Of a stretch of DNA of 64,000 nt, positions 1 to 64,000 are shown piece after piece. The DNA lies in contig NZ_JAFFJX010000006.1 of the NCBI RefSeq assembly GCF_016924755.1, forward strand, positions 186,001 through 250,000, read 5' to 3'. This DNA comes from Longitalea arenae. Lineage in GTDB: Bacteria; Bacteroidota; Bacteroidia; Chitinophagales; Chitinophagaceae. A program made the translations under genes and the position numbers. The notes beneath the pieces were generated by a model, which made no database searches, had not been told where the DNA came from, and was given only the letters and a program-made list of their open reading frames with translations. Every line of letters starts with the position of its first letter. Position 1 is the first letter of the stretch.

Positions 1-579
1 AACCTGATCTGCGCTTCGGTTGATTATCTGTCGAAACCCGATAAACATTGTGGCTTTATCCTGACAGGCACCCAGGGCCACCAGGGCAACAGGCTGGAAT
101 GGGAAACAGGTCCGGAAACAAATACCGCCTGGTACACCCTGGAAAGAAGTACAGATGGAAGCCATTTTGAAGCTATCAGCGGCCGCATTAAACCCATGGG
201 TTCCGCAGCTGAAGGATACCATTATACGATAGATGATAAAGATATTACGACAACCGCATATTACCGGGTAATAACAACGGATAAGAAAAATCAGCAAACG
301 ATCTCTAACCTGGCCATTATCAAAAAGGAAGCCGCCCCACAATTGCTGGTTTTGAATAACCCGGCCCACGACAATATCCGGTTAACGATCAATGGCAATG
401 GCCCTGTTCGCTTAACGCTGATGAATGCAGCGGGAAAGACCGTTTATCAAACTACAGTAGCCGTGAATAAAGGCCGCACAGTGGTCATTCCTGTCAGTCA
501 GCTCGGTAAAGGAATTTATTGGTTGTCGGCCCGGTTGAATGAACAGCCCCTGGAAACGGTAAAGATCCTGGTTCAGTAA
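1..579 (+). CDS. T9SS cargo protein, C-terminal part (5' end outside window)
   Basis: The reading frame is open from base 1 to the TAA at 577-579, so only the last 192 codons are present. The visible part starts with a beta-rich, fibronectin-III-like stretch (WYTLERSTDGSHFEAIS and a following YYRVITTD) of the kind that precedes sorting tails. It ends in a type A T9SS C-terminal domain of about 75 residues: PVRLTLMNAAGKTVYQ, then GKGIYWLSARL, then a final VKILVQ. Such domains direct export through the type IX system and anchoring to or release from the cell surface. The enzymatic or adhesive part lies upstream of the window, so the protein's activity cannot be named. Confidence 0.85.
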   Translation, partial: NLICASVDYLSKPDKHCGFILTGTQGHQGNRLEWETGPETNTAWYTLERSTDGSHFEAISGRIKPMGSAAEGYHYTIDDKDITTTAYYRVITTDKKNQQTISNLAIIKKEAAPQLLVLNNPAHDNIRLTINGNGPVRLTLMNAAGKTVYQTTVAVNKGRTVVIPVSQLGKGIYWLSARLNEQPLETVKILVQ

Positions 580-760
580 CACCGGGTAACGGGTGGTGAA
601 TAGCTGGCAGGGTATGGAATGGCAGCCATCAACAGCGGAGTTTCAATATAAGCCCTGCTGGCTGTTAACCACTTGTTACCAGCTTTTTCCCCGCAAACGG
701 TTGCATCCGGTATAAACTTTGTTTTTTGTTATAGCCGATCATATGTGGTAATTTCAAATC

Positions 761-1453
761 ATGGAGCAATCAGACAAATTGAACCGGATCGTGGAAGCCC
801 GGATGAAGCTCAGGAACCGGTTCGAAGAAAAGATGAAACAAACGCCATCGCTTGCCGATGAACGGCCCATGGGCACCGGCAAACTGAACCGGCATGGAAT
901 GCCGGAGATCCCGGTTGGACAAACGGAAACCCGCAAGTGGCCCGTGCTCGACCTGGGCATTCAACCCCAGATCCCATTGGCAGAATGGCAATTGATCGTC
1001 GATGGCGAAGTGGAACATCCCGTCAAACTGAACTGGGATGAATTCATGGCATTACCACAAACGGAAGACACTTCCGATTTTCATTGTGTGACCACCTGGT
1101 CAAAATTGAATATGAACTGGAAAGGCGTGCGATTGCTGGATCTTGCGGCCCTGGTTCAACCCAAGGAAACAGCTACCCACATCCTCTGTTATGGGTACGA
1201 TGACTACACCACCAATATTGCCCTGGAAGAAGCGCTAAAACCGGATGTATTACTGGTGCATACCGTGGAAGGCCACCCGTTGCCGGAAGAACATGGCGGC
1301 CCGGTTCGCATGATCACTCCGCAACTATATGCCTGGAAAGGTTCCAAATGGATCTGCCGGATCGAATTCCTGAAAGAAAATGTGTTAGGTTTCTGGGAAG
1401 AAAGAGGTTATTCCAATACAGCCTATCCATGGCGTAACGACCGCTACAGTTAA
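761..1453 (+). CDS. Sulfite-oxidase-like molybdopterin oxidoreductase
   Basis: A 230-residue protein made of one oxidoreductase molybdopterin-binding domain. The conserved core includes the FHCVTTWSK segment, whose cysteine is the expected molybdenum ligand, and the later GGPVRMITPQLYAWKGSKW segment typical of the short cytoplasmic YuiH-like members of the sulfite oxidase fold. No signal peptide or Tat motif is present, unlike MsrP/YedY, so a cytoplasmic location is likely. No haem or dimerisation domain is fused. The substrate is unknown. It is followed 29 bp later by the Gfo/Idh/MocA gene on the same strand and may be cotranscribed with it. The start ATG is preceded by an A/T-rich region without a Shine-Dalgarno sequence, as is usual in Bacteroidota. 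Confidence 0.88.
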   Translation: MEQSDKLNRIVEARMKLRNRFEEKMKQTPSLADERPMGTGKLNRHGMPEIPVGQTETRKWPVLDLGIQPQIPLAEWQLIVDGEVEHPVKLNWDEFMALPQTEDTSDFHCVTTWSKLNMNWKGVRLLDLAALVQPKETATHILCYGYDDYTTNIALEEALKPDVLLVHTVEGHPLPEEHGGPVRMITPQLYAWKGSKWICRIEFLKENVLGFWEERGYSNTAYPWRNDRYS

Positions 1454-1482
1454 CAATTGCTTTACCCTCACATAAATTACCG

Positions 1483-2871
1483 ATGAACAGAAGAAGTGTT
1501 TTGAAACAACTCAGCCTGAGTGTAGGCGCCACCGTATTAGGTTCAAATACAATGGCCCGGCTTGCCAATGATACGATCGAATACGAACTGCCGCCCAATC
1601 CATTGCATAAGCCCATTGAAAAGCCAGTGACCGCTATCACCCTGGGCGCCGGCAGCCGCGGAAATGTGTATGGAAATTTTGCCGCCAAATTTCCCAACCT
1701 GCTCGATATAGTGGGCGTAGCCGAACCCATTTCGATCAGGAATGAAAGATATGCGGCTAAACACCAGATCGACGATAAGAACCGGTTCGATACCTGGGAA
1801 AAAGTTTTTGAACGGCCCAGGTTCGCCGATGCCATTATCATCACCACGCCCGATGCGCTGCATTATGCGCCCTGCATGAAAGCACTGGAAATGGGATATG
1901 ATATCTTACTGGAAAAACCCATTGCCCCAACCGAAAAAGAATGCCGGAACATTCTGGCGCTTGCCAAAAAAACCGGCCGCATAGTAGCTGTATGCCATGT
2001 GTTACGGTATGCGCCCTACTTTGTAAAAATGCGGGAACTGCTGTCACAGGGCGCTATTGGCGACATCATCAGCATTCAACACCTGGAGCCCATTGAACAC
2101 CTGCACATGGCCCATTCGTATGTGCGCGGCAACTGGCATAATTCCAAAAAAACAACCCCCATCATCCTGGCCAAGTCATGCCACGATCTGGATATTATAA
2201 AATGGATCATTAATAAGCCTGCGAAACAGATCTCGGCCATGGGCGATCTGAAATGGTTCAGAAAAGAAAACGCTCCCGAAGGCAGCACGGCCCGCTGCAC
2301 CGATGGTTGTAAAGTGGAACGCAGCTGTCCGTATTCAGCCATCCGGGTATACCACGACAAACGGCTTCGCCTGGGCGTATTCGACCTGCCGGAAGATAAA
2401 TCGAAACATGCCGAAGCGATTATGGAAAAATTGAAGACCACCGATTATGGCCGTTGTGTGTACCGGATGGACAATGACCAGCCGGATCATTATATCACCA
2501 ATATTCGTTTCGGTGATAACATAACGGCCAGCTTTTCGATGGAAGCCTTTACCAGCTATGCAGGCCGCCGCACCCGCATCATGGGATCCATGGGCGATAT
2601 GGTGGGCGATATGAATGAACTGGTGATCACTGATTTCAGAACCGATAAGCAAACCAAACTGGTGCCCAAAGCAGAGGATGTTGATGAATACAAGAACAGC
2701 GGTCACGGTGGGGGCGACTGGTTGCTGGCGCGTGACTTTGTACAGGCCGTGGCACAGCAAAATCCCAAGCTGCTGACTTCTACCATCGATGAATCCATAG
2801 AAAGCCATATCATGGGCTTTATGGCGGAAGAAAGCCGGAAGAATAATAAAGTGATGGCAATTACAATGTAG
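1483..2871 (+). CDS. Gfo/Idh/MocA family oxidoreductase, exported
   Basis: This 462-residue protein starts with a Tat-like leader (MNRRSVLKQLSLSVGATVLGS), then a Rossmann domain with a LGAGSRGNVYGNF nucleotide-binding loop near residue 52 and the family's EKP motif (LLEKPIAPTEKEC) near residue 145. The C-terminal half is the alpha/beta substrate domain. The family carries out NAD(P)-dependent redox chemistry on sugars, inositols and related compounds, and exported members in Bacteroidota often act on glycans. A CTDGCKVERSCPY segment with three cysteines in the C-terminal half recurs in this subfamily. Its position next to a GH2 glycosidase fits carbohydrate processing, but the substrate cannot be read from sequence. 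Confidence 0.87.
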   Translation: MNRRSVLKQLSLSVGATVLGSNTMARLANDTIEYELPPNPLHKPIEKPVTAITLGAGSRGNVYGNFAAKFPNLLDIVGVAEPISIRNERYAAKHQIDDKNRFDTWEKVFERPRFADAIIITTPDALHYAPCMKALEMGYDILLEKPIAPTEKECRNILALAKKTGRIVAVCHVLRYAPYFVKMRELLSQGAIGDIISIQHLEPIEHLHMAHSYVRGNWHNSKKTTPIILAKSCHDLDIIKWIINKPAKQISAMGDLKWFRKENAPEGSTARCTDGCKVERSCPYSAIRVYHDKRLRLGVFDLPEDKSKHAEAIMEKLKTTDYGRCVYRMDNDQPDHYITNIRFGDNITASFSMEAFTSYAGRRTRIMGSMGDMVGDMNELVITDFRTDKQTKLVPKAEDVDEYKNSGHGGGDWLLARDFVQAVAQQNPKLLTSTIDESIESHIMGFMAEESRKNNKVMAITM

Positions 2872-2904
2872 CCTGATGTTTTTAATTAGAGAATATAGTT
2901 ATGA

Positions 2905-2963
2905 GTTACAGGTTTCAGGTTACAGGGAATGCCTGAAGGTTTTGCCCTACAACCTGGAACTGA
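2905..2963. repeat. Heptad element: GTTACAG/GTTTCAG forward arm with short reverse arm
   Basis: Three perfect 7-bp units (GTTACAG, GTTTCAG, GTTACAG) occupy 2905-2925. A linker follows, then a reverse-complement arm near 2950-2962 (CAACCTG, GAACTG). The units match those of the elements at 56104-56183 and 62045-62191. It lies between two convergent genes. No function is known. Confidence 0.7.
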
Positions 2964-2990
2964 TGCTGCATTGTGGAGTGAGTAAGCAAA

Positions 2991-3024
2991 AGTCAAATGA
3001 GTCAGTGTTCTGACTCATTTGACT
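2991..3024. terminator. Perfect 15-bp hairpin between convergent genes
   Basis: A perfect inverted repeat: 14 bases at 2992-3005 (GTCAAATGAGTCAG), loop TGTT at 3006-3009 and the exact reverse complement at 3010-3023, extended by one A-T pair to 2991 and 3024. It sits between the convergent Gfo/Idh and GH2 genes, so it probably ends or stabilises both transcripts. No strong T-run follows on either strand. The right side continues into further TTTGAC-containing units up to the GH2 stop codon. Confidence 0.6.
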
Positions 3025-3056
3025 CCCTGATTTGACCCATTGACCTGTTTGACTTA

Positions 3057-6008
3057 TTACTTCACAGCTTCGTATATTTCTGCTTCAATGATACTCAGTG
3101 TTCCTTTGGCTTTGGAATCGTCACGCGCTACACCATCATCGAGCTTTTTACCGGAAACTTCTACCACCTGGTTGCCGCCTTCGTCCTTTGACAGGGCAGC
3201 CAGTTGAATGCGCACTTTTTTACCTTGCTGCGGTTTGCAGTGTATAGTATAATAACCTAGCGTGGGGCGGGTAGAACCGGAAAATACTTCTTTACCATCC
3301 ACCGTAATGATCAATGGATAGGCGCGGCTGCGGAAGTTATTCAACTTAAGCGTTATTTCACTTACTGTGGCGGACCGTTCCAGTTCGTATTCTATCCAGG
3401 CAGTAGATAATTTACCATCGTTCACCCAATCGCTCAGTTCATTATCATCATAACTTGCGAAAGCGCTGTCAGCATGTGCGCCAGCAGTAGCGTTCACAAT
3501 GGAGATTGGTGGACGGATATTGGTATATGAGGGTGTTGAGGGCGTGGGGCCTCTTTCGAGGCGGCAGGGCAAACCAGCTGCAGGCAGGTGATTCGATAAG
3601 CCATCTTTTTCTGCAAAGGGAATGGATGTTAAGGTAAGGACAGCGGAACCTAAACCATCGGCACTGGCTTTGATGGTGATGGTACCGGCTTTGTTGGTCG
3701 AACGGATCAATACCCGGTTCACCCCATTCTCCACCGGCAGGCTTTTAGCCAGTATATAATTATCAGGGCCCATGGCCATACCACCCCGCCATTCGGCCGG
3801 TCCTTCCAAAGAAAAGTTCACCAGATCCAATGCAGTAGGGCAACGTTCGCCGTTGGCATCTATCACTTCTACCTCCACCAATGACAGATCATGGCCATTG
3901 GCAATAAACGGTACAGGTCTTTCTATATTTTTCAGGCGCAGTGCAACAGGCCTGCCTTTGGTAGTGATGGCCGTTTCACAAACGCGTTTTCCCTTAGCGT
4001 CAAATCCAACAGCAGCGATTGCGCCCGCTTGCCATTCCACCGCTTTGAAAGTGAACAGAAACCCATTCGATCTTTCTCCGGTGCCAACCGATCTTCCATT
4101 TATTGATAATTCCACCCTATGGGCAGAAGAAATGACGTATATATCTTTCTTTACGCCGGGCGCATAATTCCAGTGGCCGATGATATGGATGCGATAGTTC
4201 TCGGGGTTCACCCAGCCATCCCACATTACCTGGTGCGCATAAAAATTCTGTTTTTTGATCCGCAATGCATCCACTTCACCACTGCGCCGGTAATTTTCAG
4301 CGCCGCGATGATGCGTATTCGTTTCTGAGAATACAATATTAACACCTCCTGCGCTCACGCGTTTTCCGGTACCAGGCCGTTCATTCCAGAATTCAAACCA
4401 GCGTTTTACATTTTCTATGGCATGTGATTCCATGTTACGATTGTAGGAAGAAGCATTTTGTCCGTTATGCAATGGCCCATCGCCATCTTTATGAAAGGGG
4501 GGGCTATAGTCGTCCCAGTATTTACGCGAGCCTTCATCCCGGGAATATTCCATGGCCCACAGGGGGATCTGCGCACTTTTATTGGTGTATAACATTTCGC
4601 CGCCATACTCCGCCATTTTGCTGTCGAGCATTTCCCGGGAACCGATGGCCCGCCCGCCAAAAGGATCATACCGATCGCGGATGGCTTTCATCTCCTGCAT
4701 ATGTGGTTCACTGATAGATTCATTGCCACACTCGTAAAATATAATGCTGGGATTGTTCTTATTGTAAATGATGGCATCCCGCATCACTGCTTTGCGTTGC
4801 TCCCACCGCACGCCAGTTACGTCTTTTTCCGCATCGCCAGCCGGCATGGCCTGCATCAGTCCAACCCGGTCGCAGCTTTCGATATCCTGTTTCCATGGTG
4901 TAATATGCATCCAGCGCACCAGGTTGCCATTGCTTTCCACCATCAGGTGATTGCTGTAATCGCTTAACCAGGCAGGAACACTTAGACCAATGGCCGGCCA
5001 TTCATTACTGGTTCTTTGTGCATAACCATGCACCATGATCACGCGATCGTTCAAATAGATCATGCCATTCCTGAATTCCGTTTTACGGAAACCGGTTTTT
5101 GTTTGTACAAGATCTACCGGTTTTCCATTCACCTTTATAATGGTTTGCACCTTGTATAAATAGCCATAGCCCCAGCTCCAGAAATGCAACCCGCTTACCA
5201 CGGAAGCGGCTTTTACTACAGCCGTTGCACCGGGGGCTATAGTAGTTTTTTCACCGGCAAATGTTTTTACCGGCTTTCCTGCTATATCTGTAATGGCTAC
5301 TTCGAATGTGAAGGTCTGCGCTTTATCGCCTTCATTTTTAACCTGCGATTCGGCATGAATGGTAGCAGTATGCGCCTTGATGTTAAACCGATCGGCATAT
5401 ACATATACGCCGGTAGTGCCCAATGCGGCGAACAAAGGAAGCGTTTGATACAGTTTGCCGGTCACATGCAGGTATACGTTTTTGGTGATGCCGCCATAGT
5501 TCGCATTAAAGTTCCTGTCTTCCCACTGAAATTTGGTGTTGGTGGCCCGCTCATGATAATCCCAGCTATTGTCAATCCGCACCGCCAGCACATTCTCTAC
5601 ATCGCCCGTGTTCACGAGCCTGCTGATGTCGAACCCAAAAGCAGTGACGCCGTTCTCATGATTACCGAGATATTTTCCATTCACATAAAAATCACCGGCC
5701 TGCCGGATGCCTTCAAACTCCAGGAATATTTTCTGATCCTTCGCTGCAGCAGGAAGTTTAAAGTGTTTTCGATACCAGGTGATGCCCGTGCGCAGGTCCC
5801 GGATATCTTTTTTAAAGGCATCATCTTCATTCCATGCCCAGGGCAGGGTCACCGGTTTCCAGGAGGCATCATTGAAAGCAGTTTCTTTGGCTGTTGAATC
5901 ATCACCGGCAAAAAATTTCCAGTTGCTATTAAAATTATACGTTGTTCGCTGGGCATGGGATGGCAGGTAAATCAGGGCAAGTAGAAAAACAACAAGTCGT
6001 TTTATCAC
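3057..6008 (-). CDS. Glycoside hydrolase family 2 (beta-galactosidase-like)
   Basis: A 983-residue secreted enzyme with a signal peptide ending near residue 20 (LPSHAQ). Domains in order are the GH2 sugar-binding jelly roll (about 25-185), an immunoglobulin-like domain (about 190-300) and the TIM barrel (about 305-600), then further beta domains, including a DUF4982-like segment and a C-terminal carbohydrate-binding-like region. The acid/base is Glu430 in FYECGNES. The nucleophile is probably Glu487 in LWAMEYSRDE; Glu562 in VFSETN is an alternative. GH2 enzymes remove beta-linked galactose, glucuronic acid, mannose or related sugars with retention. The exact sugar cannot be assigned. It is probably periplasmic or surface-associated. 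It is monocistronic on the minus strand and converges with the oxidoreductase. Confidence 0.9.
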   Translation of the reverse strand: MIKRLVVFLLALIYLPSHAQRTTYNFNSNWKFFAGDDSTAKETAFNDASWKPVTLPWAWNEDDAFKKDIRDLRTGITWYRKHFKLPAAAKDQKIFLEFEGIRQAGDFYVNGKYLGNHENGVTAFGFDISRLVNTGDVENVLAVRIDNSWDYHERATNTKFQWEDRNFNANYGGITKNVYLHVTGKLYQTLPLFAALGTTGVYVYADRFNIKAHTATIHAESQVKNEGDKAQTFTFEVAITDIAGKPVKTFAGEKTTIAPGATAVVKAASVVSGLHFWSWGYGYLYKVQTIIKVNGKPVDLVQTKTGFRKTEFRNGMIYLNDRVIMVHGYAQRTSNEWPAIGLSVPAWLSDYSNHLMVESNGNLVRWMHITPWKQDIESCDRVGLMQAMPAGDAEKDVTGVRWEQRKAVMRDAIIYNKNNPSIIFYECGNESISEPHMQEMKAIRDRYDPFGGRAIGSREMLDSKMAEYGGEMLYTNKSAQIPLWAMEYSRDEGSRKYWDDYSPPFHKDGDGPLHNGQNASSYNRNMESHAIENVKRWFEFWNERPGTGKRVSAGGVNIVFSETNTHHRGAENYRRSGEVDALRIKKQNFYAHQVMWDGWVNPENYRIHIIGHWNYAPGVKKDIYVISSAHRVELSINGRSVGTGERSNGFLFTFKAVEWQAGAIAAVGFDAKGKRVCETAITTKGRPVALRLKNIERPVPFIANGHDLSLVEVEVIDANGERCPTALDLVNFSLEGPAEWRGGMAMGPDNYILAKSLPVENGVNRVLIRSTNKAGTITIKASADGLGSAVLTLTSIPFAEKDGLSNHLPAAGLPCRLERGPTPSTPSYTNIRPPISIVNATAGAHADSAFASYDDNELSDWVNDGKLSTAWIEYELERSATVSEITLKLNNFRSRAYPLIITVDGKEVFSGSTRPTLGYYTIHCKPQQGKKVRIQLAALSKDEGGNQVVEVSGKKLDDGVARDDSKAKGTLSIIEAEIYEAVK

Positions 6009-6146
6009 CGTTTTATTTTTTGAGGAATGTTAACTGAGCTGACCGTTTTACGGCCTTCTCATTGTAGACGTAATGCTTCGGCAAATGTGGGGGTGCCTGC
6101 AAAAAAACCTGTTTCAAAACAGGGGCTGCGTTTTCAGATCCAGGCA

Positions 6147-6177
6147 TTGAGGGTACCGGCAATTTATGATAATTTTG
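6147..6177 (+). promoter_or_regulatory. Bacteroidota-type promoter for the DUF2071 gene
   Basis: A TTG at 6147-6149, a 20-bp spacer and an exact TAATTTTG (TAnnTTTG) at 6170-6177 match the Bacteroidota vegetative promoter layout. The predicted start is near 6181, giving a leader of about 16 nt before the ATG at 6197. Confidence 0.6.
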
Positions 6178-6196
6178 ATCACTGAAAGAGTTGCCC

Positions 6197-6913
6197 ATGA
6201 AACAAAAGAAGTTCCTGACGGCCGAATGGCTTCGATTGATAATGGCGAATTACGAGATTGACCCCGAAGCGTTGAAACCGTTTTTACCCGCCAAAACCGA
6301 ATTGGATAGCTGGAATAACAGGACCTATGTAAGCCTGGTGGGCTTTCTGTTCCATGATACCTGCGTTATGAAGCTGCGCGTTCCATTTCATACCTCATTT
6401 CCGGAAGTGAACCTGCGCTTTTATGTGCGGTACAAAGAAAATGGTGTTTATAAAAGGGGCGTTGTTTTCGTGAAGGAGATCGTGCCGAAACGGGCCATTA
6501 CCTTTATTGCGAATACACTATTCAGAGAAAGATATGTGACCCTGCCCATGAAAGCGTTTTCCCATACCACGGAACAGGGATTGCACATTGGCTATCACTG
6601 GAAATTCAGTGGTCATTGGAATAAACTGGAAGTGAGAACGGGCTTGCAAAAATTCCCTCTGCAGCCTGGCAGCGAAGAAGAATTCATTACCGAACATTTC
6701 TGGGGTTATACCAGCATCAATGAACAGCTCACCGGTGAATACCAGGTAGAACATCCAAGCTGGGATGTGTATCCGGTGGAACAGTATACGGTGGAATGTG
6801 ATTTTGCAAAACTGTACGGTCCGGCTTTTTCGGCATTGAACAGCCAGGTGCCGGTTTCGGTATTTTTAGCGGAAGGCTCGGCGATCAATGTGTATAGTAA
6901 GCGAATCCTTTGA
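6197..6913 (+). CDS. DUF2071 (YqjF-like) protein
   Basis: A 238-residue protein of the DUF2071/YqjF family, which shares the acetoacetate decarboxylase-like fold. Family signs are the N-terminal LTAEWLRLIMANYEIDP segment, the LVGFLF segment near residue 45, the PEVNLRFYVRY segment and the RGVVFVKEIVPKRAI stretch around 95-110. No signal peptide or membrane segment is seen. The biochemical role of the family is unknown. An in-frame TTG lies two codons earlier, but the ATG at 6197 is preferred because it follows a good promoter. The gene stands alone between divergent GH2 and convergent HEAT-like genes. Confidence 0.82.
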   Translation: MKQKKFLTAEWLRLIMANYEIDPEALKPFLPAKTELDSWNNRTYVSLVGFLFHDTCVMKLRVPFHTSFPEVNLRFYVRYKENGVYKRGVVFVKEIVPKRAITFIANTLFRERYVTLPMKAFSHTTEQGLHIGYHWKFSGHWNKLEVRTGLQKFPLQPGSEEEFITEHFWGYTSINEQLTGEYQVEHPSWDVYPVEQYTVECDFAKLYGPAFSALNSQVPVSVFLAEGSAINVYSKRIL

Positions 6914-6933
6914 TGGACCGATACAACCGGGAT

Positions 6934-7446
6934 TCAAATCATCCTTTTTAGGATCTTCCTGGCCCTGGTATGAAAAGCGGCGCTTTCGTAGGGCCAGCGC
7001 TCTTCAATGATCAGTTTTAACTCGGGTTTGATATCGGGGTATAATACTGACAAATTTTCGAGGATGGTGAGGGCAGAGGCTTTTACGGCCGGGGCTGTTT
7101 GCGGATCGGCAACAAATTCGAAACAGGTGTTCATTAGCTCACCATGGTAGGTTTTGGGAATGGCAACAAATTGAAGCAAGCGCACGGTATTCCGCACCAC
7201 TGCAATATGCACGTCAGGCTTTTTCAACAATGGCAATAATTGTTTGAAATAAGGCGTGATCAATTCAGGGTGTTTCTCCACACAGATACTTAAGGGCCAG
7301 CCTGCGCGCTGGGTTACCCGGTAATCACCTTTCAGGAATAATTGCATGAGTTCAGCAAAGCGGGTTTTGTCACCGCCCACGTAGCGCACGATCTTCTCAC
7401 ATTGGGCTTTGGAATGTTCCTTTTGAATTGCTTTTAATAAATCCAT
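6934..7446 (-). CDS. HEAT-repeat-like protein
   Basis: A 170-residue, entirely helical, soluble protein starting MDLLKAIQKEHSKAQ. It has alternating helix pairs with HEAT/armadillo character, for example PYFKQLLPLLKKPDVHIAVVRNTVRLLQ and PAVKASALTILENLSVLYPDI. Such solenoids usually serve as protein-binding scaffolds; no catalytic motif is seen. I prefer the ATG at 7446 over an ATG seven codons upstream because the protein homology-like region begins there. A near-consensus TATTTTTC lies just upstream on the minus strand. The family is common as a hypothetical protein in Chitinophagaceae, and I cannot assign a partner. Confidence 0.7.
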   Translation of the reverse strand: MDLLKAIQKEHSKAQCEKIVRYVGGDKTRFAELMQLFLKGDYRVTQRAGWPLSICVEKHPELITPYFKQLLPLLKKPDVHIAVVRNTVRLLQFVAIPKTYHGELMNTCFEFVADPQTAPAVKASALTILENLSVLYPDIKPELKLIIEERWPYESAAFHTRARKILKRMI

Positions 7447-7522
7447 ATAAATTTGAAAAATAACCATTTTGCGATGATCAACAGCTAATGATCAGCGCAG
7501 CTGACCATAAAAAAACCATCAA

Positions 7523-8428
7523 ATGAAAAAGATCAGCGTATTATCCGTTTTTTTAATAGCTCTTTTGACCGCCTGCCAGCCCCGCAAAGGAGCTGTGGTT
7601 TTTCAAACCGATTTTGGATTGAAAGATGGCGCCGTCAGCGCCATGAAGGGGGTGGCTGCCGGCGTTGACCCCGCTTTGAAATTGTATGATCTCACCCATG
7701 AGATCCCGGCCTATAATATTTGGGAGGGGGCCTACCGGCTGGAGCAAACGGCTCCATATTGGCCGGCGGGCACTGTTTTCGTTTCCGTGATAGACCCGGG
7801 CGTTGGTACCAGCCGGAAGTCGGTGGTTTTGAAGACAAAGACCGGCCATTACTTTGTAACACCAGACAACGGTACATTAACATTAATAGCTCAATCACTT
7901 GGCATTGAATCAGTACGTGAGATTGATGAGGAATTAAATAGAAGAAAGAACTCTCAGGCTTCCTACACATTTCATGGCAGGGATGTATATGCCTATACGG
8001 GGGCGCGGCTGGCAGCCGGCGTGATCTCATTTGAACAGGTTGGAAAAGAATTGCCGGCCTCTGTGGTCACCATTCCCTATCAAAAACCCGTCTTGCAAGG
8101 GGATTCTATCCTGGGTAATATACCGATCCTGGACATCCAGTATGGCAATGTATGGACCAACATTAACGATTCGATTTTCAAGGTGTTACACGTGGAACCT
8201 AAAGATAAATTGGAGGTGAAAATAAATAAGAATGGTATCCCGGTGTTTGACCAGGATATCGAATTTGTGAACACCTTCGGCGATGTACCGGAGGGCAAAA
8301 CACTGGCTTATATGAACAGCCTGATGAACTTTTCTTTGGCCATAAATAGAGGGAATATGGCCGATTCTTTTCATATAAACAGCGGAGCGGAGTGGAATAT
8401 TGTAGTCAAAAGGAAAAAACCAAATTAA
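7523..8428 (+). CDS. SAM hydrolase / hydroxide adenosyltransferase-like lipoprotein (DUF62)
   Basis: This 301-residue protein carries a lipoprotein leader with the lipobox LTAC at residues 15-18. The rest matches the SAM hydroxide adenosyltransferase (DUF62, duf-62/chlorinase/fluorinase) fold: FQTDFGLKDGAVSAMKG with the conserved Asp30, VSVIDPGVGTSRKSV near 90 and FVTPDNGTLTLI near 112. Cytoplasmic members split S-adenosylmethionine to adenosine and methionine. An exported lipoprotein form is odd, because SAM is cytoplasmic, so its substrate may differ. It stands between a convergent-strand HEAT gene and a long gap, with no obvious partners. Confidence 0.83.
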   Translation: MKKISVLSVFLIALLTACQPRKGAVVFQTDFGLKDGAVSAMKGVAAGVDPALKLYDLTHEIPAYNIWEGAYRLEQTAPYWPAGTVFVSVIDPGVGTSRKSVVLKTKTGHYFVTPDNGTLTLIAQSLGIESVREIDEELNRRKNSQASYTFHGRDVYAYTGARLAAGVISFEQVGKELPASVVTIPYQKPVLQGDSILGNIPILDIQYGNVWTNINDSIFKVLHVEPKDKLEVKINKNGIPVFDQDIEFVNTFGDVPEGKTLAYMNSLMNFSLAINRGNMADSFHINSGAEWNIVVKRKKPN

Positions 8429-9071
8429 TTTTTACACAATTTGACTTAAACAGTGGATAACCAGGCAGGTAGAAAGCCCATCGTAAAAATGCCAGGCACA
8501 CTAAGGTTCACAACAAAGCAAAAGAATGTATTAGATTGATCCTGGCTCTATTACAGCCGTTAACAACTTTTTTATTTGATATAACTCGTAAAAAAGGCAT
8601 TCAACATTACTACATTGCGGCTTCGCTATGGCAATGACTTGCCCGTACACAGCCCTTTACTAAAACTGTACTGCAAATGGATCATAGAATGAATTGAAAA
8701 ATAATTCCCTGCATTCGCTCAGTGACTTCATTAAAAGGCGCCGCCGGCATACCTGTTTTCCAGGGCATCTCTTTAGCGCCTGCATTCTTTTCAGAAAATC
8801 ATTGGCCACTGCTTATGGCCGAAGCTTGCCTCGTTTTTGCGGCCAGTCAGCGTTTTTGCATTTTTATACAATTCAACACACGCTTTTGCCTTGCGATGGC
8901 AGGCAGGGCAGCCCATACCGCACCAGCATAACAATACAGGCCGATGATTATTTCCGCAGTAACTGGTTCTGGTTCCATGTTTGATTTAAGTCTGGGAGTT
9001 GACAAGTTCATTCATTTTATAACTTATTATTGCAGCAGATAGGAATTAATCAAGAAAACAAGCACCTTATT
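8429..9071. other. Gap before glucokinase, little recognisable content
   Basis: About 640 bp between the DUF62 gene and glucokinase. I see no RNA gene, transposase remnant or long open frame with protein-like composition. The only candidate is a 43-codon minus-strand frame at 8847-8978, listed separately. Confidence 0.5.
8847..8978 (-). CDS. Possible 43-residue membrane mini-protein
   Basis: An ATG at 8978 on the minus strand opens a 43-codon frame ending in TGA at 8847-8849. The peptide has an acidic start (MEPEPVTAE), one hydrophobic stretch (IIIGLYCYAGAVWAALPAIA) and a basic end (QKR...KMQKR), the layout of a single-pass mini-protein with its C-terminus in the cytoplasm. It has no clear ribosome binding site or promoter, and short frames like this can arise by chance. 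I list it only as a candidate. Confidence 0.2.
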   Translation of the reverse strand: MEPEPVTAEIIIGLYCYAGAVWAALPAIARQKRVLNCIKMQKR

Positions 9072-10112
9072 ATGATCATAAAAAATCTGCATCTCCAACG
9101 GCGTACGGGACTCGGTGAAAAAGGCATTACCGTACTGGCGGGCGATATTGGTGGCACTAAGACCAACCTGGCATTTTATGTGGCAACGGAAACCGGATTG
9201 AAAGTTTTATATACGGGCAGATATCCATCTGCAGAATACAGTTCCTGTACGGCTATTCTGCAGCAGTTCCTGGGGGATAATAATTGCCCGGAACCCGACA
9301 GGATCTGCCTGGGTGTTGCCGGCCCCGTGCTGGATGGGAAAGTGAACCTTACAAATCTTGACTGGAATATTGATATTAAAGAGGTGAAACGCACCATGGG
9401 CGTTGAAGCAGTGTTCCTCCTGAACGACCTGGAGTCAATGGCGTATGGCTTGGCCGCATTAACGGAAGAAGACCTGATCACCATACACCCTGGTAACGAC
9501 GAGAGCACCGGCAATATGGCGATCATTGCCCCAGGAACCGGTTTGGGCCAGGCGGGTCTATACTGGAATGGTGTGAACCATTTTCCTTTTCCCACAGAAG
9601 GCGGTCACGCAGATTTTTCGCCCCGAACAGACCTGGATATTGCTTTATTGAAATTCCTGCAAAACGAATATGGCGTTGTGAGCTGGGAAAAAGTAGTGGC
9701 TGGACCGGCCATTGTCGATATCTATCGTTTTTTGCGCGATGTAAAAAAGCGGGAAGAACCAAGCTGGCTAAAAGAAGCGCTGGAACAGGAAAAGAATGAT
9801 TCAGCAGTGATCAGTGGCGCTGCAATTGAACAAAAAGCGGCTATTTGTGTTGAGACGATGGACCTGTTTGTAAGATACCTTGCCCGTGAATCATCGAACC
9901 TGGTATTGAAGATGAAAGCAACCGGTGGTTTATTTCTGGGCGGTGGTATTCCGCCTAAAATTGCACCCTTGTTGTTAGAAAGACAATTTATGGAACATTA
10001 CATGGATTGCGATCGCATGCAACATTTGTTAGAGCAGGTTCCGATCAGGATCATAAAGAATGATAAAACCGGTTTGATCGGCGCCGCTTATTATGGAGCT
10101 TACTTAATTTGA
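9072..10112 (+). CDS. glk: Glucokinase (Glk family)
   Basis: A 346-residue ATP-dependent glucokinase of the bacterial Glk family (not ROK). Motifs are LAGDIGGTKTNLAFY near residue 24 (phosphate 1 loop), LNDLESMAYG near 120 containing the catalytic-base aspartate, APGTGLGQAGL near 155 (phosphate 2) and EGGHADFSPR near 176. It converts glucose to glucose 6-phosphate in the cytoplasm. The ATG at 9072 is chosen over an upstream TTG at 9030. The gene ends just before a strong hairpin that separates it from a small convergent gene. Confidence 0.92.
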   Translation: MIIKNLHLQRRTGLGEKGITVLAGDIGGTKTNLAFYVATETGLKVLYTGRYPSAEYSSCTAILQQFLGDNNCPEPDRICLGVAGPVLDGKVNLTNLDWNIDIKEVKRTMGVEAVFLLNDLESMAYGLAALTEEDLITIHPGNDESTGNMAIIAPGTGLGQAGLYWNGVNHFPFPTEGGHADFSPRTDLDIALLKFLQNEYGVVSWEKVVAGPAIVDIYRFLRDVKKREEPSWLKEALEQEKNDSAVISGAAIEQKAAICVETMDLFVRYLARESSNLVLKMKATGGLFLGGGIPPKIAPLLLERQFMEHYMDCDRMQHLLEQVPIRIIKNDKTGLIGAAYYGAYLI

Positions 10113-10132
10113 TAAGGCCGTTATTATAAATA

Positions 10133-10169
10133 GGAAAACCGTCCTGGCTAAGCCGGGACGGTTTTCCTT
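10133..10169. terminator. Bidirectional intrinsic terminator
   Basis: A perfect 12-bp stem (GGAAAACCGTCC at 10133-10144 and its complement at 10156-10167) with an inner GGC-TAA-GCC loop lies between glk and the convergent small gene. The A-rich and T-rich ends of the stem give U-tracts on both strands, so it can end both transcripts. Confidence 0.8.
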
Positions 10170-10179
10170 AAGTAATAAA

Positions 10180-10383
10180 TTACTTTTGTGATGTCGAAGG
10201 TGAAGACAGGTTCAGATTCATTGTATCTGGTTTCTTCTTGCTTGTATCTTTTTTCTTAGGAGTAGTATCCTGTTCAATAACATTTCCATTGTAAAGTTCT
10301 GCTCTTACTGGTTGGTTAGATACTACCATTGTAACTGCAAAAATGCAAAGACCAATGCCTGCCGCTAAAAAGCTTCTTTTCAT
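10180..10383 (-). CDS. Small exported hypothetical protein
   Basis: A 67-residue protein beginning with a positively charged N-terminus and a hydrophobic stretch (FLAAGIGLCIFAVTMVVS) that could be a signal peptide cut after VRA near residue 28. The mature part is short, lysine- and threonine-rich (TTPKKKDTSKKKPDT) and low in complexity. No family is recognised. It is bounded downstream by the bidirectional terminator it shares with glk. The start ATG fits an independent gene facing the 430-bp gap. Confidence 0.6.
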   Translation of the reverse strand: MKRSFLAAGIGLCIFAVTMVVSNQPVRAELYNGNVIEQDTTPKKKDTSKKKPDTMNLNLSSPSTSQK

Positions 10384-10817
10384 AACTTTGAGTTTTTAAT
10401 ATGTAAAAAATGTAATTAACTAAATAACTACGTGGGAGCGGGTAGGCTACAATATCAGGTTAAGCAATCGGCTGTAGTTTTAAAAATCGCTAGGTTATCA
10501 ATTAAGTATTAAGAATCATGCCAAAAAAATCTGCGGTTAAAAAAAATAGAAAAATTAAACTATCTGTTATTACTTAATAAATACCGTGCCTGCTTTTATA
10601 AACTTGTATTATTTATTGATTTTCCTGTAGATATAATTACCGGATACAATATTTATCCTGCCCGTTCGTCTATCAAAAAAAATACCTTATTACCCGTAGA
10701 AGCCTTTGAGAGCCGGCAAAAAGAATAACTGATCCTACTGAAAGTTCCAGGCATTTAGAAGCCTGATTCATTCTTTGCAACATTAATTAATCAACATTAA
10801 AACGTTTACCTCTTTAT
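10384..10817. other. A/T-rich divergent intergenic region
   Basis: This 434-bp region separates the small exported gene (minus) from the ABC exporter (plus) and must hold both promoters. I found no exact TAnnTTTG at a fitting distance, no protein-like frame and no stable hairpin. Confidence 0.4.
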
Positions 10818-12653
10818 ATGGCACGTGGCAACAGACAGGATAACGGTGCTCGTAAACCGGATATGCCTACAGCAAAATTGACCAAAGAGAATTTGAGAGA
10901 AGCGTTATTAATTTTCAGCTACGTGAAACCATATCGCTGGACATTTATAACCGGATTGCTGTTCATTGCCCTCAGCAGCGGCACTACCATGGCTTTTCCT
11001 TATTTCCTGAAAAGACTTATTGATAGTGCACACTCGCTCAGCCTGGGTAAAGAAGCCGTTGCACCGGGCACCATTGCATTATGGATGTTGGGTATTTTAA
11101 TTATGCAGATGATCTTTTCCTTTATGCGCGTATACCTGTTTTCCTATGTTGGGGAATATGCGCTGGCGGATATGCGAAAAGATGTGTACCGCAAAATGAT
11201 CATGATGTCAATGAATTTTTTTGCGCAACGCAGGGTGGGAGAGCTATCGAGCCGCATCAGCGCTGATCTGTCACAGATACAGGAAGCTGTCACGGGAATG
11301 CTGGCAGAAATTTTGCGTGGACTGCTAACGCTTGTCATAGGAATGGGGTTAATATTATATTTATCCCGTTCCCTTACGTTGGTTATGTTATCGGTTGTAC
11401 CTGTTATTGTGGTGGCGGGCGTGGTTTTTGGGAGAAAGATCCGCAAGCTGTCACGTCATACACAGGATCAGCTGGCCGATTCCAATACCATTGTGCAGGA
11501 GACGCTGCAGGGCATTGGTAATGTAAAAGCGTTTACTAATGAGTGGTATGAAATAGGCCGGTATACAAAGAGTTTACAGCAAGTAGTAAAACTGGCGGTC
11601 AGCAATGGCCGCTTCCGGGGATTTTTTGTTTCTTTTATCTTGATGAGCATTTTTGGCACCATCATACTTGTTGTATGGTATGGAACCACCCTGGTACAGG
11701 CAGGTACGCTTTCCTTTGGCGATCTAACCGCTTTTGTCGTTTATACCGCTTTTGTCGGCGGTAGTATGGCAGGTTTTGCCGATCTGTACACCCAATTGCA
11801 AAAAACACTGGGCGCTACCCAACGCGTTCGCGAGATCCTGCGCGATGATACAGAACCGGTAGCGGTAACCGATGAACCTGTTGCTGAGATAAACAAGCTG
11901 CATGGGGCAGTACGTTTTGAACATGTAGCTTTCAGTTATCCTTCCCGCAAAGAAGTACATATCTTAAAGGACGTTAGTATCTCCGCTGCGCCGGGTGAAC
12001 AAATTGCCATCGTTGGCCCCAGTGGGGCAGGCAAGTCAACCATTGCTGCCCTGCTCTTACGCTTTTACCAGCCAGACGAAGGTAAACTGCTGTTCGATGG
12101 CAGACCGGCTGATGACATTCCGCTTTCCCAATTGCGTAAACAAATGGCTTTGGTGCCGCAGGACGTACTGTTATTTGGCGGTACCATCCGCGAAAATATT
12201 GCCTATGGCAAACCCGGCGCAACACAAGCCGAAATAGAAGCGGCTGCCCGCAAAGCCAATGCACATGATTTTATTGTTGGCTTCTCGGAAGGCTATGATA
12301 CCGTAGTAGGGGAGCGGGGCGTGAAATTATCGGGCGGACAAAGGCAACGTATTGCCATTGCCCGGGCCATTTTAAAAGACCCGGTGATCCTGGTACTGGA
12401 TGAAGCTACCAGTTCCCTGGACTCCGCTTCGGAATCCCTGGTGCAGGAAGCCCTCGACAATCTCATGAAAAACCGCACTTCTTTTGTGATCGCTCACCGG
12501 CTTTCCACCATTCGAAATGCCGATAAGATCGTTGTGCTCGATAAAGGCCATGTGGTTGAAAGCGGCACCCACCAGGAATTACTCTCTCATGATGATGGTT
12601 TGTATAAAAGCCTCAATAAACTTCAGCTGGAATGGACGTCTGAAGAAAGTTGA
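10818..12653 (+). CDS. ABC exporter, fused permease and ATPase (MsbA-like)
   Basis: A 611-residue half-transporter. Six membrane helices fill about residues 40-330 and the nucleotide-binding domain about 365-600. Visible motifs are Walker A (GPSGAGKS, 400-407), Q-loop VPQD near 446, signature LSGGQ (504-508), Walker B ILVLDE (524-529), D-loop and the H-loop His560. As a homodimer in the inner membrane it would export a lipid or hydrophobic compound; MsbA, the lipid A flippase, is the closest known type, but drug exporters share this layout. The long N-terminal basic tail (MARGNRQDNGARKPDMP) is cytoplasmic. No partner half-transporter is adjacent, supporting a homodimer. Confidence 0.9.
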   Translation: MARGNRQDNGARKPDMPTAKLTKENLREALLIFSYVKPYRWTFITGLLFIALSSGTTMAFPYFLKRLIDSAHSLSLGKEAVAPGTIALWMLGILIMQMIFSFMRVYLFSYVGEYALADMRKDVYRKMIMMSMNFFAQRRVGELSSRISADLSQIQEAVTGMLAEILRGLLTLVIGMGLILYLSRSLTLVMLSVVPVIVVAGVVFGRKIRKLSRHTQDQLADSNTIVQETLQGIGNVKAFTNEWYEIGRYTKSLQQVVKLAVSNGRFRGFFVSFILMSIFGTIILVVWYGTTLVQAGTLSFGDLTAFVVYTAFVGGSMAGFADLYTQLQKTLGATQRVREILRDDTEPVAVTDEPVAEINKLHGAVRFEHVAFSYPSRKEVHILKDVSISAAPGEQIAIVGPSGAGKSTIAALLLRFYQPDEGKLLFDGRPADDIPLSQLRKQMALVPQDVLLFGGTIRENIAYGKPGATQAEIEAAARKANAHDFIVGFSEGYDTVVGERGVKLSGGQRQRIAIARAILKDPVILVLDEATSSLDSASESLVQEALDNLMKNRTSFVIAHRLSTIRNADKIVVLDKGHVVESGTHQELLSHDDGLYKSLNKLQLEWTSEES

Positions 12654-12719
12654 AAACCTGAAAGAGCTGATAAATTCATTATTCACCGTTTAAAGTTTCC
12701 CGCCTGGCCGAGCAAAGGA

Positions 12720-12876
12720 TTTGCCCATTGCATATTGGCGAAGCAAAAGAATTTGGCCATTGCCCATTGCCAATTGCCCATTGACGATTGAACATTGGCG
12801 AAGCAAAAGAATTTGCCCATTGCCCATTCACCATTGACCATTGACCATTCACCATTCACCATTGCCCATGCCCATC
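12720..12876. repeat. Heptad array of TTGCCCA / TTCACCA type with a 22-bp exact duplication
   Basis: The region downstream of the ABC exporter is a run of 7-bp units such as TTGCCCA, TTGCCAA, TTGACCA and TTCACCA. It is interrupted twice by an identical 22-bp block (12734-12755 and 12794-12815, 60 bp apart) containing GCGAAGCAAAAGAA. All units are in one orientation. It lies in the 400-bp gap before the next gene; the remainder of that gap is A/T-rich with no gene. Confidence 0.75.
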
Positions 12877-13054
12877 GATTCTCCGTGGTGTGAAAATTGA
12901 AGCTTATTCAAAGGAAAGCTGATATGTTTAACTGAATTAAATTAAAATTAAATATTTGAACAGTATGCACACCTGCCAGCCATTTTTACCGTCTAATAGC
13001 CCATCCGGTTAAAATTCATTTATACCGGTGTAAATAATAATCACAAACTGCGTA

Positions 13055-15592
13055 ATGAAACCTGTATTAGTACTGTTTATAGCAAGTTTTATAACAATAT
13101 CCTTATGTGCCCAGGAAGAAAAAGCGCCCCGGAACCAATCTGCCAATGCCGCCCCTGGTAAATTGATCGGCAAAATAGTGGATGCCAAAAACAATAAAGG
13201 CCTTGATGCCGCTTCGGTTCAACTATTTGAAAAAAACACGAATACCCTGGCCGGCGGCATGCTCACTAAACCCAACGGTGACTTTGATATCAGCCATCTT
13301 TCCATTACCGATACGTTCAAACTGGTTGCAACTGCTATAGGATATGCTAAACAGGAGATGATCATCTTTTTCGACAAATCAGCCAAGGGCAATGAAACGG
13401 TTGAAAAAGATCTTGGCAACATCAAATTAACAGCAGAATCACAATACCTCGGATCAGTTACCGTAGTAGCGCAAAAACCCGCGCTGCAAATGGGTATTGA
13501 CCGTAAAACATTCGACGTAGAAAAGAACCTGGCATCTGCAGGCGGTACCGGTATTGACGTCATGCGCAATATTCCTTCCGTGACCGTTGATGTTGACGGA
13601 AACGTGCTGTTGCGTAACAACTCGCCCCAGATCTTTGTAGATGGCCGCCCGACAATACTTACATTAGACCAGATCCCGGCCGACAATATTGAAAGGGTAG
13701 AGCTGATCACCAATCCCTCCGCCAAATTTGATGCTGCCAGTACCGGCGGTATCATCAATGTGGTGCTCAAAAAAAATAAAAAACTCGGACTGAACGGCCT
13801 TGCTTCTGTTGGCGCCGGTACACCGGGCATTTATACCGGCAACCTGGCACTTAATTTACGCCAGGGCAAATTCAATTTCTTTGTAAACGGAAACTACAAT
13901 GAATCAGGCGGCCGAGCCAAATCGGAAACCTATCGGCAGAATAAAGACAATGGTATTGTGCAGGATTATTTCAATCAGGTTGCCTATACCGACCGCGAGC
14001 GCCGCTTTTATTCAGTGCGCTTTGGCATGGATTTCTTCCTGGACAACCGCAATACATTTACCATTACGCAGAATATTGGCCGGGGGAAATTCGGCAACTT
14101 CGAAGACCAGAACCAGGAATACCTGGATATTCACCGGCAGGCTGACCACTATGGCTTCAGAACATCTGACAACCGTTCGAACAATGAACGCAGCAGCACG
14201 CAGCTGATCTTCAAACATAATTTTGTAGAAAGCGGCAAGTCGATCAGTGCTGATATCAATTACAATCACGGCACCAACGACGACAATACAAATATCTTAA
14301 ATACCTACGCTTACCCCGATGGCAGTATTTATTCGCCCGACAGCCGGGTTCGCAATGAAGGCGCAGGCCGCAATAACCAACTCACCATTCAGGTTGACTA
14401 TGTGGATCCGAATGGAGAAAATAACAAACTGGAGACTGGTCTGCGCACTTATATAAACGATTTTACCAGCATTTTCAATGCTTATTCAGTGAACAACGGT
14501 TCCGAATTTAAACTACCGCTCAGCAATCATTACAAATACCAGGAAATGGTGCATGCAGCATATGCAACATACACCGGTAAATGGCAGGGGATCGGCTACC
14601 AGGCAGGTTTACGCGCAGAATATTCAAAATTCGATGGGGAACTGGTTGACAGTGCCCAGAAATTTGGTTACCAGTTTCCCCAACAGCTTAAAAACATTTG
14701 GGATGCCTTGTTCCCGAGTTTATACCTGAGCAAAACGATTGGCGAGGGGCAGGAGATCCAGCTGAACTACAGCCGCCGCATCCGCAGGCCCGATTTCTGG
14801 CAAATGAATCCATTCGTTGATATCAATGACCCCTTGAATATCCGCCAGGGTAATCCAGCCCTGCGCCCCGAATTCACCAATTCATTTGAGTTCAATTATA
14901 ATAAAACCTATTTCACCGGCAGTTTCCTCGGTGTTATCTATTTCCGCAATACCCAGGGCGATATTACGCGTTACAGCGATACCATATCGGCCGAACAATT
15001 TGAGCGGTTGAACAATGCGGCCATTGATCCCAGTGCCATTTTGAGCACGTTCGTGAATGCCCAATACCAGAACCGGTGGGGCGCTGAACTGACCTTACAG
15101 CAAAAACTGGGACAACAACTCGACATTACCCCAACGGTAGACATGCAGTATAAAAAAGTGGTGTCGAACATTAACAATACCGATCTCAGTAATGAAGGCT
15201 TTAACATCGAAGCCAAACTGATCATCAATTACCGGGTTGCGGCAAAATCGGCTTTTTGGAACAAATGGAGCTTTCAGGCGACGGGTGAATACGAATCACC
15301 GGAAGTGGTTCCGCAGGGAAAACGCAAGGAGATGTATGGTATTGATCTCGGTTTACGCAAAGAATTCCTTAAGAATAAAGCGACATTTACGTTCAACGTA
15401 AACGACTTATTCAATTCCAGGAAAAGGGGTATCATCAGCGACACGGAAAGCTTTTACCAGGATGCATACCGGCGCTGGAATGTGCGCAGCTTCCGCGTTA
15501 CCCTTACGTACAAGTTCGGTAAGACCGATTTCCAGTTATTCAAACGGAATAACAATGGACATGGTCAGGATGACCATGATGACAGAGACTAG
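13055..15592 (+). CDS. Outer-membrane beta-barrel receptor (TonB-dependent type)
   Basis: An 845-residue outer-membrane protein with a signal peptide cut near residue 19 (SLCAQ). A carboxypeptidase-regulatory-like domain spans about 33-120 (GKLIGKIVDAKNNKGLDAASVQLFE). A plug domain spans about 130-235, with the typical GIDVMRNIPSVTVD, LRNNSPQIFVDGRP and IERVELITNPSAKFDA segments, and the rest is a large beta-barrel. This is the family often called outer membrane beta-barrel family protein, related to TonB-dependent receptors. The C-terminus ends in an acidic, His-rich tail (HGQDDHDDRD) rather than the usual aromatic residue. The substrate is unknown. The stop codon overlaps the convergent protease gene by 4 bp. 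Confidence 0.88.
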   Translation: MKPVLVLFIASFITISLCAQEEKAPRNQSANAAPGKLIGKIVDAKNNKGLDAASVQLFEKNTNTLAGGMLTKPNGDFDISHLSITDTFKLVATAIGYAKQEMIIFFDKSAKGNETVEKDLGNIKLTAESQYLGSVTVVAQKPALQMGIDRKTFDVEKNLASAGGTGIDVMRNIPSVTVDVDGNVLLRNNSPQIFVDGRPTILTLDQIPADNIERVELITNPSAKFDAASTGGIINVVLKKNKKLGLNGLASVGAGTPGIYTGNLALNLRQGKFNFFVNGNYNESGGRAKSETYRQNKDNGIVQDYFNQVAYTDRERRFYSVRFGMDFFLDNRNTFTITQNIGRGKFGNFEDQNQEYLDIHRQADHYGFRTSDNRSNNERSSTQLIFKHNFVESGKSISADINYNHGTNDDNTNILNTYAYPDGSIYSPDSRVRNEGAGRNNQLTIQVDYVDPNGENNKLETGLRTYINDFTSIFNAYSVNNGSEFKLPLSNHYKYQEMVHAAYATYTGKWQGIGYQAGLRAEYSKFDGELVDSAQKFGYQFPQQLKNIWDALFPSLYLSKTIGEGQEIQLNYSRRIRRPDFWQMNPFVDINDPLNIRQGNPALRPEFTNSFEFNYNKTYFTGSFLGVIYFRNTQGDITRYSDTISAEQFERLNNAAIDPSAILSTFVNAQYQNRWGAELTLQQKLGQQLDITPTVDMQYKKVVSNINNTDLSNEGFNIEAKLIINYRVAAKSAFWNKWSFQATGEYESPEVVPQGKRKEMYGIDLGLRKEFLKNKATFTFNVNDLFNSRKRGIISDTESFYQDAYRRWNVRSFRVTLTYKFGKTDFQLFKRNNNGHGQDDHDDRD

Positions 15593-16866
15593 GGCGTTGC
15601 AGGTATAAAGTCAACATACATATACCGGAAATTGATGACCATTTCAGCGAATTGGTTCATTACGTCCTGGCCCAGATTACCATAGTACAGGTTATCCTTC
15701 GGTGTAGAACTGGCGGTTTTCACAGCGACATCTTTTAATACGGCCGGCTGCCCGGCCACATTGATATGCACCTGCGGCAAGCGGAAGGCTTTGGTTTTCG
15801 TGATGCCGCCCGCGCCGCCGATCTGCATATCGAAAGAAGTGCCCGCCGTATCGATCAGCCGTTTATAATCCCGGTAAAAGGGTTCGTTTAAAAAGGTGAA
15901 CTGGGCGCCGGTATCGAAGGTAAATGCCAGGGTATCGGTTTTATACGCTACCGAGATCACGGGCAGCAATTCATCCACGCCAAAATTGCGGATCCTGCGG
16001 TCAACGGCAACAGCAGGAACGATCACCTTGTTCTTATTGATCCTGATCTCCTGCAATTGTTCAATGACAGGGAAACCGATAATACCTTTAATGGTGTACG
16101 CTCCGCGGGCAAAAGACAGGGCGCTGTCAGGAAAGATCATGAATACTGCATTTCGAACAATGATATTTCCCATGCGTAATTCATCAGCAATACCCAGGTT
16201 GGCCTGAACCTGTAATCCGGTTATGGCCCTCACTTTAAACCGCACGTTTAATAAACGCAGTTTGGTTTTGCGCGCATAGGATTCCGTTATTACCGACAGG
16301 TTGGCGCCGGTATCAAATACAAAATCAAAGGTGCTGTCCGCAAAATTTACCGGCACATTAATGAGGCCAGCCAGATCACGGCGGTAGGCTATCTGCGTTT
16401 CGCCGGTAATGGTCGTTGTTTGCGGGGCAACATTTTGCAAACCCTTCCAGATGATATCGGAGTTCCTGGCGTCATCACGTTCCTCGGCTGATAATACCTG
16501 CCGGTATTTTCGTAGTACAAGCTGGGTGGTGAGATGCGCCTCGCGGTACTGGTACAATTTCACATGATTATCTATTTTCTTCATGAGAAGGCTGCCGATG
16601 CGGCCCGGCGTCAATTGTTTTTTGTGTTTCTCCAACAGCAAATTGATCACCTCGTTCGATCTGGTGAGGTTATGGAAGAAATTATATAGAAAGGCCTGAT
16701 AATACAATTTCCGGTAGGCGGGCAGATCACGGTTAATATCGCTTTCCAGTGCACGTTGCAATTCAAAAAAATGGCGCCGGCTAAGCAGGCTGTCGAGCCG
16801 TTTGATATCCGCCGCAAACAATGAAATTCCTGATAAGAAACAAATTAAAAATAAAGTTATACGCAT
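15589..16866 (-). CDS. Exported retropepsin-like aspartic protease with two DTG motifs
   Basis: A 425-residue protein with a signal peptide cut near residue 18 (LFAA). A helical region covers about 20-140. Then come two aspartic-protease half-domains: FVFDTGANLSVI with Asp185-Thr-Gly and FTFDTGAQFTFL with Asp318-Thr-Gly. Retropepsins normally bring one DTG per subunit and dimerise; here both are in one chain, as in pepsins. Hydrophobic-hydrophobic-Gly segments (IKGIIGFPVI, YYGNLGQDVM) follow each. It likely cleaves proteins in the periplasm. It is divergent from the nitroreductase and has a promoter box almost touching its ATG, suggesting a leaderless transcript. Confidence 0.8.
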   Translation of the reverse strand: MRITLFLICFLSGISLFAADIKRLDSLLSRRHFFELQRALESDINRDLPAYRKLYYQAFLYNFFHNLTRSNEVINLLLEKHKKQLTPGRIGSLLMKKIDNHVKLYQYREAHLTTQLVLRKYRQVLSAEERDDARNSDIIWKGLQNVAPQTTTITGETQIAYRRDLAGLINVPVNFADSTFDFVFDTGANLSVITESYARKTKLRLLNVRFKVRAITGLQVQANLGIADELRMGNIIVRNAVFMIFPDSALSFARGAYTIKGIIGFPVIEQLQEIRINKNKVIVPAVAVDRRIRNFGVDELLPVISVAYKTDTLAFTFDTGAQFTFLNEPFYRDYKRLIDTAGTSFDMQIGGAGGITKTKAFRLPQVHINVAGQPAVLKDVAVKTASSTPKDNLYYGNLGQDVMNQFAEMVINFRYMYVDFIPATP

Positions 16867-16870
16867 CTTT

Positions 16871-16903
16871 CAAAGGTAAAGAAGAAGACAGAATCCGAAG
16901 CAA
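16871..16903 (-). promoter_or_regulatory. Promoter of the aspartic protease, leaderless
   Basis: On the minus strand TTG (16901-16903), a 22-bp spacer and exact TACCTTTG (16871-16878) match the Bacteroidota promoter. With the -7 box ending at 16871, transcription should start at about 16867, one base before the ATG at 16866. Confidence 0.6.
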
Positions 16904-16935
16904 CGATACCGCCTAGAATTAAGGAACAAGTGTCT

Positions 16936-16943
16936 TACCTTTG
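16936..16943 (+). promoter_or_regulatory. -7 box of the nitroreductase gene
   Basis: An exact TACCTTTG ends 6 bp before the ATG at 16950, placing the transcript start around 16947 and leaving almost no leader. No clear TTG is seen at the -33 distance. Confidence 0.45.
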
Positions 16944-16949
16944 CCGCCT

Positions 16950-17534
16950 ATGACGAAAAGCGAAATGATCAATGAACTGATCCGTACACGCAGGAGTGTG
17001 TTTACGCAACAATTTGAACCGGGAAAAGTTATTCCGGACGAGATCATCTGGCAGGCGCTTGAAAATGCAAACTGGGCGCCCAATCATAAATTTACCGAAC
17101 CCTGGCGCTTCACGGTTTTTACGGGCAACGGCTTACAAACACTGGCCGAACAACAAGCGGATATCTATAAAAAATATGCCGGTGCTAAGTTCAAACAAAA
17201 TAAATATGAACAGATGCTGGTAGGCCCCCAACAATGTTCGCATGTAATAGCCATTGGCTGCAAACGGCATGCAGAGCAGGTTCCGGCCATGGAAGAAATT
17301 GCGGCGGTAGCCTGTGCGGTTCAAAATATTTATCTTACGATCTCTGCTTATGAAGGGCTGGGAGGTTACTGGAGCACAGGCGGCATTACATTTATTGAGG
17401 AAGCAAAACCGCTGTTCAATTTAGGACCCGATGATATGTTAATGGGCTTCTTTTATCTGGGTTATGTGAAAGTGCCATCTGTTGCGGGTAAGCGAAAACC
17501 GGTGCAGGAAAAAGTGACCTGGGTGAAAAGCTGA
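16950..17534 (+). CDS. Nitroreductase family protein
   Basis: A 194-residue FMN-dependent oxidoreductase of the nitroreductase superfamily. The N-terminal IRTRRSVFTQQFEPG segment carries the FMN-phosphate-binding RRS motif. ENANWAPNHKFTEPWRFTVFTG near residue 37 is the conserved flavin-contacting region, and GGYWSTGGITF near 135 completes the site. Members reduce nitro compounds, quinones, flavins or enones with NAD(P)H in the cytoplasm. The ATG at 16950 is preferred over an in-frame TTG at 16941, which lies inside the promoter box. It has no same-strand partner; about 1.6 kb of nearly gene-free DNA follows. Confidence 0.88.
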   Translation: MTKSEMINELIRTRRSVFTQQFEPGKVIPDEIIWQALENANWAPNHKFTEPWRFTVFTGNGLQTLAEQQADIYKKYAGAKFKQNKYEQMLVGPQQCSHVIAIGCKRHAEQVPAMEEIAAVACAVQNIYLTISAYEGLGGYWSTGGITFIEEAKPLFNLGPDDMLMGFFYLGYVKVPSVAGKRKPVQEKVTWVKS

Positions 17535-17592
17535 TCGGCTAATTTGCTGATTCCGCAAAGCGGGACAAGTTGTGCTAATGTTGTCGGAAGAA

Positions 17593-17691
17593 TCAGTTGA
17601 AATTTTTAAACCGTTTGCTGCTGCGATGACTCAGCCAGATGAAGATGACCGGAATTAAGAGGATCAGAATCAGGGATATTGTACCAAGCAT
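17593..17691 (-). CDS. Possible 32-residue single-pass membrane peptide
   Basis: A minus-strand ATG at 17691 opens a 32-codon frame ending in TGA at 17593-17595. The peptide is a clean transmembrane helix (MLGTISLILILLIPVIFIW) followed by a basic tail (LSHRSSKRFKNFN), as in small membrane subunits or regulatory peptides. No promoter box is evident, but the hydrophobic-then-basic pattern is rarer in random sequence than most short frames. No family assigned. Confidence 0.35.
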   Translation of the reverse strand: MLGTISLILILLIPVIFIWLSHRSSKRFKNFN

Positions 17692-18360
17692 AAAATCAGG
17701 TTTTACAAGGATGGGGATCGCTTTTTTAACGCATAAAGCATTTATTTTAGTATAAGTAATTTCCCTGAAGCCGGATAAATGTGTATTTATTGATCTGTAT
17801 CATGCATTTGGCGGGATATGGCATTTAGCGCAGATAGAAATTCCGCATTAAAATAGTACTCAACAACTTAAGTACGCGGCCCTAAATCTAACAAGCGTCC
17901 CTCCACGAAAATTGTATCCTTTCTTTTTGTATCTTTGTTTTCGTTCTCATCCGGTGTTCTTCCAACCATCTGGCTATAAATCCCTGGCAGCTTTCCCGAG
18001 ACTGCAATTAAAACCTGAACTCGAAATTTTGGTCCAAATTTATTCGCAATCGCTGTGAGTATGGCGTCTTAAAGCCCGTAAACGCAATCCAATTGAAGGA
18101 AAACTGTCATTTGTTCTAAGTGCTTTTTTCAGGATGTATGGCGCACAATGATTGTGACAAGGGCCGGAAAATTGGATCTCAAAGCTGGTTTCACAGGGAC
18201 AGCCGCCAAAATTGGTTCTTTACCAGCATTCTCCAGCGCTTGTCACTCCTCTTTCAGTATTCTTTTAAGATTATAATTAACATTATGTTAAATAGACGCT
18301 AACAGACAAGACATAGCAAAGCAAGCTCCTGTCCATCCCATAACGCTGCCGCCGTCTCAA
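17692..18360. other. Gap without recognised genes
   Basis: Nothing protein-like was seen on either strand. A TATCTTTG box at 17930-17937 could start a plus-strand RNA into the following 300 bp, but no partner -33 TTG lies at the right distance and no terminator was identified. The 18120-18302 frame has no family resemblance and looks accidental. Confidence 0.35.
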
Positions 18361-18680
18361 CCTCTTTTAAATATGCCACTCTCCCGCAGCCATCATTCAG
18401 CATCCGCCGTTCTCATGCGTCGAGCCGCTCAGCCTCTTTCTTATTTTAAGCGATTAATAAAGGTTGTTGAACCCAGCAGCTCCTTTTAAATGGCCATTCT
18501 CCGGGAAGCCATCATCACCTTACGCCGTTCTCATGCGACGAGCCGCTCGGCCACTTCCTTATTTTAGCGATTAATAAAGGTTGTTGAACCCAGCAGCTCA
18601 TTTTAAATGGCCATTCTCCGGCAGCCATCATCACCTTCCGCCGTTCTCAGAGCCACCAGCCGCTCAACCGCTCGCCATTT
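18361..18680. repeat. Tandem repeat of 117-119 bp, about 2.7 copies
   Basis: Three successive copies can be aligned on the anchor TTTTAAAT at 18365, 18484 and 18601, giving periods of 119 and 117 bp. Each copy carries a block with GCAGCCATCAT, CGCCGTTCTCA and GAGCCGCTC. The first two complete copies end in the same AATAAAGGTTGTTGAACC segment; the third is cut short after about 75 bp. Copies 2 and 3 are more alike than copy 1, suggesting stepwise duplication. No conserved open frame runs through the units. Confidence 0.85.
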
Positions 18681-18885
18681 GAAGCGGCTAAATCAATGAT
18701 CCTGCACTGCTTCGCCAACTGCCCCTGCCGCGCCAAGCACAGAAACCGCAGCAAATCGTTCAACCCGACCAGGCGGCGTGTACCCGTGACCGTACAAACC
18801 ATTTTTGTAAAGCGCAATTGCAGAAAATACAATCCGGGAAAATCAAGTGATTCACTTGTGTAACTGCCAGCTACTGTGCCAAATA
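18647..18885 (-). pseudogene. Possible remnant of a T9SS sorting domain
   Basis: On the minus strand a frame open from just after a TAA reads GSYTSESLDFPGLYFLQLRFTKMV, interrupted in my count into GSYTSESLDF and PGLYFLQLRF. The pattern Asp-x-Pro-Gly-Leu-Tyr-Phe-Leu-Gln resembles the last strand pair of a type A T9SS sorting domain. What follows (from about 18780 down to 18647) is not protein-like and runs into the tandem repeat. No upstream cargo domain remains. This could be a decayed gene end or chance similarity. Confidence 0.25.
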
Positions 18886-18913
18886 AAAAAACGCAGCCTA
18901 GAAAAGCTGCGTT
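18882..18913 (-). terminator. Intrinsic terminator-like hairpin, minus strand
   Basis: Stem AACGCAGC (18890-18897), loop of 8, complement GCTGCGTT (18906-18913), followed on the minus strand by a T-run (18883-18890). It lies 170 bp beyond the terminator of the TPR gene. It may therefore end a separate small minus-strand RNA from 18914-19084, for which I see no other evidence. Confidence 0.5.
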
Positions 18914-19084
18914 AAATTGATTGAAAAATTAAACCCTTAAACCCATGCGCACGATTGTTCAGCGCATTGCATAAAGGTAATGGCCGCGTCTCATTCGGTA
19001 AATACCCATCAATTAAAAGGAAATTAAAATACACTTCATGCAACTGATTGCTCCACAGACGCATCAAGCGGCGGATCTACGGCT

Positions 19085-19112
19085 AAAAAAGAAACCCCGG
19101 CGGTTGCCGGGG
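19085..19112 (-). terminator. Intrinsic terminator of the TPR gene
   Basis: Stem CCCCGGC (19095-19101), loop GGTT, complement GCCGGGG (19106-19112); on the minus strand it is followed by TTTCTTTTTT. It lies 27 bp past the stop codon of the minus-strand TPR gene. Confidence 0.85.
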
Positions 19113-19138
19113 CTCAACATCAATTTCGTTTATGCCTC

Positions 19139-20518
19139 TTAGTGCTTTCTGTCGATATTATTGTACTTATCAGTGTACTTCGTAACATTATCCTGGATCT
19201 TCTTGATCTCGGCATCGATGGCTTTAATGCCGGCTGCGTCTTTTTTAGCTTCTGCCTGGCGTTTCTTTTGCTCCAGCTGATTTACTTTTTCTTCGTTGAT
19301 GATGATCAGCAGGTCAAGCGCATTTTTCAGGTTGTCTTTTTCTTCCATTTTTAACTTTCCCTGCGCATCGAGGATCTCGTCTACCTTCATTAAATAAGGC
19401 AATGCCTGGTCAAATTTCTTGCTGGTCTCAGCACGCAGCTCTTCTTTTTTCTTCAATTGTTCAGGTGTTAATTTCACCCCGCCGCTTGGACGAATATTCT
19501 TGTTCTCGTTATTGATCTCAACACCCTGGTTGTAATAGATCTGGCCTAATACCATGTTGGCATTGGCAAAATCAGGTTTTTTCTCCAAAGTCTTGGTCAT
19601 TACTTCAACGGCTTTATTGATCAGCTCTTTTGAATTGGCCGGGCGCTTGCTCGCATCCGGATCATAACCGGTTTGATACAATTCTACCCCATAGTTGAAA
19701 AGGAAAAGATAGTTATCAGGATTTTCCTTGATAACCGCCTCGTATTTTTGGAACAGGTCTTCTTTATTTCCTTTCTCGCGGGCCATATCCAGTTCAAAAC
19801 CTGTCCAGAACGGATCAGTAGGATAAACTTCCTTACCCAGGGCAGCAAATTTTGCTGCGTTGGTTACGTCATCCTTTCTGCGGTAATAGTCAGCCAGCCA
19901 TTTGTAAATCTCTACAAAGCCCTCGCCTTTTGCTTTAGCTTCAGCGATCTTTCCATAATAAACAGCTGCATCATCGGGCTTTTGCGCTTTTTCAGCCGAG
20001 ATCCCTGCATATAAAGTGGTGGTAGTATCGAGCTTGATGGGAATAATGTTCCTTTCAGACATCAGGTCGAATACTTCCAGCGATTTTTTGAAATTCACAA
20101 ATGCATCGTTGAAATTGCTGGCATTATAAAAAGAGGCCGCATCTTTTGAATAGCCGGTGTACAGCTCGATCAGCGGAGCATTGTTATCGATGGTCAGTTG
20201 AATATTCCTTTTGGCGGCTTCTTTTACACCTGCTTCCAGGCTCAGGTACTGTTTCATGGCTTCAAAGGCAGTACCGCGCGCATCGGGAACCGTCGCTTTC
20301 TGTGTAGAATCAGCGGCAATGGCTCCATATATTTTTGCCTTTGTGTACCACGCCTCTGAATTGGTTTTATTCTTTTCAACGGCCAGTACGTTATCTATTT
20401 CTGTTTTTGCCTCGGGGAGTTTTTTCCTGCTCAGCAGGTCTTTAGCCTTTTCGAGTTTCTGGGCCTGTGACATGAACCCAATTACAGCAAGCATTGCTGT
20501 CAGAAACAATTTTTTCAT
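19139..20518 (-). CDS. Exported tetratricopeptide-repeat protein
   Basis: A 459-residue protein with a signal peptide MKKLFLTAMLAVIGFMSQAQ cut near residue 20. TPR-like helix pairs run along most of it, for example EAWYTKAKIYGAIAADS, AVYYGKIAEAKAKGEG, YKWLADYYRRKDD and ANMVLGQIYYNQGVE. A charged coiled-coil-like C-terminus follows (LEQKKRQAEAKKDAAGIKAIDAEIKK). It would be periplasmic and act as a scaffold; no catalytic motif is visible. The ATG at 20518 is chosen because it heads a signal peptide, whereas an upstream ATG nine codons earlier adds only basic residues. It lies downstream of gyrA on the same strand, 134 bp away, with its own terminator. Confidence 0.82.
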   Translation of the reverse strand: MKKLFLTAMLAVIGFMSQAQKLEKAKDLLSRKKLPEAKTEIDNVLAVEKNKTNSEAWYTKAKIYGAIAADSTQKATVPDARGTAFEAMKQYLSLEAGVKEAAKRNIQLTIDNNAPLIELYTGYSKDAASFYNASNFNDAFVNFKKSLEVFDLMSERNIIPIKLDTTTTLYAGISAEKAQKPDDAAVYYGKIAEAKAKGEGFVEIYKWLADYYRRKDDVTNAAKFAALGKEVYPTDPFWTGFELDMAREKGNKEDLFQKYEAVIKENPDNYLFLFNYGVELYQTGYDPDASKRPANSKELINKAVEVMTKTLEKKPDFANANMVLGQIYYNQGVEINNENKNIRPSGGVKLTPEQLKKKEELRAETSKKFDQALPYLMKVDEILDAQGKLKMEEKDNLKNALDLLIIINEEKVNQLEQKKRQAEAKKDAAGIKAIDAEIKKIQDNVTKYTDKYNNIDRKH

Positions 20519-20554
20519 GCGTGATTTTTTATGTTTTTTGGCCACATGGAATTC

Positions 20555-20607
20555 GCCGTAAAAACTTCTTCGCCGTTGGCACCAGCCTGCTCAAAAATTT
20601 TTACGGC
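20555..20607 (-). promoter_or_regulatory. 10-bp inverted repeat between gyrA and the TPR gene
   Basis: GCCGTAAAAA at 20555-20564 and its exact complement at 20598-20607 are separated by 33 bp. In RNA this would form a stem in the gyrA 3' region or the TPR leader. It could be a weak terminator or a regulatory structure; no clean T-run follows. Confidence 0.4.
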
Positions 20608-20652
20608 TCATTTCATCTGTGTTTTATTTTAATTAGTGCTCAATGCACTTAA

Positions 20653-23292
20653 TTATTCATTCTCCGGGTTCTCTTCGTTTCCGGACGCGGGTTCTTCGTT
20701 AGAAGCCCCTGCATTCTCATCAGATGCAAACTCATTGCCATCGGTTGTCTCCGCCACTGTGTTTGTATCGGCCAGTACCTCAATCTCGCCATTTTCTCCA
20801 TTCACTTCTTCTTCGCTATCATCGAGTTTTGTAATGGCGGCGATCTCATCGCCATCATCCAGGCGGATCAATTTAACACCTTGTGTATTACGTCCCAGTT
20901 CGCTGATGCCTTCAGCCGGCATGCGGATGGTCATTCCGCTCCTGCAGGTGATCATGAGGTCTTCCTTCTCTGCTACGTCCAGCATTCCCACCAGGGCGCC
21001 GGTCTTTTCGGTAACATTCAGGGTCTTCACCCCTTTCCCGCCCCGGTTAGTGATGGGATATTCCTCTAACTGCGTCCTTTTTCCGAATCCTTTTTCACTC
21101 ACTACCAATACACTACGAGAGTTATCTTCCTTGCTGACACATATCATGCCAATAACTGCATCATTTTCATCATCTACGTCAATTCCCGAAACGCCAATGG
21201 CGCCACGGCCGGTTGCACGCACTTTTTCTTCAGGGAAACGGATGGCGCGACCGCTTTTTACGGCCATCATGATCTCGCTATTGCCGGTGGTTAACCTGGC
21301 CACCAGCAGTTCATCGCCTTCCACGATGGTAATGGCATTTACCCCGGTCTTACGCGGGTTGCTGAATTCTTCCAGCGCCGTTTTTTTGATGATCCCTTTT
21401 TTGGTGCACAGCACAATATTATGACCCTTTACAAAAGTCTCATCTTCGAGGTCTTTGATATCGATGATCGCCCTGATCTTATCATCGGGCGGCAACTGGA
21501 TCAGGTTTTGAATGGCGCGGCCTTTTGCGGTTTTGTCGCCTTCAGGTATTTCGTATACATTGAGCCAGTAACAACGTCCTTTTTCGGTAAAAAAGAGCAT
21601 GGTATGGTGAGAAGAAGCCACGAACAGATGCTCGATGAAATCCTCCTCCCGGGCGCGGCCGCCCTTGGCGCCACGGCCTCCGCGGCGTTGGGCGCGGAAT
21701 TCGGTAGCGGAAGTGCGTTTGATATAGCCGAGATGCGAGATGGTGATCACCACATCTTCTTCCTTGATCAGGTCTTTTATGCGAACCTCGTTATCGAGGT
21801 AAGTGATCTCTGTTTTGCGGGCATCGCCGAACTTTTCCTTTACTTCGGCCAGCTCGGTCTTGATTACATCGTAGCGCATACCTTCATTGCTTAACAGTTC
21901 GCGCAGGTGGGAGATCAGGCGCTGCAGCTCTTCGAATTCTTCCCGGATCTTTTCGCGTTCCATGCCGGTCAACCGTTGTAAACGCAATTCGAGAATGGCC
22001 CTGGCCTGTACTTCATCGAGCCCCCAGCCTGCATTGATCAGGCTTTCGCGGGCAATTTCCGGTGTGGCCGATGCCCTGATCATGGCGATCACTTCATCAA
22101 GGTGATCGAGTGCAATGAGATAACCCTGTAAAATATGGGCTTTCTTTTCCGCTTCGCGCAGTTCGAACTGGGTACGGCGAACCACCACTTCATGCCTGAA
22201 CTCCACAAACTCACTGATCATTTCTTTTACGTTCAGTGTTTTCGGGCGTCCTTTCGACAGGGCTACGTTGTTAATACCGTAGGAAGTTTGCAGCTCGGTG
22301 TATTTATACAGCTGATTGATCACCACGTTGGCAATAGCGTCGCGTTTGAGATCAATTACGATACGCGTGCCTTCTTTAGCATTCGATTCGTTGTTAACAT
22401 GGGCAATGCCTTCGATCACTTTCTCATTTACGAGCTGCCCGATCTTATCGCAAAGCGCATCGCGGTTCACCTGGTAAGGCACTTCTGTTATTATAAGCGT
22501 TTCGCGACCGCTCGGTTTGGTATCAACCGTTAATTTGCCCCGCAGCACTACCCTGCCGCGGCCAAAATGCATGGCCGCCCGCACCCCTTCCATACCATAG
22601 ATAATGGCTCCGGTAGGAAAATCGGGCGCTTTGATATGCTGCATCAGTTCGTCGATGGTGATCTCCCGATTATCGATGTAGGCGATACAGCCGTCGATCA
22701 CTTCACTGAGGTTGTGCGGCATCATGTTGGTAGCCATACCAACCGCAATACCGCTGGAACCATTTACAAGCAGGTTAGGAATCCGGGCAGGCAAAATGGA
22801 CGGTTCTCTTTCAGAATCGTCGAAGTTGGGCTGGAAATCGACCGTGTCTTTATCGATATCCATCAACATGTACTCCGCCAGCCGGTCGAGCCTGGCTTCG
22901 GTATAACGCATGGCCGCCGGGCCATCGCCATCCTGGTTACCGAAGTTACCCTGGCCATCTACAAGGGTATACCGCATGCTCCACTCCTGTGCCATACGCA
23001 CCATGGCGTCGTACACCGATGAGTCACCATGCGGGTGATATTTACCCAACACCTCTCCTACAACACGCGCCGATTTCTTGTACGCCCGGTTAAAGTTCAA
23101 TCCCAATTCGTTCATGGCGTATAAAATGCGCCGGTGAACCGGTTTCAAACCATCGCGTACATCGGGCAAGGCGCGGCTTACGATCACTGACATGGAGTAA
23201 TCGATATAAGCCGTCTTCATTTGCTCTTCGATATTTACAGGGATTATACGATTCTGATCGTTTGTTTCCTGTGGTGTGAAGTTTTCTTCCAT
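20653..23292 (-). CDS. gyrA: DNA gyrase subunit A
   Basis: An 879-residue type II topoisomerase subunit that cuts and rejoins DNA; with GyrB it introduces negative supercoils. The catalytic tyrosine is Tyr130 in [10 protein letters not shown]. The quinolone-resistance region reads [11 protein letters not shown], with Ser91 and Asp95 at the positions equivalent to E. coli Ser83 and Asp87, so no classical resistance change is seen there. The GyrA box QRRGGRG at 535-541 in the C-terminal beta-pinwheel marks true gyrase rather than topoisomerase IV. The C-terminus is a long acidic tail rich in Glu, Asn and Asp. The start ATG at 23292 is followed by a short acidic extension before the conserved core. 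Confidence 0.97.
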
Positions 23293-23884
23293 ACTTGTTA
23301 CAGAAATGATTTACATCCGTTTATTGGTCGTTGGATGGGTGGCAAAAATACCCTATTTAAGCGTGAAAACCCGGTTATTGAAAGGGTTTTTTAGCCCTAA
23401 ATTTTATCAACAAATGTTAAAAAAAAGCGGGTTGCAAGATGGCGAAACAGCAGGCTATAAGGCCCGCCAGGGAGGCAATGGAGAACAGTTACGAAAGCAA
23501 ACACTTAACCAGCGCTTTCACCCGTAACAAGTATATCAGCTTTGATCAAACGTTTTTCATGGTATGGAATTTTTATACTCTAAAATCATGTTCCGATGCC
23601 TTATAAACAATCGTTATATATCCGGTGCCGCCGGTTATGGACATCGGGTACTGAGCCAGTTATGGTGGAAAACTACTGGCATTTTTAACGTCTCTTTTTA
23701 TATGGAGTATTTGGTACAATAACTATCAACTGTTAACTTGCAGCTAAGCTTAATTCACCCCCCGGTATCCTTATTGAATTCCATGTAACCCTCTTAAGCC
23801 CGCGACCCACTGAATATTATTTCGGTATACGAAGTAGCTGACTACAGCTATCTGCTTGCATTACTTTTACTGAGTTTTAATGTT
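23293..23884. other. Divergent intergenic region upstream of gyrA
   Basis: About 590 bp between gyrA (minus) and the GYF-domain gene (plus). Apart from a gyrA -7 box, I see no gene, RNA or repeat. A frame at 23276-23527 overlaps the gyrA start and has no protein-like features. Confidence 0.4.
23343..23350 (-). promoter_or_regulatory. Likely -7 box of gyrA
   Basis: The minus strand reads TATTTTTG, an exact TAnnTTTG, about 50 bp upstream of the gyrA ATG. No clear -33 TTG is present. Confidence 0.4.
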
Positions 23885-25438
23885 ATGAACACATACCTAC
23901 TATTACGCGATAACAAGCAAACTGGACCGTACACAGCAGAAGAGCTGGCGGCCAAAGGGCTTAAGCCTTATGACCTGGTTTGGTTAGAAGGTAGAAGTGC
24001 AGCATGGCGTTATCCCAGCGAAATTGAGGAATTGAAATCATTTGCTCCGGGGGTGGAAGAACAGCCATATGACCGTTTCTATAAAAAACAGGCTGAGCAG
24101 CCGGCCGCATCATCGGTTACTGAGCAACAGCAAACAAGTACTGCAACAACGCAGCAGGAGAACCAGCCTGTAAACAAACAAACAGGTATAAGCACCGGCA
24201 AACATATTTATGTAACCTTACCGGGCGGCAAAACACCGGTTCCTGTAGCAAAGAAAGAAGAAAGCGCCAAACCGGTTGCCCGGCAAAACGACACAAACGT
24301 AGATTCAGCCACGCAAAAAAATACCGAAAAGAAAGCAGCCGCTTCCAGTTATATTATTTCCGAGGAAGATGATCAGCTGAACAGCAGTTTGCTTAAAGGA
24401 TATAAGTCGCGCCAGAAAGAAGACGTGCAGATCAATGATGCATTCTTATCAGACTACGAAGCCCGGAAAGCCGCTTATTCAAAAAAGGGATCCGGCGGCG
24501 GTTCAACCATAAAACACACAGCCGAAAAAACCATTGAAAAGCCGGCGGCCATCAAACCAAAGGAAAGCTGGTCAACGCCAAAAACGTCCAGGAAAGAGAC
24601 CTTTGATCTCAAAGCGCTGTTGGCAGGTTCGGGCAAATACCTGCAGGATAATAAAAATGTGACCCGCGCACTGGTGGCAGCAGTACTGATCCTGGGTGGA
24701 GTGGTTATCGGTCTGGTGATCAACTCAGGCCGCCAGCAACCCGATACCGCGGCCCTGGAAAGCCTGGTAAAGGAGATCAGGGAACAGCAAAATGAGAAGA
24801 GCAGCGCCACCGCCCCTGTCACAGAAAAGCCAGCCAAAAAGCATCAAACCAAACAAAGGGAAGAAGAGCCAGTGGCAGGTACTGACGATGCCAATAACAA
24901 TACAGATCAGGCGCCACCGCCTTCCACATCTGCTACCAATAATGCACCCGCACAATCAAACATGCGGCATGCAGTTATTAAAAAAGACAATAATGTAGTT
25001 CCATCGCCGCAGCAAAATAAATCCATTGTAGTTCCGGTTTCCAATCCCAATAACCCAACAACCGAAACAACGCCGGTTACTGAACCCAGGGAGAAAAACA
25101 ATAACCAGGAAATGATTGAAAAAGCGCGCAAGAATATCTATGAACAGGTACGCGCCGAAGCCAGCGCTTTCAAAGTAGGTATCCTGGGTGGTATTTCCGA
25201 CCTGGATATAACTGTTCTTAACAGCAGCCTCTACACGCTTGACCAGGTAGCGGTTGAAGTAAAGTATTTCGGTCCGGAAAAGAAACTGGTAAAAACACAA
25301 ACCATCATCTTTAATAATGTTCCTGCCGGCAAGAGAAGAACACTGGAAGTACCCAGCACCAAACGAGGTATAACCATCGACTATTCTATCACCAGCATCA
25401 ACTCAAAAGCGCTTGGATTGGCTTCTGCTGGTTTCTGA
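23885..25438 (+). CDS. GYF-domain membrane protein, hypothetical
   Basis: A 517-residue protein opening with a GYF_2 (DUF4339-like) domain at about 1-55: YLLLRDNKQTGPYTAEELAAKGL then LVWLEGRSAAWRYPSEI. A long, Gln/Thr/Lys-rich, probably disordered cytoplasmic linker follows. One transmembrane helix lies at about 261-282 (ALVAAVLILGGVVIGLVI). After a second disordered linker, a small beta domain of about 100 residues ends the protein (SDLDITVLNSSLYTLDQVAVEVKYFG, then FNNVPAGKRRTLEVP). GYF_2 domains are thought to bind proline-rich or linear peptides. The layout suggests a bitopic protein linking cytoplasm and periplasm. Function unknown; it is transcribed alone, divergent from gyrA. Confidence 0.78.
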   Translation: MNTYLLLRDNKQTGPYTAEELAAKGLKPYDLVWLEGRSAAWRYPSEIEELKSFAPGVEEQPYDRFYKKQAEQPAASSVTEQQQTSTATTQQENQPVNKQTGISTGKHIYVTLPGGKTPVPVAKKEESAKPVARQNDTNVDSATQKNTEKKAAASSYIISEEDDQLNSSLLKGYKSRQKEDVQINDAFLSDYEARKAAYSKKGSGGGSTIKHTAEKTIEKPAAIKPKESWSTPKTSRKETFDLKALLAGSGKYLQDNKNVTRALVAAVLILGGVVIGLVINSGRQQPDTAALESLVKEIREQQNEKSSATAPVTEKPAKKHQTKQREEEPVAGTDDANNNTDQAPPPSTSATNNAPAQSNMRHAVIKKDNNVVPSPQQNKSIVVPVSNPNNPTTETTPVTEPREKNNNQEMIEKARKNIYEQVRAEASAFKVGILGGISDLDITVLNSSLYTLDQVAVEVKYFGPEKKLVKTQTIIFNNVPAGKRRTLEVPSTKRGITIDYSITSINSKALGLASAGF

Positions 25439-25586
25439 GGAATATTCTACAGTTGATAATTCGTTTTTCCACATTTCTTGCGTCTGGCATAGTTTTTAGA
25501 CCATATAAGCATCTGGCACAGTTTTTTTAAATGTTATGTGCTTTTGATAATTGATCACATAACTGAGGAGTTCAAACCTTTGCTAT

Positions 25587-25895
25587 ATGGATAAAACTGT
25601 TGCCACGTTAATAGGGGTCGTAAGTGTGGTTATAGGCTTTCATGCGACCCGCGCGATGCACGAATCTAAAATTACCGGTCAGGTAAATTCAGCGCGGGAT
25701 TCTATCTGGGTATTCGCAGTGAATGGCAAAGATTCTTTAAAAACAATGGTTAATAACGGTAAGTTCAGGTTTAAAGTTAAACCGGGCGCGTGGAAAGTGA
25801 CAGTGGGCAGGGATCAATTAAAAGATGCAGAAGGAAAGATGGTTGAAGTGGTTGAAGGAAGCACACTTGATATGGGAACGATTATTCTGAATTAA
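25587..25895 (+). CDS. Small exported carboxypeptidase-regulatory-like protein
   Basis: A 102-residue protein with a hydrophobic N-terminus (TVATLIGVVSVVIGFHATRAM) acting as a signal or anchor, then one small beta-sandwich: ITGQVNSARDSIWVFAVNGKDS, FRFKVKPGAWKVTVG and VVEGSTLDMGTIIL. This resembles the carboxypeptidase-regulatory-like fold found before TonB receptors, here standing alone. Role unknown. Just past the stop codon the 14-bp TATTCTGAATTAAA is repeated in tandem, so the end of the gene has been copied. A clear terminator follows. Confidence 0.65.
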   Translation: MDKTVATLIGVVSVVIGFHATRAMHESKITGQVNSARDSIWVFAVNGKDSLKTMVNNGKFRFKVKPGAWKVTVGRDQLKDAEGKMVEVVEGSTLDMGTIILN

Positions 25896-25948
25896 AAATA
25901 TTATTCTGAATTAAAGATATTAAATAAGGGACGGTTCAAAACCAAAAG

Positions 25949-25975
25949 AGCTGGTGTTTATCACCGGCTTTTTTT
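25949..25975 (+). terminator. Intrinsic terminator
   Basis: Stem AGCTGGTG (25949-25956), loop TTTAT, complement CACCGGCT (25962-25969) with one wobble pair, then a run of seven T. It ends the small exported gene's transcript. Confidence 0.85.
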
Positions 25976-25979
25976 ATTG

Positions 25980-26026
25980 TTACCGGTTACCGCTGCCAGT
26001 TGCCGGTTATGGGTTATGTAACCTGG
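25980..26026. repeat. Short heptad array (GGTTACC / GTTGCCG type)
   Basis: A brief run of 7-bp units between the terminator and the next promoter, including GGTTACC, GTTGCCG, GTTATGG and GTTATGT. It belongs to the same family as the larger arrays. Confidence 0.5.
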
Positions 26027-26052
26027 CTAGCTTTACGAACCCCGACACGTTA

Positions 26053-26080
26053 TTGCTTTCTGCCCATTCTTAGTATCTTT
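26053..26080 (+). promoter_or_regulatory. Promoter of the saccharopine-dehydrogenase-like gene
   Basis: TTG at 26053-26055, a 17-bp spacer and TATCTTTA at 26073-26080 (one mismatch to TAnnTTTG). Predicted leader of about 15 nt to the ATG at 26099. Confidence 0.5.
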
Positions 26081-26098
26081 ATTCAATAGAACTCTTTC

Positions 26099-27604
26099 AT
26101 GAAGCATATATTAGTGTTCAGCGCCGGTGGTTCTTCTGTTTCGTTGATCGATTACCTGTTGAGGGAAGCAGCAGTCAGCAACTGGTTCATCACGGTTGCT
26201 CATCTTCCTCCTTCAACAGAAACGCTTCCTGACAACCATATACAAACTGTGTTATTTATACCCGATGACGAAAAACAACGCCATCAACTCATCACAGCCG
26301 CCGACCTGGTAATCTCCCTGCTCCCTCCTGCCCTGCACCTGGTAATAGCTGCCGATTGTTTACAACTTCAAAAGAATCTGCTCACACCATCCTATGTGGA
26401 TAATGCCATGGCGCCCTGGCACGCAGCCATCAAAGAAAAAGGACTTTTATTCCTCTATGAGATGGGCCTCAACCCTGGCATCGATCATATGAACGCCATG
26501 CAGCACATTCATCGCATTAAAGCAAATGGCGGCACCATTACTTCCTTCCGTTCATTCTGCGGTGGACTGATCTCGCCGGAAAGCGATGATAATCCCTGGC
26601 ACTATAAAATGACGGGCGGCTACCATAATATAGTGCTGGCCGGTAAAGAGGGCGCTGTTTTTAAAGAGAACGGTACTATTTGCCGCTTGTCATACGAGCA
26701 ATTGTTCGATCCCAATCGCGTTATCCAGATCCCCGGGCTCGGTTATCTGGCCTGGTACCCCAATCGCGACTCACTGCATTATATGCCGCTGTACGGCCTG
26801 CCTGATGCCCGCACCTTTGTGCGTACCACCCTGCGTTACCCCGAGTTCTGCTTCGGCTGGAAAAACCTGGTGGAGCTAAAGCTGACCGACATCACCAAGC
26901 AATATCATACCGACGGGGTTTCGTTGCAACAGTTCTTCCAGGCGCATTTTGCCAATCATGGCTTTGGCGAATGGATTGAAAAACAACTGACGGCCCGTTT
27001 TGCACAAACCAAGCAATTGCTCGAAAAACTGCAGCAACTGCTCGAGGCCGAACAAGACGCCAATGAAGATGAAAGAAAAGCCCTGCAGGATTTTATGATG
27101 GTAGATAATAAAGGCCAGCTCATGGATGTAAACCTCGATTCAATAAAAACCCAGGCAGCAGCTACGGTGGCCGGACAAATGCACGAAGCCAACCTCTCCA
27201 TGAAACAACTCTTCTTTTTAGGCATGGATGACGACCAAACGCTCATCAATAAGGGAGAATGCAGCGCCGCAGATGTGCTGCAGTTTGCCATGGAAAAAAA
27301 ATTACTGCTGCAACCGGCCGATAAAGACCTGGTAGTATTGCAACATGAGATCGGTTATGAATTGGAGGGAGATCATCACCTCGCTACCAGCAGCCTGGTG
27401 ATCAAAGGCGAGGACCATATGCATACAGCCATGGCCAAAACGACGGGCCTGCCATTGGCCATTGCCGCCAAACAGATCTTACTGGGCAAGATCCGCGAAA
27501 CCGGATTACATATCCCCGTTATGGCTTCCGTTTATAGCCCGGTGCTTCGCGAACTGGAAATGAACGGTATCCGCTTTGAAGAAACAGATACCATTATACA
27601 ATAG
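26099..27604 (+). CDS. Saccharopine dehydrogenase-like enzyme
   Basis: A 501-residue cytoplasmic enzyme. The N-terminal Rossmann fold starts MKHILVFSAGGSSVSLIDYLL, followed by a saccharopine-dehydrogenase catalytic region with YEMGLNPGIDHMNAMQHI near residue 120, FRSFCGGLISPESDDNPWHYK near 155 and the C-terminal domain typical of glutamate-forming saccharopine reductases. In fungi and some bacteria this activity belongs to lysine metabolism. A charged helical insert (residues about 300-330, EKLQQLLEAEQDANEDERKA) is present. The physiological direction and substrate cannot be fixed from sequence. It overlaps the convergent DUF1501 gene by 11 bp. Confidence 0.82.
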   Translation: MKHILVFSAGGSSVSLIDYLLREAAVSNWFITVAHLPPSTETLPDNHIQTVLFIPDDEKQRHQLITAADLVISLLPPALHLVIAADCLQLQKNLLTPSYVDNAMAPWHAAIKEKGLLFLYEMGLNPGIDHMNAMQHIHRIKANGGTITSFRSFCGGLISPESDDNPWHYKMTGGYHNIVLAGKEGAVFKENGTICRLSYEQLFDPNRVIQIPGLGYLAWYPNRDSLHYMPLYGLPDARTFVRTTLRYPEFCFGWKNLVELKLTDITKQYHTDGVSLQQFFQAHFANHGFGEWIEKQLTARFAQTKQLLEKLQQLLEAEQDANEDERKALQDFMMVDNKGQLMDVNLDSIKTQAAATVAGQMHEANLSMKQLFFLGMDDDQTLINKGECSAADVLQFAMEKKLLLQPADKDLVVLQHEIGYELEGDHHLATSSLVIKGEDHMHTAMAKTTGLPLAIAAKQILLGKIRETGLHIPVMASVYSPVLRELEMNGIRFEETDTIIQ

Positions 27605-28874
27605 GCAGGGGCGCAAAATCGCCCAGTAAGATCTGCTGCACTTCCTGTACTGGCATCCTGAACCAGCCCTGGAGTACCGATGCATATAATGACCTGAAAT
27701 CATATTGCATGGGTACATTATCGTTCACATTCACTTTTTCTGGGATCACCGGGTTAGCGCCAACAATTCCCGGTTTTATGGCATGGCCGAAATAAAATAC
27801 CGGCGCAGCGGCCCCGTGATCGGTACCGCCGCTGGCATTGCTTTTAATGCGGCGGCCAAACTCCGAAATGGTCATACCCATTACGCGATGTTCGATTTGC
27901 AGAAATTGCAGATCGGCCATGAAAGCGCCAATGGCTTCTGATACGCGTTGTAAGAGTTTGGTATGGGTACCGGTAGTTGTATCGGCCTCGGTCTGTTTGG
28001 CATGGGTATCAAAACTGCCGGTGCTCACCATATACACTTTTGTCTTCAAGCCACCTGCGATCAGGCGGCTAACGATCTTTAACTGATCGGCCAGGGAATT
28101 TTTACCCGCAGCCGGCCAGGCAGGTGATTGCGCCGTTACTTTTTGCGCAGCCTTTTTGATCACTGTAGCATATTGACCGGTTTTCTGGCTCATGAGCTCG
28201 ATGTAATCCAGCTGTTCGCCCCAGCGTGAATTCGCATTTACATTCACTTTTCCTTCTACCAGTTTATAAAAGCCGGCGGGATTACTAATGGCCATCCCCA
28301 TCGTGAACAAAGGGCCCTGTAAAGCGGTAGATACCACCGCACCTACCTGGATCGCCAGCGGATCAGGCATCACCTCATTGGGAAAATTATCAGGGAACTG
28401 CGGATATACATCATGTAGAAAACGTCCTGCCCAACCCGATGATACCACTTTATCACTGTCTGAGGCAGACATCCAGATATCGGTTGCCCGGAAATGGGAG
28501 AAGTTCGGCTTTGGATAACTTACGGCCTGCACTACCCCAAGCTTGCCTTCATTGAACAATTGCTGCATGTTCACAAGGGCTGGATTGAAAGCGGTTGCTT
28601 CAAAACCATTCAGGCGCAATACTTTTTCTTCCGGCAGAAAAATATTCGGCCTTGCCGCCGTATAGGCACTGTATTGATCGAAGGGGATCACCGTATTGAT
28701 ACCATCATTTCCGCCGGCCAGTTGAATAAGCACCAGCACCCGCTCATCGTTCTGAACGGCATGGCGGGCATGCAAAGCCGGCGTACCCGCCAGCGCCTTC
28801 AGTGATATGCCCTGCCAAAAAGCAGACAGCACCACACCTGAGATCGTATTCCGTAAAAATTGTCTGCGTTTCAT
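27594..28874 (-). CDS. DUF1501 family exported protein
   Basis: A 426-residue DUF1501 protein with a Tat leader (MKRRQFLRNTISGVVLSAFW). The core shows VLIQLAGGNDGINTVIPF near residue 50 and the later SEFGRRIKSNASGGTDHGAAAPVFYFG near 340, the metal-site-like segments of this alkaline-phosphatase-like (sulfatase-related) family. DUF1501 genes are almost always paired with DUF1800, as here: it lies 10 bp downstream of DUF1800 on the same strand. The family's function is not established. Both proteins would act outside the cytoplasm. Its stop lies within the convergent saccharopine-dehydrogenase-like gene. Confidence 0.88.
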   Translation of the reverse strand: MKRRQFLRNTISGVVLSAFWQGISLKALAGTPALHARHAVQNDERVLVLIQLAGGNDGINTVIPFDQYSAYTAARPNIFLPEEKVLRLNGFEATAFNPALVNMQQLFNEGKLGVVQAVSYPKPNFSHFRATDIWMSASDSDKVVSSGWAGRFLHDVYPQFPDNFPNEVMPDPLAIQVGAVVSTALQGPLFTMGMAISNPAGFYKLVEGKVNVNANSRWGEQLDYIELMSQKTGQYATVIKKAAQKVTAQSPAWPAAGKNSLADQLKIVSRLIAGGLKTKVYMVSTGSFDTHAKQTEADTTTGTHTKLLQRVSEAIGAFMADLQFLQIEHRVMGMTISEFGRRIKSNASGGTDHGAAAPVFYFGHAIKPGIVGANPVIPEKVNVNDNVPMQYDFRSLYASVLQGWFRMPVQEVQQILLGDFAPLPIV

Positions 28875-28884
28875 AGTTGAGGTT

Positions 28885-30499
28885 TTACATTAACTGGTAT
28901 TGGGGAAGGCTCATCATATACTTCAGCAGGTTCTTCAGCTTATTGGTAACATTTTTCGCATTGGCGGCATCATCGGGTTTCTCCTGCAGTTTGTTCCAGG
29001 CATCCCTCCAGTAATGATCACTGGCCATGCCCTGCAAGCCCTGTAAGAGGATAGCGGTCTTCATATATTGTTTTTCTTCAACAGGCAATTCCACCGCATA
29101 CAGCAGGTCAGCCAGTTCATCAATGAGTTTGTTGGGATCGCCGGGCGCCGATAATTGCCTCGTGTACTGCAAGGGATCGATCAGTATCTTTTTATCATTG
29201 CGGGCAAAGCCATTGCTCACCATACGATCGGTAAAAGCAGTACGCTTGGGCAGGGTATCGGAACTGATCCAGGATTTATCATACAGCGGTTCATGGTAAT
29301 AAGCCGGCCAGCCGGCCACATTGGGCGGGTCGCCGATATTCTGCTGCATCTGTGAAGCAATGGTTTGAATATTGAACCAGAGCTGATACAACTCCACGTA
29401 ATTCTCTTCCCCCGGAAAACCTATATTGTATTCACGGCAGAGGCCAACCGCGAGGTCGACCGGACTTTTAATAATTCCACCGCGGTTGCCGGCATCAAAA
29501 AAATGCCGGCTGCTCAATAATCGTTCGAGCACCGGTTTAATGTCATAATTATGTTGCCTGAACGTATGGGCGAGTGGTTCAATGATGTTTTTCTCGGTAA
29601 CTTCATCTATATGGTGATAAACAAAATACCGGTATAATTTGCGGCAGATAAAGCGCGCTACTTCCGGCTGCTGAAAGATGAGGTTGAGCAGATCGTCGAG
29701 TTCGGCCTCCCCTTCTTTTCCGCTGCGGCCTTTAATTACCTGGTTGTTATAAAAGGCAGAGAACTGTTTATCGCGTTCGTCATGGCGCCCGGCGTCAAAT
29801 TCGCCGTGCACATCGGGCAGTGATCTGTTGTTAATGCGGAAACCCGTCAATACCCTGGCGGCGGCTTTCACATCTGCTTCTGTATATTGTGAACCGGGTC
29901 CCTTGCCTAGTGTAAATAATTCCTGCAGTTCGCGGCCATAGTTCTCATCGGGCGCTTTTTTCGTATTGGCATTTCCGTTCAGGTATTTAAGCATGGCAGC
30001 ATCAACGGTTACGGCCCTTACCATGGCTTTGAAATTTCCCAACGCATATTGCCGCAGCAGCACATGGTGTTTGTAGATCATGGTGGGATTATCAACCGTT
30101 TTCATTTCTGTGGCAAAATGATTATGCCAGAAGAGCACCATTTTTTCGCGCAGGGTACTTTGCTGATTGAGCATATTGCCCAGCCACCAGGCTTTAAAGG
30201 AATTTCTTCTGCGGCCACTGTTCATTCCGCTTAGTTTCGTGGCAGTGATCCAGGTAGTACCAGGCTGAATTTCCGTCGGTATATTTCTCGTCGTTATAAT
30301 GATTGATAGGAGGTGTTGGCGTGGGCTCTTCTGTGTAGAGTAATTGTTGAATGGCAAACTTTAGGGAGCGGGAAGCAAAAAGATCGATGTCTTCTTTTTT
30401 AGCGCCGAATAAGGTTCGTTTCAGCAAATGTTTCGATTCAGCATGGCCCCATTTGCCTTTGTATTTTTTCAGGGAAGCTGTTACCGATGGAATTTCCAT
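28885..30499 (-). pseudogene. DUF1800 family protein, interrupted by a 1-bp frameshift
   Basis: Two overlapping frames together make one DUF1800 protein. The first (ATG at 30499) holds the family's N-terminus: KHLLKRTLFGAKKEDIDLFASRS and LLYTEEPTPTPPINHYN. The second holds the rest: LSGMNSGRRRNSFKAWWLGNML, LREKMVLFWHNHFAT, ENYGRELQELFTLG and FICRKLYRYFVYH. The coding switches frame at about 30272-30282, where skipping one base joins KYTD to EIQPGTTW; the corrected product would be 537 residues. The break is a real indel, an assembly error, or (less likely) programmed shifting. Unlike its DUF1501 partner, no Tat motif is evident at its N-terminus. Confidence 0.85.
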
Positions 30500-30640
30500 T
30501 GCAAACAATTTAGTTACACTTCATGCAAGGCTGCAATTCTGCTACCACGCTTACAAAAGTATGTGAACGAAATGTGATGTGCAATGGGCATTCCGGATTT
30601 AAATTAGTGAAATGCGGAATGCGGTTTTTTGCAGGCGGAC

Positions 30641-31327
30641 CTAGTTCTTTAAAAGGCTTATCAATTCCTGAACGCCCAATGTGGCAGGTTTTTCAATATT
30701 TGTCACATTGTGTACCGAGTTGGTGGCGGGAATTACCTTATCTATCACATATTTGGGAATTTCCATGGGCGCATAGTTCACCAGTCCGGCCGCCGGGTAT
30801 ACTACCAGGGAAGTACCTACTACAACAAAAATGTCTGCACTCAGCACTACCGGGATGGCCATTTCGATAAGGGGTACCGGCTCTTCGAACCAAACGATAT
30901 TTGGACGTAATTGGGCGCCATCTTCGGCTTTGTCACCCAGTTTGATATCGCCCCGGATATCATATACCAGGGATTCATCCCATTCACTGCGCATTTTTAG
31001 TATTTCACCATGTAAATGCAATACTTTTTTTGAACCCGCGCGTTCGTGCAGGTCGTCGATATTCTGGGTGATGATGGTTACATCAAAATCATCCTGCAGT
31101 CTGGCTAAACCGAAATGCGCATCGTTCGGTTTTGCCTCGAGCACATTTTTCCGGCGCTGGTTATAAAATTCCAGTACCAGGGCGGGGTTCTTTTTCCAGG
31201 CGAGTGGGGTAGCTACTTCGCGCACATCGTATCCTTCCCACAGACCATCGCTGTCACGAAAAGTTTTCAATCCACTTTCAGCGCTAATACCTGCGCCGCT
31301 TAAGACAACTAGTTTCTTTTTACTCAT
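30641..31327 (-). CDS. Sirtuin, NAD-dependent protein deacylase (class III type)
   Basis: A 228-residue Sir2 enzyme that removes acyl groups from lysines using NAD. Motifs are VLSGAGISAESGL (8-20), TQNIDDLHE (87-95) and the catalytic His106 in LHLHGE. The pair Tyr55/Arg58 (FYNQRR) matches the Y-x-x-R of SIRT5 and CobB, which recognise succinyl- and malonyl-lysine, so desuccinylase activity is likely. The region where the four zinc cysteines normally sit (about 110-145) contains no cysteine at all. The gene has an exact -7 box one base ahead of its ATG, so its mRNA is probably leaderless. Confidence 0.9.
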   Translation of the reverse strand: MSKKKLVVLSGAGISAESGLKTFRDSDGLWEGYDVREVATPLAWKKNPALVLEFYNQRRKNVLEAKPNDAHFGLARLQDDFDVTIITQNIDDLHERAGSKKVLHLHGEILKMRSEWDESLVYDIRGDIKLGDKAEDGAQLRPNIVWFEEPVPLIEMAIPVVLSADIFVVVGTSLVVYPAAGLVNYAPMEIPKYVIDKVIPATNSVHNVTNIEKPATLGVQELISLLKN

Positions 31328-31331
31328 AACT

Positions 31332-31339
31332 CAAATATA
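31332..31339 (-). promoter_or_regulatory. -7 box of the sirtuin gene, leaderless
   Basis: The minus strand reads TATATTTG, an exact TAnnTTTG, ending at 31332. Transcription would begin at about 31328, one base before the ATG (31327). The octad repeat begins only 9 bp upstream, so the -33 region lies inside the repeat. Confidence 0.5.
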
Positions 31340-31347
31340 TGATTTCT

Positions 31348-31493
31348 GATTTTGAGATTTTGAGATTTTGAGATTTTGAGATTTTGAGATTTTGAGATTT
31401 TGAGATTTTGAGATTTTGAGATTTTGAGATTTTGAGATTTTGAACTGTCTGACAAATCTCAAAATATCTAAATCCCGAAATCCCTAAATTTTT
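31348..31493. repeat. Octad element: 12 perfect GATTTTGA units plus reverse arm
   Basis: Twelve identical 8-bp units GATTTTGA fill 31348-31443 without a mismatch. A 10-bp linker follows, then five degenerate units in reverse-complement sense at 31454-31493 (AAATCTCA, AAATATCT, AAATCCCG, AAATCCCT, AAATTTTT). The two arms can pair into a hairpin. The same plan recurs at 36776-36892 and 56755-56846. It lies between the sirtuin start and the DUF4349 stop. Confidence 0.95.
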
Positions 31494-31512
31494 TAAATGC
31501 CCCTCTTAGCGC

Positions 31513-32445
31513 CTATTTCTTACTGTTGAATGCGGTTCTTGCTCTCCATCTTCTGACAAACCACCAGCCGATCCCTATTAATAACCACAATGGCCATAGG
31601 GTAAGCACTACGATCAGCATCTCGCCTATCCAATCCATGCCATTGCTCAGTGCGTTCAGCACCCTTTTTCCAAAACCGGGCCTGTCGTTGTACTGCGCCG
31701 AAGGATCCAGAATTTCATAAAAAGTTAACTGGATGGTACTATAGGCTGCGGCATGCGTGAGATAACTTACCCTGCCTGCGCCTGCTTCAATCTCTACCTG
31801 GATATTGTTGATCTCCTGCTGCACCTTAAGGATCTCTTCCATATTTTTCGCCTGTTTCAGCAGATCGAGGTAACGTAACCGGATCTGGCGTTTGGCCTCC
31901 GTTCTGGAACGGGTGTCAATCACTTCACCGGTTACATCCTGGGAAGTGATTTTCTGCGATACCAGGTTTTCATCTTTTGTACTGCTTAACGATCTTACCA
32001 GGTTATCGAACTGATCAACAGGCACCTTAATGGTGACGATGTTCTCGATCTTATACTCCGATCTGTTTTGTTCTTCCTGGGCCACATAAGCGCCGGCTCT
32101 TTTTACCTGTTCGTGTACATAATCATTGAAAGTCCTATGATCTTTTGCTTCAATAGTCAACGAAGCATTTTTAATGATCTTTTTATCCCAGTCAACATTG
32201 GCAGCAGCAACTGCGGGTGAACCCGCTTTCTTTGGCTGTTCTTCATTGGCTGCCGGCGGCGCCGCCTGGGCTGTAGTATCTGCAGATCCGTAATAATTCT
32301 CCGTAGCGGCTGATGCATTATCAACGGTTTTTTCCAATGTTACGTTAGCCGCTGTTTCTGATCCTCCGCTATTGCTATTACAGGCTACAAAAGCCATCAT
32401 CAGTATGGTAGCGGATAATACAAATCGTTTATAATTAAAAGACAT
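31513..32445 (-). CDS. DUF4349 lipoprotein
   Basis: A 310-residue lipoprotein with its lipobox cysteine at residue 22 (FVAC). The DUF4349 domain spans about 90-270 and includes IIKNASLTIEAKDHRTFNDYV, KVPVDQFDNLVRSL and a heptad-rich coiled coil (LRYLDLLKQAKNMEEILKVQQEINNIQVEIE). One membrane helix near the C-terminus (IVVLTLWPLWLLIGIGWWFV) ends in basic residues. The family is widespread but of unknown function and may sense or span the envelope. It lies 25 bp downstream of the VWA lipoprotein gene on the same strand, so the two are probably one operon. Confidence 0.88.
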   Translation of the reverse strand: MSFNYKRFVLSATILMMAFVACNSNSGGSETAANVTLEKTVDNASAATENYYGSADTTAQAAPPAANEEQPKKAGSPAVAAANVDWDKKIIKNASLTIEAKDHRTFNDYVHEQVKRAGAYVAQEEQNRSEYKIENIVTIKVPVDQFDNLVRSLSSTKDENLVSQKITSQDVTGEVIDTRSRTEAKRQIRLRYLDLLKQAKNMEEILKVQQEINNIQVEIEAGAGRVSYLTHAAAYSTIQLTFYEILDPSAQYNDRPGFGKRVLNALSNGMDWIGEMLIVVLTLWPLWLLIGIGWWFVRRWRARTAFNSKK

Positions 32446-32470
32446 AGAAAAAGTTTAGAAGGTGCTGACT

Positions 32471-34125
32471 TTATTTTTTAGCGGTTAATGAACCGGCCGC
32501 CTGTGCCAGGTTGATAAACTCCTGGCGGTACCCGTTTTCATCAGCGCCTTTTGCGCCCTTAGCCAATTGAAGCACCTGTTGAAAAGTAGCATGCTGTTTG
32601 AATGCAGAATTGCGCAACAACATACCGAAGCAAGCCACCGCCGCTGAAAAGCGAAAATTATCAGAGGTGTTGGCCAGGGCCAGGTGTGTGTCGTTCACGG
32701 GATGCACGATCAATTTACTTAGCTCTTCATCAGGCTTCTTGTAACGTAACTTGATGGTCATAATTTCATCGCTGCCACCAGGGGTAAGACTGATCTTCGT
32801 TGGTTGATATTTAAGTTCATCCACTTTACCGATGAAATCAGTTTTTACGCCAGCAGGTATCACTTCGTATAAAGCGGTTACTGTATGGCCTGAACCCAAT
32901 TCGCCGGCATCTTTTTGATCATCGTTAAAATCCTCGGCAGCCATCACCCGGTTCTCATAACCGATCAACCGGTACCCCTGCACTTTGGCGGGATTGAACT
33001 CTACCTGGATCTTTACGTCTTTGGCTATAGTGAATAAGGTGCTGCCAAACTCTGTCACCAGCACTTTGCGCGCTTCATTGATATTATCGATGTAGGAATG
33101 ATTGCCATTTCCTTTATCGGCCAATTGCTGCATTTTGTTATCCTTGTAATTGCCCATGCCGTAGCCAAGTACGCTTAGAAATACGCCGCTCTTTCTTTCC
33201 TTTTCAATCAATGCCACCAGTTCATCGTCACTGCTGGCGCCTACGTTGAAATCGCCATCCGTTGCCAGGATGATGCGGTTATTACCGCCCTTGATGAAAT
33301 TTTCACGCGCTATTGTATAGGCCAGCTGAATACCTTCGCCACCAGCCGTAGAACCGCCTGCTTCCAGTTGATCGATCGCCTGTTTGATGGCGCTTTTATT
33401 GGCGCCACTGGTAGAGGGCAGTACCAGTCCGGCATTGCCGGCATACACCACAATTGCCACTTTATCATCAGGCCTTAATTGGTCGGCCAGGATTTTCAAA
33501 GATGATTTCACCAAAGGCAGTTTGTTAGCGTCTTCCATGGAGCCCGATACATCGATCAAAAACACCAGGTTGGCATTGGGCAGGTTCCGGACCGGTATTT
33601 CTTTTCCCTGTAACCCGATATGCACGAGGCGGTGCTGCGGGTTCCAGGGACATTCAGATAATTCTGTATTCACCGTAAATGGCTCCTCGTTCTTTGGCTT
33701 CGGGTAAGAGTAATCAAAATAATTGACCATTTCTTCTATGCGTACGGCGCCTGCAGGTGGTATGCTGCCATTATTAATATAGCGCCGAACATTACTGTAT
33801 GCCGCCTCATCTACATCGATGGAGAATGTAGATAACGGATGCTGTGTAGCCGCCAGGAAACGGTTCTCTACAATATGATCATAATCTTCAGTATTAAATG
33901 AGTTTTCTTCTGTAACGGCGATCTCTTCATCTTTACGATCATCGGCGGCGTAAATTTGCTATCAGCAATAGCATCAGGGGCAGGCATCGATTCCTGCATT
34001 TGAACCAATTCCATATCGGCTATTACGGTAGTATCGGTAGTCTTGCCAGATTGGGCTCCACGGTTATTGCAGGCAATAAAGAGCCACAGCAGCAATGCTG
34101 CCAGCAGTTGAAACAAAAACTTCAT
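32471..34125 (-). pseudogene. YfbK-like VWA-domain lipoprotein, interrupted by a 1-bp frameshift
   Basis: The lipoprotein leader (ATG 34125, lipobox cysteine 19 in FIAC) and about 60 residues lie in one frame. The remainder lies in another: ENRFLAATQHPLSTFSIDVDEAAYSNVRRYI, here split as ENRFLAATQH and FSIDVDEAAYSNVRRY, then MVNYFDYSYP, the MIDAS motif DVSGSM, LATDGDFNVG and a YfbK C-terminal domain. The frames join if one A is restored in a short homopolymer near 33932-33934; the product would be 551 residues. An in-frame ATG at 33730 could yield an N-truncated 419-residue protein without export signal. VWA domains bind proteins through a metal site. Its operon partner is DUF4349. Confidence 0.82.
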
Positions 34126-34632
34126 GGCTATACTTTTTAGGTGTGTGTGTTAGTTAGTAGATGCAGAAAAGGCAATATTACATACCGTTGGAAGAAATTA
34201 TTACTGATTCTGTTGTTTCTTAGTCACGGGGCATTCATGGTGACAAGCAGTGCAGGTGTCTGGGTGCTTGCCGGAGACTGGTTGTTGGCATGGCAATATG
34301 TTTAGGTTGTGTAGTACAGATTAATTACTAAATGCGTGAAAGGTAACCTAAAGGAATTGTTAAACAGGCGAGTGGGAAGTGGCTAATAGCTGGTAGGAAT
34401 ACAAAAATAGAGGGTAATAGGAATGCAGGGAATACAGGCGAGTGAGAAGTGGCAAGTAGCTGGTTGGAATACGAAATTACAGGCGCGTGGGAAGTGGTTA
34501 GTAGCTAATAGGAATACAGGCACATGAGGAAGTGAGTAATTTGTAGCGATCTTCGAACGTAAAGCCCTGCCAGCCATTTCCTGCTAGCCACTCGCCTACC
34601 AGCCATTTATCACTAGCCACTAGCTGCTAATC
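34126..34632. repeat. AGTGGCT/TAGCTGG degenerate array with inverted right arm
   Basis: Left of the gap little is seen up to about 34364. From there a unit beginning ACAGGCG and containing GGGAAGTGG, TAGCTGG and GGAATAC recurs at 34364, 34434 and 34479, with a partial copy at 34516. After a linker (34535-34570), units in reverse-complement sense fill 34571-34630 (CCAGCCATTT, TAGCCACT). The whole can fold back on itself. No gene is seen. Confidence 0.75.
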
Positions 34633-35040
34633 CTACAATCCAGCCAGTTCCATGATCGCTGCCCATTCTTCATCAGTGACCGGTTGTACCGACAACTGAC
34701 TGATACGCACCAACGCCATGTTGGCAAGACGTTTGTCTTTTTTGATAGTGGCCAATGTAACCGGATTGGCCAGCTTTTTAAAAGGTTTCAGATCAACGGC
34801 CACCCAACGGTCATCGTCTGTTGAAGGATCCTGGTATGCTTCTTTTACCACTTTGGCAATACCTACAATGGCCAGTCCTTCATTACTGTGATAATATAAT
34901 ACCTGCTCCCCTTTTTTCATCGACCGCAGGTGATTACGGGCCGCATAATTGCGTACGCCATCCCAAAAGGTCTGCTTGTCTTTCTCAAACTGCTCCCAGG
35001 AATAAACAGAAGGTTCCGATTTTACCAGCCAGTATGCCAT
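34633..35040 (-). CDS. EVE-domain protein
   Basis: A 135-residue protein that is essentially one EVE domain (PUA-like fold): MAYWLVKSEPSVYSWEQFEKD at the start, WDGVRNYAARNHLRSMKKGEQVLYYHS and then AIVGIAKVVKEAYQDP. EVE proteins bind modified bases in nucleic acids through an aromatic cage; stand-alone bacterial members have been linked to modified-cytosine recognition or RNA. No partner nuclease is present here, so a housekeeping role is as likely as defence. The ATG at 35040 is preferred to a TTG two codons upstream because the family starts at MAYWLVKSEP. Confidence 0.9.
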   Translation of the reverse strand: MAYWLVKSEPSVYSWEQFEKDKQTFWDGVRNYAARNHLRSMKKGEQVLYYHSNEGLAIVGIAKVVKEAYQDPSTDDDRWVAVDLKPFKKLANPVTLATIKKDKRLANMALVRISQLSVQPVTDEEWAAIMELAGL

Positions 35041-35456
35041 AGTCAAATATTATAAAACGCGAATGTAAGGAAACTGAAAACGTTTTCCTAAACACCAGCC
35101 GTCGATGGTGAATGCCGGCGAAGCTTCGCCTGCCGGGAATGCCGACCGCAAGCCTCCGCATGGTTAATCTTTTAAAAATTGATCTGCTTTTAAATCCAGG
35201 CTTTTTCCATCCACGTATATCATCTGAATGCTTACATACACGATAAAGGCGTTATCCATGTAATTGAACAAGTGGTGTTACCCGGGAGCTATAACTCCCC
35301 ATATAGCCCTGATCTCTATCAGGGCTATATTCTTACAGCTTAACCCTAAAGTTCAAAAGCACATTAAAAAAATTATTAAAATTAAATCCGGTCCATTCAT
35401 ACAACCGTACATACATAAGATCATTCATCTTTTATCATCACAAAAAAAATGGGAAC
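35041..35456. other. Divergent region and leader of the DUF4331 operon
   Basis: A 416-bp gap between the EVE gene and the DUF4331 operon. It contains two hairpins at 35284-35330 (listed separately) and otherwise A/T-rich DNA. No exact TAnnTTTG was found at the expected place. Confidence 0.45.
35284..35330 (+). promoter_or_regulatory. Two tandem hairpins in the DUF4331 operon leader
   Basis: A small stem (GGGAG at 35284-35288, CTCCC at 35295-35299) is followed by a perfect 13-bp stem: ATATAGCCCTGAT at 35301-35313, loop CTCT, exact complement at 35318-35330. They lie about 125 bp ahead of the first ATG. No T-run follows, so a terminator for the upstream side is less likely than an RNA regulatory structure or a protein-binding site. 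Confidence 0.6.
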
Positions 35457-36113
35457 ATGAAAAAGAAAAAAATGCTGCTGGCTGCACTGGCTGCAGCAGG
35501 TTTTACGGCAGGCGGTTTGGTATATGCTGCTGACCACATTGATTCACCTGCTGTTACCAATCAAACTACTGACATTACCGATGTGTATGTGTTCAGGGCA
35601 CAGGATGCGAACAACCTGGTATTCGTTGCCAATACCCAGGGATTGCTGGCGCCATCTGCCACCGGCGCTGCTAAATTTGATGCCAATACCTTACTGGAGT
35701 TCAATATCGACAACAACAATGATAATGTGGAAGACCTCGTGATCCAGGGTATTTACGGCAATGGTAAAATGAAAGTGTATGGCCCCATCAAACCCGCAGA
35801 AACGGGTAACCGCAGTCAGCTAGAAGGTCCGGTAACGGCGGAAGTAGCCGTTACCCCCTATGGTTCTCCGGCCAATATTGGCAACAATGGTGGTATTAAA
35901 GTGTTCGCTGGTCCACGCGACGATCCCTTCTTTTTCGATCTTAACCAGTTTAAAAAGATCGTTGGCGGCATGGCCACCAGCTTCAACAATCCGGGATCCG
36001 ATGCCTTTGCAGGCACCAATGTCCTGAGCTTTGTTATAGAGGTGCCCAAATCAATGCTCAATGCTACCAATGGCAAACTCAATGTATGGCTCGAAACTAA
36101 AAAACGTCAATAA
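35457..36113 (+). CDS. DUF4331-family exported protein (N-terminal half type)
   Basis: A 218-residue protein with a signal peptide cut near residue 24 (LVYAA) followed directly by the family hallmark ADHIDSP and ITDVYVFRAQD. The rest matches the first half of DUF4331 proteins (LLEFNIDNNNDNVEDLVIQG, VFAGPRDDPFFFDLNQF, NVLSFVIEVPKSML). Such proteins are exported and of unknown function. The part of the family that normally follows is encoded by the next gene as a separate lipoprotein, so the domain is split. It is the first gene of an apparent operon with a lipoprotein, a TPR lipoprotein and a TonB-dependent receptor. Confidence 0.88.
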   Translation: MKKKKMLLAALAAAGFTAGGLVYAADHIDSPAVTNQTTDITDVYVFRAQDANNLVFVANTQGLLAPSATGAAKFDANTLLEFNIDNNNDNVEDLVIQGIYGNGKMKVYGPIKPAETGNRSQLEGPVTAEVAVTPYGSPANIGNNGGIKVFAGPRDDPFFFDLNQFKKIVGGMATSFNNPGSDAFAGTNVLSFVIEVPKSMLNATNGKLNVWLETKKRQ

Positions 36114-36148
36114 TTCACAGTTCACAGTTATTAGTTCACAGTTCTTAG
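36114..36148. repeat. Heptad array starting directly after a stop codon
   Basis: Five 7-bp units (TTCACAG, TTCACAG, TTATTAG, TTCACAG, TTCTTAG) begin at the first base after the TAA of the DUF4331 gene (36111-36113). They lie inside the presumed operon. Confidence 0.8.
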
Positions 36149-36215
36149 CCTTCCTACTTCGCCGTTTGCCAATGGCGTTATAAAAAACCATTCTTACATT
36201 TTTCAAGCACCTTTT

Positions 36216-36743
36216 ATGACTATACAATCAATTAGCAAAGTATTGCTGATCGCTACCGCTTTGTCTGTTTTCTCCGCCTGCGATAAAGATGATGACGATC
36301 AAACCAAAACCTATTATCAGACCCAGGATCAAATGGCGCGTCCTGCGATCAATACCGTTTTTGTATCGGCGGCTGATAAAGATGTTTTCAATACAACAAC
36401 GCCTTCGGCCATGAATGGCTTATTTGCGAGCAAATTCAAATCCAGGTTGCTTGCCTTAAACCCCGGTTATACCACGAACCTGCTGGGTTTGAATGCCGAT
36501 CAATTTACCAATGTGCTGGTAACTGATGTATTAAATGCATCCACTACGGCCCCTACCACTTTCTTTGATGGCACCAATGTACTCACCGGCCGTGCACTGG
36601 CAGATGACGTGATCGACGTGGAGCTTACCCTGATCTTCGGGGGCCCTTCCGGCACTGCCAATCCCGGCCTTACGAGCGATCATGTCAATGGCAACGATAA
36701 AGAGTTCCTGCCATCCTTTCCTTACCTGGCAAACCCGCATTAA
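36216..36743 (+). CDS. DUF4331-related lipoprotein (C-terminal half type)
   Basis: A 175-residue lipoprotein, lipobox cysteine 22 (FSAC), followed by an acidic spacer (DKDDDD). The mature part matches the second half of DUF4331: DQMARPAINTVFVSAADKDVFN, LNADQFTNVLVTDVL, then GRALADDVIDVELTLIFGG and DHVNGNDKEFLPSFPYLANPH. The first and second halves of the family therefore exist as two proteins that presumably pair in the periplasm or at the outer membrane. It is 102 bp after its partner. A repeat element and 174 bp separate it from the TPR gene. Confidence 0.83.
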   Translation: MTIQSISKVLLIATALSVFSACDKDDDDQTKTYYQTQDQMARPAINTVFVSAADKDVFNTTTPSAMNGLFASKFKSRLLALNPGYTTNLLGLNADQFTNVLVTDVLNASTTAPTTFFDGTNVLTGRALADDVIDVELTLIFGGPSGTANPGLTSDHVNGNDKEFLPSFPYLANPH

Positions 36744-36775
36744 TCACCAAACATTCCTTCCACTTATTCTATTCC

Positions 36776-36892
36776 GGGATTTCGAGATTTTGGGATTTGG
36801 AGAGCTTCCGACAATAAAACCTCTCAATAAATCTCAAAATCTCTAAATCTCTAAATCTCAAAATCTCTAAATCTCTAAATCTCTAAATCGGA
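36776..36892. repeat. Octad element with forward and reverse arms
   Basis: A forward arm of degenerate octads (GGATTTCG, AGATTTTG, GGATTTGG) at about 36778-36804 is followed by a linker with CTTCCGACA. Eight consecutive octads in reverse sense then run from 36829 to 36892 (AAATCTCA or AAATCTCT, last unit AAATCGGA). In the first seven, only the last base varies. It matches the elements at 31348 and 56755. Confidence 0.9.
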
Positions 36893-36917
36893 ATGGCCTT
36901 ACACCAACACCATAATC

Positions 36918-38219
36918 ATGAAACCAATTTATTACTATCTGTTAATAAGCTTACTCATTCATACAAGCTGCCAACAAGGCCCCGTCACCAACTCCAAAGA
37001 CTATGTGGTGTACCTTCAGCCCACTCCCAATATCAGCCTGCAGCAAATAAATACCGAACTCGATTTTTGGCAAACCAAACTCCAAAAAACACCGGGTGAT
37101 ATCATTGCAAGCGCAAAGACGGCTGCACTGCTTACCAGGCGTTTTACCTATTCCGGTAAAATAACGGAGTTGTGTAGGGCCGACAGCCTATTCCAGGCCG
37201 CTAATGCACTTACCCGTACAAGCAGTTCTGCCAGTTTCCGGTCCCTGGCTGCCAATTGCATTACACAACATCGCTTTGCCCAGGCGCAACAATACGTTGA
37301 TTCGGCGCTGGTCCTGGGCGATGATAAATACCTCACCACACTCTTGGAATTTGATGTATCCATGGAACTGGGCAATCGCTACCGGGCCCGTAAGGCATTG
37401 AACAGTCTGGCCGGCCGAAACAGTTTTGAGTACCTGATCCGGGAAGCCAAGTATAAAGATCATGTAGAAGGCGATCTTCAAGCTGCCATAACTTTACTGG
37501 AAAAAGCCTGGCACAACATAAAAGACAATCACACACCCGCACTTTACTGCTGGATCAAAACCAATCTCGCTGATCTTTACGGCCATGCCAACCGCTATCG
37601 TGAATCGTATCAATGCTACCTGGATGCGCTCGCTAAAGATCCGCATTATTACCATGCCCTTAAAGGCATTGCCTGGTTGGCTTTCTCCCACGATAAAGAT
37701 CTGCGCAATGCCCGCAGGATCGTCCGCTTTTTACAGCAACGGCATCCTGTACCTGATTATGAATTATTACTTTCGCAAATGGCCGCATTTGAACAGGATA
37801 GCATTAGATCTAAACAACATATTACGCGCTTTATGGCGGCTGCAGCCAATGATTTATATGGCGGCATGTATAATAAATACCTCTTCCATATTGAAGCCAA
37901 TGAATGGAAGAATGCCGCCCGCAGTTTGCAGTTGGCCGAAAAGGAAGTGGCGAACCGGCCTACACCAGAAGCGTTCGGCTGGCTGGCCTGGGCTTATTGC
38001 CAGCAGGGAGCCATTCTGAAAGCTATGAAAACAGCCCGGCTCTATGTAGCCGATAAATGTTTTGAACCGGAAACCCTGTTTTACCTGGGTAAAATTTACC
38101 AGGCGGTTGGTGAGAAAAAAATGGCCCGTCAATATTTGCTGGCGGCCAAAGAAAGTGCGTTTGAACTTGGACCTGTGATGCACCGCCAGATCAATAAATC
38201 TCTAAAAGACTTAAACTGA
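36918..38219 (+). CDS. TPR lipoprotein of the DUF4331 operon
   Basis: A 433-residue lipoprotein with lipobox cysteine 18 (HTSC). The mature protein is an all-helical TPR solenoid: LFQAANALTRTSSSASFRSLAAN, AITLLEKAWHNIKDN, LADLYGHANRYRESYQCYLDAL, HALKGIAWLAFSHDKD and AFGWLAWAYCQQGAILKAM. Bacteroidota SusD-like surface lipoproteins are also TPR-based, but no SusD signature is visible here. Its stop codon lies two bases before the ATG of the TonB-dependent receptor, so the two are translated from one mRNA. A role as the accessory lipoprotein of that receptor is my inference. Confidence 0.82.
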   Translation: MKPIYYYLLISLLIHTSCQQGPVTNSKDYVVYLQPTPNISLQQINTELDFWQTKLQKTPGDIIASAKTAALLTRRFTYSGKITELCRADSLFQAANALTRTSSSASFRSLAANCITQHRFAQAQQYVDSALVLGDDKYLTTLLEFDVSMELGNRYRARKALNSLAGRNSFEYLIREAKYKDHVEGDLQAAITLLEKAWHNIKDNHTPALYCWIKTNLADLYGHANRYRESYQCYLDALAKDPHYYHALKGIAWLAFSHDKDLRNARRIVRFLQQRHPVPDYELLLSQMAAFEQDSIRSKQHITRFMAAAANDLYGGMYNKYLFHIEANEWKNAARSLQLAEKEVANRPTPEAFGWLAWAYCQQGAILKAMKTARLYVADKCFEPETLFYLGKIYQAVGEKKMARQYLLAAKESAFELGPVMHRQINKSLKDLN

Positions 38220-38221
38220 TC

Positions 38222-40468
38222 ATGAAAAAATGTATCCTCACTGCCTGCTTTTCTTTTTTAACGTATATAGCCTTGAGCCAGGGTGCTATCCAGGGACGGG
38301 TGATCGACAAAAACAGCAGGGAACCCCTGGAGTTGGCCTATGTACGCTGGAGTAATTCATTGCAGGGTGTGGTTACCAATAAACAAGGTTATTTCTCCCT
38401 GAACCCTGCTTCGGCAACCGGATCGGATGGTGTATTGATCATTTCCTTTATCGGTTTTACCACGCGGGAAATAAGAACAAGCGGTAATAACAGCATCCTT
38501 GTTGAAATGGAAAAAGGACCGGTAAGCTTAGAGGAAGTGGTGATCACACCTCAATCGACCGCCGCTTCATTTCATACCATCAGCAAAATTGACCTGAACC
38601 TGCAACCGGTGCGCTCGGCCCAGGATATTTTACGCACCGTACCCGGCCTTTTCATTGGTCAGCACCAGGGCGGTGGCAAAGCCGAACAGATCTTCTTACG
38701 CGGTTTTGATATTGACCATGGCACCGACATCAACGTAACCGTGGATGGTTTACCGGTAAATATGGTCTCTCACGCACATGGTCAGGGTTATGCTGATCTG
38801 CATTTTCTGATCCCTGAACTCACGGGCAGCGTAGATTATGGTAAAGGCCCCTACTACACGCAATATGGCAATTTAGGCACGGCCGGTTATGTGAGTATGA
38901 ACACGGCGAACAGTTTGGATAAAAGCGCCATAAAGCTGGAAGCTGGTCAGTTCAATACCATCCGCGGCCTGGCGATGATCGATCTGCTGAGCAAGCGGCA
39001 AAAGCAAAAAGGCACCAACGCCTATGTAGCGGGCGAATTCCTCTATTCTGACGGACCGTTTGCATCGCCGCAACATTTTAACCGCTTTAATCTATTTGGA
39101 AAATTCAATACCCAGCTTGGAAAGAACAATAGACTTACGCTGATCGCTTCTACCCTGAACAGTGACTGGGATGCCTCGGGTCAGATCCCGGAACGGGCAG
39201 TGAAAAACGGATCCATCGGGCGTTTTGGCTATATTGATAATACCGAGGGTGGTTATACCAACAGAACCAATGGCAGCGCCCGGCTCAGCAGTTATTTATC
39301 GCCCGCTACCACCTGGGAAAACCATGCATTTTACAGTAATTATAATTTCAACCTGCATTCCAACTTCACGTTTTTTCTGAACGATCCGGTGAATGGCGAC
39401 CAGATCCGGCAGCGGGAAGGCCGGCATATTTACGGGTATCATTCCAAACTTTCTCACGAAACCCACCTGGGCGCCTGGAATGTAGAATCGGTGTACGGCA
39501 CCGGTTTCCGCCTCGACCAAACGCGGAATACAGAATTATCGCATACCATCAACCGCAATACCGTGCTGGAATATACGCAGCTGGGCGATATCAGGGAAAC
39601 CAATGCCTTTGCGTATGCAGATCAAAGCATAGAAAAGAACAGGTGGCGCTTTAATATCGGCGCCCGCCTCGATTATTTTAATTTTCATTACAAGGACAAG
39701 CTCTCTGCCGCTCAATCGCCCGACCAGGAGAAAGTGATTGTAAGTCCCAAGTTAAATATCCAGTACACCCTCGATACGAAAACACAGCTCTACCTGAAAA
39801 CCGGTAAAGGCTTCCATTCAAACGATGCCCGCGTAGTGGTGTTTAACCAGGGCCATGAGATCTTACCCGCCGCTTATGGGGCCGACCTGGGTGTATTGTT
39901 GAAACCGACCCGCAATTTGTTGGTGAATCTGGCTGCCTGGTACCTGTACCTGCAACAGGAATTCGTTTATGTAGGTGATGAAGGCGTGGTAAAGCCCAGT
40001 GGCAAAACGCGGCGTATAGGTCTCGACCTTTCTGCCCGCTACCAGTTCAACAACTGGCTCTTTGCCGATGCCAATGTTAACATAGCCAAACCTCGCAGTG
40101 CAGAGGAGCCCAAAGGAGAAAATTATATTCCGCTGGCCCCTGGTTTGACGAGTACGGGCGGATTGAACTGGCAACTGAAAAATGGCCTACAGGGCAGTTT
40201 GCGTTACCGATTCATGAAGGACCGCGCAGCTAATGAAAACAAATCGGTTGTTGCACAGGGATATACCGTGACAGATCTTTCAGTCAATTATACGAAAAAG
40301 CAGTATGAGCTTGGACTGGCCATTGAGAACCTGTTCAATGTAAAGTGGAATGAAACGCAATTTGATACCGAATCGCGGTTACAGCATGAAGCGGACCCCG
40401 TCTCCGAAATACATTTTACGCCCGGCACGTCTTTCTTTGCCCGTTTGAAGCTCTCGGTGTTTTTTTAG
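38222..40468 (+). CDS. TonB-dependent receptor of the DUF4331 operon
   Basis: A 748-residue outer-membrane receptor. The signal peptide is cut near residue 19 (ALSQ), then comes a carboxypeptidase-regulatory domain (about 20-105, IQGRVIDKNSREPLELAYVRW). The plug (about 115-225) has AQDILRTVPGLFIGQHQGG, EQIFLRGFDIDHGTDINVTVDG and a His-rich MVSHAHGQGYADLHFL loop. The 22-strand barrel ends LKLSVFF with a terminal Phe, as needed for barrel insertion. The His-rich plug loop resembles metal-linked receptors, which hints at, but does not prove, a metal or metal-chelate substrate. It follows the TPR gene by two bases. Confidence 0.9.
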   Translation: MKKCILTACFSFLTYIALSQGAIQGRVIDKNSREPLELAYVRWSNSLQGVVTNKQGYFSLNPASATGSDGVLIISFIGFTTREIRTSGNNSILVEMEKGPVSLEEVVITPQSTAASFHTISKIDLNLQPVRSAQDILRTVPGLFIGQHQGGGKAEQIFLRGFDIDHGTDINVTVDGLPVNMVSHAHGQGYADLHFLIPELTGSVDYGKGPYYTQYGNLGTAGYVSMNTANSLDKSAIKLEAGQFNTIRGLAMIDLLSKRQKQKGTNAYVAGEFLYSDGPFASPQHFNRFNLFGKFNTQLGKNNRLTLIASTLNSDWDASGQIPERAVKNGSIGRFGYIDNTEGGYTNRTNGSARLSSYLSPATTWENHAFYSNYNFNLHSNFTFFLNDPVNGDQIRQREGRHIYGYHSKLSHETHLGAWNVESVYGTGFRLDQTRNTELSHTINRNTVLEYTQLGDIRETNAFAYADQSIEKNRWRFNIGARLDYFNFHYKDKLSAAQSPDQEKVIVSPKLNIQYTLDTKTQLYLKTGKGFHSNDARVVVFNQGHEILPAAYGADLGVLLKPTRNLLVNLAAWYLYLQQEFVYVGDEGVVKPSGKTRRIGLDLSARYQFNNWLFADANVNIAKPRSAEEPKGENYIPLAPGLTSTGGLNWQLKNGLQGSLRYRFMKDRAANENKSVVAQGYTVTDLSVNYTKKQYELGLAIENLFNVKWNETQFDTESRLQHEADPVSEIHFTPGTSFFARLKLSVFF

Positions 40469-40553
40469 CAGATGCAAGCAGGTAAAAGCCGGCTCTCTTA
40501 TTTTAAGTAACTGCCAACTCTTGCAGGGTCATCCTGGTGAAACGGAATACAGG

Positions 40554-40916
40554 TTACTTTTTCAAATTTGATCTCATGAGCCCAAGCCCCTGCCAAAATT
40601 CTGCCGGATATTCCAGGTTTTCGGGCATGCTCATTAAACCATTGGTGAGATCAAGTTCGTAACCGGTGCTTAGCTTTTGATATTTGACAGACGACCAAAC
40701 GATCTGGTCCCAATCGCCGGTATACTTTATACTGTCAAGCGATGCGGGATATTCCCCAAAGCGAACTTTATGCAATTCTATCAATGCAATAGCTGTTTTG
40801 AAATGTTGGTCGCCAAATTGTTTATTCGCCTGCTTTTCCATCTTTTCGAAGCCACAACCGGTAACAACAACCAGGGTCGCCAAAGTCAGCATGATAAGTA
40901 CCTTCTTATTGTTCAT
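40554..40916 (-). CDS. Small lipoprotein with pseudopilin-like core, hypothetical
   Basis: A 120-residue protein with a lipobox cysteine at residue 21 (VTGC). The mature part contains QHFKTAIALIELHKVRFGEYPASLDSIKY, similar in pattern to the GspG/pilin-like stretch in which a helix is followed by Gly-x-Tyr-Pro-x-x-Leu. A beta segment follows (YQKLSTGYELDLTNG). It is last in a minus-strand series after the FKBP gene, 93 bp away. No function is known. Confidence 0.6.
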   Translation of the reverse strand: MNNKKVLIMLTLATLVVVTGCGFEKMEKQANKQFGDQHFKTAIALIELHKVRFGEYPASLDSIKYTGDWDQIVWSSVKYQKLSTGYELDLTNGLMSMPENLEYPAEFWQGLGLMRSNLKK

Positions 40917-41009
40917 AGTAACAGATTATTTTGTGCCGGAACAACAATGCCACAGCCTTCCTTCCCAGGACGACCGTGGCACTATTTATTATAAATCATA
41001 TTCTTTACC

Positions 41010-41444
41010 CTACTTTATTCCCAACAACTCCACTTCAAAGATCAGGGTGCTGTTTGGGCCGATCTGGGCGCTTACCTGTTGCTCACCATAGCCGAGCTGC
41101 GGCGGAATAAAAAAGCGCCATTTGCTGCCAACAGGCATCAGCTGCAGTCCTTCGGTCCAGCCCTTGATAACCCGGTTCAGGGGGAAAGTGGCCGGCTGGC
41201 CGCGGCGTACGGAGCTGTCGAATACTGTGCCATCGATCAATGTACCGTGATAATGGCAGGTAACATTACTGGTGGCAGTTGGTTTTTCGCCCGTGCCTTC
41301 CGTAATGATCTCATATTGTAACCCGCTGGGCAAAGCCACTACGCCGGGCTTCTGTTTATTCGCTTCCAAAAAGTCGTTACCGGCTTTCAGGTTAGCTTCT
41401 GCTTTCTCTTTTCTTTGTTGGAATAATCTGTCTGCGATACCCAT
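41010..41444 (-). CDS. FKBP-type peptidyl-prolyl isomerase (FklB/Mip-like)
   Basis: A 144-residue cytoplasmic prolyl isomerase without a signal peptide. A short N-terminal helix (MGIADRLFQQRKEKAEANLKAGNDFLEANK) precedes the FKBP domain: LPSGLQYEIITEGTGEKPT, CHYHGTLIDGTVFDSS, FPLNRVIKGWTEGLQLMPVGSKWRFFIPPQLGYG and a final LIFEVELLGIK. The catalytic-pocket aromatic and aspartate residues (Tyr, Phe-Asp, Val-Ile-x-Gly-Trp) are present, so it is likely active. It follows the LutA-like gene with a heptad repeat between them. Confidence 0.92.
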   Translation of the reverse strand: MGIADRLFQQRKEKAEANLKAGNDFLEANKQKPGVVALPSGLQYEIITEGTGEKPTATSNVTCHYHGTLIDGTVFDSSVRRGQPATFPLNRVIKGWTEGLQLMPVGSKWRFFIPPQLGYGEQQVSAQIGPNSTLIFEVELLGIK

Positions 41445-41498
41445 ACACTAATAGGTTTGTCATGTTATAAAATGGTTGCCTTCGGTAGCTCGGCAAGT

Positions 41499-41533
41499 GT
41501 TACCAGTTACCAGTTACCGGTAACCGGTTATCC
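41499..41533. repeat. Heptad repeat between the FKBP and LutA-like genes
   Basis: Units GTTACCA, GTTACCA, GTTACCG, then the sense-reversed GTAACCG and GTTATCC. It is a small palindromic member of the heptad family. Confidence 0.65.
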
Positions 41534-41549
41534 GGCGACTGGTGACCCA

Positions 41550-42275
41550 TTACCATCCACTCGCCAGCACATCGGCAATGTGCATCGTTTGCAGGCCCAT
41601 TCCTTTTTTGCGGATATGCCCATCAATGTGCATGAGGCACGAAAGGTCTGTAGAAATGATGCATTCTGCACCGGTATTTTTCGCATTGAGGCTTTTCTGA
41701 TCGGCCATACCAATGGAAATAGGATCGAATTTCACGGCGAAAGTTCCGCCAAAACCGCAGCAGGTTTCCACATCGTTCATTTCTACCAGTTCCAGTCCCT
41801 TTACATTCGACAATAATTTACGCGGCTCCTGTTTGATCTTACATTCGCGTAAACCGGCGCAGGAGTCGTGGTAAGTAGCTTTCGCATATAAACTGGCGCC
41901 CACATTTTCTACCTTCAATACATTTACCAGGAAATCGGTGAACTCGAAGCTTCTTTCCTTCAGGCGTTTCACCTCGTTCATTTGTGGTGTATTTTCAAAA
42001 AGCGTTTCGTAATAGTTCCGTACAAAACCAATGCAGGATGCGCTGGGCGCCACTACGTAATCGGTGGCTGATCCGCTGAAATCTTTCATGAATTTCGAAC
42101 ACACTTCGCGCGCATCGTCCCAGAACCCGGCATTGTAGGCGGGTTGTCCACAGCAGGTTTGGTTGGTATTATAAGTTACGGTACAACCTGCCTTCTCCAG
42201 CACTTTTACCATATTAAAGGCTGTTTGCGGAAACAACTGGTCTACGAAACAGGGTATAAATAATTGAACTTTCAT
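41550..42275 (-). CDS. LutA/YkgE-like iron-sulfur protein
   Basis: A 241-residue cytoplasmic protein with two cysteine-rich CCG domains: CCG at 41-43 (NQTCCGQPAYNAGFWDDA) and CCG at 172-174 (ETCCGFGGTFAVKFDP). Further cysteines lie at 9, 81, 139 and 145. This is the arrangement of LutA/YkgE and of the heterodisulfide-reductase CCG domain, which binds a non-cubane [4Fe-4S] cluster. LutA works with LutB and LutC to oxidise lactate; neither is in the window. It sits between ribH and an FKBP gene on the same strand. Confidence 0.88.
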   Translation of the reverse strand: MKVQLFIPCFVDQLFPQTAFNMVKVLEKAGCTVTYNTNQTCCGQPAYNAGFWDDAREVCSKFMKDFSGSATDYVVAPSASCIGFVRNYYETLFENTPQMNEVKRLKERSFEFTDFLVNVLKVENVGASLYAKATYHDSCAGLRECKIKQEPRKLLSNVKGLELVEMNDVETCCGFGGTFAVKFDPISIGMADQKSLNAKNTGAECIISTDLSCLMHIDGHIRKKGMGLQTMHIADVLASGW

Positions 42276-42350
42276 GGAAATCCCCTTTTAATGCTGGGAG
42301 CTTCTCCGCCGGTTGGTTCCGGGATAGCAGATCGCTCACCCTGTAAATCA

Positions 42351-42854
42351 TTATTGGTTTTTATATGATTGCGTTAATGCGATCATCTTGAGCGCGGTAA
42401 TGGCGGCTTCTTCGCCTTTATGCCCGTGTTTGCCGCCAATGCGTTCCTGTGCCTGCTGGTCGTTATCTACGGTTAAGATGCCAAAGATAACCGGCACGGG
42501 TAAGGATAAGTTCAATTGCGTAACACCACTTGTTACGCCCTGGCATACATAATCAAAATGCGGCGTATCGCCACGCAGCACGCAGCCGAGGGCTATGAAT
42601 GCGCAGGGACGGTCATCTTTGTATTTATTCGCGTCCCAATAACTTTTAATGCCGAAAGGGATTTCAAAAGCGCCGGGAACGGTGATCACTTTCACCGATT
42701 TAACGGCTGCCTGCTTTAAGATGGTATGGCAGCCTTTTTCGAGCTCGTCGACTATGGCGGCATTCCATTCGGTACGTACTATAACAACACAGGCATTCGT
42801 ATTGAGAATGCCTGCATCTATTTGTAATAACTTACTGTTGCTTACTTCAGCCAT
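42351..42854 (-). CDS. ribH: 6,7-dimethyl-8-ribityllumazine synthase
   Basis: A 167-residue lumazine synthase, the next-to-last enzyme of riboflavin synthesis; it condenses 5-amino-6-ribitylamino-uracil with dihydroxybutanone phosphate. Visible landmarks are VIVRTEWNAAIVDELEKG (substrate-binding W at residue 30), VPGAFEIPFGIK (60-70), ALGCVLRGDTPHFDYVC with catalytic His99 and GILTVDNDQQAQERIGG near 130. Members assemble into pentamers or 60-subunit shells. The gene is between a TPR membrane protein and the LutA-like gene; other rib genes are not in the window. Confidence 0.96.
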   Translation of the reverse strand: MAEVSNSKLLQIDAGILNTNACVVIVRTEWNAAIVDELEKGCHTILKQAAVKSVKVITVPGAFEIPFGIKSYWDANKYKDDRPCAFIALGCVLRGDTPHFDYVCQGVTSGVTQLNLSLPVPVIFGILTVDNDQQAQERIGGKHGHKGEEAAITALKMIALTQSYKNQ

Positions 42855-42861
42855 TTTATTC

Positions 42862-42956
42862 GGTTTCCGGTTACCGGTTTCCGGTTTCCAGTTCTTCGCG
42901 GCTTAGCCGCAACCGGTATTCAAACCCCGGTAACTGGCAACTGGTACCTGGTAACT
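42862..42956. repeat. Inverted heptad element abutting a stop codon
   Basis: Forward arm of four heptads GGTTTCC, GGTTACC, GGTTTCC, GGTTTCC at 42862-42889. A linker follows with its own GCGGC-TTA-GCCGC hairpin. The reverse arm has four heptads GGTAACT, GGCAACT, GGTACCT, GGTAACT at 42929-42956. The reverse arm ends at the base next to the stop codon of the minus-strand TPR gene (42957-42959). Confidence 0.9.
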
Positions 42957-43652
42957 CTAGTTTAAGTCTCCCAATTTACCCAGGTACTTATCTACCTCAA
43001 AAGCTCTCTGACTATTCGGATATTTATCCTTGATCGTGCGCAGCAGCTCGATGGCCTCTTTATTCTTGCCCAGTTCCTGGCTCAGCATGGCTGCGCGGAA
43101 CAGGTATTCAGGAGAATTTACATCATCCTTATCGAACATAGTACCAGCCTTTTTATAATAATCGATGGCTTCTGCTTTTTTGCCTTGTTCAGAATAAGCA
43201 TCACCCAGCAAACCGGTAGCGCGGATCTCCACTTCAACCTGGTCGGTTGAAAAATCTTTCAGGTGTTTGATCGCATTGTTGAAATCGCCCAGCTGCATAT
43301 AACAGGCGCCGGCATAAAACTTAGCCAGGTTACCGGCTTTAGTGCCGCTGTGGTTCTTGATGGCTTTCAGAAAACCGCCGTTCACGCCGTCACCATTCAA
43401 AGCCAGTTGAAAAGAATCCTGTCTGAAATAGTCCTCTGCTTTCCAGATCGCTTCGGCCGCTTTAACTTCAGCAGGTCCTTTAAAGAATTTATTGTAGGCA
43501 AAATAACCGCCGATGACCACTACCAGCCCCGCCAACACGTAAGTAATAATTTTACTATTCTTACCCCAGAAATCGCGGGCTGAATCCACCACTCTTTCTT
43601 CGGTTGTTCTTTCTACTGGTTGTTCAGGCACTTGTTTTACATCAGTTGCCAT
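42957..43652 (-). CDS. Membrane-anchored TPR protein (YfgM-like)
   Basis: A 231-residue protein with a charged cytoplasmic N-terminus (about 1-33), one transmembrane helix (IITYVLAGLVVVIGGYFAYNKFF, about 35-57) and then a periplasmic TPR region: AEAIWKAEDYFRQDSFQLALNG, LAKFYAGACYMQLGDFNNAIKHL, LLGDAYSEQGKKAEAIDYYKKAG and LRTIKDKYPNSQRAFEV. This is the plan of YfgM-type proteins, which assist the Sec translocon and outer-membrane protein folding in proteobacteria. It lies between pdhA and ribH. Confidence 0.85.
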   Translation of the reverse strand: MATDVKQVPEQPVERTTEERVVDSARDFWGKNSKIITYVLAGLVVVIGGYFAYNKFFKGPAEVKAAEAIWKAEDYFRQDSFQLALNGDGVNGGFLKAIKNHSGTKAGNLAKFYAGACYMQLGDFNNAIKHLKDFSTDQVEVEIRATGLLGDAYSEQGKKAEAIDYYKKAGTMFDKDDVNSPEYLFRAAMLSQELGKNKEAIELLRTIKDKYPNSQRAFEVDKYLGKLGDLN

Positions 43653-43705
43653 GAATTGTATTGTTTTTAGTTGTTAATGTTGTTTACTTAGGGATCGAGG
43701 TTATA

Positions 43706-44701
43706 TTAATCAACGATGAACGGATAATCGGGCGTCATCACGATGTCTTTCAGTACTTCGTCTTCCGTTGGGAATGGCGATTCTTCTGCAAATTTCACCG
43801 CTGCTGCTACTTTATCGTTCACGCGTTTATCGATTGCTGCAATTTCGTCCTTGGTAGCGTATTTGTTCTTTTGAATGGTATTCAATACCAGTTGAATGGG
43901 GTCACGTTGTTTGTACTCTTCCACTTCTTCCTTGGTACGGTATTTCTGGGGGTCAGAAATAGAGTGCCCTTTGTAACGATAGGTCTTGATCTCGAGCAAA
44001 GTGGGTCCACCGCCTTCGCGGGCTCTTTTCACGGCGCGTGAAATGGCTTCATGTACCGCTTCAGCGCTCATGCCGTCTACTGAATCAGCAGGCATTTCAT
44101 ACGCATCGGCCAGTTTAAAGATATCGTGTACGTTGCTGGTACGGGTTACCGACGTACCCATGGCGTAGTTGTTGTTCTCGCAAATGAAAATGGCCGGTAA
44201 TTCCCAGGTCATGGCCATATTGAATACCTCGTGCAAAATACCCTGGCGGGCAGCACCATCACCAAAGAAAGTGAGTGATACATTGTCTGTGCCCTTGTAT
44301 TTTTCGGCAAACGCCAAACCGGCTCCGGTTCCAATCTGGGCGCCTACGATCCCATGACCACCGAAAAAGTATTCTTTCTTACCAAAAAAGTGCATACTGC
44401 CCCCTTTACCCTTGGCGCAACCTGTTGCTTTACCATACAGTTCGGCCATACAGCTTTCGGGACTCATGCCTTTGGCAAGGGCCAGACCGTGGTCGCGGTA
44501 AGCAGTTACAAAAGGATCTTCCTGGCGGGTAGCGGTCATAACACCGGCGGCGATGGCTTCCTGCCCAACATAGGCGTGGAAAAAGCCGCGGATCTTCCCT
44601 TCCATTTTATATTTTTCTTCGGCTGCCAGTTCAAATTGACGGATCAGGAGCATTAACTCATACCAGTACAAATACGTTTCTTTGGAGAATTTCGAAGCCA
44701 C
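43706..44701 (-). CDS. pdhA: Pyruvate dehydrogenase E1 component, alpha subunit
   Basis: The thiamine-diphosphate-binding subunit of the pyruvate dehydrogenase complex, which turns pyruvate into acetyl-CoA with the beta subunit, E2 and E3. Starting at the GTG at 44701 gives a 331-residue product with the family's usual length and beginning (VASKFSKETYLYWYELMLLIRQFE). An ATG 186 bp upstream would add an implausible proline- and cysteine-rich stretch that overlaps the promoter, so I reject it. The thiamine motif runs from GDG (147-149) to the NN near 177 (FICENNNYAMG); TYRYKGHSISDP carries the phosphorylation-loop-like segment. Other complex genes are not in the window. Confidence 0.93.
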   Translation of the reverse strand: MASKFSKETYLYWYELMLLIRQFELAAEEKYKMEGKIRGFFHAYVGQEAIAAGVMTATRQEDPFVTAYRDHGLALAKGMSPESCMAELYGKATGCAKGKGGSMHFFGKKEYFFGGHGIVGAQIGTGAGLAFAEKYKGTDNVSLTFFGDGAARQGILHEVFNMAMTWELPAIFICENNNYAMGTSVTRTSNVHDIFKLADAYEMPADSVDGMSAEAVHEAISRAVKRAREGGGPTLLEIKTYRYKGHSISDPQKYRTKEEVEEYKQRDPIQLVLNTIQKNKYATKDEIAAIDKRVNDKVAAAVKFAEESPFPTEDEVLKDIVMTPDYPFIVD

Positions 44702-44771
44702 AGTATAAAAAATTTGAGGTTTTAGCCTCACCGGCCCCCGACAAGTCGCGGCTGGCTGGCAAAGGCGGGGG

Positions 44772-44779
44772 CAAAGATA
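44772..44779 (-). promoter_or_regulatory. -7 box of pdhA
   Basis: The minus strand reads TATCTTTG, an exact TAnnTTTG. The predicted start lies near 44768, leaving a leader of about 67 nt to the GTG at 44701, which supports the GTG start. No exact TTG at -33 was found. Confidence 0.55.
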
Positions 44780-44905
44780 GGGTAAGAAAGGGAAAAATGG
44801 AATGGCGATCTGGAATTTTAGGCCTAATATATGGTTTGATAGCCAGTTGGTTGGGAGAAAATTTGCCGGCAGGGCTGTATTTGGCACATATTTCTTCGAA
44901 AATCC

Positions 44906-45186
44906 GGTTGCCAGTTACCCGGTTACCAGGTACCGGTTACCAGGTACCGGTTACTAGGTACCAGTTACCGGTTACCGGTTGCCTGTTGCCAATTGCCAGT
45001 TGCCGATTGCCGATTGCCAATTGCCAGTTGCCGATTGCCAATTGCCTGTTGCCAGTTGCCTGTTGCCGATTGCCAATTGCCGATTGCCAGTTGCCAATTG
45101 CCAGTTGCCTATTGCCAATTGCCGGTTGCCTGTTGCCAATTGCCTGTTGCCAATTGCCAGTTGCCGATTGCCAGTTGCCGATTGCC
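44906..45186. repeat. Large heptad array, 40 consecutive units
   Basis: Forty consecutive 7-bp units with only one indel (an extra C after unit 2). Units 1-10 are mostly NNTTACC or AGGTACC. Units 11-40 are all NNTTGCC: the five bases TTGCC are invariant in 30 of 30 units and the two leading bases vary among AA (8), AG (7), GA (7), TG (5), GG (2) and TA (1). All units are in the same orientation. It lies between pdhA and recF, which are divergent. Long frames read through it in several phases because a 7-bp unit has a 21-bp codon period; I do not consider them genes. Confidence 0.97.
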
Positions 45187-45688
45187 AGGCATCGAGCCAG
45201 TTTGCCCCGCTGCGATGCCCCTTCGCCGGCTTCAGCGCTTTGTTTGCCTGCGATCAACCAATGCTGCGTGACTTTCGATCATTGCAAGCCGGATTTGGGT
45301 CATAACTGCCTGCCATTGAGCCACACAAACCGTTTTATCTGCTAAGCAACCTTCAAAACCCGCATTATAACGGATCTTTCATCATTTCCAACTTACTTGA
45401 GATCAAATCCAGCTTACTTGTGAGCGTTTCCGGCTTACCTGGGGTTATTACAGCGTGAATTTTCATCATTTCAGGCTGTAATCATGTGTTTAGCCCTTGC
45501 CATGACAGCCGCACTTGTTGCAGCGGTGCCAAAACAAGGTACAATGAGCTAATAACAACTTACTGTGACAATAAAACTGCTTACAGGTATGAAAAAGCAG
45601 GCTGATACCGTTTACAAGCAGCTAACTTTGCCGCATTTCAACCATGTAATCACCCAAAGCACGATTAGCAAAACGATTTTGGTTAATA
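45187..45688. other. Upstream region of recF
   Basis: No gene is seen. Three degenerate direct repeats of 21-22 bp lie at about 45383-45440, each with TCCAACTTACTTG, TCCAGCTTACTTG or TCCGGCTTACCTG. The recF -7 box is at 45623. Confidence 0.5.
45623..45630 (+). promoter_or_regulatory. -7 box of recF
   Basis: An exact TAACTTTG (TAnnTTTG). Predicted start about 45634, some 94 nt before the TTG start codon of recF. No clear -33 TTG. Confidence 0.45.
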
Positions 45689-45727
45689 TTGCAGGATTTT
45701 TACAGTAAGCAAAACCTATTACCATTA

Positions 45728-46810
45728 TTGCTGGTCCTGAACAACATATCACTCACCCAATTCAAGAACTATCAAACCCGGAATTTTCTTTTCACGGAAA
45801 GGATCGTTGGCATTTGCGGACCGAACGGCGTGGGCAAAACCAATCTGCTCGACGCCATTTACTACTGCTGTTTTACCAAAAGTTATTTCACGCGCGGCGA
45901 TAGTCAGAATATTTTACACGGATCGGGCGGCTTCCGTATCGAGGGCCATTTCAATTTGCAGAATGATGCGCTGAAAGTGGTTTGTATTCTGCGGGAAACC
46001 GGTCGCAAGGAGTTTTCTGTAAACGACGAACCCTATGAGAAATTCGCGCAACATATCGGCAAACTGCCCTGCGTGATCATAGCGCCTGATGACGTACAGA
46101 TCATTACCGGTGGCAGCGAAGAGCGCCGCCGCCTGCTCGATGCCCTGCTCTCCCAGCTCGATGCCGCCTACCTGCAACAACTGATGGATTATAACAAGGT
46201 GCTGCAGCAACGCAACGGCTTCTTAAAATCACTGGCCGAAAAAAAGATCACCGACTACAAATTGCTTGATGTATACGATGAGCAACTGGCGCGTTATGGC
46301 GATACCATTTACCAGAAAAGAAACGATTTCCTGCAAAGCTTTCTGCCCCTGGTAGGGAAATTCTACACGCAGATCGCCGGACAAACAGAACCGCTGGCCT
46401 TAACCTACGAAAGCCAGCTGCACGACTGTACATTCCCCACCTTGTTACAGCGCTTACGCCAGAAGGATTGTATCGTACAACGTACCAGCGGTGGCATTCA
46501 TCGCGACGACATCAATGCGCAGCTTAATGACCAGCCCTTTAAATCCCTGGCCTCGCAGGGACAAAGAAAAAGCCTGCTCTTCGCCATGAAACTGGCCGAG
46601 TTCGAGACCCTGAAGCAGGCAAAACAATTTCCCCCCCTGCTGCTGCTCGACGATGTATTTGAAAAACTCGATGCCGGCCGGATGCATAACCTGCTCGACC
46701 ATGTATGTGTGCAGAACCTGGGGCAGGTATTTATTACCGATACCCATGCTGATCGTATCAGGTTACATTTCGATAATTTGAATATTCCCTTTCAGTTGAT
46801 GGCTTTGTAA
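45728..46810 (+). CDS. recF: DNA replication and repair protein RecF
   Basis: An ATP-binding SMC-like protein that acts with RecO and RecR to load RecA on single-stranded gaps. Features are Walker A GPNGVGKTN (31-39), the RecF core CVIIAPDDVQIITGGSEERRRLLDALLSQLD near 118-148, the signature-like LASQGQRKSLLFAMKLAE near 275 and Walker B LLLLDDVFEKLD near 305. The 360-residue length fits the family. The TTG at 45728 is preferred, because RecF usually begins MxLxNLxLxxFKNY (here LLVLNNISLTQFKNYQ); a TTG 13 codons earlier is possible. It is followed by the DUF721 gene. Confidence 0.92.
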   Translation: MLVLNNISLTQFKNYQTRNFLFTERIVGICGPNGVGKTNLLDAIYYCCFTKSYFTRGDSQNILHGSGGFRIEGHFNLQNDALKVVCILRETGRKEFSVNDEPYEKFAQHIGKLPCVIIAPDDVQIITGGSEERRRLLDALLSQLDAAYLQQLMDYNKVLQQRNGFLKSLAEKKITDYKLLDVYDEQLARYGDTIYQKRNDFLQSFLPLVGKFYTQIAGQTEPLALTYESQLHDCTFPTLLQRLRQKDCIVQRTSGGIHRDDINAQLNDQPFKSLASQGQRKSLLFAMKLAEFETLKQAKQFPPLLLLDDVFEKLDAGRMHNLLDHVCVQNLGQVFITDTHADRIRLHFDNLNIPFQLMAL

Positions 46811-46865
46811 ATGGGCGGTGGCTACTTGCTTTTTTTCTTACCTTCGGGTCCAGAAACAAAAACCC

Positions 46866-47147
46866 ATGGGCGAACAATCACTTGGCGACGCACTGAAATA
46901 CTTTCTCAACCAAAGCAAATTGAAAGGGTATATCCAGGCCCTGCAAATTGAAGATGTGTGGGAACAGATCATGGGTAAAACCATTGCCAAATACACCGAC
47001 AAAATTCAGATCCAGGGTAAAACCCTCTATATTTCTACCAGCATGGCCCCGCTGAAACAGGAACTCCTGTATCAAAAAGATAACATTATTAAACGGGTGA
47101 ATGAGACCCTGGGCGAAAATGCTGTCAAGGAGGTAGTTATTCAATAG
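46866..47147 (+). CDS. DUF721 (DciA-like) protein
   Basis: A 93-residue protein of the DUF721 family: MGEQSLGDALKYFLNQSKLKG, then IEDVWEQIMGKTIAKYTDKIQIQGKTLYISTSMAPLKQELLYQKDNIIKRVN, seen here as separate conserved blocks IEDVWEQIMG and YISTSMAPLKQEL. Related DciA proteins load the replicative helicase DnaB in bacteria that lack DnaC or DnaI; this short form consists of the core domain only. It lies 55 bp downstream of recF, a common pairing in this phylum, and probably shares its transcript. The ATG at 46866 is used instead of an upstream start because the family begins there. Confidence 0.85.
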   Translation: MGEQSLGDALKYFLNQSKLKGYIQALQIEDVWEQIMGKTIAKYTDKIQIQGKTLYISTSMAPLKQELLYQKDNIIKRVNETLGENAVKEVVIQ

Positions 47148-47178
47148 ATAAATTTTACGAGTAAAAAATAGCAGATCA

Positions 47179-47216
47179 GCGGGTCATTAAAATTCGTTAA
47201 TGGCCCGCTTCTTTTT
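47179..47216 (+). terminator. Intrinsic terminator of the recF-DUF721 unit
   Basis: A 12-bp stem (GCGGGTCATTAA at 47179-47190, complement at 47197-47208, one wobble pair) with loop AATTCG, followed by TTCTTTTTT. Confidence 0.9.
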
Positions 47217-47354
47217 TAAATTCTTTCCTAAATTGCAAGGAAGGGAAACAAGTGATCAGGACTTCACATCATAGCGGCATTACCGTTATATAGCCAACTG
47301 TAAAGCCGCGTTCATTAATTATGGGCTTACAAACCCATATAAATACCTTATCAT

Positions 47355-47588
47355 ATGCTTCCATCATTTGTTACCCGCTTAGAACGGTTGAATTACCTCA
47401 TCCACATTAAAGCAACCGGCAATCCCAGAACATTATCACAACGCCTCAACATCTCTGAAAGATCGCTTTATGCGTATATCTCCCTGTTGCGATCAATGGG
47501 TGCTCCCATACAATATGACCGCTTCCGGGAAACCTATTACTACGGTGATGGTTTCCATTTTTCTTTGCGGTTTCAAAAAATGAATTAA
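47355..47588 (+). CDS. HTH mini-protein 1
   Basis: A 77-residue protein that is little more than a winged-helix-type HTH: LERLNYLIHIKATGNPRTLSQRLNISERSLYAYISLLRSMGAPIQYDR is here seen as blocks LNYLIHIKATGNP, LSQRLNISERSLYAYI and SMGAPIQYDR. It resembles the HTH_11/DeoR N-terminal domain but has no sensor domain. A probable paralogue follows 74 bp later. Its position directly before two secreted proteins suggests it may control them; this is inference. Confidence 0.75.
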   Translation: MLPSFVTRLERLNYLIHIKATGNPRTLSQRLNISERSLYAYISLLRSMGAPIQYDRFRETYYYGDGFHFSLRFQKMN

Positions 47589-47662
47589 GCCGGTTCCACG
47601 AACAACATCAACCCCATAACAAACCAAACGCATGTTATGGATAGCCATTATTCCTGTCTGTT

Positions 47663-47881
47663 ATGAAAATTTATTTCTATCGCATTGGCGTGATCGACCA
47701 GCTGATCCAAGCGGAAAACACCGGCAATGCTTACCAGCTGGCAAATACCCTGGGCATTGCAAGATGTACTTTATTTAAATACCTGAACGATATGAAAGAA
47801 CTGGGAGCCCCCCATTGCTTATTGCAGGCAAAGGAACACTTACTATTACCTGAACAAAGGTTTTTTTATGCTGCGTTTTGA
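47663..47881 (+). CDS. HTH mini-protein 2, paralogue of the preceding gene
   Basis: A 72-residue protein with the same plan as HTH mini-protein 1: IDQLIQAENTGNAYQLANTLGIARCTLFKYLNDMKELGAP corresponds block by block (QAENTGN to IKATGNP, LANTLGIARCTLFKYL to LSQRLNISERSLYAYI, ELGAP to SMGAP). No effector domain is present. The two may form a heterodimer or be a duplicate pair of DNA-binding regulators. It lies 110 bp before the first secreted protein of the cassette. Confidence 0.72.
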   Translation: MKIYFYRIGVIDQLIQAENTGNAYQLANTLGIARCTLFKYLNDMKELGAPHCLLQAKEHLLLPEQRFFYAAF

Positions 47882-47990
47882 AAGGCCGGCTGGCTGAGTC
47901 TATTCTGGCTGCAGTGCGGTCATTTACCTTTACGGCCACCGGTTAGCGGTGCCTTGATCATTCATTAACGAAACCAAAAAACTTTATTTT

Positions 47991-48557
47991 ATGAAACGTA
48001 CTTCCTTAGGCAGCGCCTGCCTGGCGCTTTTGTTCTGTCTTGCGCAAATGACGGCAGTTTATGCAAACAAGAACGGCGGCGCAGCGGCGCCTGCACCTGC
48101 ACCCACGAAAAATGGCTGGCATGTAAACCTTCAGTCCCTGCAAACATTCAATCAGCTTGTCTCCATCCTGGAAAAGATCCAATACTGGCCCACCAGGGCG
48201 ACCAATTCGACCATAACGAATAACAGGCCCCTCAATAAAGAGCTGGACATGGCCTGGCTGGAAGTAGAATACACTGATAATACCCCTACTCAATATATCA
48301 TGGCGTATGACAACCGGATAGTAACCCCCAACGGCTCAACGGCAGCCTTTACCTGTCCCGACTTAACCGGTAATATTTACAGGATCTCCCTGCGTCATTT
48401 AGGCTCCAGCTTTCCCTGCGAAGAAACGGCCACGCTAAAAGCGAATAACAGCGAAACTACCTACCTGGGCTGGTCATCCTGCGTGGAGCGGATCGAATGG
48501 TTGAACTTTCCGCTGCCTGCCAGCTTAACCGGTGGGGTTGTTATAGTTGTTAACTAG
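47991..48557 (+). CDS. Secreted hypothetical protein A of the HTH cassette
   Basis: A 188-residue protein with a signal peptide cut near residue 24 (AVYAN). The mature part is beta-rich: NSTITNNRPLNKELDMAWLEVEY, TPTQYIMAYDNRIVTPNGSTAAFTCPDL and LGWSSCVERIEWLNFPLPASLTGGVVIVV. Three cysteines, at 119, 133 and 152 by my count, may form a disulfide. It shares its strand pattern and the NST-x-x-NNRP segment with the next gene. No T9SS or lipoprotein signal is seen. Family not recognised. Confidence 0.65.
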   Translation: MKRTSLGSACLALLFCLAQMTAVYANKNGGAAAPAPAPTKNGWHVNLQSLQTFNQLVSILEKIQYWPTRATNSTITNNRPLNKELDMAWLEVEYTDNTPTQYIMAYDNRIVTPNGSTAAFTCPDLTGNIYRISLRHLGSSFPCEETATLKANNSETTYLGWSSCVERIEWLNFPLPASLTGGVVIVVN

Positions 48558-48631
48558 GAAGAACTGAACACCTTTCCCGGTTACCCATTCGGATTAGCGG
48601 GAACTTATATTAATCATAAAACACTTATCAG

Positions 48632-49147
48632 ATGAAAACAAACAAATTGTCACTCCTGCTGGCAATGATCGTTCTATGCAGCCTGAGCATGGAAACGGCC
48701 CGCGCAAATCATGCAGCCCCCGCGCCCAAAAATCAGATCGCTCCGGAAGCGGGCCTGACATTTAGCCGGCAGTCGGTGAAAATCTTTGACCGCATAACAT
48801 TGAACAACTCAACGCTGATCAATAACCGGCCCGGTGGTAAAACAATGGTAATGCCGAGGCTGACCGTGTATTTCAGTAACCAGCCGCCCGTAGAATATTT
48901 TCTCGATAATGACGGAAGTGGCGTTCCCAATGGAGGTTCAGAAGTTTTTACGATCCCTGATATGACCAATATTACCTGGATCGAGTTTCATACATTCGGT
49001 GATCCGCTGATAAACACAGAATGGGGCACCATGACAACTGCCGGAGGTACCGTACAATTCAACGGCGAAGTAGATATGAATGGTTACATAATGACCTTTT
49101 ATAATGTTGGCACCATTACCGGCGGCATTACACTTACCATTTATTGA
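48632..49147 (+). CDS. Secreted hypothetical protein B, paralogue of A
   Basis: A 171-residue protein with a signal peptide cut near residue 25 (TARAN). Corresponding blocks with protein A are NSTLINNRPGG (A: NSTITNNRPLN), TVYFSNQPPVEYFLDND (A: EVEYTDNTPTQYIMAYD), VPNGGSEVFTIPDMTN (A: VTPNGSTAAFTCPDLTGN) and the end TGGITLTIY (A: TGGVVIVVN). Cysteines are absent from the mature part, unlike A. A clear terminator follows the stop codon, so this closes the cassette. Function unknown. Confidence 0.65.
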   Translation: MKTNKLSLLLAMIVLCSLSMETARANHAAPAPKNQIAPEAGLTFSRQSVKIFDRITLNNSTLINNRPGGKTMVMPRLTVYFSNQPPVEYFLDNDGSGVPNGGSEVFTIPDMTNITWIEFHTFGDPLINTEWGTMTTAGGTVQFNGEVDMNGYIMTFYNVGTITGGITLTIY

Positions 49148-49174
49148 TCATTAACACCATAGTGCAAATGTTTG

Positions 49175-49210
49175 AGAGCATTACAAGTTGTAATGCTCTT
49201 CTTCTTTTTT
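49175..49210 (+). terminator. Terminator of the HTH/secreted-protein cassette
   Basis: Perfect 10-bp stem AGAGCATTAC (49175-49184) and complement (49190-49199), loop AAGTT, then TTCTTCTTTTTTT. The T-run ends at the stop codon of the convergent SMP-30-like gene. Confidence 0.9.
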
Positions 49211-50109
49211 TATCTGTTTCCTGCAATATCTGTCCTGAACTTCTCTACACATTTTCTGTCCTGCAAAGTAACAAAGCAGGTTTTGTCGTCTTTGCCGCCA
49301 AAGGTAATATTGCTTACGTCCTTTCCTTTCAGCTCCACTTCCTGGATGTGGCGGCCTCCGTCATTGAAAATAGCAACGGTGCCTTTTCCATAGCGCGTAA
49401 CATACAAATTGCCTTTGCTGTCGCATTTCATGCCATCCATGCCATAATCAGTAAAGGTGGCAAAAGTGCGTTCACTTTTTATATTGCCTTTGTTATCGAG
49501 CTCAAATGCGAGAATGCGGCGTTGAACACTTTCATTTACATACAGGATCTTTTCATCAGGGCTTAAACAAATCCCATTCGTCGTGCCCAGATTCTCTTTC
49601 AGCAGCACTGCTTTGCGGTCGGTACCTATTTTCCAGATCTGGCCGGTTTGTTTCTGCCAGTTGGGATCAGACGCATATACCACGCCTTTTTTGCTGATAC
49701 AAAGATCATTCGGCTGGTTAAAACGGTCGTCGTGGCAATAGACCGTCACCTCTTTAGTAACCGGATCAACCTCCAGCACATTGTGCTCAACGAAATCGGC
49801 TACCAGCATTTTTCCGTCGGCCTTGAAACGAATGCTGTTGCCAACACTTTTATTGGGCAGCGTTACAAACAGCTCTACGGTACCCTCGGGTTGCACCAGC
49901 CCGATCGTGCCATCTTTTTGGTAGTTCACCACGAACAAACGCCCATCCTTATCAACAGCTGGTCCCTCACAGTTCCTGGTAAACAGGTTTTCCGCCGTAT
50001 GGTCATAAGCCCTGAACAGCGATTTACCAAACTCTTTCTGCGGATTGTGTTTACGATGACAACCGGCTATTATGGCAAGCACAGCTATTGTTATAATGAT
50101 TCTTTTCAT
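49210..50109 (-). CDS. SMP-30/gluconolactonase-like lipoprotein
   Basis: A 299-residue lipoprotein (lipobox cysteine 17, IAGC) with a six-bladed beta-propeller of the SMP-30/gluconolactonase/LRE type: GPAVDKDGRLFVVNYQKDG, RFNQPNDLCISKKGVVYASD, GTTNGICLSPDEKILYVNES and YGMDGMKCDSKGNLYVTRYGKG. The Asn and Asp residues in the PND, NGI and MDGM segments form the metal-dependent lactonase site. It may hydrolyse a sugar lactone in the periplasm or bind a ligand. It is last in the minus-strand block before a heptad element and the permease. Confidence 0.83.
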   Translation of the reverse strand: MKRIIITIAVLAIIAGCHRKHNPQKEFGKSLFRAYDHTAENLFTRNCEGPAVDKDGRLFVVNYQKDGTIGLVQPEGTVELFVTLPNKSVGNSIRFKADGKMLVADFVEHNVLEVDPVTKEVTVYCHDDRFNQPNDLCISKKGVVYASDPNWQKQTGQIWKIGTDRKAVLLKENLGTTNGICLSPDEKILYVNESVQRRILAFELDNKGNIKSERTFATFTDYGMDGMKCDSKGNLYVTRYGKGTVAIFNDGGRHIQEVELKGKDVSNITFGGKDDKTCFVTLQDRKCVEKFRTDIAGNR

Positions 50110-50137
50110 ATTATCAATTGAACTTGTTCGCTTTCCT

Positions 50138-50209
50138 GAGTAATTGAGTTATTGAGTTGCTGCGTTCGTAAGTTATTAAGTTTGTAAATAAGAAACTGAA
50201 TAACTGAAT
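50138..50209. repeat. Octad element (GAGTTATT type) abutting a stop codon
   Basis: Six octads GAGTAATT, GAGTTATT, GAGTTGCT, GCGTTCGT, AAGTTATT, AAGTTTGT run from 50138 to 50185. A short linker follows, then a reverse arm AAACTGAA, TAACTGAA at 50193-50208. The reverse arm ends two bases before the stop codon of the permease gene (50210-50212). Confidence 0.75.
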
Positions 50210-51259
50210 CTATTCTAACCTCACCCTGGGATCCACCACGGCATACAACACATCGGCCAGGATATTCACCAGGATAAAAAAGAAAGAGGTGATCAATACC
50301 GATCCCATCACTACCGGAAAATCCAACTTTTCCAGCGCATCTACCGTTACTTTTCCAATCCCTTTCCAGCCAAAAATGTATTCTACAAAAAAAGCACCGG
50401 CCAGCAATTCAGCAAACCAGCCGGTAATAGCCGTGATCACCGGGTTCAATGCATTGCGCAAAGCATGTTTCCAGATCACCACCCGTTTTGACAATCCTTT
50501 GGCATAAGCCGTGCGAATATAGTCCTGGTTCAACACATCGAGCATGGCGCTGCGGGTAAGCTGCGTGATGATGGCGAGTGGACGAATACCCAGGGTAATA
50601 GCGGGCAACCAGAGGTTTTGTAAAGACCAGAAAGGTTTTCCGGTCACTTCATCCATATCGCGCCAGCTGCCGGTCATGTGCAGGCCGGTATATTGGCTCC
50701 AAACAAAACCAAACAGGTAGGCGATCACGATGCCCATAAAGAATGACGGCGCCGAAATTCCCAGTACACTGGTGAAAATAGCCGAAGTATCGAGCCAGGT
50801 ATCTTTCTTCACAGCGGCCAGCACACCGAGGGGAATGCCCAATGCAACGGCAATACACATGGCGGCTACCGCCAGCAGCAGGGTGCCCGGCAGGGCTTCC
50901 ATCAATACCTCCCCTACATTTTTCCGGGTTTGATAAGACCGCCGCAAATAAGGCAGCTTGATAGCCAGGTTACGATCACCACCTATAAAAATACCTTTCA
51001 ATTGCTTTTTCGCTATCTCCGCATCGGAATGAACGGCAATTGGCGAGAGGTCGTTCATGAATAGCACGAACTGTTTCCATTTGGGTTGATCGAGGTACAA
51101 TTCGCGGCGGATATTTTCCTGGGTAGCCGCATCGGCCCGCTGGCCCATGATCAGCCGCGATGGATCTGCAAAACCCTGGAATAATAAAAATACCAGCACA
51201 ATAACACCCAGCATTACCAGGATGCCATAGATGATTCGCCGTGTGAAGTATTTGATCAA
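50210..51259 (-). CDS. Peptide-type ABC transporter permease (DppB/OppB family)
   Basis: A 349-residue inner-membrane permease. It starts with the family's N-terminal helix MIKYFTRRIIYGILVMLGVIVLVFLLFQG and a long periplasmic loop with the GQRADAATQENIRRELYLDQPKW segment. Five more helices follow, as does the EAA loop YIRTAYAKGLSKRVVIWKHALRNAL that contacts the ATPase. The C-terminus is DPRVRLE. It would import di- or oligopeptides together with a DppC-type permease, two ATPases and a binding protein; none of these is adjacent, so the system's genes are scattered. Confidence 0.9.
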   Translation of the reverse strand: MIKYFTRRIIYGILVMLGVIVLVFLLFQGFADPSRLIMGQRADAATQENIRRELYLDQPKWKQFVLFMNDLSPIAVHSDAEIAKKQLKGIFIGGDRNLAIKLPYLRRSYQTRKNVGEVLMEALPGTLLLAVAAMCIAVALGIPLGVLAAVKKDTWLDTSAIFTSVLGISAPSFFMGIVIAYLFGFVWSQYTGLHMTGSWRDMDEVTGKPFWSLQNLWLPAITLGIRPLAIITQLTRSAMLDVLNQDYIRTAYAKGLSKRVVIWKHALRNALNPVITAITGWFAELLAGAFFVEYIFGWKGIGKVTVDALEKLDFPVVMGSVLITSFFFILVNILADVLYAVVDPRVRLE

Positions 51260-51302
51260 GATCGTTCCTTTTAAGGTGATGCCTGGTGATTCAGTTGTTG
51301 CG

Positions 51303-51476
51303 GGTTACCATATACCGGTTACCAGTTGCCGGTTACCGGGTACCTGATACCTGATACAGGTTACCGGGAAAAAATATGGGCCCTGGCAACCGGAACCCGA
51401 TTCCAGGTTTCAGGGCAACTACTAACCACTTTACCTGCAGTTTTCCCCGTAACCTGAAACTTGTAACCTGTAACTG
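51303..51476. repeat. Heptad element between the permease and DoxX genes
   Basis: Forward heptads GGTTACC, ATATACC, GGTTACC, AGTTGCC, GGTTACC, GGGTACC, TGATACC from 51303 to 51351. A short middle section includes GGTTTCAGGG. Reverse heptads GTAACCT, GAAACTT, GTAACCT, GTAACTG fill about 51449-51476. It fills the intergenic gap. Confidence 0.8.
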
Positions 51477-51488
51477 CCGCTGCTCCCA

Positions 51489-52652
51489 TTATTTTTCCCC
51501 CAACTGCTGACCATTGCTATTGGCCGCATTACCCGGCAGGTGATTAACCACCAGCAAGGCATTTTCCAGGTCGGCATAACTCCATTTATTTAAAATAGTT
51601 CCCTTTTTAACGAGGAATAAAGCCGGGTTCGCGCGGGCCGCGGTCTTAATGGCCGTAGCATCGCAACGCAGCGGCATAAACGCATAAAACACATCGGGCG
51701 GATCTATGCGCAGATTTTCGATCGGCACATTGGTCACCAGGTAGCCTTGTATATGCTTTTGCGCAGCGCTCCGCATGACCAGGTTCAGCACGTTGGTCCA
51801 TTCCCCCAACGTATAACCGTTCTTCAGGAAAAGGTACAACTGGTATTGATCCTCATTTAACAAAGCCTGGGTAGTATCATTGCCAAAATAGGTCTGCAGG
51901 GAGAAATCTTTAATGGCCGGCGACGCATTGCCTTTGCGTACCACTTTATCGTAGCGCTTTACAAACTTGTAGGTGGCCTCATCATAATCGGCCGGGAAAT
52001 TATCGGCTGTAAACTCCACCTGTTTGCCTGCTTTTTCATATACAAAGGTTATGACCGTGCTGTCGGGAATAGAACCGGGCGGCGGCTGCATCTTTTCAAC
52101 GATATTGTTGCCGATCTTGTAAGGCAGACAGTCCTTTACGGGCAGGTGCACCAGCACGTACCACTGAAAAGCGAATGAAAACACCGTGGTAAAGAAAAGC
52201 GCCGCCAGACTGTAAGTAGCATTTAAGGCTGGCCGGATGCTGTTCCGTTTCCAGAAGATGAATCCGATCAGCACCAGCAAGATCAGGTCTTTCATGAATG
52301 ACTGGTCGGCCGTTAAAGGGATACAATCGCCAAAACAACCACATTCGCGCACTTTTCCGCTGAAAAGGGCATAACCGGTGAGGAAGGTGAAGAAAACGAT
52401 CAGCAGCAAAAGCAGCCAGCTGAACAGGCGCATTTGCCAGCCAACCAATACGGCCACCCCGGCAATGATCTCAAACGCGATCATGGCTACGGAAAAAGCC
52501 AGGGTATAATTATCGAGGAAACTCCACCCCCATACTTCAAAAAACTCCTGCATTTTATAGCTGAGCCCAAGGGGATCATTGGCTTTTACCAGTCCTGAAA
52601 AAATAAACAAAAGACCTACGATGATACGGGTTATGTTGAGTAATATTCTCAT
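51489..52652 (-). CDS. DoxX-family membrane protein with thiol-domain tail (BT_3928-like)
   Basis: A 387-residue inner-membrane protein. Four DoxX-type helices lie at about 1-140 (LLNITRIIVGLLFIFSGLVKANDPLG, then the LLLLLIVFFTFLTGYALFSGK region), with a C-x-C-FGDC segment, CGCFGDC, between helices 3 and 4. A fifth helix near 150-170 is followed by a soluble C-terminal half with a thioredoxin-like fold pattern (NASPAIKDFSLQTYFGND, QYQLYLFLKNGYTLGEW). DoxX proteins are membrane redox or quinone-linked proteins. In Bacteroidota this gene is commonly divergent from folP, as here. Confidence 0.87.
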   Translation of the reverse strand: MRILLNITRIIVGLLFIFSGLVKANDPLGLSYKMQEFFEVWGWSFLDNYTLAFSVAMIAFEIIAGVAVLVGWQMRLFSWLLLLLIVFFTFLTGYALFSGKVRECGCFGDCIPLTADQSFMKDLILLVLIGFIFWKRNSIRPALNATYSLAALFFTTVFSFAFQWYVLVHLPVKDCLPYKIGNNIVEKMQPPPGSIPDSTVITFVYEKAGKQVEFTADNFPADYDEATYKFVKRYDKVVRKGNASPAIKDFSLQTYFGNDTTQALLNEDQYQLYLFLKNGYTLGEWTNVLNLVMRSAAQKHIQGYLVTNVPIENLRIDPPDVFYAFMPLRCDATAIKTAARANPALFLVKKGTILNKWSYADLENALLVVNHLPGNAANSNGQQLGEK

Positions 52653-52737
52653 ACAAGATATTGTATATGTATTGATCCAGGGTTTTAAATAGTGATCGGC
52701 ATGTTATGGCTCGTAAGTAGCGTTCATCATGTCATAT

Positions 52738-52760
52738 CCACTCGTCACTCGTCATTTACT
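52738..52760. repeat. Short heptad repeat CACTCGT
   Basis: Two CACTCGT-type units and a related CATTTAC lie here. It is a very short member of the heptad family in the folP/DoxX divergent gap. Confidence 0.4.
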
Positions 52761-52816
52761 ACCAGCTGTTCAATCATCATTCATGATCAAATGTACCAAA
52801 CTAATCGGTGGGTAAG

Positions 52817-52839
52817 TTACATTTGTAAATCAAATGTAA
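52817..52839. promoter_or_regulatory. Palindrome with divergent -7 boxes for folP and the DoxX gene
   Basis: TTACATTTG at 52817-52825 and its exact complement at 52831-52839 flank the 5-bp centre TAAAT. Each arm contains an exact TACATTTG -7 box, one for each strand, so folP (leader about 25 nt) and the DoxX gene could start here. A further minus-strand TACATTTG lies at 52788-52795. The symmetry also fits a dimeric repressor operator. Confidence 0.55.
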
Positions 52840-52853
52840 TGAACAAACTATAA

Positions 52854-53684
52854 ATGTTTACGCTGAATTGTAAAGGCCGTTTACTGGTCATTGATAAACC
52901 GTTGGTGATGGGCATAATCAATACGACGCCCGACTCATTTTATGAGGGTAGCCGCTTTATGGGCGAATCGGGGGTGCTGAAACAAGCCGAACAGATGCTG
53001 AAGGCCGGCGCCGATATCCTGGATATCGGCGGACAAAGCACCCGTCCCAACAGCACCACCGTTTCGGCGGAGGAAGAACTGCAACGGGTGATCGGGGCCA
53101 TTGAATCGCTGCATTACAATTTTCCTGAAGCTATTATATCCATCGACACCTATTATGCGCAGGTGGCCGCAGCCGCAGTGGCCGCCGGCGCTTGGATCAT
53201 CAACGACGTGAGCGCGGGCATCGTTGACCCCGGCATGATCACAACCGCCGGGGCTTTAAAAGTGCCTTATGTATGCACGCATATCAAAGGTACGCCGGCT
53301 ACTATGCAACAACACGCCAACTACGACAATGTGATCAGGGAAGTGCTCGATTTCTTTATTCAAAAAATGGCTGAATGCCATCAGGCAGGTATTACCGATC
53401 TGATCATTGACCCTGGTTTTGGCTTTGCCAAAACGCAGGCCCATAATTTCACGCTGCTTAAGGCCCTGGCCACATTCAAAATGCTGCAAAGTCCCATTCT
53501 CGTAGGCCTTTCCCGTAAATCGACCGTATGGAAAACCCTGGGTTTAACGCCGAAGGAAGCATTGAACGGCACTACCGTTTTAAATACCATTGCATTATTG
53601 AATGGGGCAAACATCCTCCGGGTGCATGACGTGAAGGAAGCAAAGGAGGTGATCACGCTCTTAAACCACCTAACCAGCTCCTGA
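52854..53684 (+). CDS. folP: Dihydropteroate synthase
   Basis: A 276-residue TIM-barrel enzyme of folate synthesis that joins para-aminobenzoate to dihydropterin pyrophosphate; it is the sulfonamide target. Landmarks are MGIINTTPDSFYEGSRF near residue 18, DILDIGGQSTRPNS near 55 (loop 2, with Thr and Arg-Pro), SIDTYYAQVAAAAVAAG near 98 with Asp, INDVSAG near 118, IIDPGFGFAKT near 185 and GLSRKS near 217. All main loops are present, so it is expected to be active. It diverges from the DoxX gene across the palindrome. Confidence 0.95.
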   Translation: MFTLNCKGRLLVIDKPLVMGIINTTPDSFYEGSRFMGESGVLKQAEQMLKAGADILDIGGQSTRPNSTTVSAEEELQRVIGAIESLHYNFPEAIISIDTYYAQVAAAAVAAGAWIINDVSAGIVDPGMITTAGALKVPYVCTHIKGTPATMQQHANYDNVIREVLDFFIQKMAECHQAGITDLIIDPGFGFAKTQAHNFTLLKALATFKMLQSPILVGLSRKSTVWKTLGLTPKEALNGTTVLNTIALLNGANILRVHDVKEAKEVITLLNHLTSS

Positions 53685-53713
53685 CCACAACTTTGCCACC
53701 GCCTACCCCTAGT

Positions 53714-53794
53714 GCCAATTGGCAGTGGGCAGTCGGCAATTGGCAGTGGGCAACGAGCCGTGAACAGTGAACTTTGAACTGCAAACTGCAAACC
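53714..53794. repeat. Heptad array in reverse sense (GTGGGCA / GTGAACA type)
   Basis: Consecutive heptads ATTGGCA, GTGGGCA, GTCGGCA, ATTGGCA, GTGGGCA are followed by ACGAGCC, GTGAACA, GTGAACT, TTGAACT, GCAAACT, GCAAACC. The GGCA core is the reverse complement of the TGCC core of the large array at 44906. It lies between the convergent folP and FKBP genes. Confidence 0.8.
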
Positions 53795-53796
53795 GG

Positions 53797-53839
53797 TAAA
53801 AAAAGAAAAGGTGAACTTCTCTTATAGAGAAACTCACCT
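53797..53839 (-). terminator. Minus-strand terminator after the FKBP lipoprotein
   Basis: Stem AGGTGA (53809-53814) and TCACCT (53834-53839), with an inner TTCTC-TTATA-GAGAA stem. On the minus strand it is followed by a T-rich tract (A-run at 53798-53808 on the plus strand). Confidence 0.75.
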
Positions 53840-53882
53840 GAATTAATTCTTCTCCCCCCCTTTAGAGGTTTGGGGGTCGTTA

Positions 53883-54854
53883 TTAATGATTATGTCCGTC
53901 ACCCGCACCATGCTGCTGTTGTTGCTGCTGCGGCATCGGGATATTCGGCATAGCCTGTTTGGGCGCCGTATCGCTTACATTGGCTACTTCAATATCAAAA
54001 ACCAGGTTTTCGTATTGTTTGCCGCCAGGACCAGGCTGTGCTCCATAGGCCAGGAAGAAGGGGATGTACAACGTACCTTTTCCACCCTGTTTGAAATATT
54101 TCAGGCCTTCATCCCAACCAGGAATAACCGCATGGGTTCCTACCTGCACATTGAAAGGTTCTTTACCCGCTTCCATATTGCTTTCAAAAACCTTCATGGA
54201 AGGGAATACTTTACCGGTATAACGGATAGACGCATATTTACCAGAATCGATCCTGGCGCCATTACCCGGGTCTTTTATTTCAATGAAAGTGCCTTCAGGC
54301 CCTTTCTGGTACTGAATTTTGTTTTTGGTGAGGTATTCTTCGATCTCTTTTACTTTAGGCCCTTTCAGGCTTTCGAGCTTTTCAGATTGTCTTTTCTGCG
54401 CAGCCTGCATTTCTGCCATCTGGTCGCGTTGCGCAATGCTGTCAACGGTGAAGATCTCAACCACTTTAAAAGATAATACGAGCTTATCTTTTGGTTTAAT
54501 GAACTCAGGCAGCATACCCTGTTTTTTAGCCAGGCTGTCGGCCAGGCGAACCACTACAGCGCTATCGCCTTTGCGCAGCATGGTGAAAATTTCCTGCGGA
54601 TCGTACACCGGACCTACACTGTCGACCTTTGCATAAAAAGGCATTTGCTCGTATGAGCTGGCCAGTACAGAATCCCGTAATTTATGTACGAACTGAATTT
54701 TAATTACATCACCCCGCTTAACCTTCGGGCCGCTGCCAGTGGAAACGATCTTGTACATCAGACCGCTTTTTGTTTTTTTGAACCCACTGTTTTTACAGGC
54801 TGTCGACAGCAACAGGACTGAGAGGGCACTTAATAATAGAGATGTCTTTTTCAT
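53883..54854 (-). CDS. FKBP-type isomerase lipoprotein (GldI-like), two FKBP units
   Basis: A 323-residue lipoprotein (lipobox cysteine 20, STAC). An N-terminal FKBP-like unit (about 28-135, SGLMYKIVSTGSGPKVKRGD, MLRKGDSAVVVRLAD) lacks parts of the catalytic pocket. A helical linker (QMAEMQAAQKRQSEKLESLKG) follows, then a more canonical FKBP unit (about 185-295, GARIDSGKYASIRYTGKVF, VIPGWDEGLKYFKQGGKGTLYIPFFLAYG). The end is Gln- and His-rich (PMPQQQQQQHGAGDGHNH). It resembles GldI, an FKBP lipoprotein of gliding and T9SS bacteria. It follows nrnA in the same direction with a repeat between them. Confidence 0.87.
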   Translation of the reverse strand: MKKTSLLLSALSVLLLSTACKNSGFKKTKSGLMYKIVSTGSGPKVKRGDVIKIQFVHKLRDSVLASSYEQMPFYAKVDSVGPVYDPQEIFTMLRKGDSAVVVRLADSLAKKQGMLPEFIKPKDKLVLSFKVVEIFTVDSIAQRDQMAEMQAAQKRQSEKLESLKGPKVKEIEEYLTKNKIQYQKGPEGTFIEIKDPGNGARIDSGKYASIRYTGKVFPSMKVFESNMEAGKEPFNVQVGTHAVIPGWDEGLKYFKQGGKGTLYIPFFLAYGAQPGPGGKQYENLVFDIEVANVSDTAPKQAMPNIPMPQQQQQQHGAGDGHNH

Positions 54855-54904
54855 TTGAATATTTTGCTTTTTAATTCAAGCTTTTATTTTAATTGTTGTT
54901 CCAG

Positions 54905-54936
54905 GTTTTCAGTTTGCCAATTGCCAACTGAAAACT
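54905..54936. repeat. Small palindromic repeat (TTTTCAGTT / AACTGAAAA)
   Basis: GTTTTCA, GTTTGCC, AATTGCC and then AACTGAAAACTG form a hairpin whose arms contain heptad units of the family. It lies between the FKBP lipoprotein and nrnA. Confidence 0.6.
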
Positions 54937-54984
54937 GCTTATTTATGAGGTATGATACTGTAAAGCTGACCATACATTCATAGA

Positions 54985-55992
54985 CTACTGTAACTGTAAT
55001 GCGTTTTCCTTGATGGCTTCAATGAAATGCTGTACGGTAACATCGAGTGAATCGCTGCTGCGGCCGCCCGAAGCATTGTAATGGCCTCCGCCTTCAAAAT
55101 AGGTGCGGGCAAAGGTATTCACATCAAAATCGCCCTTGCTGCGGAAGCTCCATTTCCTTTCCTCATCCCGGTCGATCACGAGGGCAGCCAGTTTAATCCC
55201 CTGGATACTGAGCGGGAAATTCACCAGTCCTTCCGTATCGCCGGTCTTGATCTCGAACCGCAACAGGTCTTTTTTGGAAATGGCGATCAGTGCCGTGTTA
55301 TATTCGTAGAACAGGTCCATCCGGTGCAACAGGATATGCCCGATGAAGCGGAGCCGGTTCTCATAGAAATTGTCATAAATATTTTCATGCACCAGGGTAT
55401 GCTTTAACCCGCGGTCCTTAAGGTCGGCCACCATGCGGTGCACAGAGGCGCTGGCCGAAGGAAAGCGGAATGAGCCGGTATCGGTCATTACACCCGCATA
55501 CAGGCAATCTGCAATTGCCGGGGTAATGCGATCGGTATAGCCGGAACCAACGATAAAATCATACACCATTTCGCAGGTGCTGCTTTTAGCGGTATCGCTG
55601 ATGCCCCAGTTGAAAATGGCTACCTCCGGCTGCTGGTGGTGATCGATCAAAATACGGTCAAAGGCGCCCTGGCGCAGGGAATTGGCCATATGTTTGGTAC
55701 GGATCAGCACATTGAAATCGAGGCAAAATACCCATTGGGCCTGCTGTAAGGCGGCCTCGGCCCGGTCGCGCTGCAGTTCGTAGTCGATCACGCTGGCGCT
55801 GCCCGGCATCCAGTCGAGCCATTTGGCCCAATTGGTAGGTGATATTACGGTTACAGAATGCCCGAAGGAGGTCAAAAAATGATACATGGCCAGGGAGCTG
55901 CCCATGGCATCGGCATCGGGTTTCTGATGCGTGGTAATCACCACATTGCGTGGGGTTGTTAACTGTGAATATATGTCTTGTATAGGTTTCAT
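54985..55992 (-). CDS. nrnA: DHH/DHHA1 phosphoesterase (NrnA-type oligoribonuclease / pAp phosphatase)
   Basis: A 335-residue cytoplasmic enzyme with the DHH domain (THQKPDADAMGSSLAMYHFL with Asp26 and Asp28; FCLDFNVLIR; RILIDHHQQPEV near 120; GVMTDTGSFRFPSAS near 165) and a C-terminal DHHA1 domain with GGGHYNASGGRSS near 300. Such enzymes break down short RNAs and 3'-phosphoadenosine 5'-phosphate with manganese. It is divergent from ndk and precedes the GldI-like FKBP gene, a gene order familiar in this phylum. A weak CAACTTTG -7-like box lies just upstream of its ATG. Confidence 0.92.
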   Translation of the reverse strand: MKPIQDIYSQLTTPRNVVITTHQKPDADAMGSSLAMYHFLTSFGHSVTVISPTNWAKWLDWMPGSASVIDYELQRDRAEAALQQAQWVFCLDFNVLIRTKHMANSLRQGAFDRILIDHHQQPEVAIFNWGISDTAKSSTCEMVYDFIVGSGYTDRITPAIADCLYAGVMTDTGSFRFPSASASVHRMVADLKDRGLKHTLVHENIYDNFYENRLRFIGHILLHRMDLFYEYNTALIAISKKDLLRFEIKTGDTEGLVNFPLSIQGIKLAALVIDRDEERKWSFRSKGDFDVNTFARTYFEGGGHYNASGGRSSDSLDVTVQHFIEAIKENALQLQ

Positions 55993-56040
55993 GGAGCGGC
56001 AGCAAAGTTGCAGAAATAAAACCCAAACACCAAAGAATAG

Positions 56041-56183
56041 TTACCAGTTACCGGTTTCCGGTTGCCGGGAAAATGGTAACTGGCAACCGGTTCTCCCTTC
56101 CATGTTGCAAGTTTCAGGTTACAGGGCTGTTTTGCCGAAAGCTTTTCGAATTACCCTGAAACCTGCAACCTGAAACCTGTAAC
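56041..56183. repeat. Two inverted heptad elements in the nrnA-ndk gap
   Basis: Element A has heptads TTACCAG, TTACCGG, TTTCCGG, TTGCCGG at 56041-56068 and reverse GTAACTG, GCAACCG at 56076-56089. Element B has GTTGCAA, GTTTCAG, GTTACAG at 56104-56124 and reverse CTGAAAC, CTGCAAC, CTGAAAC, CTGTAAC at 56156-56183. Both can fold. They fill the divergent gap between nrnA and ndk. Confidence 0.9.
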
Positions 56184-56260
56184 GGCCTTTTATTTTCCCG
56201 GTTTCAAATTACCAGTTTTGCACAATTGCTTTACCTTCGCGGCCAAAATTAGAAGATTGT

Positions 56261-56677
56261 ATGAGTAACCGCACGTTTACAATGATTAAGCCCGACGCCA
56301 TGAAGAACGGGCATGCCGGCGCGATCTTAGACCGCATCATAAAAGAAGGTTTCCGCATTGTGTCGCTGAAAATGACCAAGTTAAGCAAAGAAAAAGCCGG
56401 CGAGTTCTATGCTGTGCATAAAGAGCGTCCCTTCTATGGCGAACTGGTTGATTTTATGAGCAGCGGGGTTATCATTGCCGCCATTTTGGAAAAACCCAAT
56501 GCCGTTACTGCCTTCCGTACCCTGATCGGCGCTACCAACCCCGCCCAGGCCGAAGCCGGTACCATTCGTAAATTATACGCTACTTCCGTTGGCGAAAATG
56601 CCATCCATGGCAGCGACAGCGATGAGAATGCTGCTATCGAGGGTAATTTCTTCTTTAGCGGTCTGGAGCAGTTCTGA
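56261..56677 (+). CDS. ndk: Nucleoside diphosphate kinase
   Basis: A 138-residue enzyme that moves the gamma-phosphate of ATP to nucleoside diphosphates. It starts [20 protein letters not shown] with the family's IKPDA motif, and the catalytic His116 lies in NAIHGSDS. Length and motifs are complete, so it should be active as a hexamer or tetramer. A TACCTTCG sequence (one mismatch to TAnnTTTG) lies about 25 bp upstream of the ATG. It is divergent from nrnA across two repeat elements and convergent with the TraB gene. Confidence 0.97.
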
Positions 56678-56754
56678 TGCGATGCATCTCATCAATTGAT
56701 AGATTTGGATAATAAGATGGCGAAGTCAGAGGTAGGAAGTCAGTTGACAATTGC

Positions 56755-56846
56755 TGATTTTGTGATTTAGAGATTTTGTGATTTGCTCCGGTTTTAAGTT
56801 TCCGATACATCTCAAAATCTCTAAATCCCGAAATCTCAAAATTTCC
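56755..56846. repeat. Octad element with forward and reverse arms
   Basis: Forward octads TGATTTTG, TGATTTAG, AGATTTTG, TGATTTGC at 56755-56786. The linker contains TTTCCGATACA. Reverse octads ATCTCAAA, ATCTCTAA, ATCCCGAA, ATCTCAAA fill 56809-56840. It is the third copy of the 31348/36776 type, between the convergent ndk and TraB genes. Confidence 0.9.
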
Positions 56847-56874
56847 TGCTTCTTAAATAACGTAAGCTTATACT

Positions 56875-57825
56875 TTATAGCGACGCTGTCTTTTTACTGA
56901 TATTCTTCATTGGCGTCACCTTATACCCGCTCTTACGCAAAAGATTGATCACGCCCTGCTCGCCCGGTAAATGCCCCGCACCCACCGCAAATAAAATGGT
57001 TTGATCCTTCATAATGGCCGGCATTTGATCTACCCAATGGCGGTTGCGGCCATATAAGAGAATATCCATGTATTCATCCATCCCCGGATCGCTTTTGTGC
57101 ATCAGCGAATCCATTTTTTCGAGGTTTTGCTGGCGATACACATCTACCATTTCCATAGTAACCTGTTTGTAACTATCGATGCTGTCGATATAATTCACCA
57201 GGTCTTTCGCCTGCTTTTCATAGGGAATACTGTCGAAAATGGAAGCCTGGAACTCGGTTGTTTCCAATCCTTTTATTTCCTTGTTGTATTGTTTGCTCTC
57301 GCGCATGATCAATTCTTCCATCCCATTCTTTTGCGAACAGCTCATCATTTGTTCGCCAATAAGGCTTGAAATGAAATAGGGTTTAAACCGGTTCATCATG
57401 GCCAATGGCAGCGGCACCGAATTATTCTTGAAATAGGTTTCCACCCTGGCATATTCTTCTTTGGTGAGCAGCTCCGATAATTTCTGGCCGTCGTTCATCC
57501 GCAGGTATTTCATGGCGCCCAGCATTTCCCCCAGGTTGTCCATATCGAGCTCGAAGTAGATCTGGTCGCAATTTTTGATGGCATGCTTCAGGCTATCGCT
57601 CAGCGTTGCATCATCGGCACAAAGTACGTGCATGGTGCCATAGAGATAGGAAGGTTTCCTGAGCCCATTCCCGCTGATCTTCCATAATAGTGTGTTATCT
57701 AAATGATTATAGGCGGTTTTCGCTGCAGGAGCGCTCTGCTTCTTCCCCGGTTTGTCATTTTGTCCCAATCCGGCCATGGCCAGGGCCATATAAAAAATTA
57801 ACATACTGGCTTTTTTCGATAACAT
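56875..57825 (-). CDS. TraB/GumN family exported protein
   Basis: A 316-residue protein with a signal peptide cut near residue 20 (AGLGQ). The TraB/GumN core shows LLWKISGNGLRKPSYLYGTMHV with the GTMH motif near residue 67, DQIYFELDMDN near 90, GLETTEFQASIFDSIPY near 200 and the C-terminal ILFAVGAGHLPGEQGVINLLRKSGY with the GxGH motif. The two motifs are thought to form a metal-dependent protease-like site. Its role is unknown; it would act in the periplasm. It converges with ndk. Confidence 0.9.
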   Translation of the reverse strand: MLSKKASMLIFYMALAMAGLGQNDKPGKKQSAPAAKTAYNHLDNTLLWKISGNGLRKPSYLYGTMHVLCADDATLSDSLKHAIKNCDQIYFELDMDNLGEMLGAMKYLRMNDGQKLSELLTKEEYARVETYFKNNSVPLPLAMMNRFKPYFISSLIGEQMMSCSQKNGMEELIMRESKQYNKEIKGLETTEFQASIFDSIPYEKQAKDLVNYIDSIDSYKQVTMEMVDVYRQQNLEKMDSLMHKSDPGMDEYMDILLYGRNRHWVDQMPAIMKDQTILFAVGAGHLPGEQGVINLLRKSGYKVTPMKNISKKTASL

Positions 57826-58106
57826 ATTTGCTTGCTTTTGACCTACCTGATATGAATATGGTACTTTTTTTATTATACTTGTGCCGGTAGGTTTAATACC
57901 TTAAATACGTTCAACAAAGCTAAACCGGCTGGTTGATATGTACGAATTAATTTACGCAGAAGGCTTAAGGTTTAACGCTCAACACCGGTTTCCGCGAATT
58001 GTGCCTGCCGTCAACAGGCAGGCCGGCTATGTTTCCGGCTGTTGCATGCGCATTAAACGTTCTGCGTTTTGTGTTCTGCCTGCTATTATCGCTTAAAGTA
58101 CCATAC
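57826..58106. other. Divergent gap between the TraB and DUF3857 genes
   Basis: About 280 bp. No -7 box with exact match, repeat or gene was found, other than A/T-rich DNA on the TraB side. Confidence 0.35.
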
Positions 58107-60032
58107 ATGAAACGCCTTGTTTGTAGCTGTTTATGGCTTGCCCTGGTTAAACTCTGTTCGGCCCAAAAGACCCTGCCGGAATTTGGACAAATTACCGCCG
58201 CAGAAAGCGCCATAACCGAATGTGCATTCGATAAAGAAGCCGATGCGGTGGTCCTCTTCGACGCCGCATACGCCGATCACAATGACCGCTATAATCTTAT
58301 TGTGAACCGGCGCATCCGCATTAAAATACTGAAACCCCAGGGAAACCGCCATGGCGATATAGCGATCCATTACCGTAATCCCGACGATATTCAATATGTG
58401 AGCGATATTGAAGCCTATACCTGTAATTTTACCAACAACGGCACAGTGCCTGCCATCAAAAAGGTTCCGCATTCAGCCATTTACCGGCAAAAATTAAATG
58501 AAAGGATCTCTGTTGTTAAAATCGCCATGCCCGATGTAAAAGTCGGCAGCATCATCGAATATAAGTACACGACTACCTCAAAGAATTACAATTATCTCGA
58601 CGACTGGTATTTCCAGCGCGACCTGCCTGTTATGCACAGCCAGTTCTCTTTGGTGATCATGCCCAATTACGAATTTGCCTACCGGGTATATAAAAGCGAC
58701 CAGCTGCCTATCGAGATCAAACAGGAAAAAGGATCCGGTAAAATTTATTTTGAAATGAACAACATAGCCGGTTTGCGCGACGAACCGTTTATGGATGCGG
58801 AAAAAGACTATCTGCAGCACGTAGCCTTTCAACTTTCGGGCTACCAGGGCAGCTTCGGGGGCACTACCCGTTATATGACCACCTGGGATGAAGTGACCCG
58901 GGAATTAATGGGCAACCCTTCTTTTGGCGCACAGCTGAACAAGAACATCCCGGTTGGGGAGGAATGGCTGAACAAAATCAAGGCGATGCCTTCGGCATTC
59001 GAAAGAATGGCTGCCATTTACAACTTTATCTATGATGCCATCGGCAGCGATGGTACCAGCAGTATCGCCAGCACCAATGGCGTTAAGGAAACCTGGGAGA
59101 AAAAGAAAGGCAGCACCGGCGATATCAACCTGCTGCTCATTAACCTGCTGAAAACCGCCGGACTGGAAGTATATCCCCTGCTGGTAAGCGAACGGGGACA
59201 TGGTAAGGTAATTCCCGAATATCCGTTCATTGACCAGTTCAATAAAGTAATGGCATATGTGCTTATCGATGGCAGATACTATGTGCTGGATGCAGCGGGT
59301 TCATATACCCCACCCTTTATGACGCCCTTTTCCGTGATCAATACAAAAGCATTTGTGGTAAACCGGAAGAAAGGCGGTATCATTTCTCTTACCGAAACCC
59401 GCAAAAAAGACAGGAACTTTGTTAACATCAATGCCCGGATAGACGAAAACGGGGCACTTACGGGAGAAGCGGACATTCAAAGTAATGAATATGCGCGCCT
59501 CACCCGCATGCGGGCCTGGGAACGCGACAAAGAACGCTTTCGAGAGAACTACTTTACCCGCTACCAGGCGGGCATGAAAATGGACAGCCTGGTAATGCAG
59601 AACCTGGATAATGATTCGCTGCCGCTCCAGCAGCAATTCCATTTTTCCATTCCTCCCACAGTAAGCGGCGATTACCGGCTTATCAATCTCAATCTCTTCA
59701 CCGGCATCGCCAAAAACCCATTCATTTCTGATATCCGGTTCACGAATATCGACTATGGCTGTTTGCAAACGCATGTGGTAACCGAAGCCATCTCACTGCC
59801 GCAGGCGCTGAAAATAGAGAACCTGCCCAAAAATATCCGGATGATCATGCCCGACACCAGCATCAGTTTCAGCCGCTATCTGGAACTAAAGAACGATCTG
59901 CTGCTGGTGCGATATGAAATTGCCACCACCCGCAGTGTGTTCACCGCCGATGAATATGAGTATGTAAAGAATTTCTATAAAAAAATGGCTGAGCTGATGA
60001 ACGAACAGATCGTTTTGAAAAAGCCTGATTGA
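58107..60032 (+). CDS. DUF3857 / transglutaminase-like exported protein, active-site Cys missing
   Basis: A 641-residue protein with a signal peptide (MKRLVCSCLWLALVKLCSAQ). A DUF3857 beta domain spans about 50-245 (NRRIRIKILKPQGNRHGDIAIHY, VKVGSIIEYKYTTTSKNYNYLDDWYFQRDLP). A transglutaminase-like core near 290-420 has RMAAIYNFIYDAIGSDG and then KKGSTGDINLLLINLLKTAGLE, where the catalytic cysteine expected before the helix is replaced by Thr or Gly. A DUF3858-like tail follows. The enzyme is probably inactive or only binds peptides. The ATG at 58107 is used because an upstream start would bury the signal peptide. It heads a tandem pair with the next gene. Confidence 0.85.
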   Translation: MKRLVCSCLWLALVKLCSAQKTLPEFGQITAAESAITECAFDKEADAVVLFDAAYADHNDRYNLIVNRRIRIKILKPQGNRHGDIAIHYRNPDDIQYVSDIEAYTCNFTNNGTVPAIKKVPHSAIYRQKLNERISVVKIAMPDVKVGSIIEYKYTTTSKNYNYLDDWYFQRDLPVMHSQFSLVIMPNYEFAYRVYKSDQLPIEIKQEKGSGKIYFEMNNIAGLRDEPFMDAEKDYLQHVAFQLSGYQGSFGGTTRYMTTWDEVTRELMGNPSFGAQLNKNIPVGEEWLNKIKAMPSAFERMAAIYNFIYDAIGSDGTSSIASTNGVKETWEKKKGSTGDINLLLINLLKTAGLEVYPLLVSERGHGKVIPEYPFIDQFNKVMAYVLIDGRYYVLDAAGSYTPPFMTPFSVINTKAFVVNRKKGGIISLTETRKKDRNFVNINARIDENGALTGEADIQSNEYARLTRMRAWERDKERFRENYFTRYQAGMKMDSLVMQNLDNDSLPLQQQFHFSIPPTVSGDYRLINLNLFTGIAKNPFISDIRFTNIDYGCLQTHVVTEAISLPQALKIENLPKNIRMIMPDTSISFSRYLELKNDLLLVRYEIATTRSVFTADEYEYVKNFYKKMAELMNEQIVLKKPD

Positions 60033-60060
60033 GTTCACCAGTTCACAGTTCAAAGTTCAC
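60033..60060. repeat. Heptad array starting directly after a stop codon
   Basis: GTTCACC, AGTTCAC, AGTTCAA, AGTTCAC begin at 60033, the first base after the TGA of the DUF3857 gene (60030-60032). It resembles the array at 36114. Confidence 0.8.
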
Positions 60061-60112
60061 AGATAAAAATTATTCGGTTATTCAGTTTTGAGTCAATAAA
60101 GACTGTTGATGT

Positions 60113-60155
60113 AAGGGATTGACCATTCACCATTGACCATTCAGCATTCACCATG
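60113..60155. repeat. CCATTCA/CCATTGA heptads running into a start codon
   Basis: Units TTGACCA, TTCACCA, TTGACCA, TTCAGCA, TTCACCA lead straight to the ATG at 60153, whose A is part of the last unit. The presumed ribosome-binding region of the second DUF3857 gene is therefore made of repeat units. No Shine-Dalgarno is present. Confidence 0.8.
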
Positions 60156-62045
60156 AAAAAGTACTTACTAATAATAGCCCTCTTGTGTTTTACTGGCAGC
60201 CTGCAGGCGCAGCTTGCAGCCTATGACCTGGCGCTGGTGCCGGAAACGGTACAAAAAGATGCAGATGTTATCAAACGCTTCGAGGAAATTGTATTTGAAG
60301 TAACCGATATCAACCGGGCTTCCTATACCGTGCACAAAATACTGACCATCAAAAACGAAAAAGGAAAATCGGAACTGGCTTTCAGCGTACCCACCAACAA
60401 GGCCATGCTGCTCGATGATGCCAGTATAACCGTGTACGATGCCCTCGGCAGGCAAACTGGCCGGTATAAGAAAAAAGACATGCAAACCATGGCTACCGGC
60501 GAAGGTTTGATCGAAGATGGATTTTTAACCGGTATGTATGTACCCGCCGCCGCTTATCCGGTTACCGTGGAATATAAATTTACCCTCCGCTTCAAAGGCA
60601 CCCTCTTTTACCCGCCTTACCACATTATAAGTCCTGGCCAGGGTGTTGAAAGATCTAGTTTCATGGCTAAAGTGCCAAAGGAGCTGGACCTGCGATACAA
60701 AGAAAAAAATATTAAACTGGCTCCCCAGATAAGCGAAGAAGGAGCATACCGTTTGTATAAATGGACGGTGAGTAACCTGGCGCCGATCGCCAACGAAGCA
60801 GGCGCCGTAAGTGCTGAAAGCCGCTACCCTTCCATCTTGCTGGCGCCTAACCGTTTTTCTTATTATGGCAATCCAGGCGATCTCAATACCTGGCAATCTT
60901 TCGGGGAATGGATCAGGAAACTGTATACCGGCCTCGATGAATTGCCTGAAGACAGAAAGGCTTTCTTCCGCGACCTGGTCAAAAACGCGCGGGATGACCG
61001 CGAAAAAGTACGGCTTATCTATGATTACCTGCAAAAGAACTTCCGCTATGTAAGTATTCAACTGGGCATTGGCGGACTGAAACCATTTCCGGCCGATATT
61101 ACGGATCAAAAAAAATATGGTGATTGTAAAGGGCTGAGCAATTATATGAAGGCTGCCCTGAAAGCGGTGAACATTAACAGCCACATAGCCATCATCAACG
61201 GTGGTTATAATAAAGAGCCGGTTGACCGGGAATTTCCGGCCAACAGTTTTGATCATGCGATCCTCTGCGTTCCCCAGCCGGAGGACTCTATCTGGCTGGA
61301 ATGCACCAGCGCAAAAGCCGATTTCGACATCCTGGGTTCCTTCACGGAAAACAGGAATGCCCTGCTGGTAACCGATGCAGGCGGTGTGCTGGTAAATACG
61401 CCCGCCAGTACCGCCGCCGGCAACAAACTGATCACTACGACCACCGTTGAACTGAATAATGATGGTTCGGGTAGTACGGTTACCTGCTTCCGGTCAAATG
61501 GCCACTATAAGGGATTACTCGATTATATCCTCAGCGAGAAAAAAGACGACCAGAAAGAATCTGTTGTACTTACCCTCGGTTTTAAACAACCTGAAAGTTT
61601 TGAGTATATTCAAAAAGACAGTCCGGACCTGTTCACCACCATGCTCACAATGACAATAGAAAAAATACCGGAGTTCACAGCCGGTAATAAGATCTTCCTG
61701 GCGCCGCGCCTGCACAAGATCTGGGATCTTAAATTACCCAAAACAGAGAACAGAAAACTGGATTACTATTTTCAAAGTCCATTCGACATTACCGACACCA
61801 CCATTTTTAAACTGCCTGCAGGCGCCACGGTGGAAGCCTTGCCCAAACCAGCCATGCTATCGGGCCCTTATGCCAGCTATAGCACCAGCTACTGGTATAA
61901 TGAAGCAGAAAAAGCCGTGTATTCCACCGCTTCCGTCCGGTTGAACCAATACAAAATTCCCGCAGCCGCCTATGCCGGCATTAAAAAATTATTTGATGAT
62001 ATGCAGGTAGATGCCGGCCAGCGTATTGTGATCAAAAAAGAATAG
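60153..62045 (+). CDS. DUF3857 / transglutaminase-like exported protein, catalytic Cys present
   Basis: A 630-residue paralogue with a signal peptide cut near residue 20 (SLQAQ). The DUF3857 domain occupies about 30-240 (INRASYTVHKILTIKNEKGKSELAFSV, GLIEDGFLTGMYVPAAAYPVTVEYKFTL). The transglutaminase core near 270-420 carries LIYDYLQKNFRYVSIQLGIGG, KKYGDCKGLSNYMKAAL with the catalytic Cys, NSFDHAILCV with the His and an acidic residue in WLECTS. A C-terminal beta domain ends the chain. It is likely an active periplasmic cysteine hydrolase or amide-bond enzyme acting on unknown proteins or peptides. It follows its Cys-less paralogue by 120 bp; the two may act together. Confidence 0.88.
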   Translation: MKKYLLIIALLCFTGSLQAQLAAYDLALVPETVQKDADVIKRFEEIVFEVTDINRASYTVHKILTIKNEKGKSELAFSVPTNKAMLLDDASITVYDALGRQTGRYKKKDMQTMATGEGLIEDGFLTGMYVPAAAYPVTVEYKFTLRFKGTLFYPPYHIISPGQGVERSSFMAKVPKELDLRYKEKNIKLAPQISEEGAYRLYKWTVSNLAPIANEAGAVSAESRYPSILLAPNRFSYYGNPGDLNTWQSFGEWIRKLYTGLDELPEDRKAFFRDLVKNARDDREKVRLIYDYLQKNFRYVSIQLGIGGLKPFPADITDQKKYGDCKGLSNYMKAALKAVNINSHIAIINGGYNKEPVDREFPANSFDHAILCVPQPEDSIWLECTSAKADFDILGSFTENRNALLVTDAGGVLVNTPASTAAGNKLITTTTVELNNDGSGSTVTCFRSNGHYKGLLDYILSEKKDDQKESVVLTLGFKQPESFEYIQKDSPDLFTTMLTMTIEKIPEFTAGNKIFLAPRLHKIWDLKLPKTENRKLDYYFQSPFDITDTTIFKLPAGATVEALPKPAMLSGPYASYSTSYWYNEAEKAVYSTASVRLNQYKIPAAAYAGIKKLFDDMQVDAGQRIVIKKE

Positions 62046-62191
62046 TTACAGGTTTCAGGTTAGAAGTTCCAGGGCCTGCAACCCCAGGTTTCCGATGCTC
62101 AGCATTCGGCCTGGATTCGCTGAAGTAATACGAAAGATAAAGGGCATTAATTGGGAAGACCGGGTAACCTGCAACATGTAACCTGGAACTC
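62045..62191. repeat. Inverted heptad element starting at a stop codon
   Basis: Four heptads GTTACAG, GTTTCAG, GTTAGAA, GTTCCAG run from 62045 to 62072; the first shares its G with the stop codon TAG (62043-62045). After a 90-bp linker, four reverse heptads GTAACCT, GCAACAT, GTAACCT, GGAACTC fill 62164-62191. It lies between the convergent DUF3857 and RNA methyltransferase genes. Confidence 0.9.
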
Positions 62192-62218
62192 ATGCCTTAT
62201 GATAAAAAGCTTTGTACA

Positions 62219-62953
62219 TTACGAATTCACGAGGTGGGACAATATAATGCCCGTTGCCACTGCTGCATTGAGTGATTCCGCCTGGCCATGGCGTGGAATG
62301 GTAATGCGGTTACGGCACATCGCCAGCAGTTCTTCACTGATACCCTTCGATTCATTACCGATGATGATTATACCTTCTTTAACGGGTGGCAATTGCCGCA
62401 GGCTGGTCCCATTCAAAACGGCCGCGTAGGTGGGGATCGCAGGTTCCTGTTGCAGCATTTCCGTTAATGATCCATACACTACCTGTACCCGCGCGATACT
62501 GCCCATAGTAGCCTGCACTACTTTCGGATTATAGGCATCTGCAGAATCAACACTGCAAAAGATCTGTGAAATGCCGAACCAGTCGGCACAACGGATAATA
62601 GTACCCAGGTTGCCCGGGTCTTGAATGGTATCGAGCATCAGGGAAATGGTATTTCGGCGAGGCTTGTCCGCCGTAAAAGCCGGTTTCTTAAAAATACCCA
62701 GTACCTGGTTAGGCGTTTGCAACAGGGAGATCCGCTCCAGTTCTGAAGTTGTTATTTCCATGGCCATACCGGCCATCTGCTTATCCTGTTCACTGATCCA
62801 TTCTTTAACGGCATACAACTGCTGCAGGGGTAAACGGGCACTTAATAATTCGTTAATTAGCTTCGGTCCCTCGGCAACAAATACCCCTTCGCTATCTCTC
62901 AATTTTTTGTGGCTTAAACTTTGAATATATTTGACCTGAGATTTAATCAACAT
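62219..62953 (-). CDS. SpoU/TrmH-family RNA 2'-O-methyltransferase
   Basis: A 244-residue enzyme with an N-terminal substrate-binding region (VKYIQSLSHKKLRDSEGVFVAEGPKLINELL) and a SPOUT knot domain with LMLDTIQDPGNLGTIIRCADWFG (motif 1, near 135), ATMGSIARVQV and the SAM-binding knot IIIIGNESKGISEELLAMCRNRITIPRHGQAESLNAAVATGI. It would methylate the ribose of a tRNA or rRNA nucleotide; which one cannot be told from this sequence. It diverges from tamL with only 21 bp between the start codons, so their promoters must overlap. Confidence 0.92.
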   Translation of the reverse strand: MLIKSQVKYIQSLSHKKLRDSEGVFVAEGPKLINELLSARLPLQQLYAVKEWISEQDKQMAGMAMEITTSELERISLLQTPNQVLGIFKKPAFTADKPRRNTISLMLDTIQDPGNLGTIIRCADWFGISQIFCSVDSADAYNPKVVQATMGSIARVQVVYGSLTEMLQQEPAIPTYAAVLNGTSLRQLPPVKEGIIIIGNESKGISEELLAMCRNRITIPRHGQAESLNAAVATGIILSHLVNS

Positions 62954-62974
62954 TGCATTCCGTTTAAACTAAAT

Positions 62975-64000
62975 ATGTTATTAGCCCGGCAAGTTACTGT
63001 TTTTAGATTGGTTCAATGGATAGCGTACTGCGCTTTAGTTGTGGCGTCAATAACTTCCTGTACAGTTCCCAGAAAATTTCAGCCAGGAAAACCTTTTGTT
63101 TACAAGACCACCATCAACATCGATGGCAATGTTCCCGATAACCTGCAGATGCAGGAACGCCTGCAAAACCAGCTCGATGACAGCCTGAAAACCCGGGTCA
63201 TTACCTATGCCGGGGTACGCAGGATCTTACTGAAACAGCCGGTATTCGACACTGCCAATATCAGCCGTTCACGCATTTTTATGACCAGCCTCCTGCATTC
63301 GCTCGGCTATTTTCACCCTGAGATCCGCGATACATTTTATATTGACACGGTGCGAAAGCAATACCGCACCTATGTAAAATTCACAGTTACACCCGGCAAG
63401 GTATTGCGGCTCGATTCCATCGGGTATGCGTTCAGTAATCCGGAATTGCAGCAGCTCGCCCTGCGCCAGCTCGATAAATCGGTGCTTAAAAAGGGCGAGA
63501 CCTATTCCCTGCAAAAACTCTCGGATGAGCTGGACCGGCTGATCACCATTTTCAGGAACAATGGATATTACAAACTGAATAAAGAAGACATTTTTGCCGA
63601 AGTAGATACCGTGGTGGCGGCCCTGATAGACCCTACCCTGGATCCTTTTGAACAGATCCGGCTGCTGGATTCGCTGCGGAAAAAAAGGGAGAACCCAACC
63701 ATTAACGTGGTGATGAAACAGCAACCGGTAAAGGACAGCACCCGCTTAAAAAAATTTTATATAGGCAATGTGACCGTGTATCCCGATGCCAGTTATACCG
63801 AAGAATTTGACTCCACCCGGCATGATACCGCGACGATAAAGGGTTTTAAACTGATCTATAATTCGCGGCGGTTCAAACTGCCTTTTATTGCCAATAACGT
63901 ATACCTGCGACCGGGATCGATGTATGTACAGCGCCGCTATTTCAGAACCATCAACAATTTCACCAGCCTCGGCGCCTGGCAGAACGTGGATATTGAAATG
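62975..64000 (+). CDS. tamL: TamL-like BamA/TamA-family lipoprotein, 5' part (runs off the window)
   Basis: The first 342 codons are present. A lipobox cysteine at residue 29 (ITSC) makes it a lipoprotein, unlike TamA or BamA, which is the feature of the Bacteroidota-specific TamL protein. POTRA-like regions follow (LRLDSIGYAFSNPELQQLALRQLDK, KKGETYSLQKLSDELDRLITIFRNNGYYKL, FKLIYNSRRFKLPFIANNVYLRPGSMYVQRR). The barrel should lie beyond the window. TamL works with TamB in building the outer membrane. Start by homology to the lipoprotein leader; divergent from the RNA methyltransferase. Confidence 0.85.
   Translation, partial: MLLARQVTVFRLVQWIAYCALVVASITSCTVPRKFQPGKPFVYKTTINIDGNVPDNLQMQERLQNQLDDSLKTRVITYAGVRRILLKQPVFDTANISRSRIFMTSLLHSLGYFHPEIRDTFYIDTVRKQYRTYVKFTVTPGKVLRLDSIGYAFSNPELQQLALRQLDKSVLKKGETYSLQKLSDELDRLITIFRNNGYYKLNKEDIFAEVDTVVAALIDPTLDPFEQIRLLDSLRKKRENPTINVVMKQQPVKDSTRLKKFYIGNVTVYPDASYTEEFDSTRHDTATIKGFKLIYNSRRFKLPFIANNVYLRPGSMYVQRRYFRTINNFTSLGAWQNVDIEM

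Follow-up and report, generated by a model that had tools for sequence, protein, structure and literature searches.

The window analysed here, a stretch of 64,000 nucleotides from the genome of the soil bacterium Longitalea arenae (G000; 7.28 Mb in 40 contigs), holds two divergently oriented genes with an array of heptanucleotides in the gap between them. The first, pdhA, encodes the E1 alpha subunit of pyruvate dehydrogenase on the minus strand (43706..44701, GTG start at 44701) and is recognized by TIGR03182 above cutoff and by PF00676, while the second, recF, lies on the plus strand (45728..46810, TTG start at 45728, with an in-frame upstream TTG at 45689) and matches TIGR00611 above cutoff. 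The array is located about 204 bp from the start of pdhA and 500-540 bp from that of recF. The segment upstream of pdhA (44702..44905) is alike across the genus when the sequences are read by eye, and the likeness stops at the first heptads. Between the array and recF (45188..45690) there is a degenerate tandem periodicity of 21 bp (z = 8.2 at lag 21 and z = 7.2 at lag 42 against shuffles), a feature separate from the array. The corresponding gap of the relatives, designated here by G numbers, has the same period in G007 (z 11.6), G002 (z 8.4) and G001 (z 5.3) and a period of 20-21 or 40-42 in G003 and G005, and it is missing from G004 and G006, whose gaps are shorter; by eye, the motif of this period differs between species. 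In the preliminary description, the array had been placed between the divergent promoters of pdhA and recF. The genes themselves were borne out by NCBIfam models above cutoff, which cannot be said of the promoters: promoter and terminator scans of the gap stay at about the level of shuffles, with three sigma-70-like matches (versus 1.9 in shuffles) and no match to the Bacteroidota-type promoter motif.

The array spans positions 44906-45186, i.e., 281 bp made up of forty units of 7 bp and a single additional C near 44920, and it was rightly reported as real: the three-core pattern TTGCCNNTTGCCNNTTGCC has 29 matches in the window, 28 of them inside the array, and none in 100 shuffles of the window, and Tandem Repeats Finder detects it with period 7 (score 229) and with period 21 (score 254). 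Its first ten units (44906..44976, plus strand, including the extra C) are GTTACC-type heptads, in order GGTTGCC, AGTTACC, GGTTACC, AGGTACC, GGTTACC, AGGTACC, GGTTACT, AGGTACC, AGTTACC and GGTTACC, in which the TTGCC core is broken; since G002, G003, G006 and G007 have comparable short runs at the orthologous position, this would be the older part. Units 11-40 (44977..45186, plus strand) read NNTTGCC in 30 of 30 cases and would be the expanded part, no such run being seen in the eight relatives with the gap. Exactly as first described, NN is AA in eight of these units, AG in seven, GA in seven, TG in five, GG in two and TA in one, which means two purines (RR) in 24 of the 30 and C in none. Given that these six values exhaust the pairings of {A,G,T} with {A,G}, few changes suffice to produce all of them. 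The statement that only two of the seven bases vary is correct for this block of 30 units and fails over the 37-unit stretch that is detected as a run, where five of the seven positions do; moreover, the left border of the block is set by the core itself, which units 1-10 break. Likewise, the argument from probability that was built on the 30 intact cores is less strong than it seems, because it takes the units as independent and the block was picked by the very feature under test.

Several other identities can be set aside for this array. No reverse-complement arm lies within 400 bp of it in a 12-mer test and none appeared in a repeat search, whose sole palindrome nearby (12 nt, at 44815-44830) falls outside the array; the reported lack of a reverse arm thus holds, and an inverted-repeat or hairpin element in the DNA is rejected. 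A CRISPR-like array is rejected as well, since the “spacers” would consist of two bases with six recurring values instead of unique sequences of similar length. A 182-aa open reading frame crosses the array on the plus strand and has no NCBIfam match, and the segment 44800-45700 has no match in a phage collection at the sensitivity used.

By recF, the nearest relatives are Longitalea luteola and Niastella species (Chitinophagaceae), the closest of them 84% identical at this gene; the comparison set comprises one genome per species, so that the relatives are other species and not strains. The pdhA-recF gap is visible in the fetched loci of eight of them. Four (G002, G003, G006 and G007) carry short GTTACC-type heptad runs where the array begins here, G005 (by eye) and G009 carry heptads of other types, G004 has about 4.6 GTTTCAC-type units close to recF, and no heptad run was seen in the gap of G001. 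In G009 (N. yeongjuensis; L061 / L074) the gap contains a GTTGAAA-type heptad array together with an inverted AACTTTC-type arm. Copy number at this locus therefore differs among related genomes, from 40 units here to short runs or none elsewhere, the longest run detected in the gap of the eight relatives being of 9.6 units (G009). A long array of 30 units is absent from the gap in eight of eight, which argues that it grew in the lineage of Longitalea arenae.

When the GTTACC-type units of G002, G003, G006 and G007 are aligned with the first ten units of the array, the orthologous site proves to be degenerate, with six of the seven positions varying, unevenly: position 1 is G in 20 units, A in 11, C in 2 and T in 1; position 2 is G in 30, T in 1 and A in 1; position 3 is T in 24, G in 4 and A in 1; position 4 is T in all 30; position 5, the G of the “core”, is A in 20, G in 5, T in 3 and C in 2; position 6 is C in 29 and A in 1; and position 7 is C in 27, G in 2 and T in 1. 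Position 2 is thus nearly fixed in the aligned units and variable in the 30-unit block, while the reverse is true of position 5. This reversal is what growth from few founders predicts, and not what a lasting selection on TTGCC predicts. The preliminary description had pointed to an even spread of changes over all seven positions in related strains as the observation that would speak against it; what was found is variation at six positions, distributed unevenly and among species instead of strains.

How unusual, then, is the 30-unit block? Neutral simulations in which blocks were duplicated and deleted, mutation was uniform and unit diversity was matched left only two variable positions in 81 of 10,221 cases, in 3 of 781 if few identical neighbours were also required and in 20 of 4,692 if the longest repeated word was limited to four units at most; the matched probability is accordingly 0.4-0.8%, a figure that is unadjusted, as are those given below for unit order and for the 39 arrays, and that refers to a block chosen after the fact. 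Over the 37-unit stretch, five variable positions compare with 6.4 expected (P=0.16). Variable positions are also somewhat few across 39 heptad arrays, 32 of which fall below expectation (Stouffer z -3.3). The earlier contention that neutral decay would scatter changes over all seven positions is therefore upheld in part, by the low probability of the block under a uniform neutral model and by the mild deficit over the 39 arrays, and loses its force over the longer stretch. Uneven mutation may contribute to the deficit; C>T and G>A make up 90 of 319 minor alleles. If about four changes were needed to generate the block, the chance of their confinement to two positions would be 0.13 (0.04 for an adjacent pair), taking GG and AG as ancestral, a polarisation inferred from the aligned units; with five changes, these chances would fall to 0.04 and 0.013.

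The order of the units is informative as well. Identical neighbours are rarer than chance in the block (1 of 29, versus 5.4 expected; P=0.017), a deficit that counts against an expansion by one-unit slippage. No significant self-match indicative of block duplication was found in the 30-unit order (best P=0.34), and identity three units away shows no excess (5 versus 5.0 expected). Pooled heptads lean the same way, identical neighbours numbering 90 against 103.7 expected (z -1.9). Copying of blocks can be seen in the pooled arrays, where heptads have 101 identities at a distance of three units (82 expected, z 2.8) and octads 29 at a distance of two (18.7 expected, z 3.3); in 3 of 12 other long arrays, block self-matches occur at P<0.05. 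Growth by some 14-21 bp at a time, and not by single units, would fit this pattern of neighbours and lags. The adjacency of variable positions does not significantly exceed chance, either in 65 heptad arrays (p=0.45) or in 26 octad arrays (p=0.06).

The array is far from alone in its genome. With runs detected by lag matching, a 244-kb sample (contig C36, 1-180000, plus the window) yielded 19 arrays of period 7, 12 of period 8 and one of period 9, against none in one dinucleotide shuffle; none of periods 4-6 or 10-13 was found in these 244 kb around the array, in which some arrays have periods that are multiples of 7 or 8 and a few have other, longer ones. The density of period-7 or period-8 arrays in this sample is 127 per Mb, and that of 400 kb of contigs C11 and C22 is 22 per Mb (five of period 7, four of period 8 and three of period 9), an approximately six-fold difference between sampled contigs of one genome. 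In the relatives, 400 kb of G007 gave 36 arrays of period 7, 14 of period 8 and one of period 12 (122 arrays per Mb), G004 gave 78 per Mb plus five of period 11, and 200 kb of G005, a single 9.03-Mb contig, gave none of period 7 or 8 and two of period 9. Among 80 recF-neighbourhood loci of relatives (667 kb, periods 4-12), 19 arrays had period 7, five period 8, one period 6 and one period 11. Other genera of Chitinophagaceae had five period-7 arrays in 120 kb, all in one stretch, and no such arrays were found in 60 kb of other families. The unit differs from array to array (AACYGGY, AAACNAY, GATTTHGR, TTGACCA and others), and the arrays are biased toward intergenic DNA, only 2 of 31 period-7/8 arrays of the 244-kb sample lying inside open reading frames. 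Within the window there are, for instance, an octad array of 12 perfect units, GATTTTGA, at 31348-31443, another, TAAATCTC, at 36828-36889, and a 117-bp tandem repeat in 2.6 copies at 18365-18666. A mobile element carrying the arrays was considered and provisionally set aside: the first 60 of 453 flank matches had the look of orthologous flanks, overlapping flanks or neighbouring units.

The pooled comparisons rest on a set of 100 arrays, of which the 244-kb sample supplied 31 and G007 49, the other 20 lying in eleven 20-kb stretches of G000 that were picked for holding TTGCC arrays; after filtering, 65 heptads and 26 octads were left for adjacency, 48 and 13 for lag identity, and 39 for the count of variable positions. 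Inverted arms accompany 14 of 31 octads and 7 of 69 heptads of this set.

Many of these arrays touch the ends of genes. In 1.44 Mb of G000, G007 and G004, with genes called by a custom ORF script and random placement as the expectation, 39 of 120 3' gene edges lay within 6 bp of a period-7/8 array edge or overlapped it, versus 9.0 expected, and so did 9 of 92 5' edges, versus 5.7 expected. Random placement cannot yield overlaps, and 23 of the 39 overlap the gene end by 1-23 bp, leaving 16 against about 9; the contrast between 3' and 5' edges is free of this flaw, both edges having been counted alike. An example is found in L185 (G007 C38 260001-280000). In 36 cases, the bases of the stop codon fit the phase of the array at 58, 72 and 75%, versus 28-56% for the twelve preceding bases, which indicates that the first unit frequently, though not in every case, includes the stop codon. 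Much of the excess may come from arrays providing the earliest in-frame stop. The array between pdhA and recF is not at a stop codon, and period-7/8 arrays in general have no marked preference for start codons.

TTGCC cores are also abundant elsewhere in G000, with 240 three-core matches genome-wide. In most of the fetched sequence of this genome, 201 units are flanked by two intact cores, 139 of them intact, 49 with one change, eight with two and five with more. By construction, 28 of the 139 belong to the focal array, leaving 111 intact units and 62 of 173 changed, in a count biased toward intact units since many of the loci were fetched for holding three intact cores. Single changes are unevenly placed, 18 at each C position, seven at the G, and five and one at the T positions. 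The other TTGCC arrays range from homogeneous ones (12 consecutive CATTGCC units in C11) to others in clear three-unit blocks (GG GA AA, in C22). Three-core matches occur in 10 of 10 genomes of the genus, with 11 to 377 in each (0 to 57 for a backward control).

Taken together, these comparisons make it likely that the array is a degenerate heptanucleotide repeat that was enlarged in this lineage, and whose core needs neither special selection nor a rewriting machinery. A short degenerate run of GTTACC/GTTGCC type would already have existed at the pdhA-recF spot in the genus, and blocks of units would have been gained and lost there, presumably by polymerase slippage or unequal recombination. 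If such growth and loss were faster than base substitution, all units would go back to one or few founders and share their core. Some early substitutions (G/A and G/A/T, in the two leading positions) would have been copied and shuffled through the block; we infer this order of events from the array and its relatives. The uniformity of the core would thus follow from descent from one or few founders, and the array is probably neutral, with no function needed at the site. The preliminary description had offered three causes for the pattern, namely selection on the core, repeated copying and a mechanism altering two bases in each unit; repeated copying is the one that the comparisons back, with short heptad runs or none in the gap of the eight relatives.

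A second account of the growth itself, which we regard as unlikely, is that Niastella and Longitalea possess an amplification process with a fixed step of 7-8 bp that creates degenerate heptad and octad arrays, often at gene ends; the array between pdhA and recF would be one product, and an invariant core with non-repeating neighbours would be the signature of this process and not that of whole-unit slippage. The excess at stop codons lends it less weight than the bare count suggests, since most of that excess stems from arrays running over the gene end, an arrangement beyond the reach of random placement.

Selection that keeps the TTGCC core, with a protein or nucleoid factor binding multimers of it and the two spacer bases free to vary, appears improbable. 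It would be consistent with the 30 intact cores out of 30, with the low matched probability of the block, with the mild concentration of variation over the 39 arrays and with the rarity of changes at the two T positions of cores elsewhere. However, no relative has the long array, and a position of the core varies among them, with six of seven positions variable at the orthologous site; more than a third of the cores elsewhere in the genome (62/173) are changed; and outside the genus four-core arrays are rare: of 246 other genomes drawn from the phylum 3 have them, a number equalled by the backward pattern.

Exchange or template switching among the dispersed TTGCC arrays, with the shared core guiding the pairing and NN variants being imported, is rated slightly lower still. 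The 240 matches of this genome, the presence of three-core matches in all ten genus genomes searched and the full grid of NN values would suit it, but the NN values available elsewhere are of another kind: in the fetched sequence of G000 they are mostly CA (57/196) and TA (41/196), whereas the intervals of the focal array have CA in 0 and TA in 1 of 29.

A structural constraint is judged less likely again. Under this reading, C-RR-UUG hexamers of plus-strand RNA would self-pair through G-U wobble, giving a long hairpin in which each unit has a single C-C mismatch, and purines at NN would keep the pairing. The plus strand does fold better than dinucleotide shuffles (z -3.9, versus -1.4 for the minus strand), two purines occupy NN in 24 of 30 units, and the main stem pairs six of the seven bases per unit. 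Nevertheless, permuted positions within the unit match this in 27% of cases, 86 heptad arrays show no increase in self-pairing, the energy of the block (-66.3) is within about 1.2 sd of that of random D-R + UUGCC arrays (-58.1, sd 7.2), and the unpaired C is just as invariant. We take the predicted fold to be a by-product of the array.

Diversity-generating retroelements rewrite adenines, and a dedicated mutator that rewrites two bases per unit could be imagined from the two-position pattern of the focal block, but it is highly improbable, given that variable positions show no adjacency excess over the 65 heptad arrays, that C never appears at NN and that other arrays vary at other positions.

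Taken alone, the array is of little import, other than showing how a striking “conserved core” can arise from founder expansion plus the choice of a block by its core. The genus offers more, with stretches full of 7- and 8-bp arrays and almost none of other short periods. Why do these arrays so often touch stop codons? The same stretches are suited to asking it, and they are also a good place to test a proposal made for the heptanucleotide long simple sequence repeats of prokaryotes. These are over-represented in many genomes (Mrazek 2007, as cited in PMC4679880 and PMC4692102), and, according to these two papers, the 7-bp slippage step has been proposed to follow the length that contacts the polymerase. 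The traits of such repeats were found here, that is, period 7 beyond chance, intergenic location, many arrays per genome and a copy number that differs between relatives. Both consist of tandem 7-bp units, although the present arrays have degenerate units and include many octads, and the genus is not among the genomes named in the consulted sections of these papers (PMC4679880, PMC4692102). Literature queries, mostly without genus names and with subscription papers largely outside their reach, returned no account of such arrays in Chitinophagaceae.

Two described families resemble the array. The GGGNATC and GGGGA(C/T)T repeats of Xanthomonas and Nostoc are heptads scattered over the genome that form quadruplexes in vitro; they have a heterogeneous form, GGGANTN, with two variable positions, and differ in length and sequence between related species, many of them lying near or overlapping stop codons (PMC4692102). 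They share with our array the two variable positions and the variability between related species. Unlike them, which are G-rich, NNTTGCC has no run of three G, and neither strand of the 30-unit block contains one, for which reason a quadruplex heptad of GGGNATC type is rejected. The TAACTGA heptamers of Beggiatoaceae, Cyanobacteria and some Bacteroidetes are intergenic, in arrays reaching 43 copies; two close Cyanothece strains differ in them mostly by indels in 7-nt steps, and in the BOGUAY genome they lie mostly just upstream of start codons (PMC4679880). That family has one fixed unit, whereas the arrays described here use many kinds of unit and show no clear leaning toward start codons, and it is rejected in view of the NNTTGCC and GTTACC types of the units. 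The array between pdhA and recF thus belongs with the heptanucleotide simple sequence repeats, outside the GGGNATC and TAACTGA sequence families, and is ordinary in kind and large in size.
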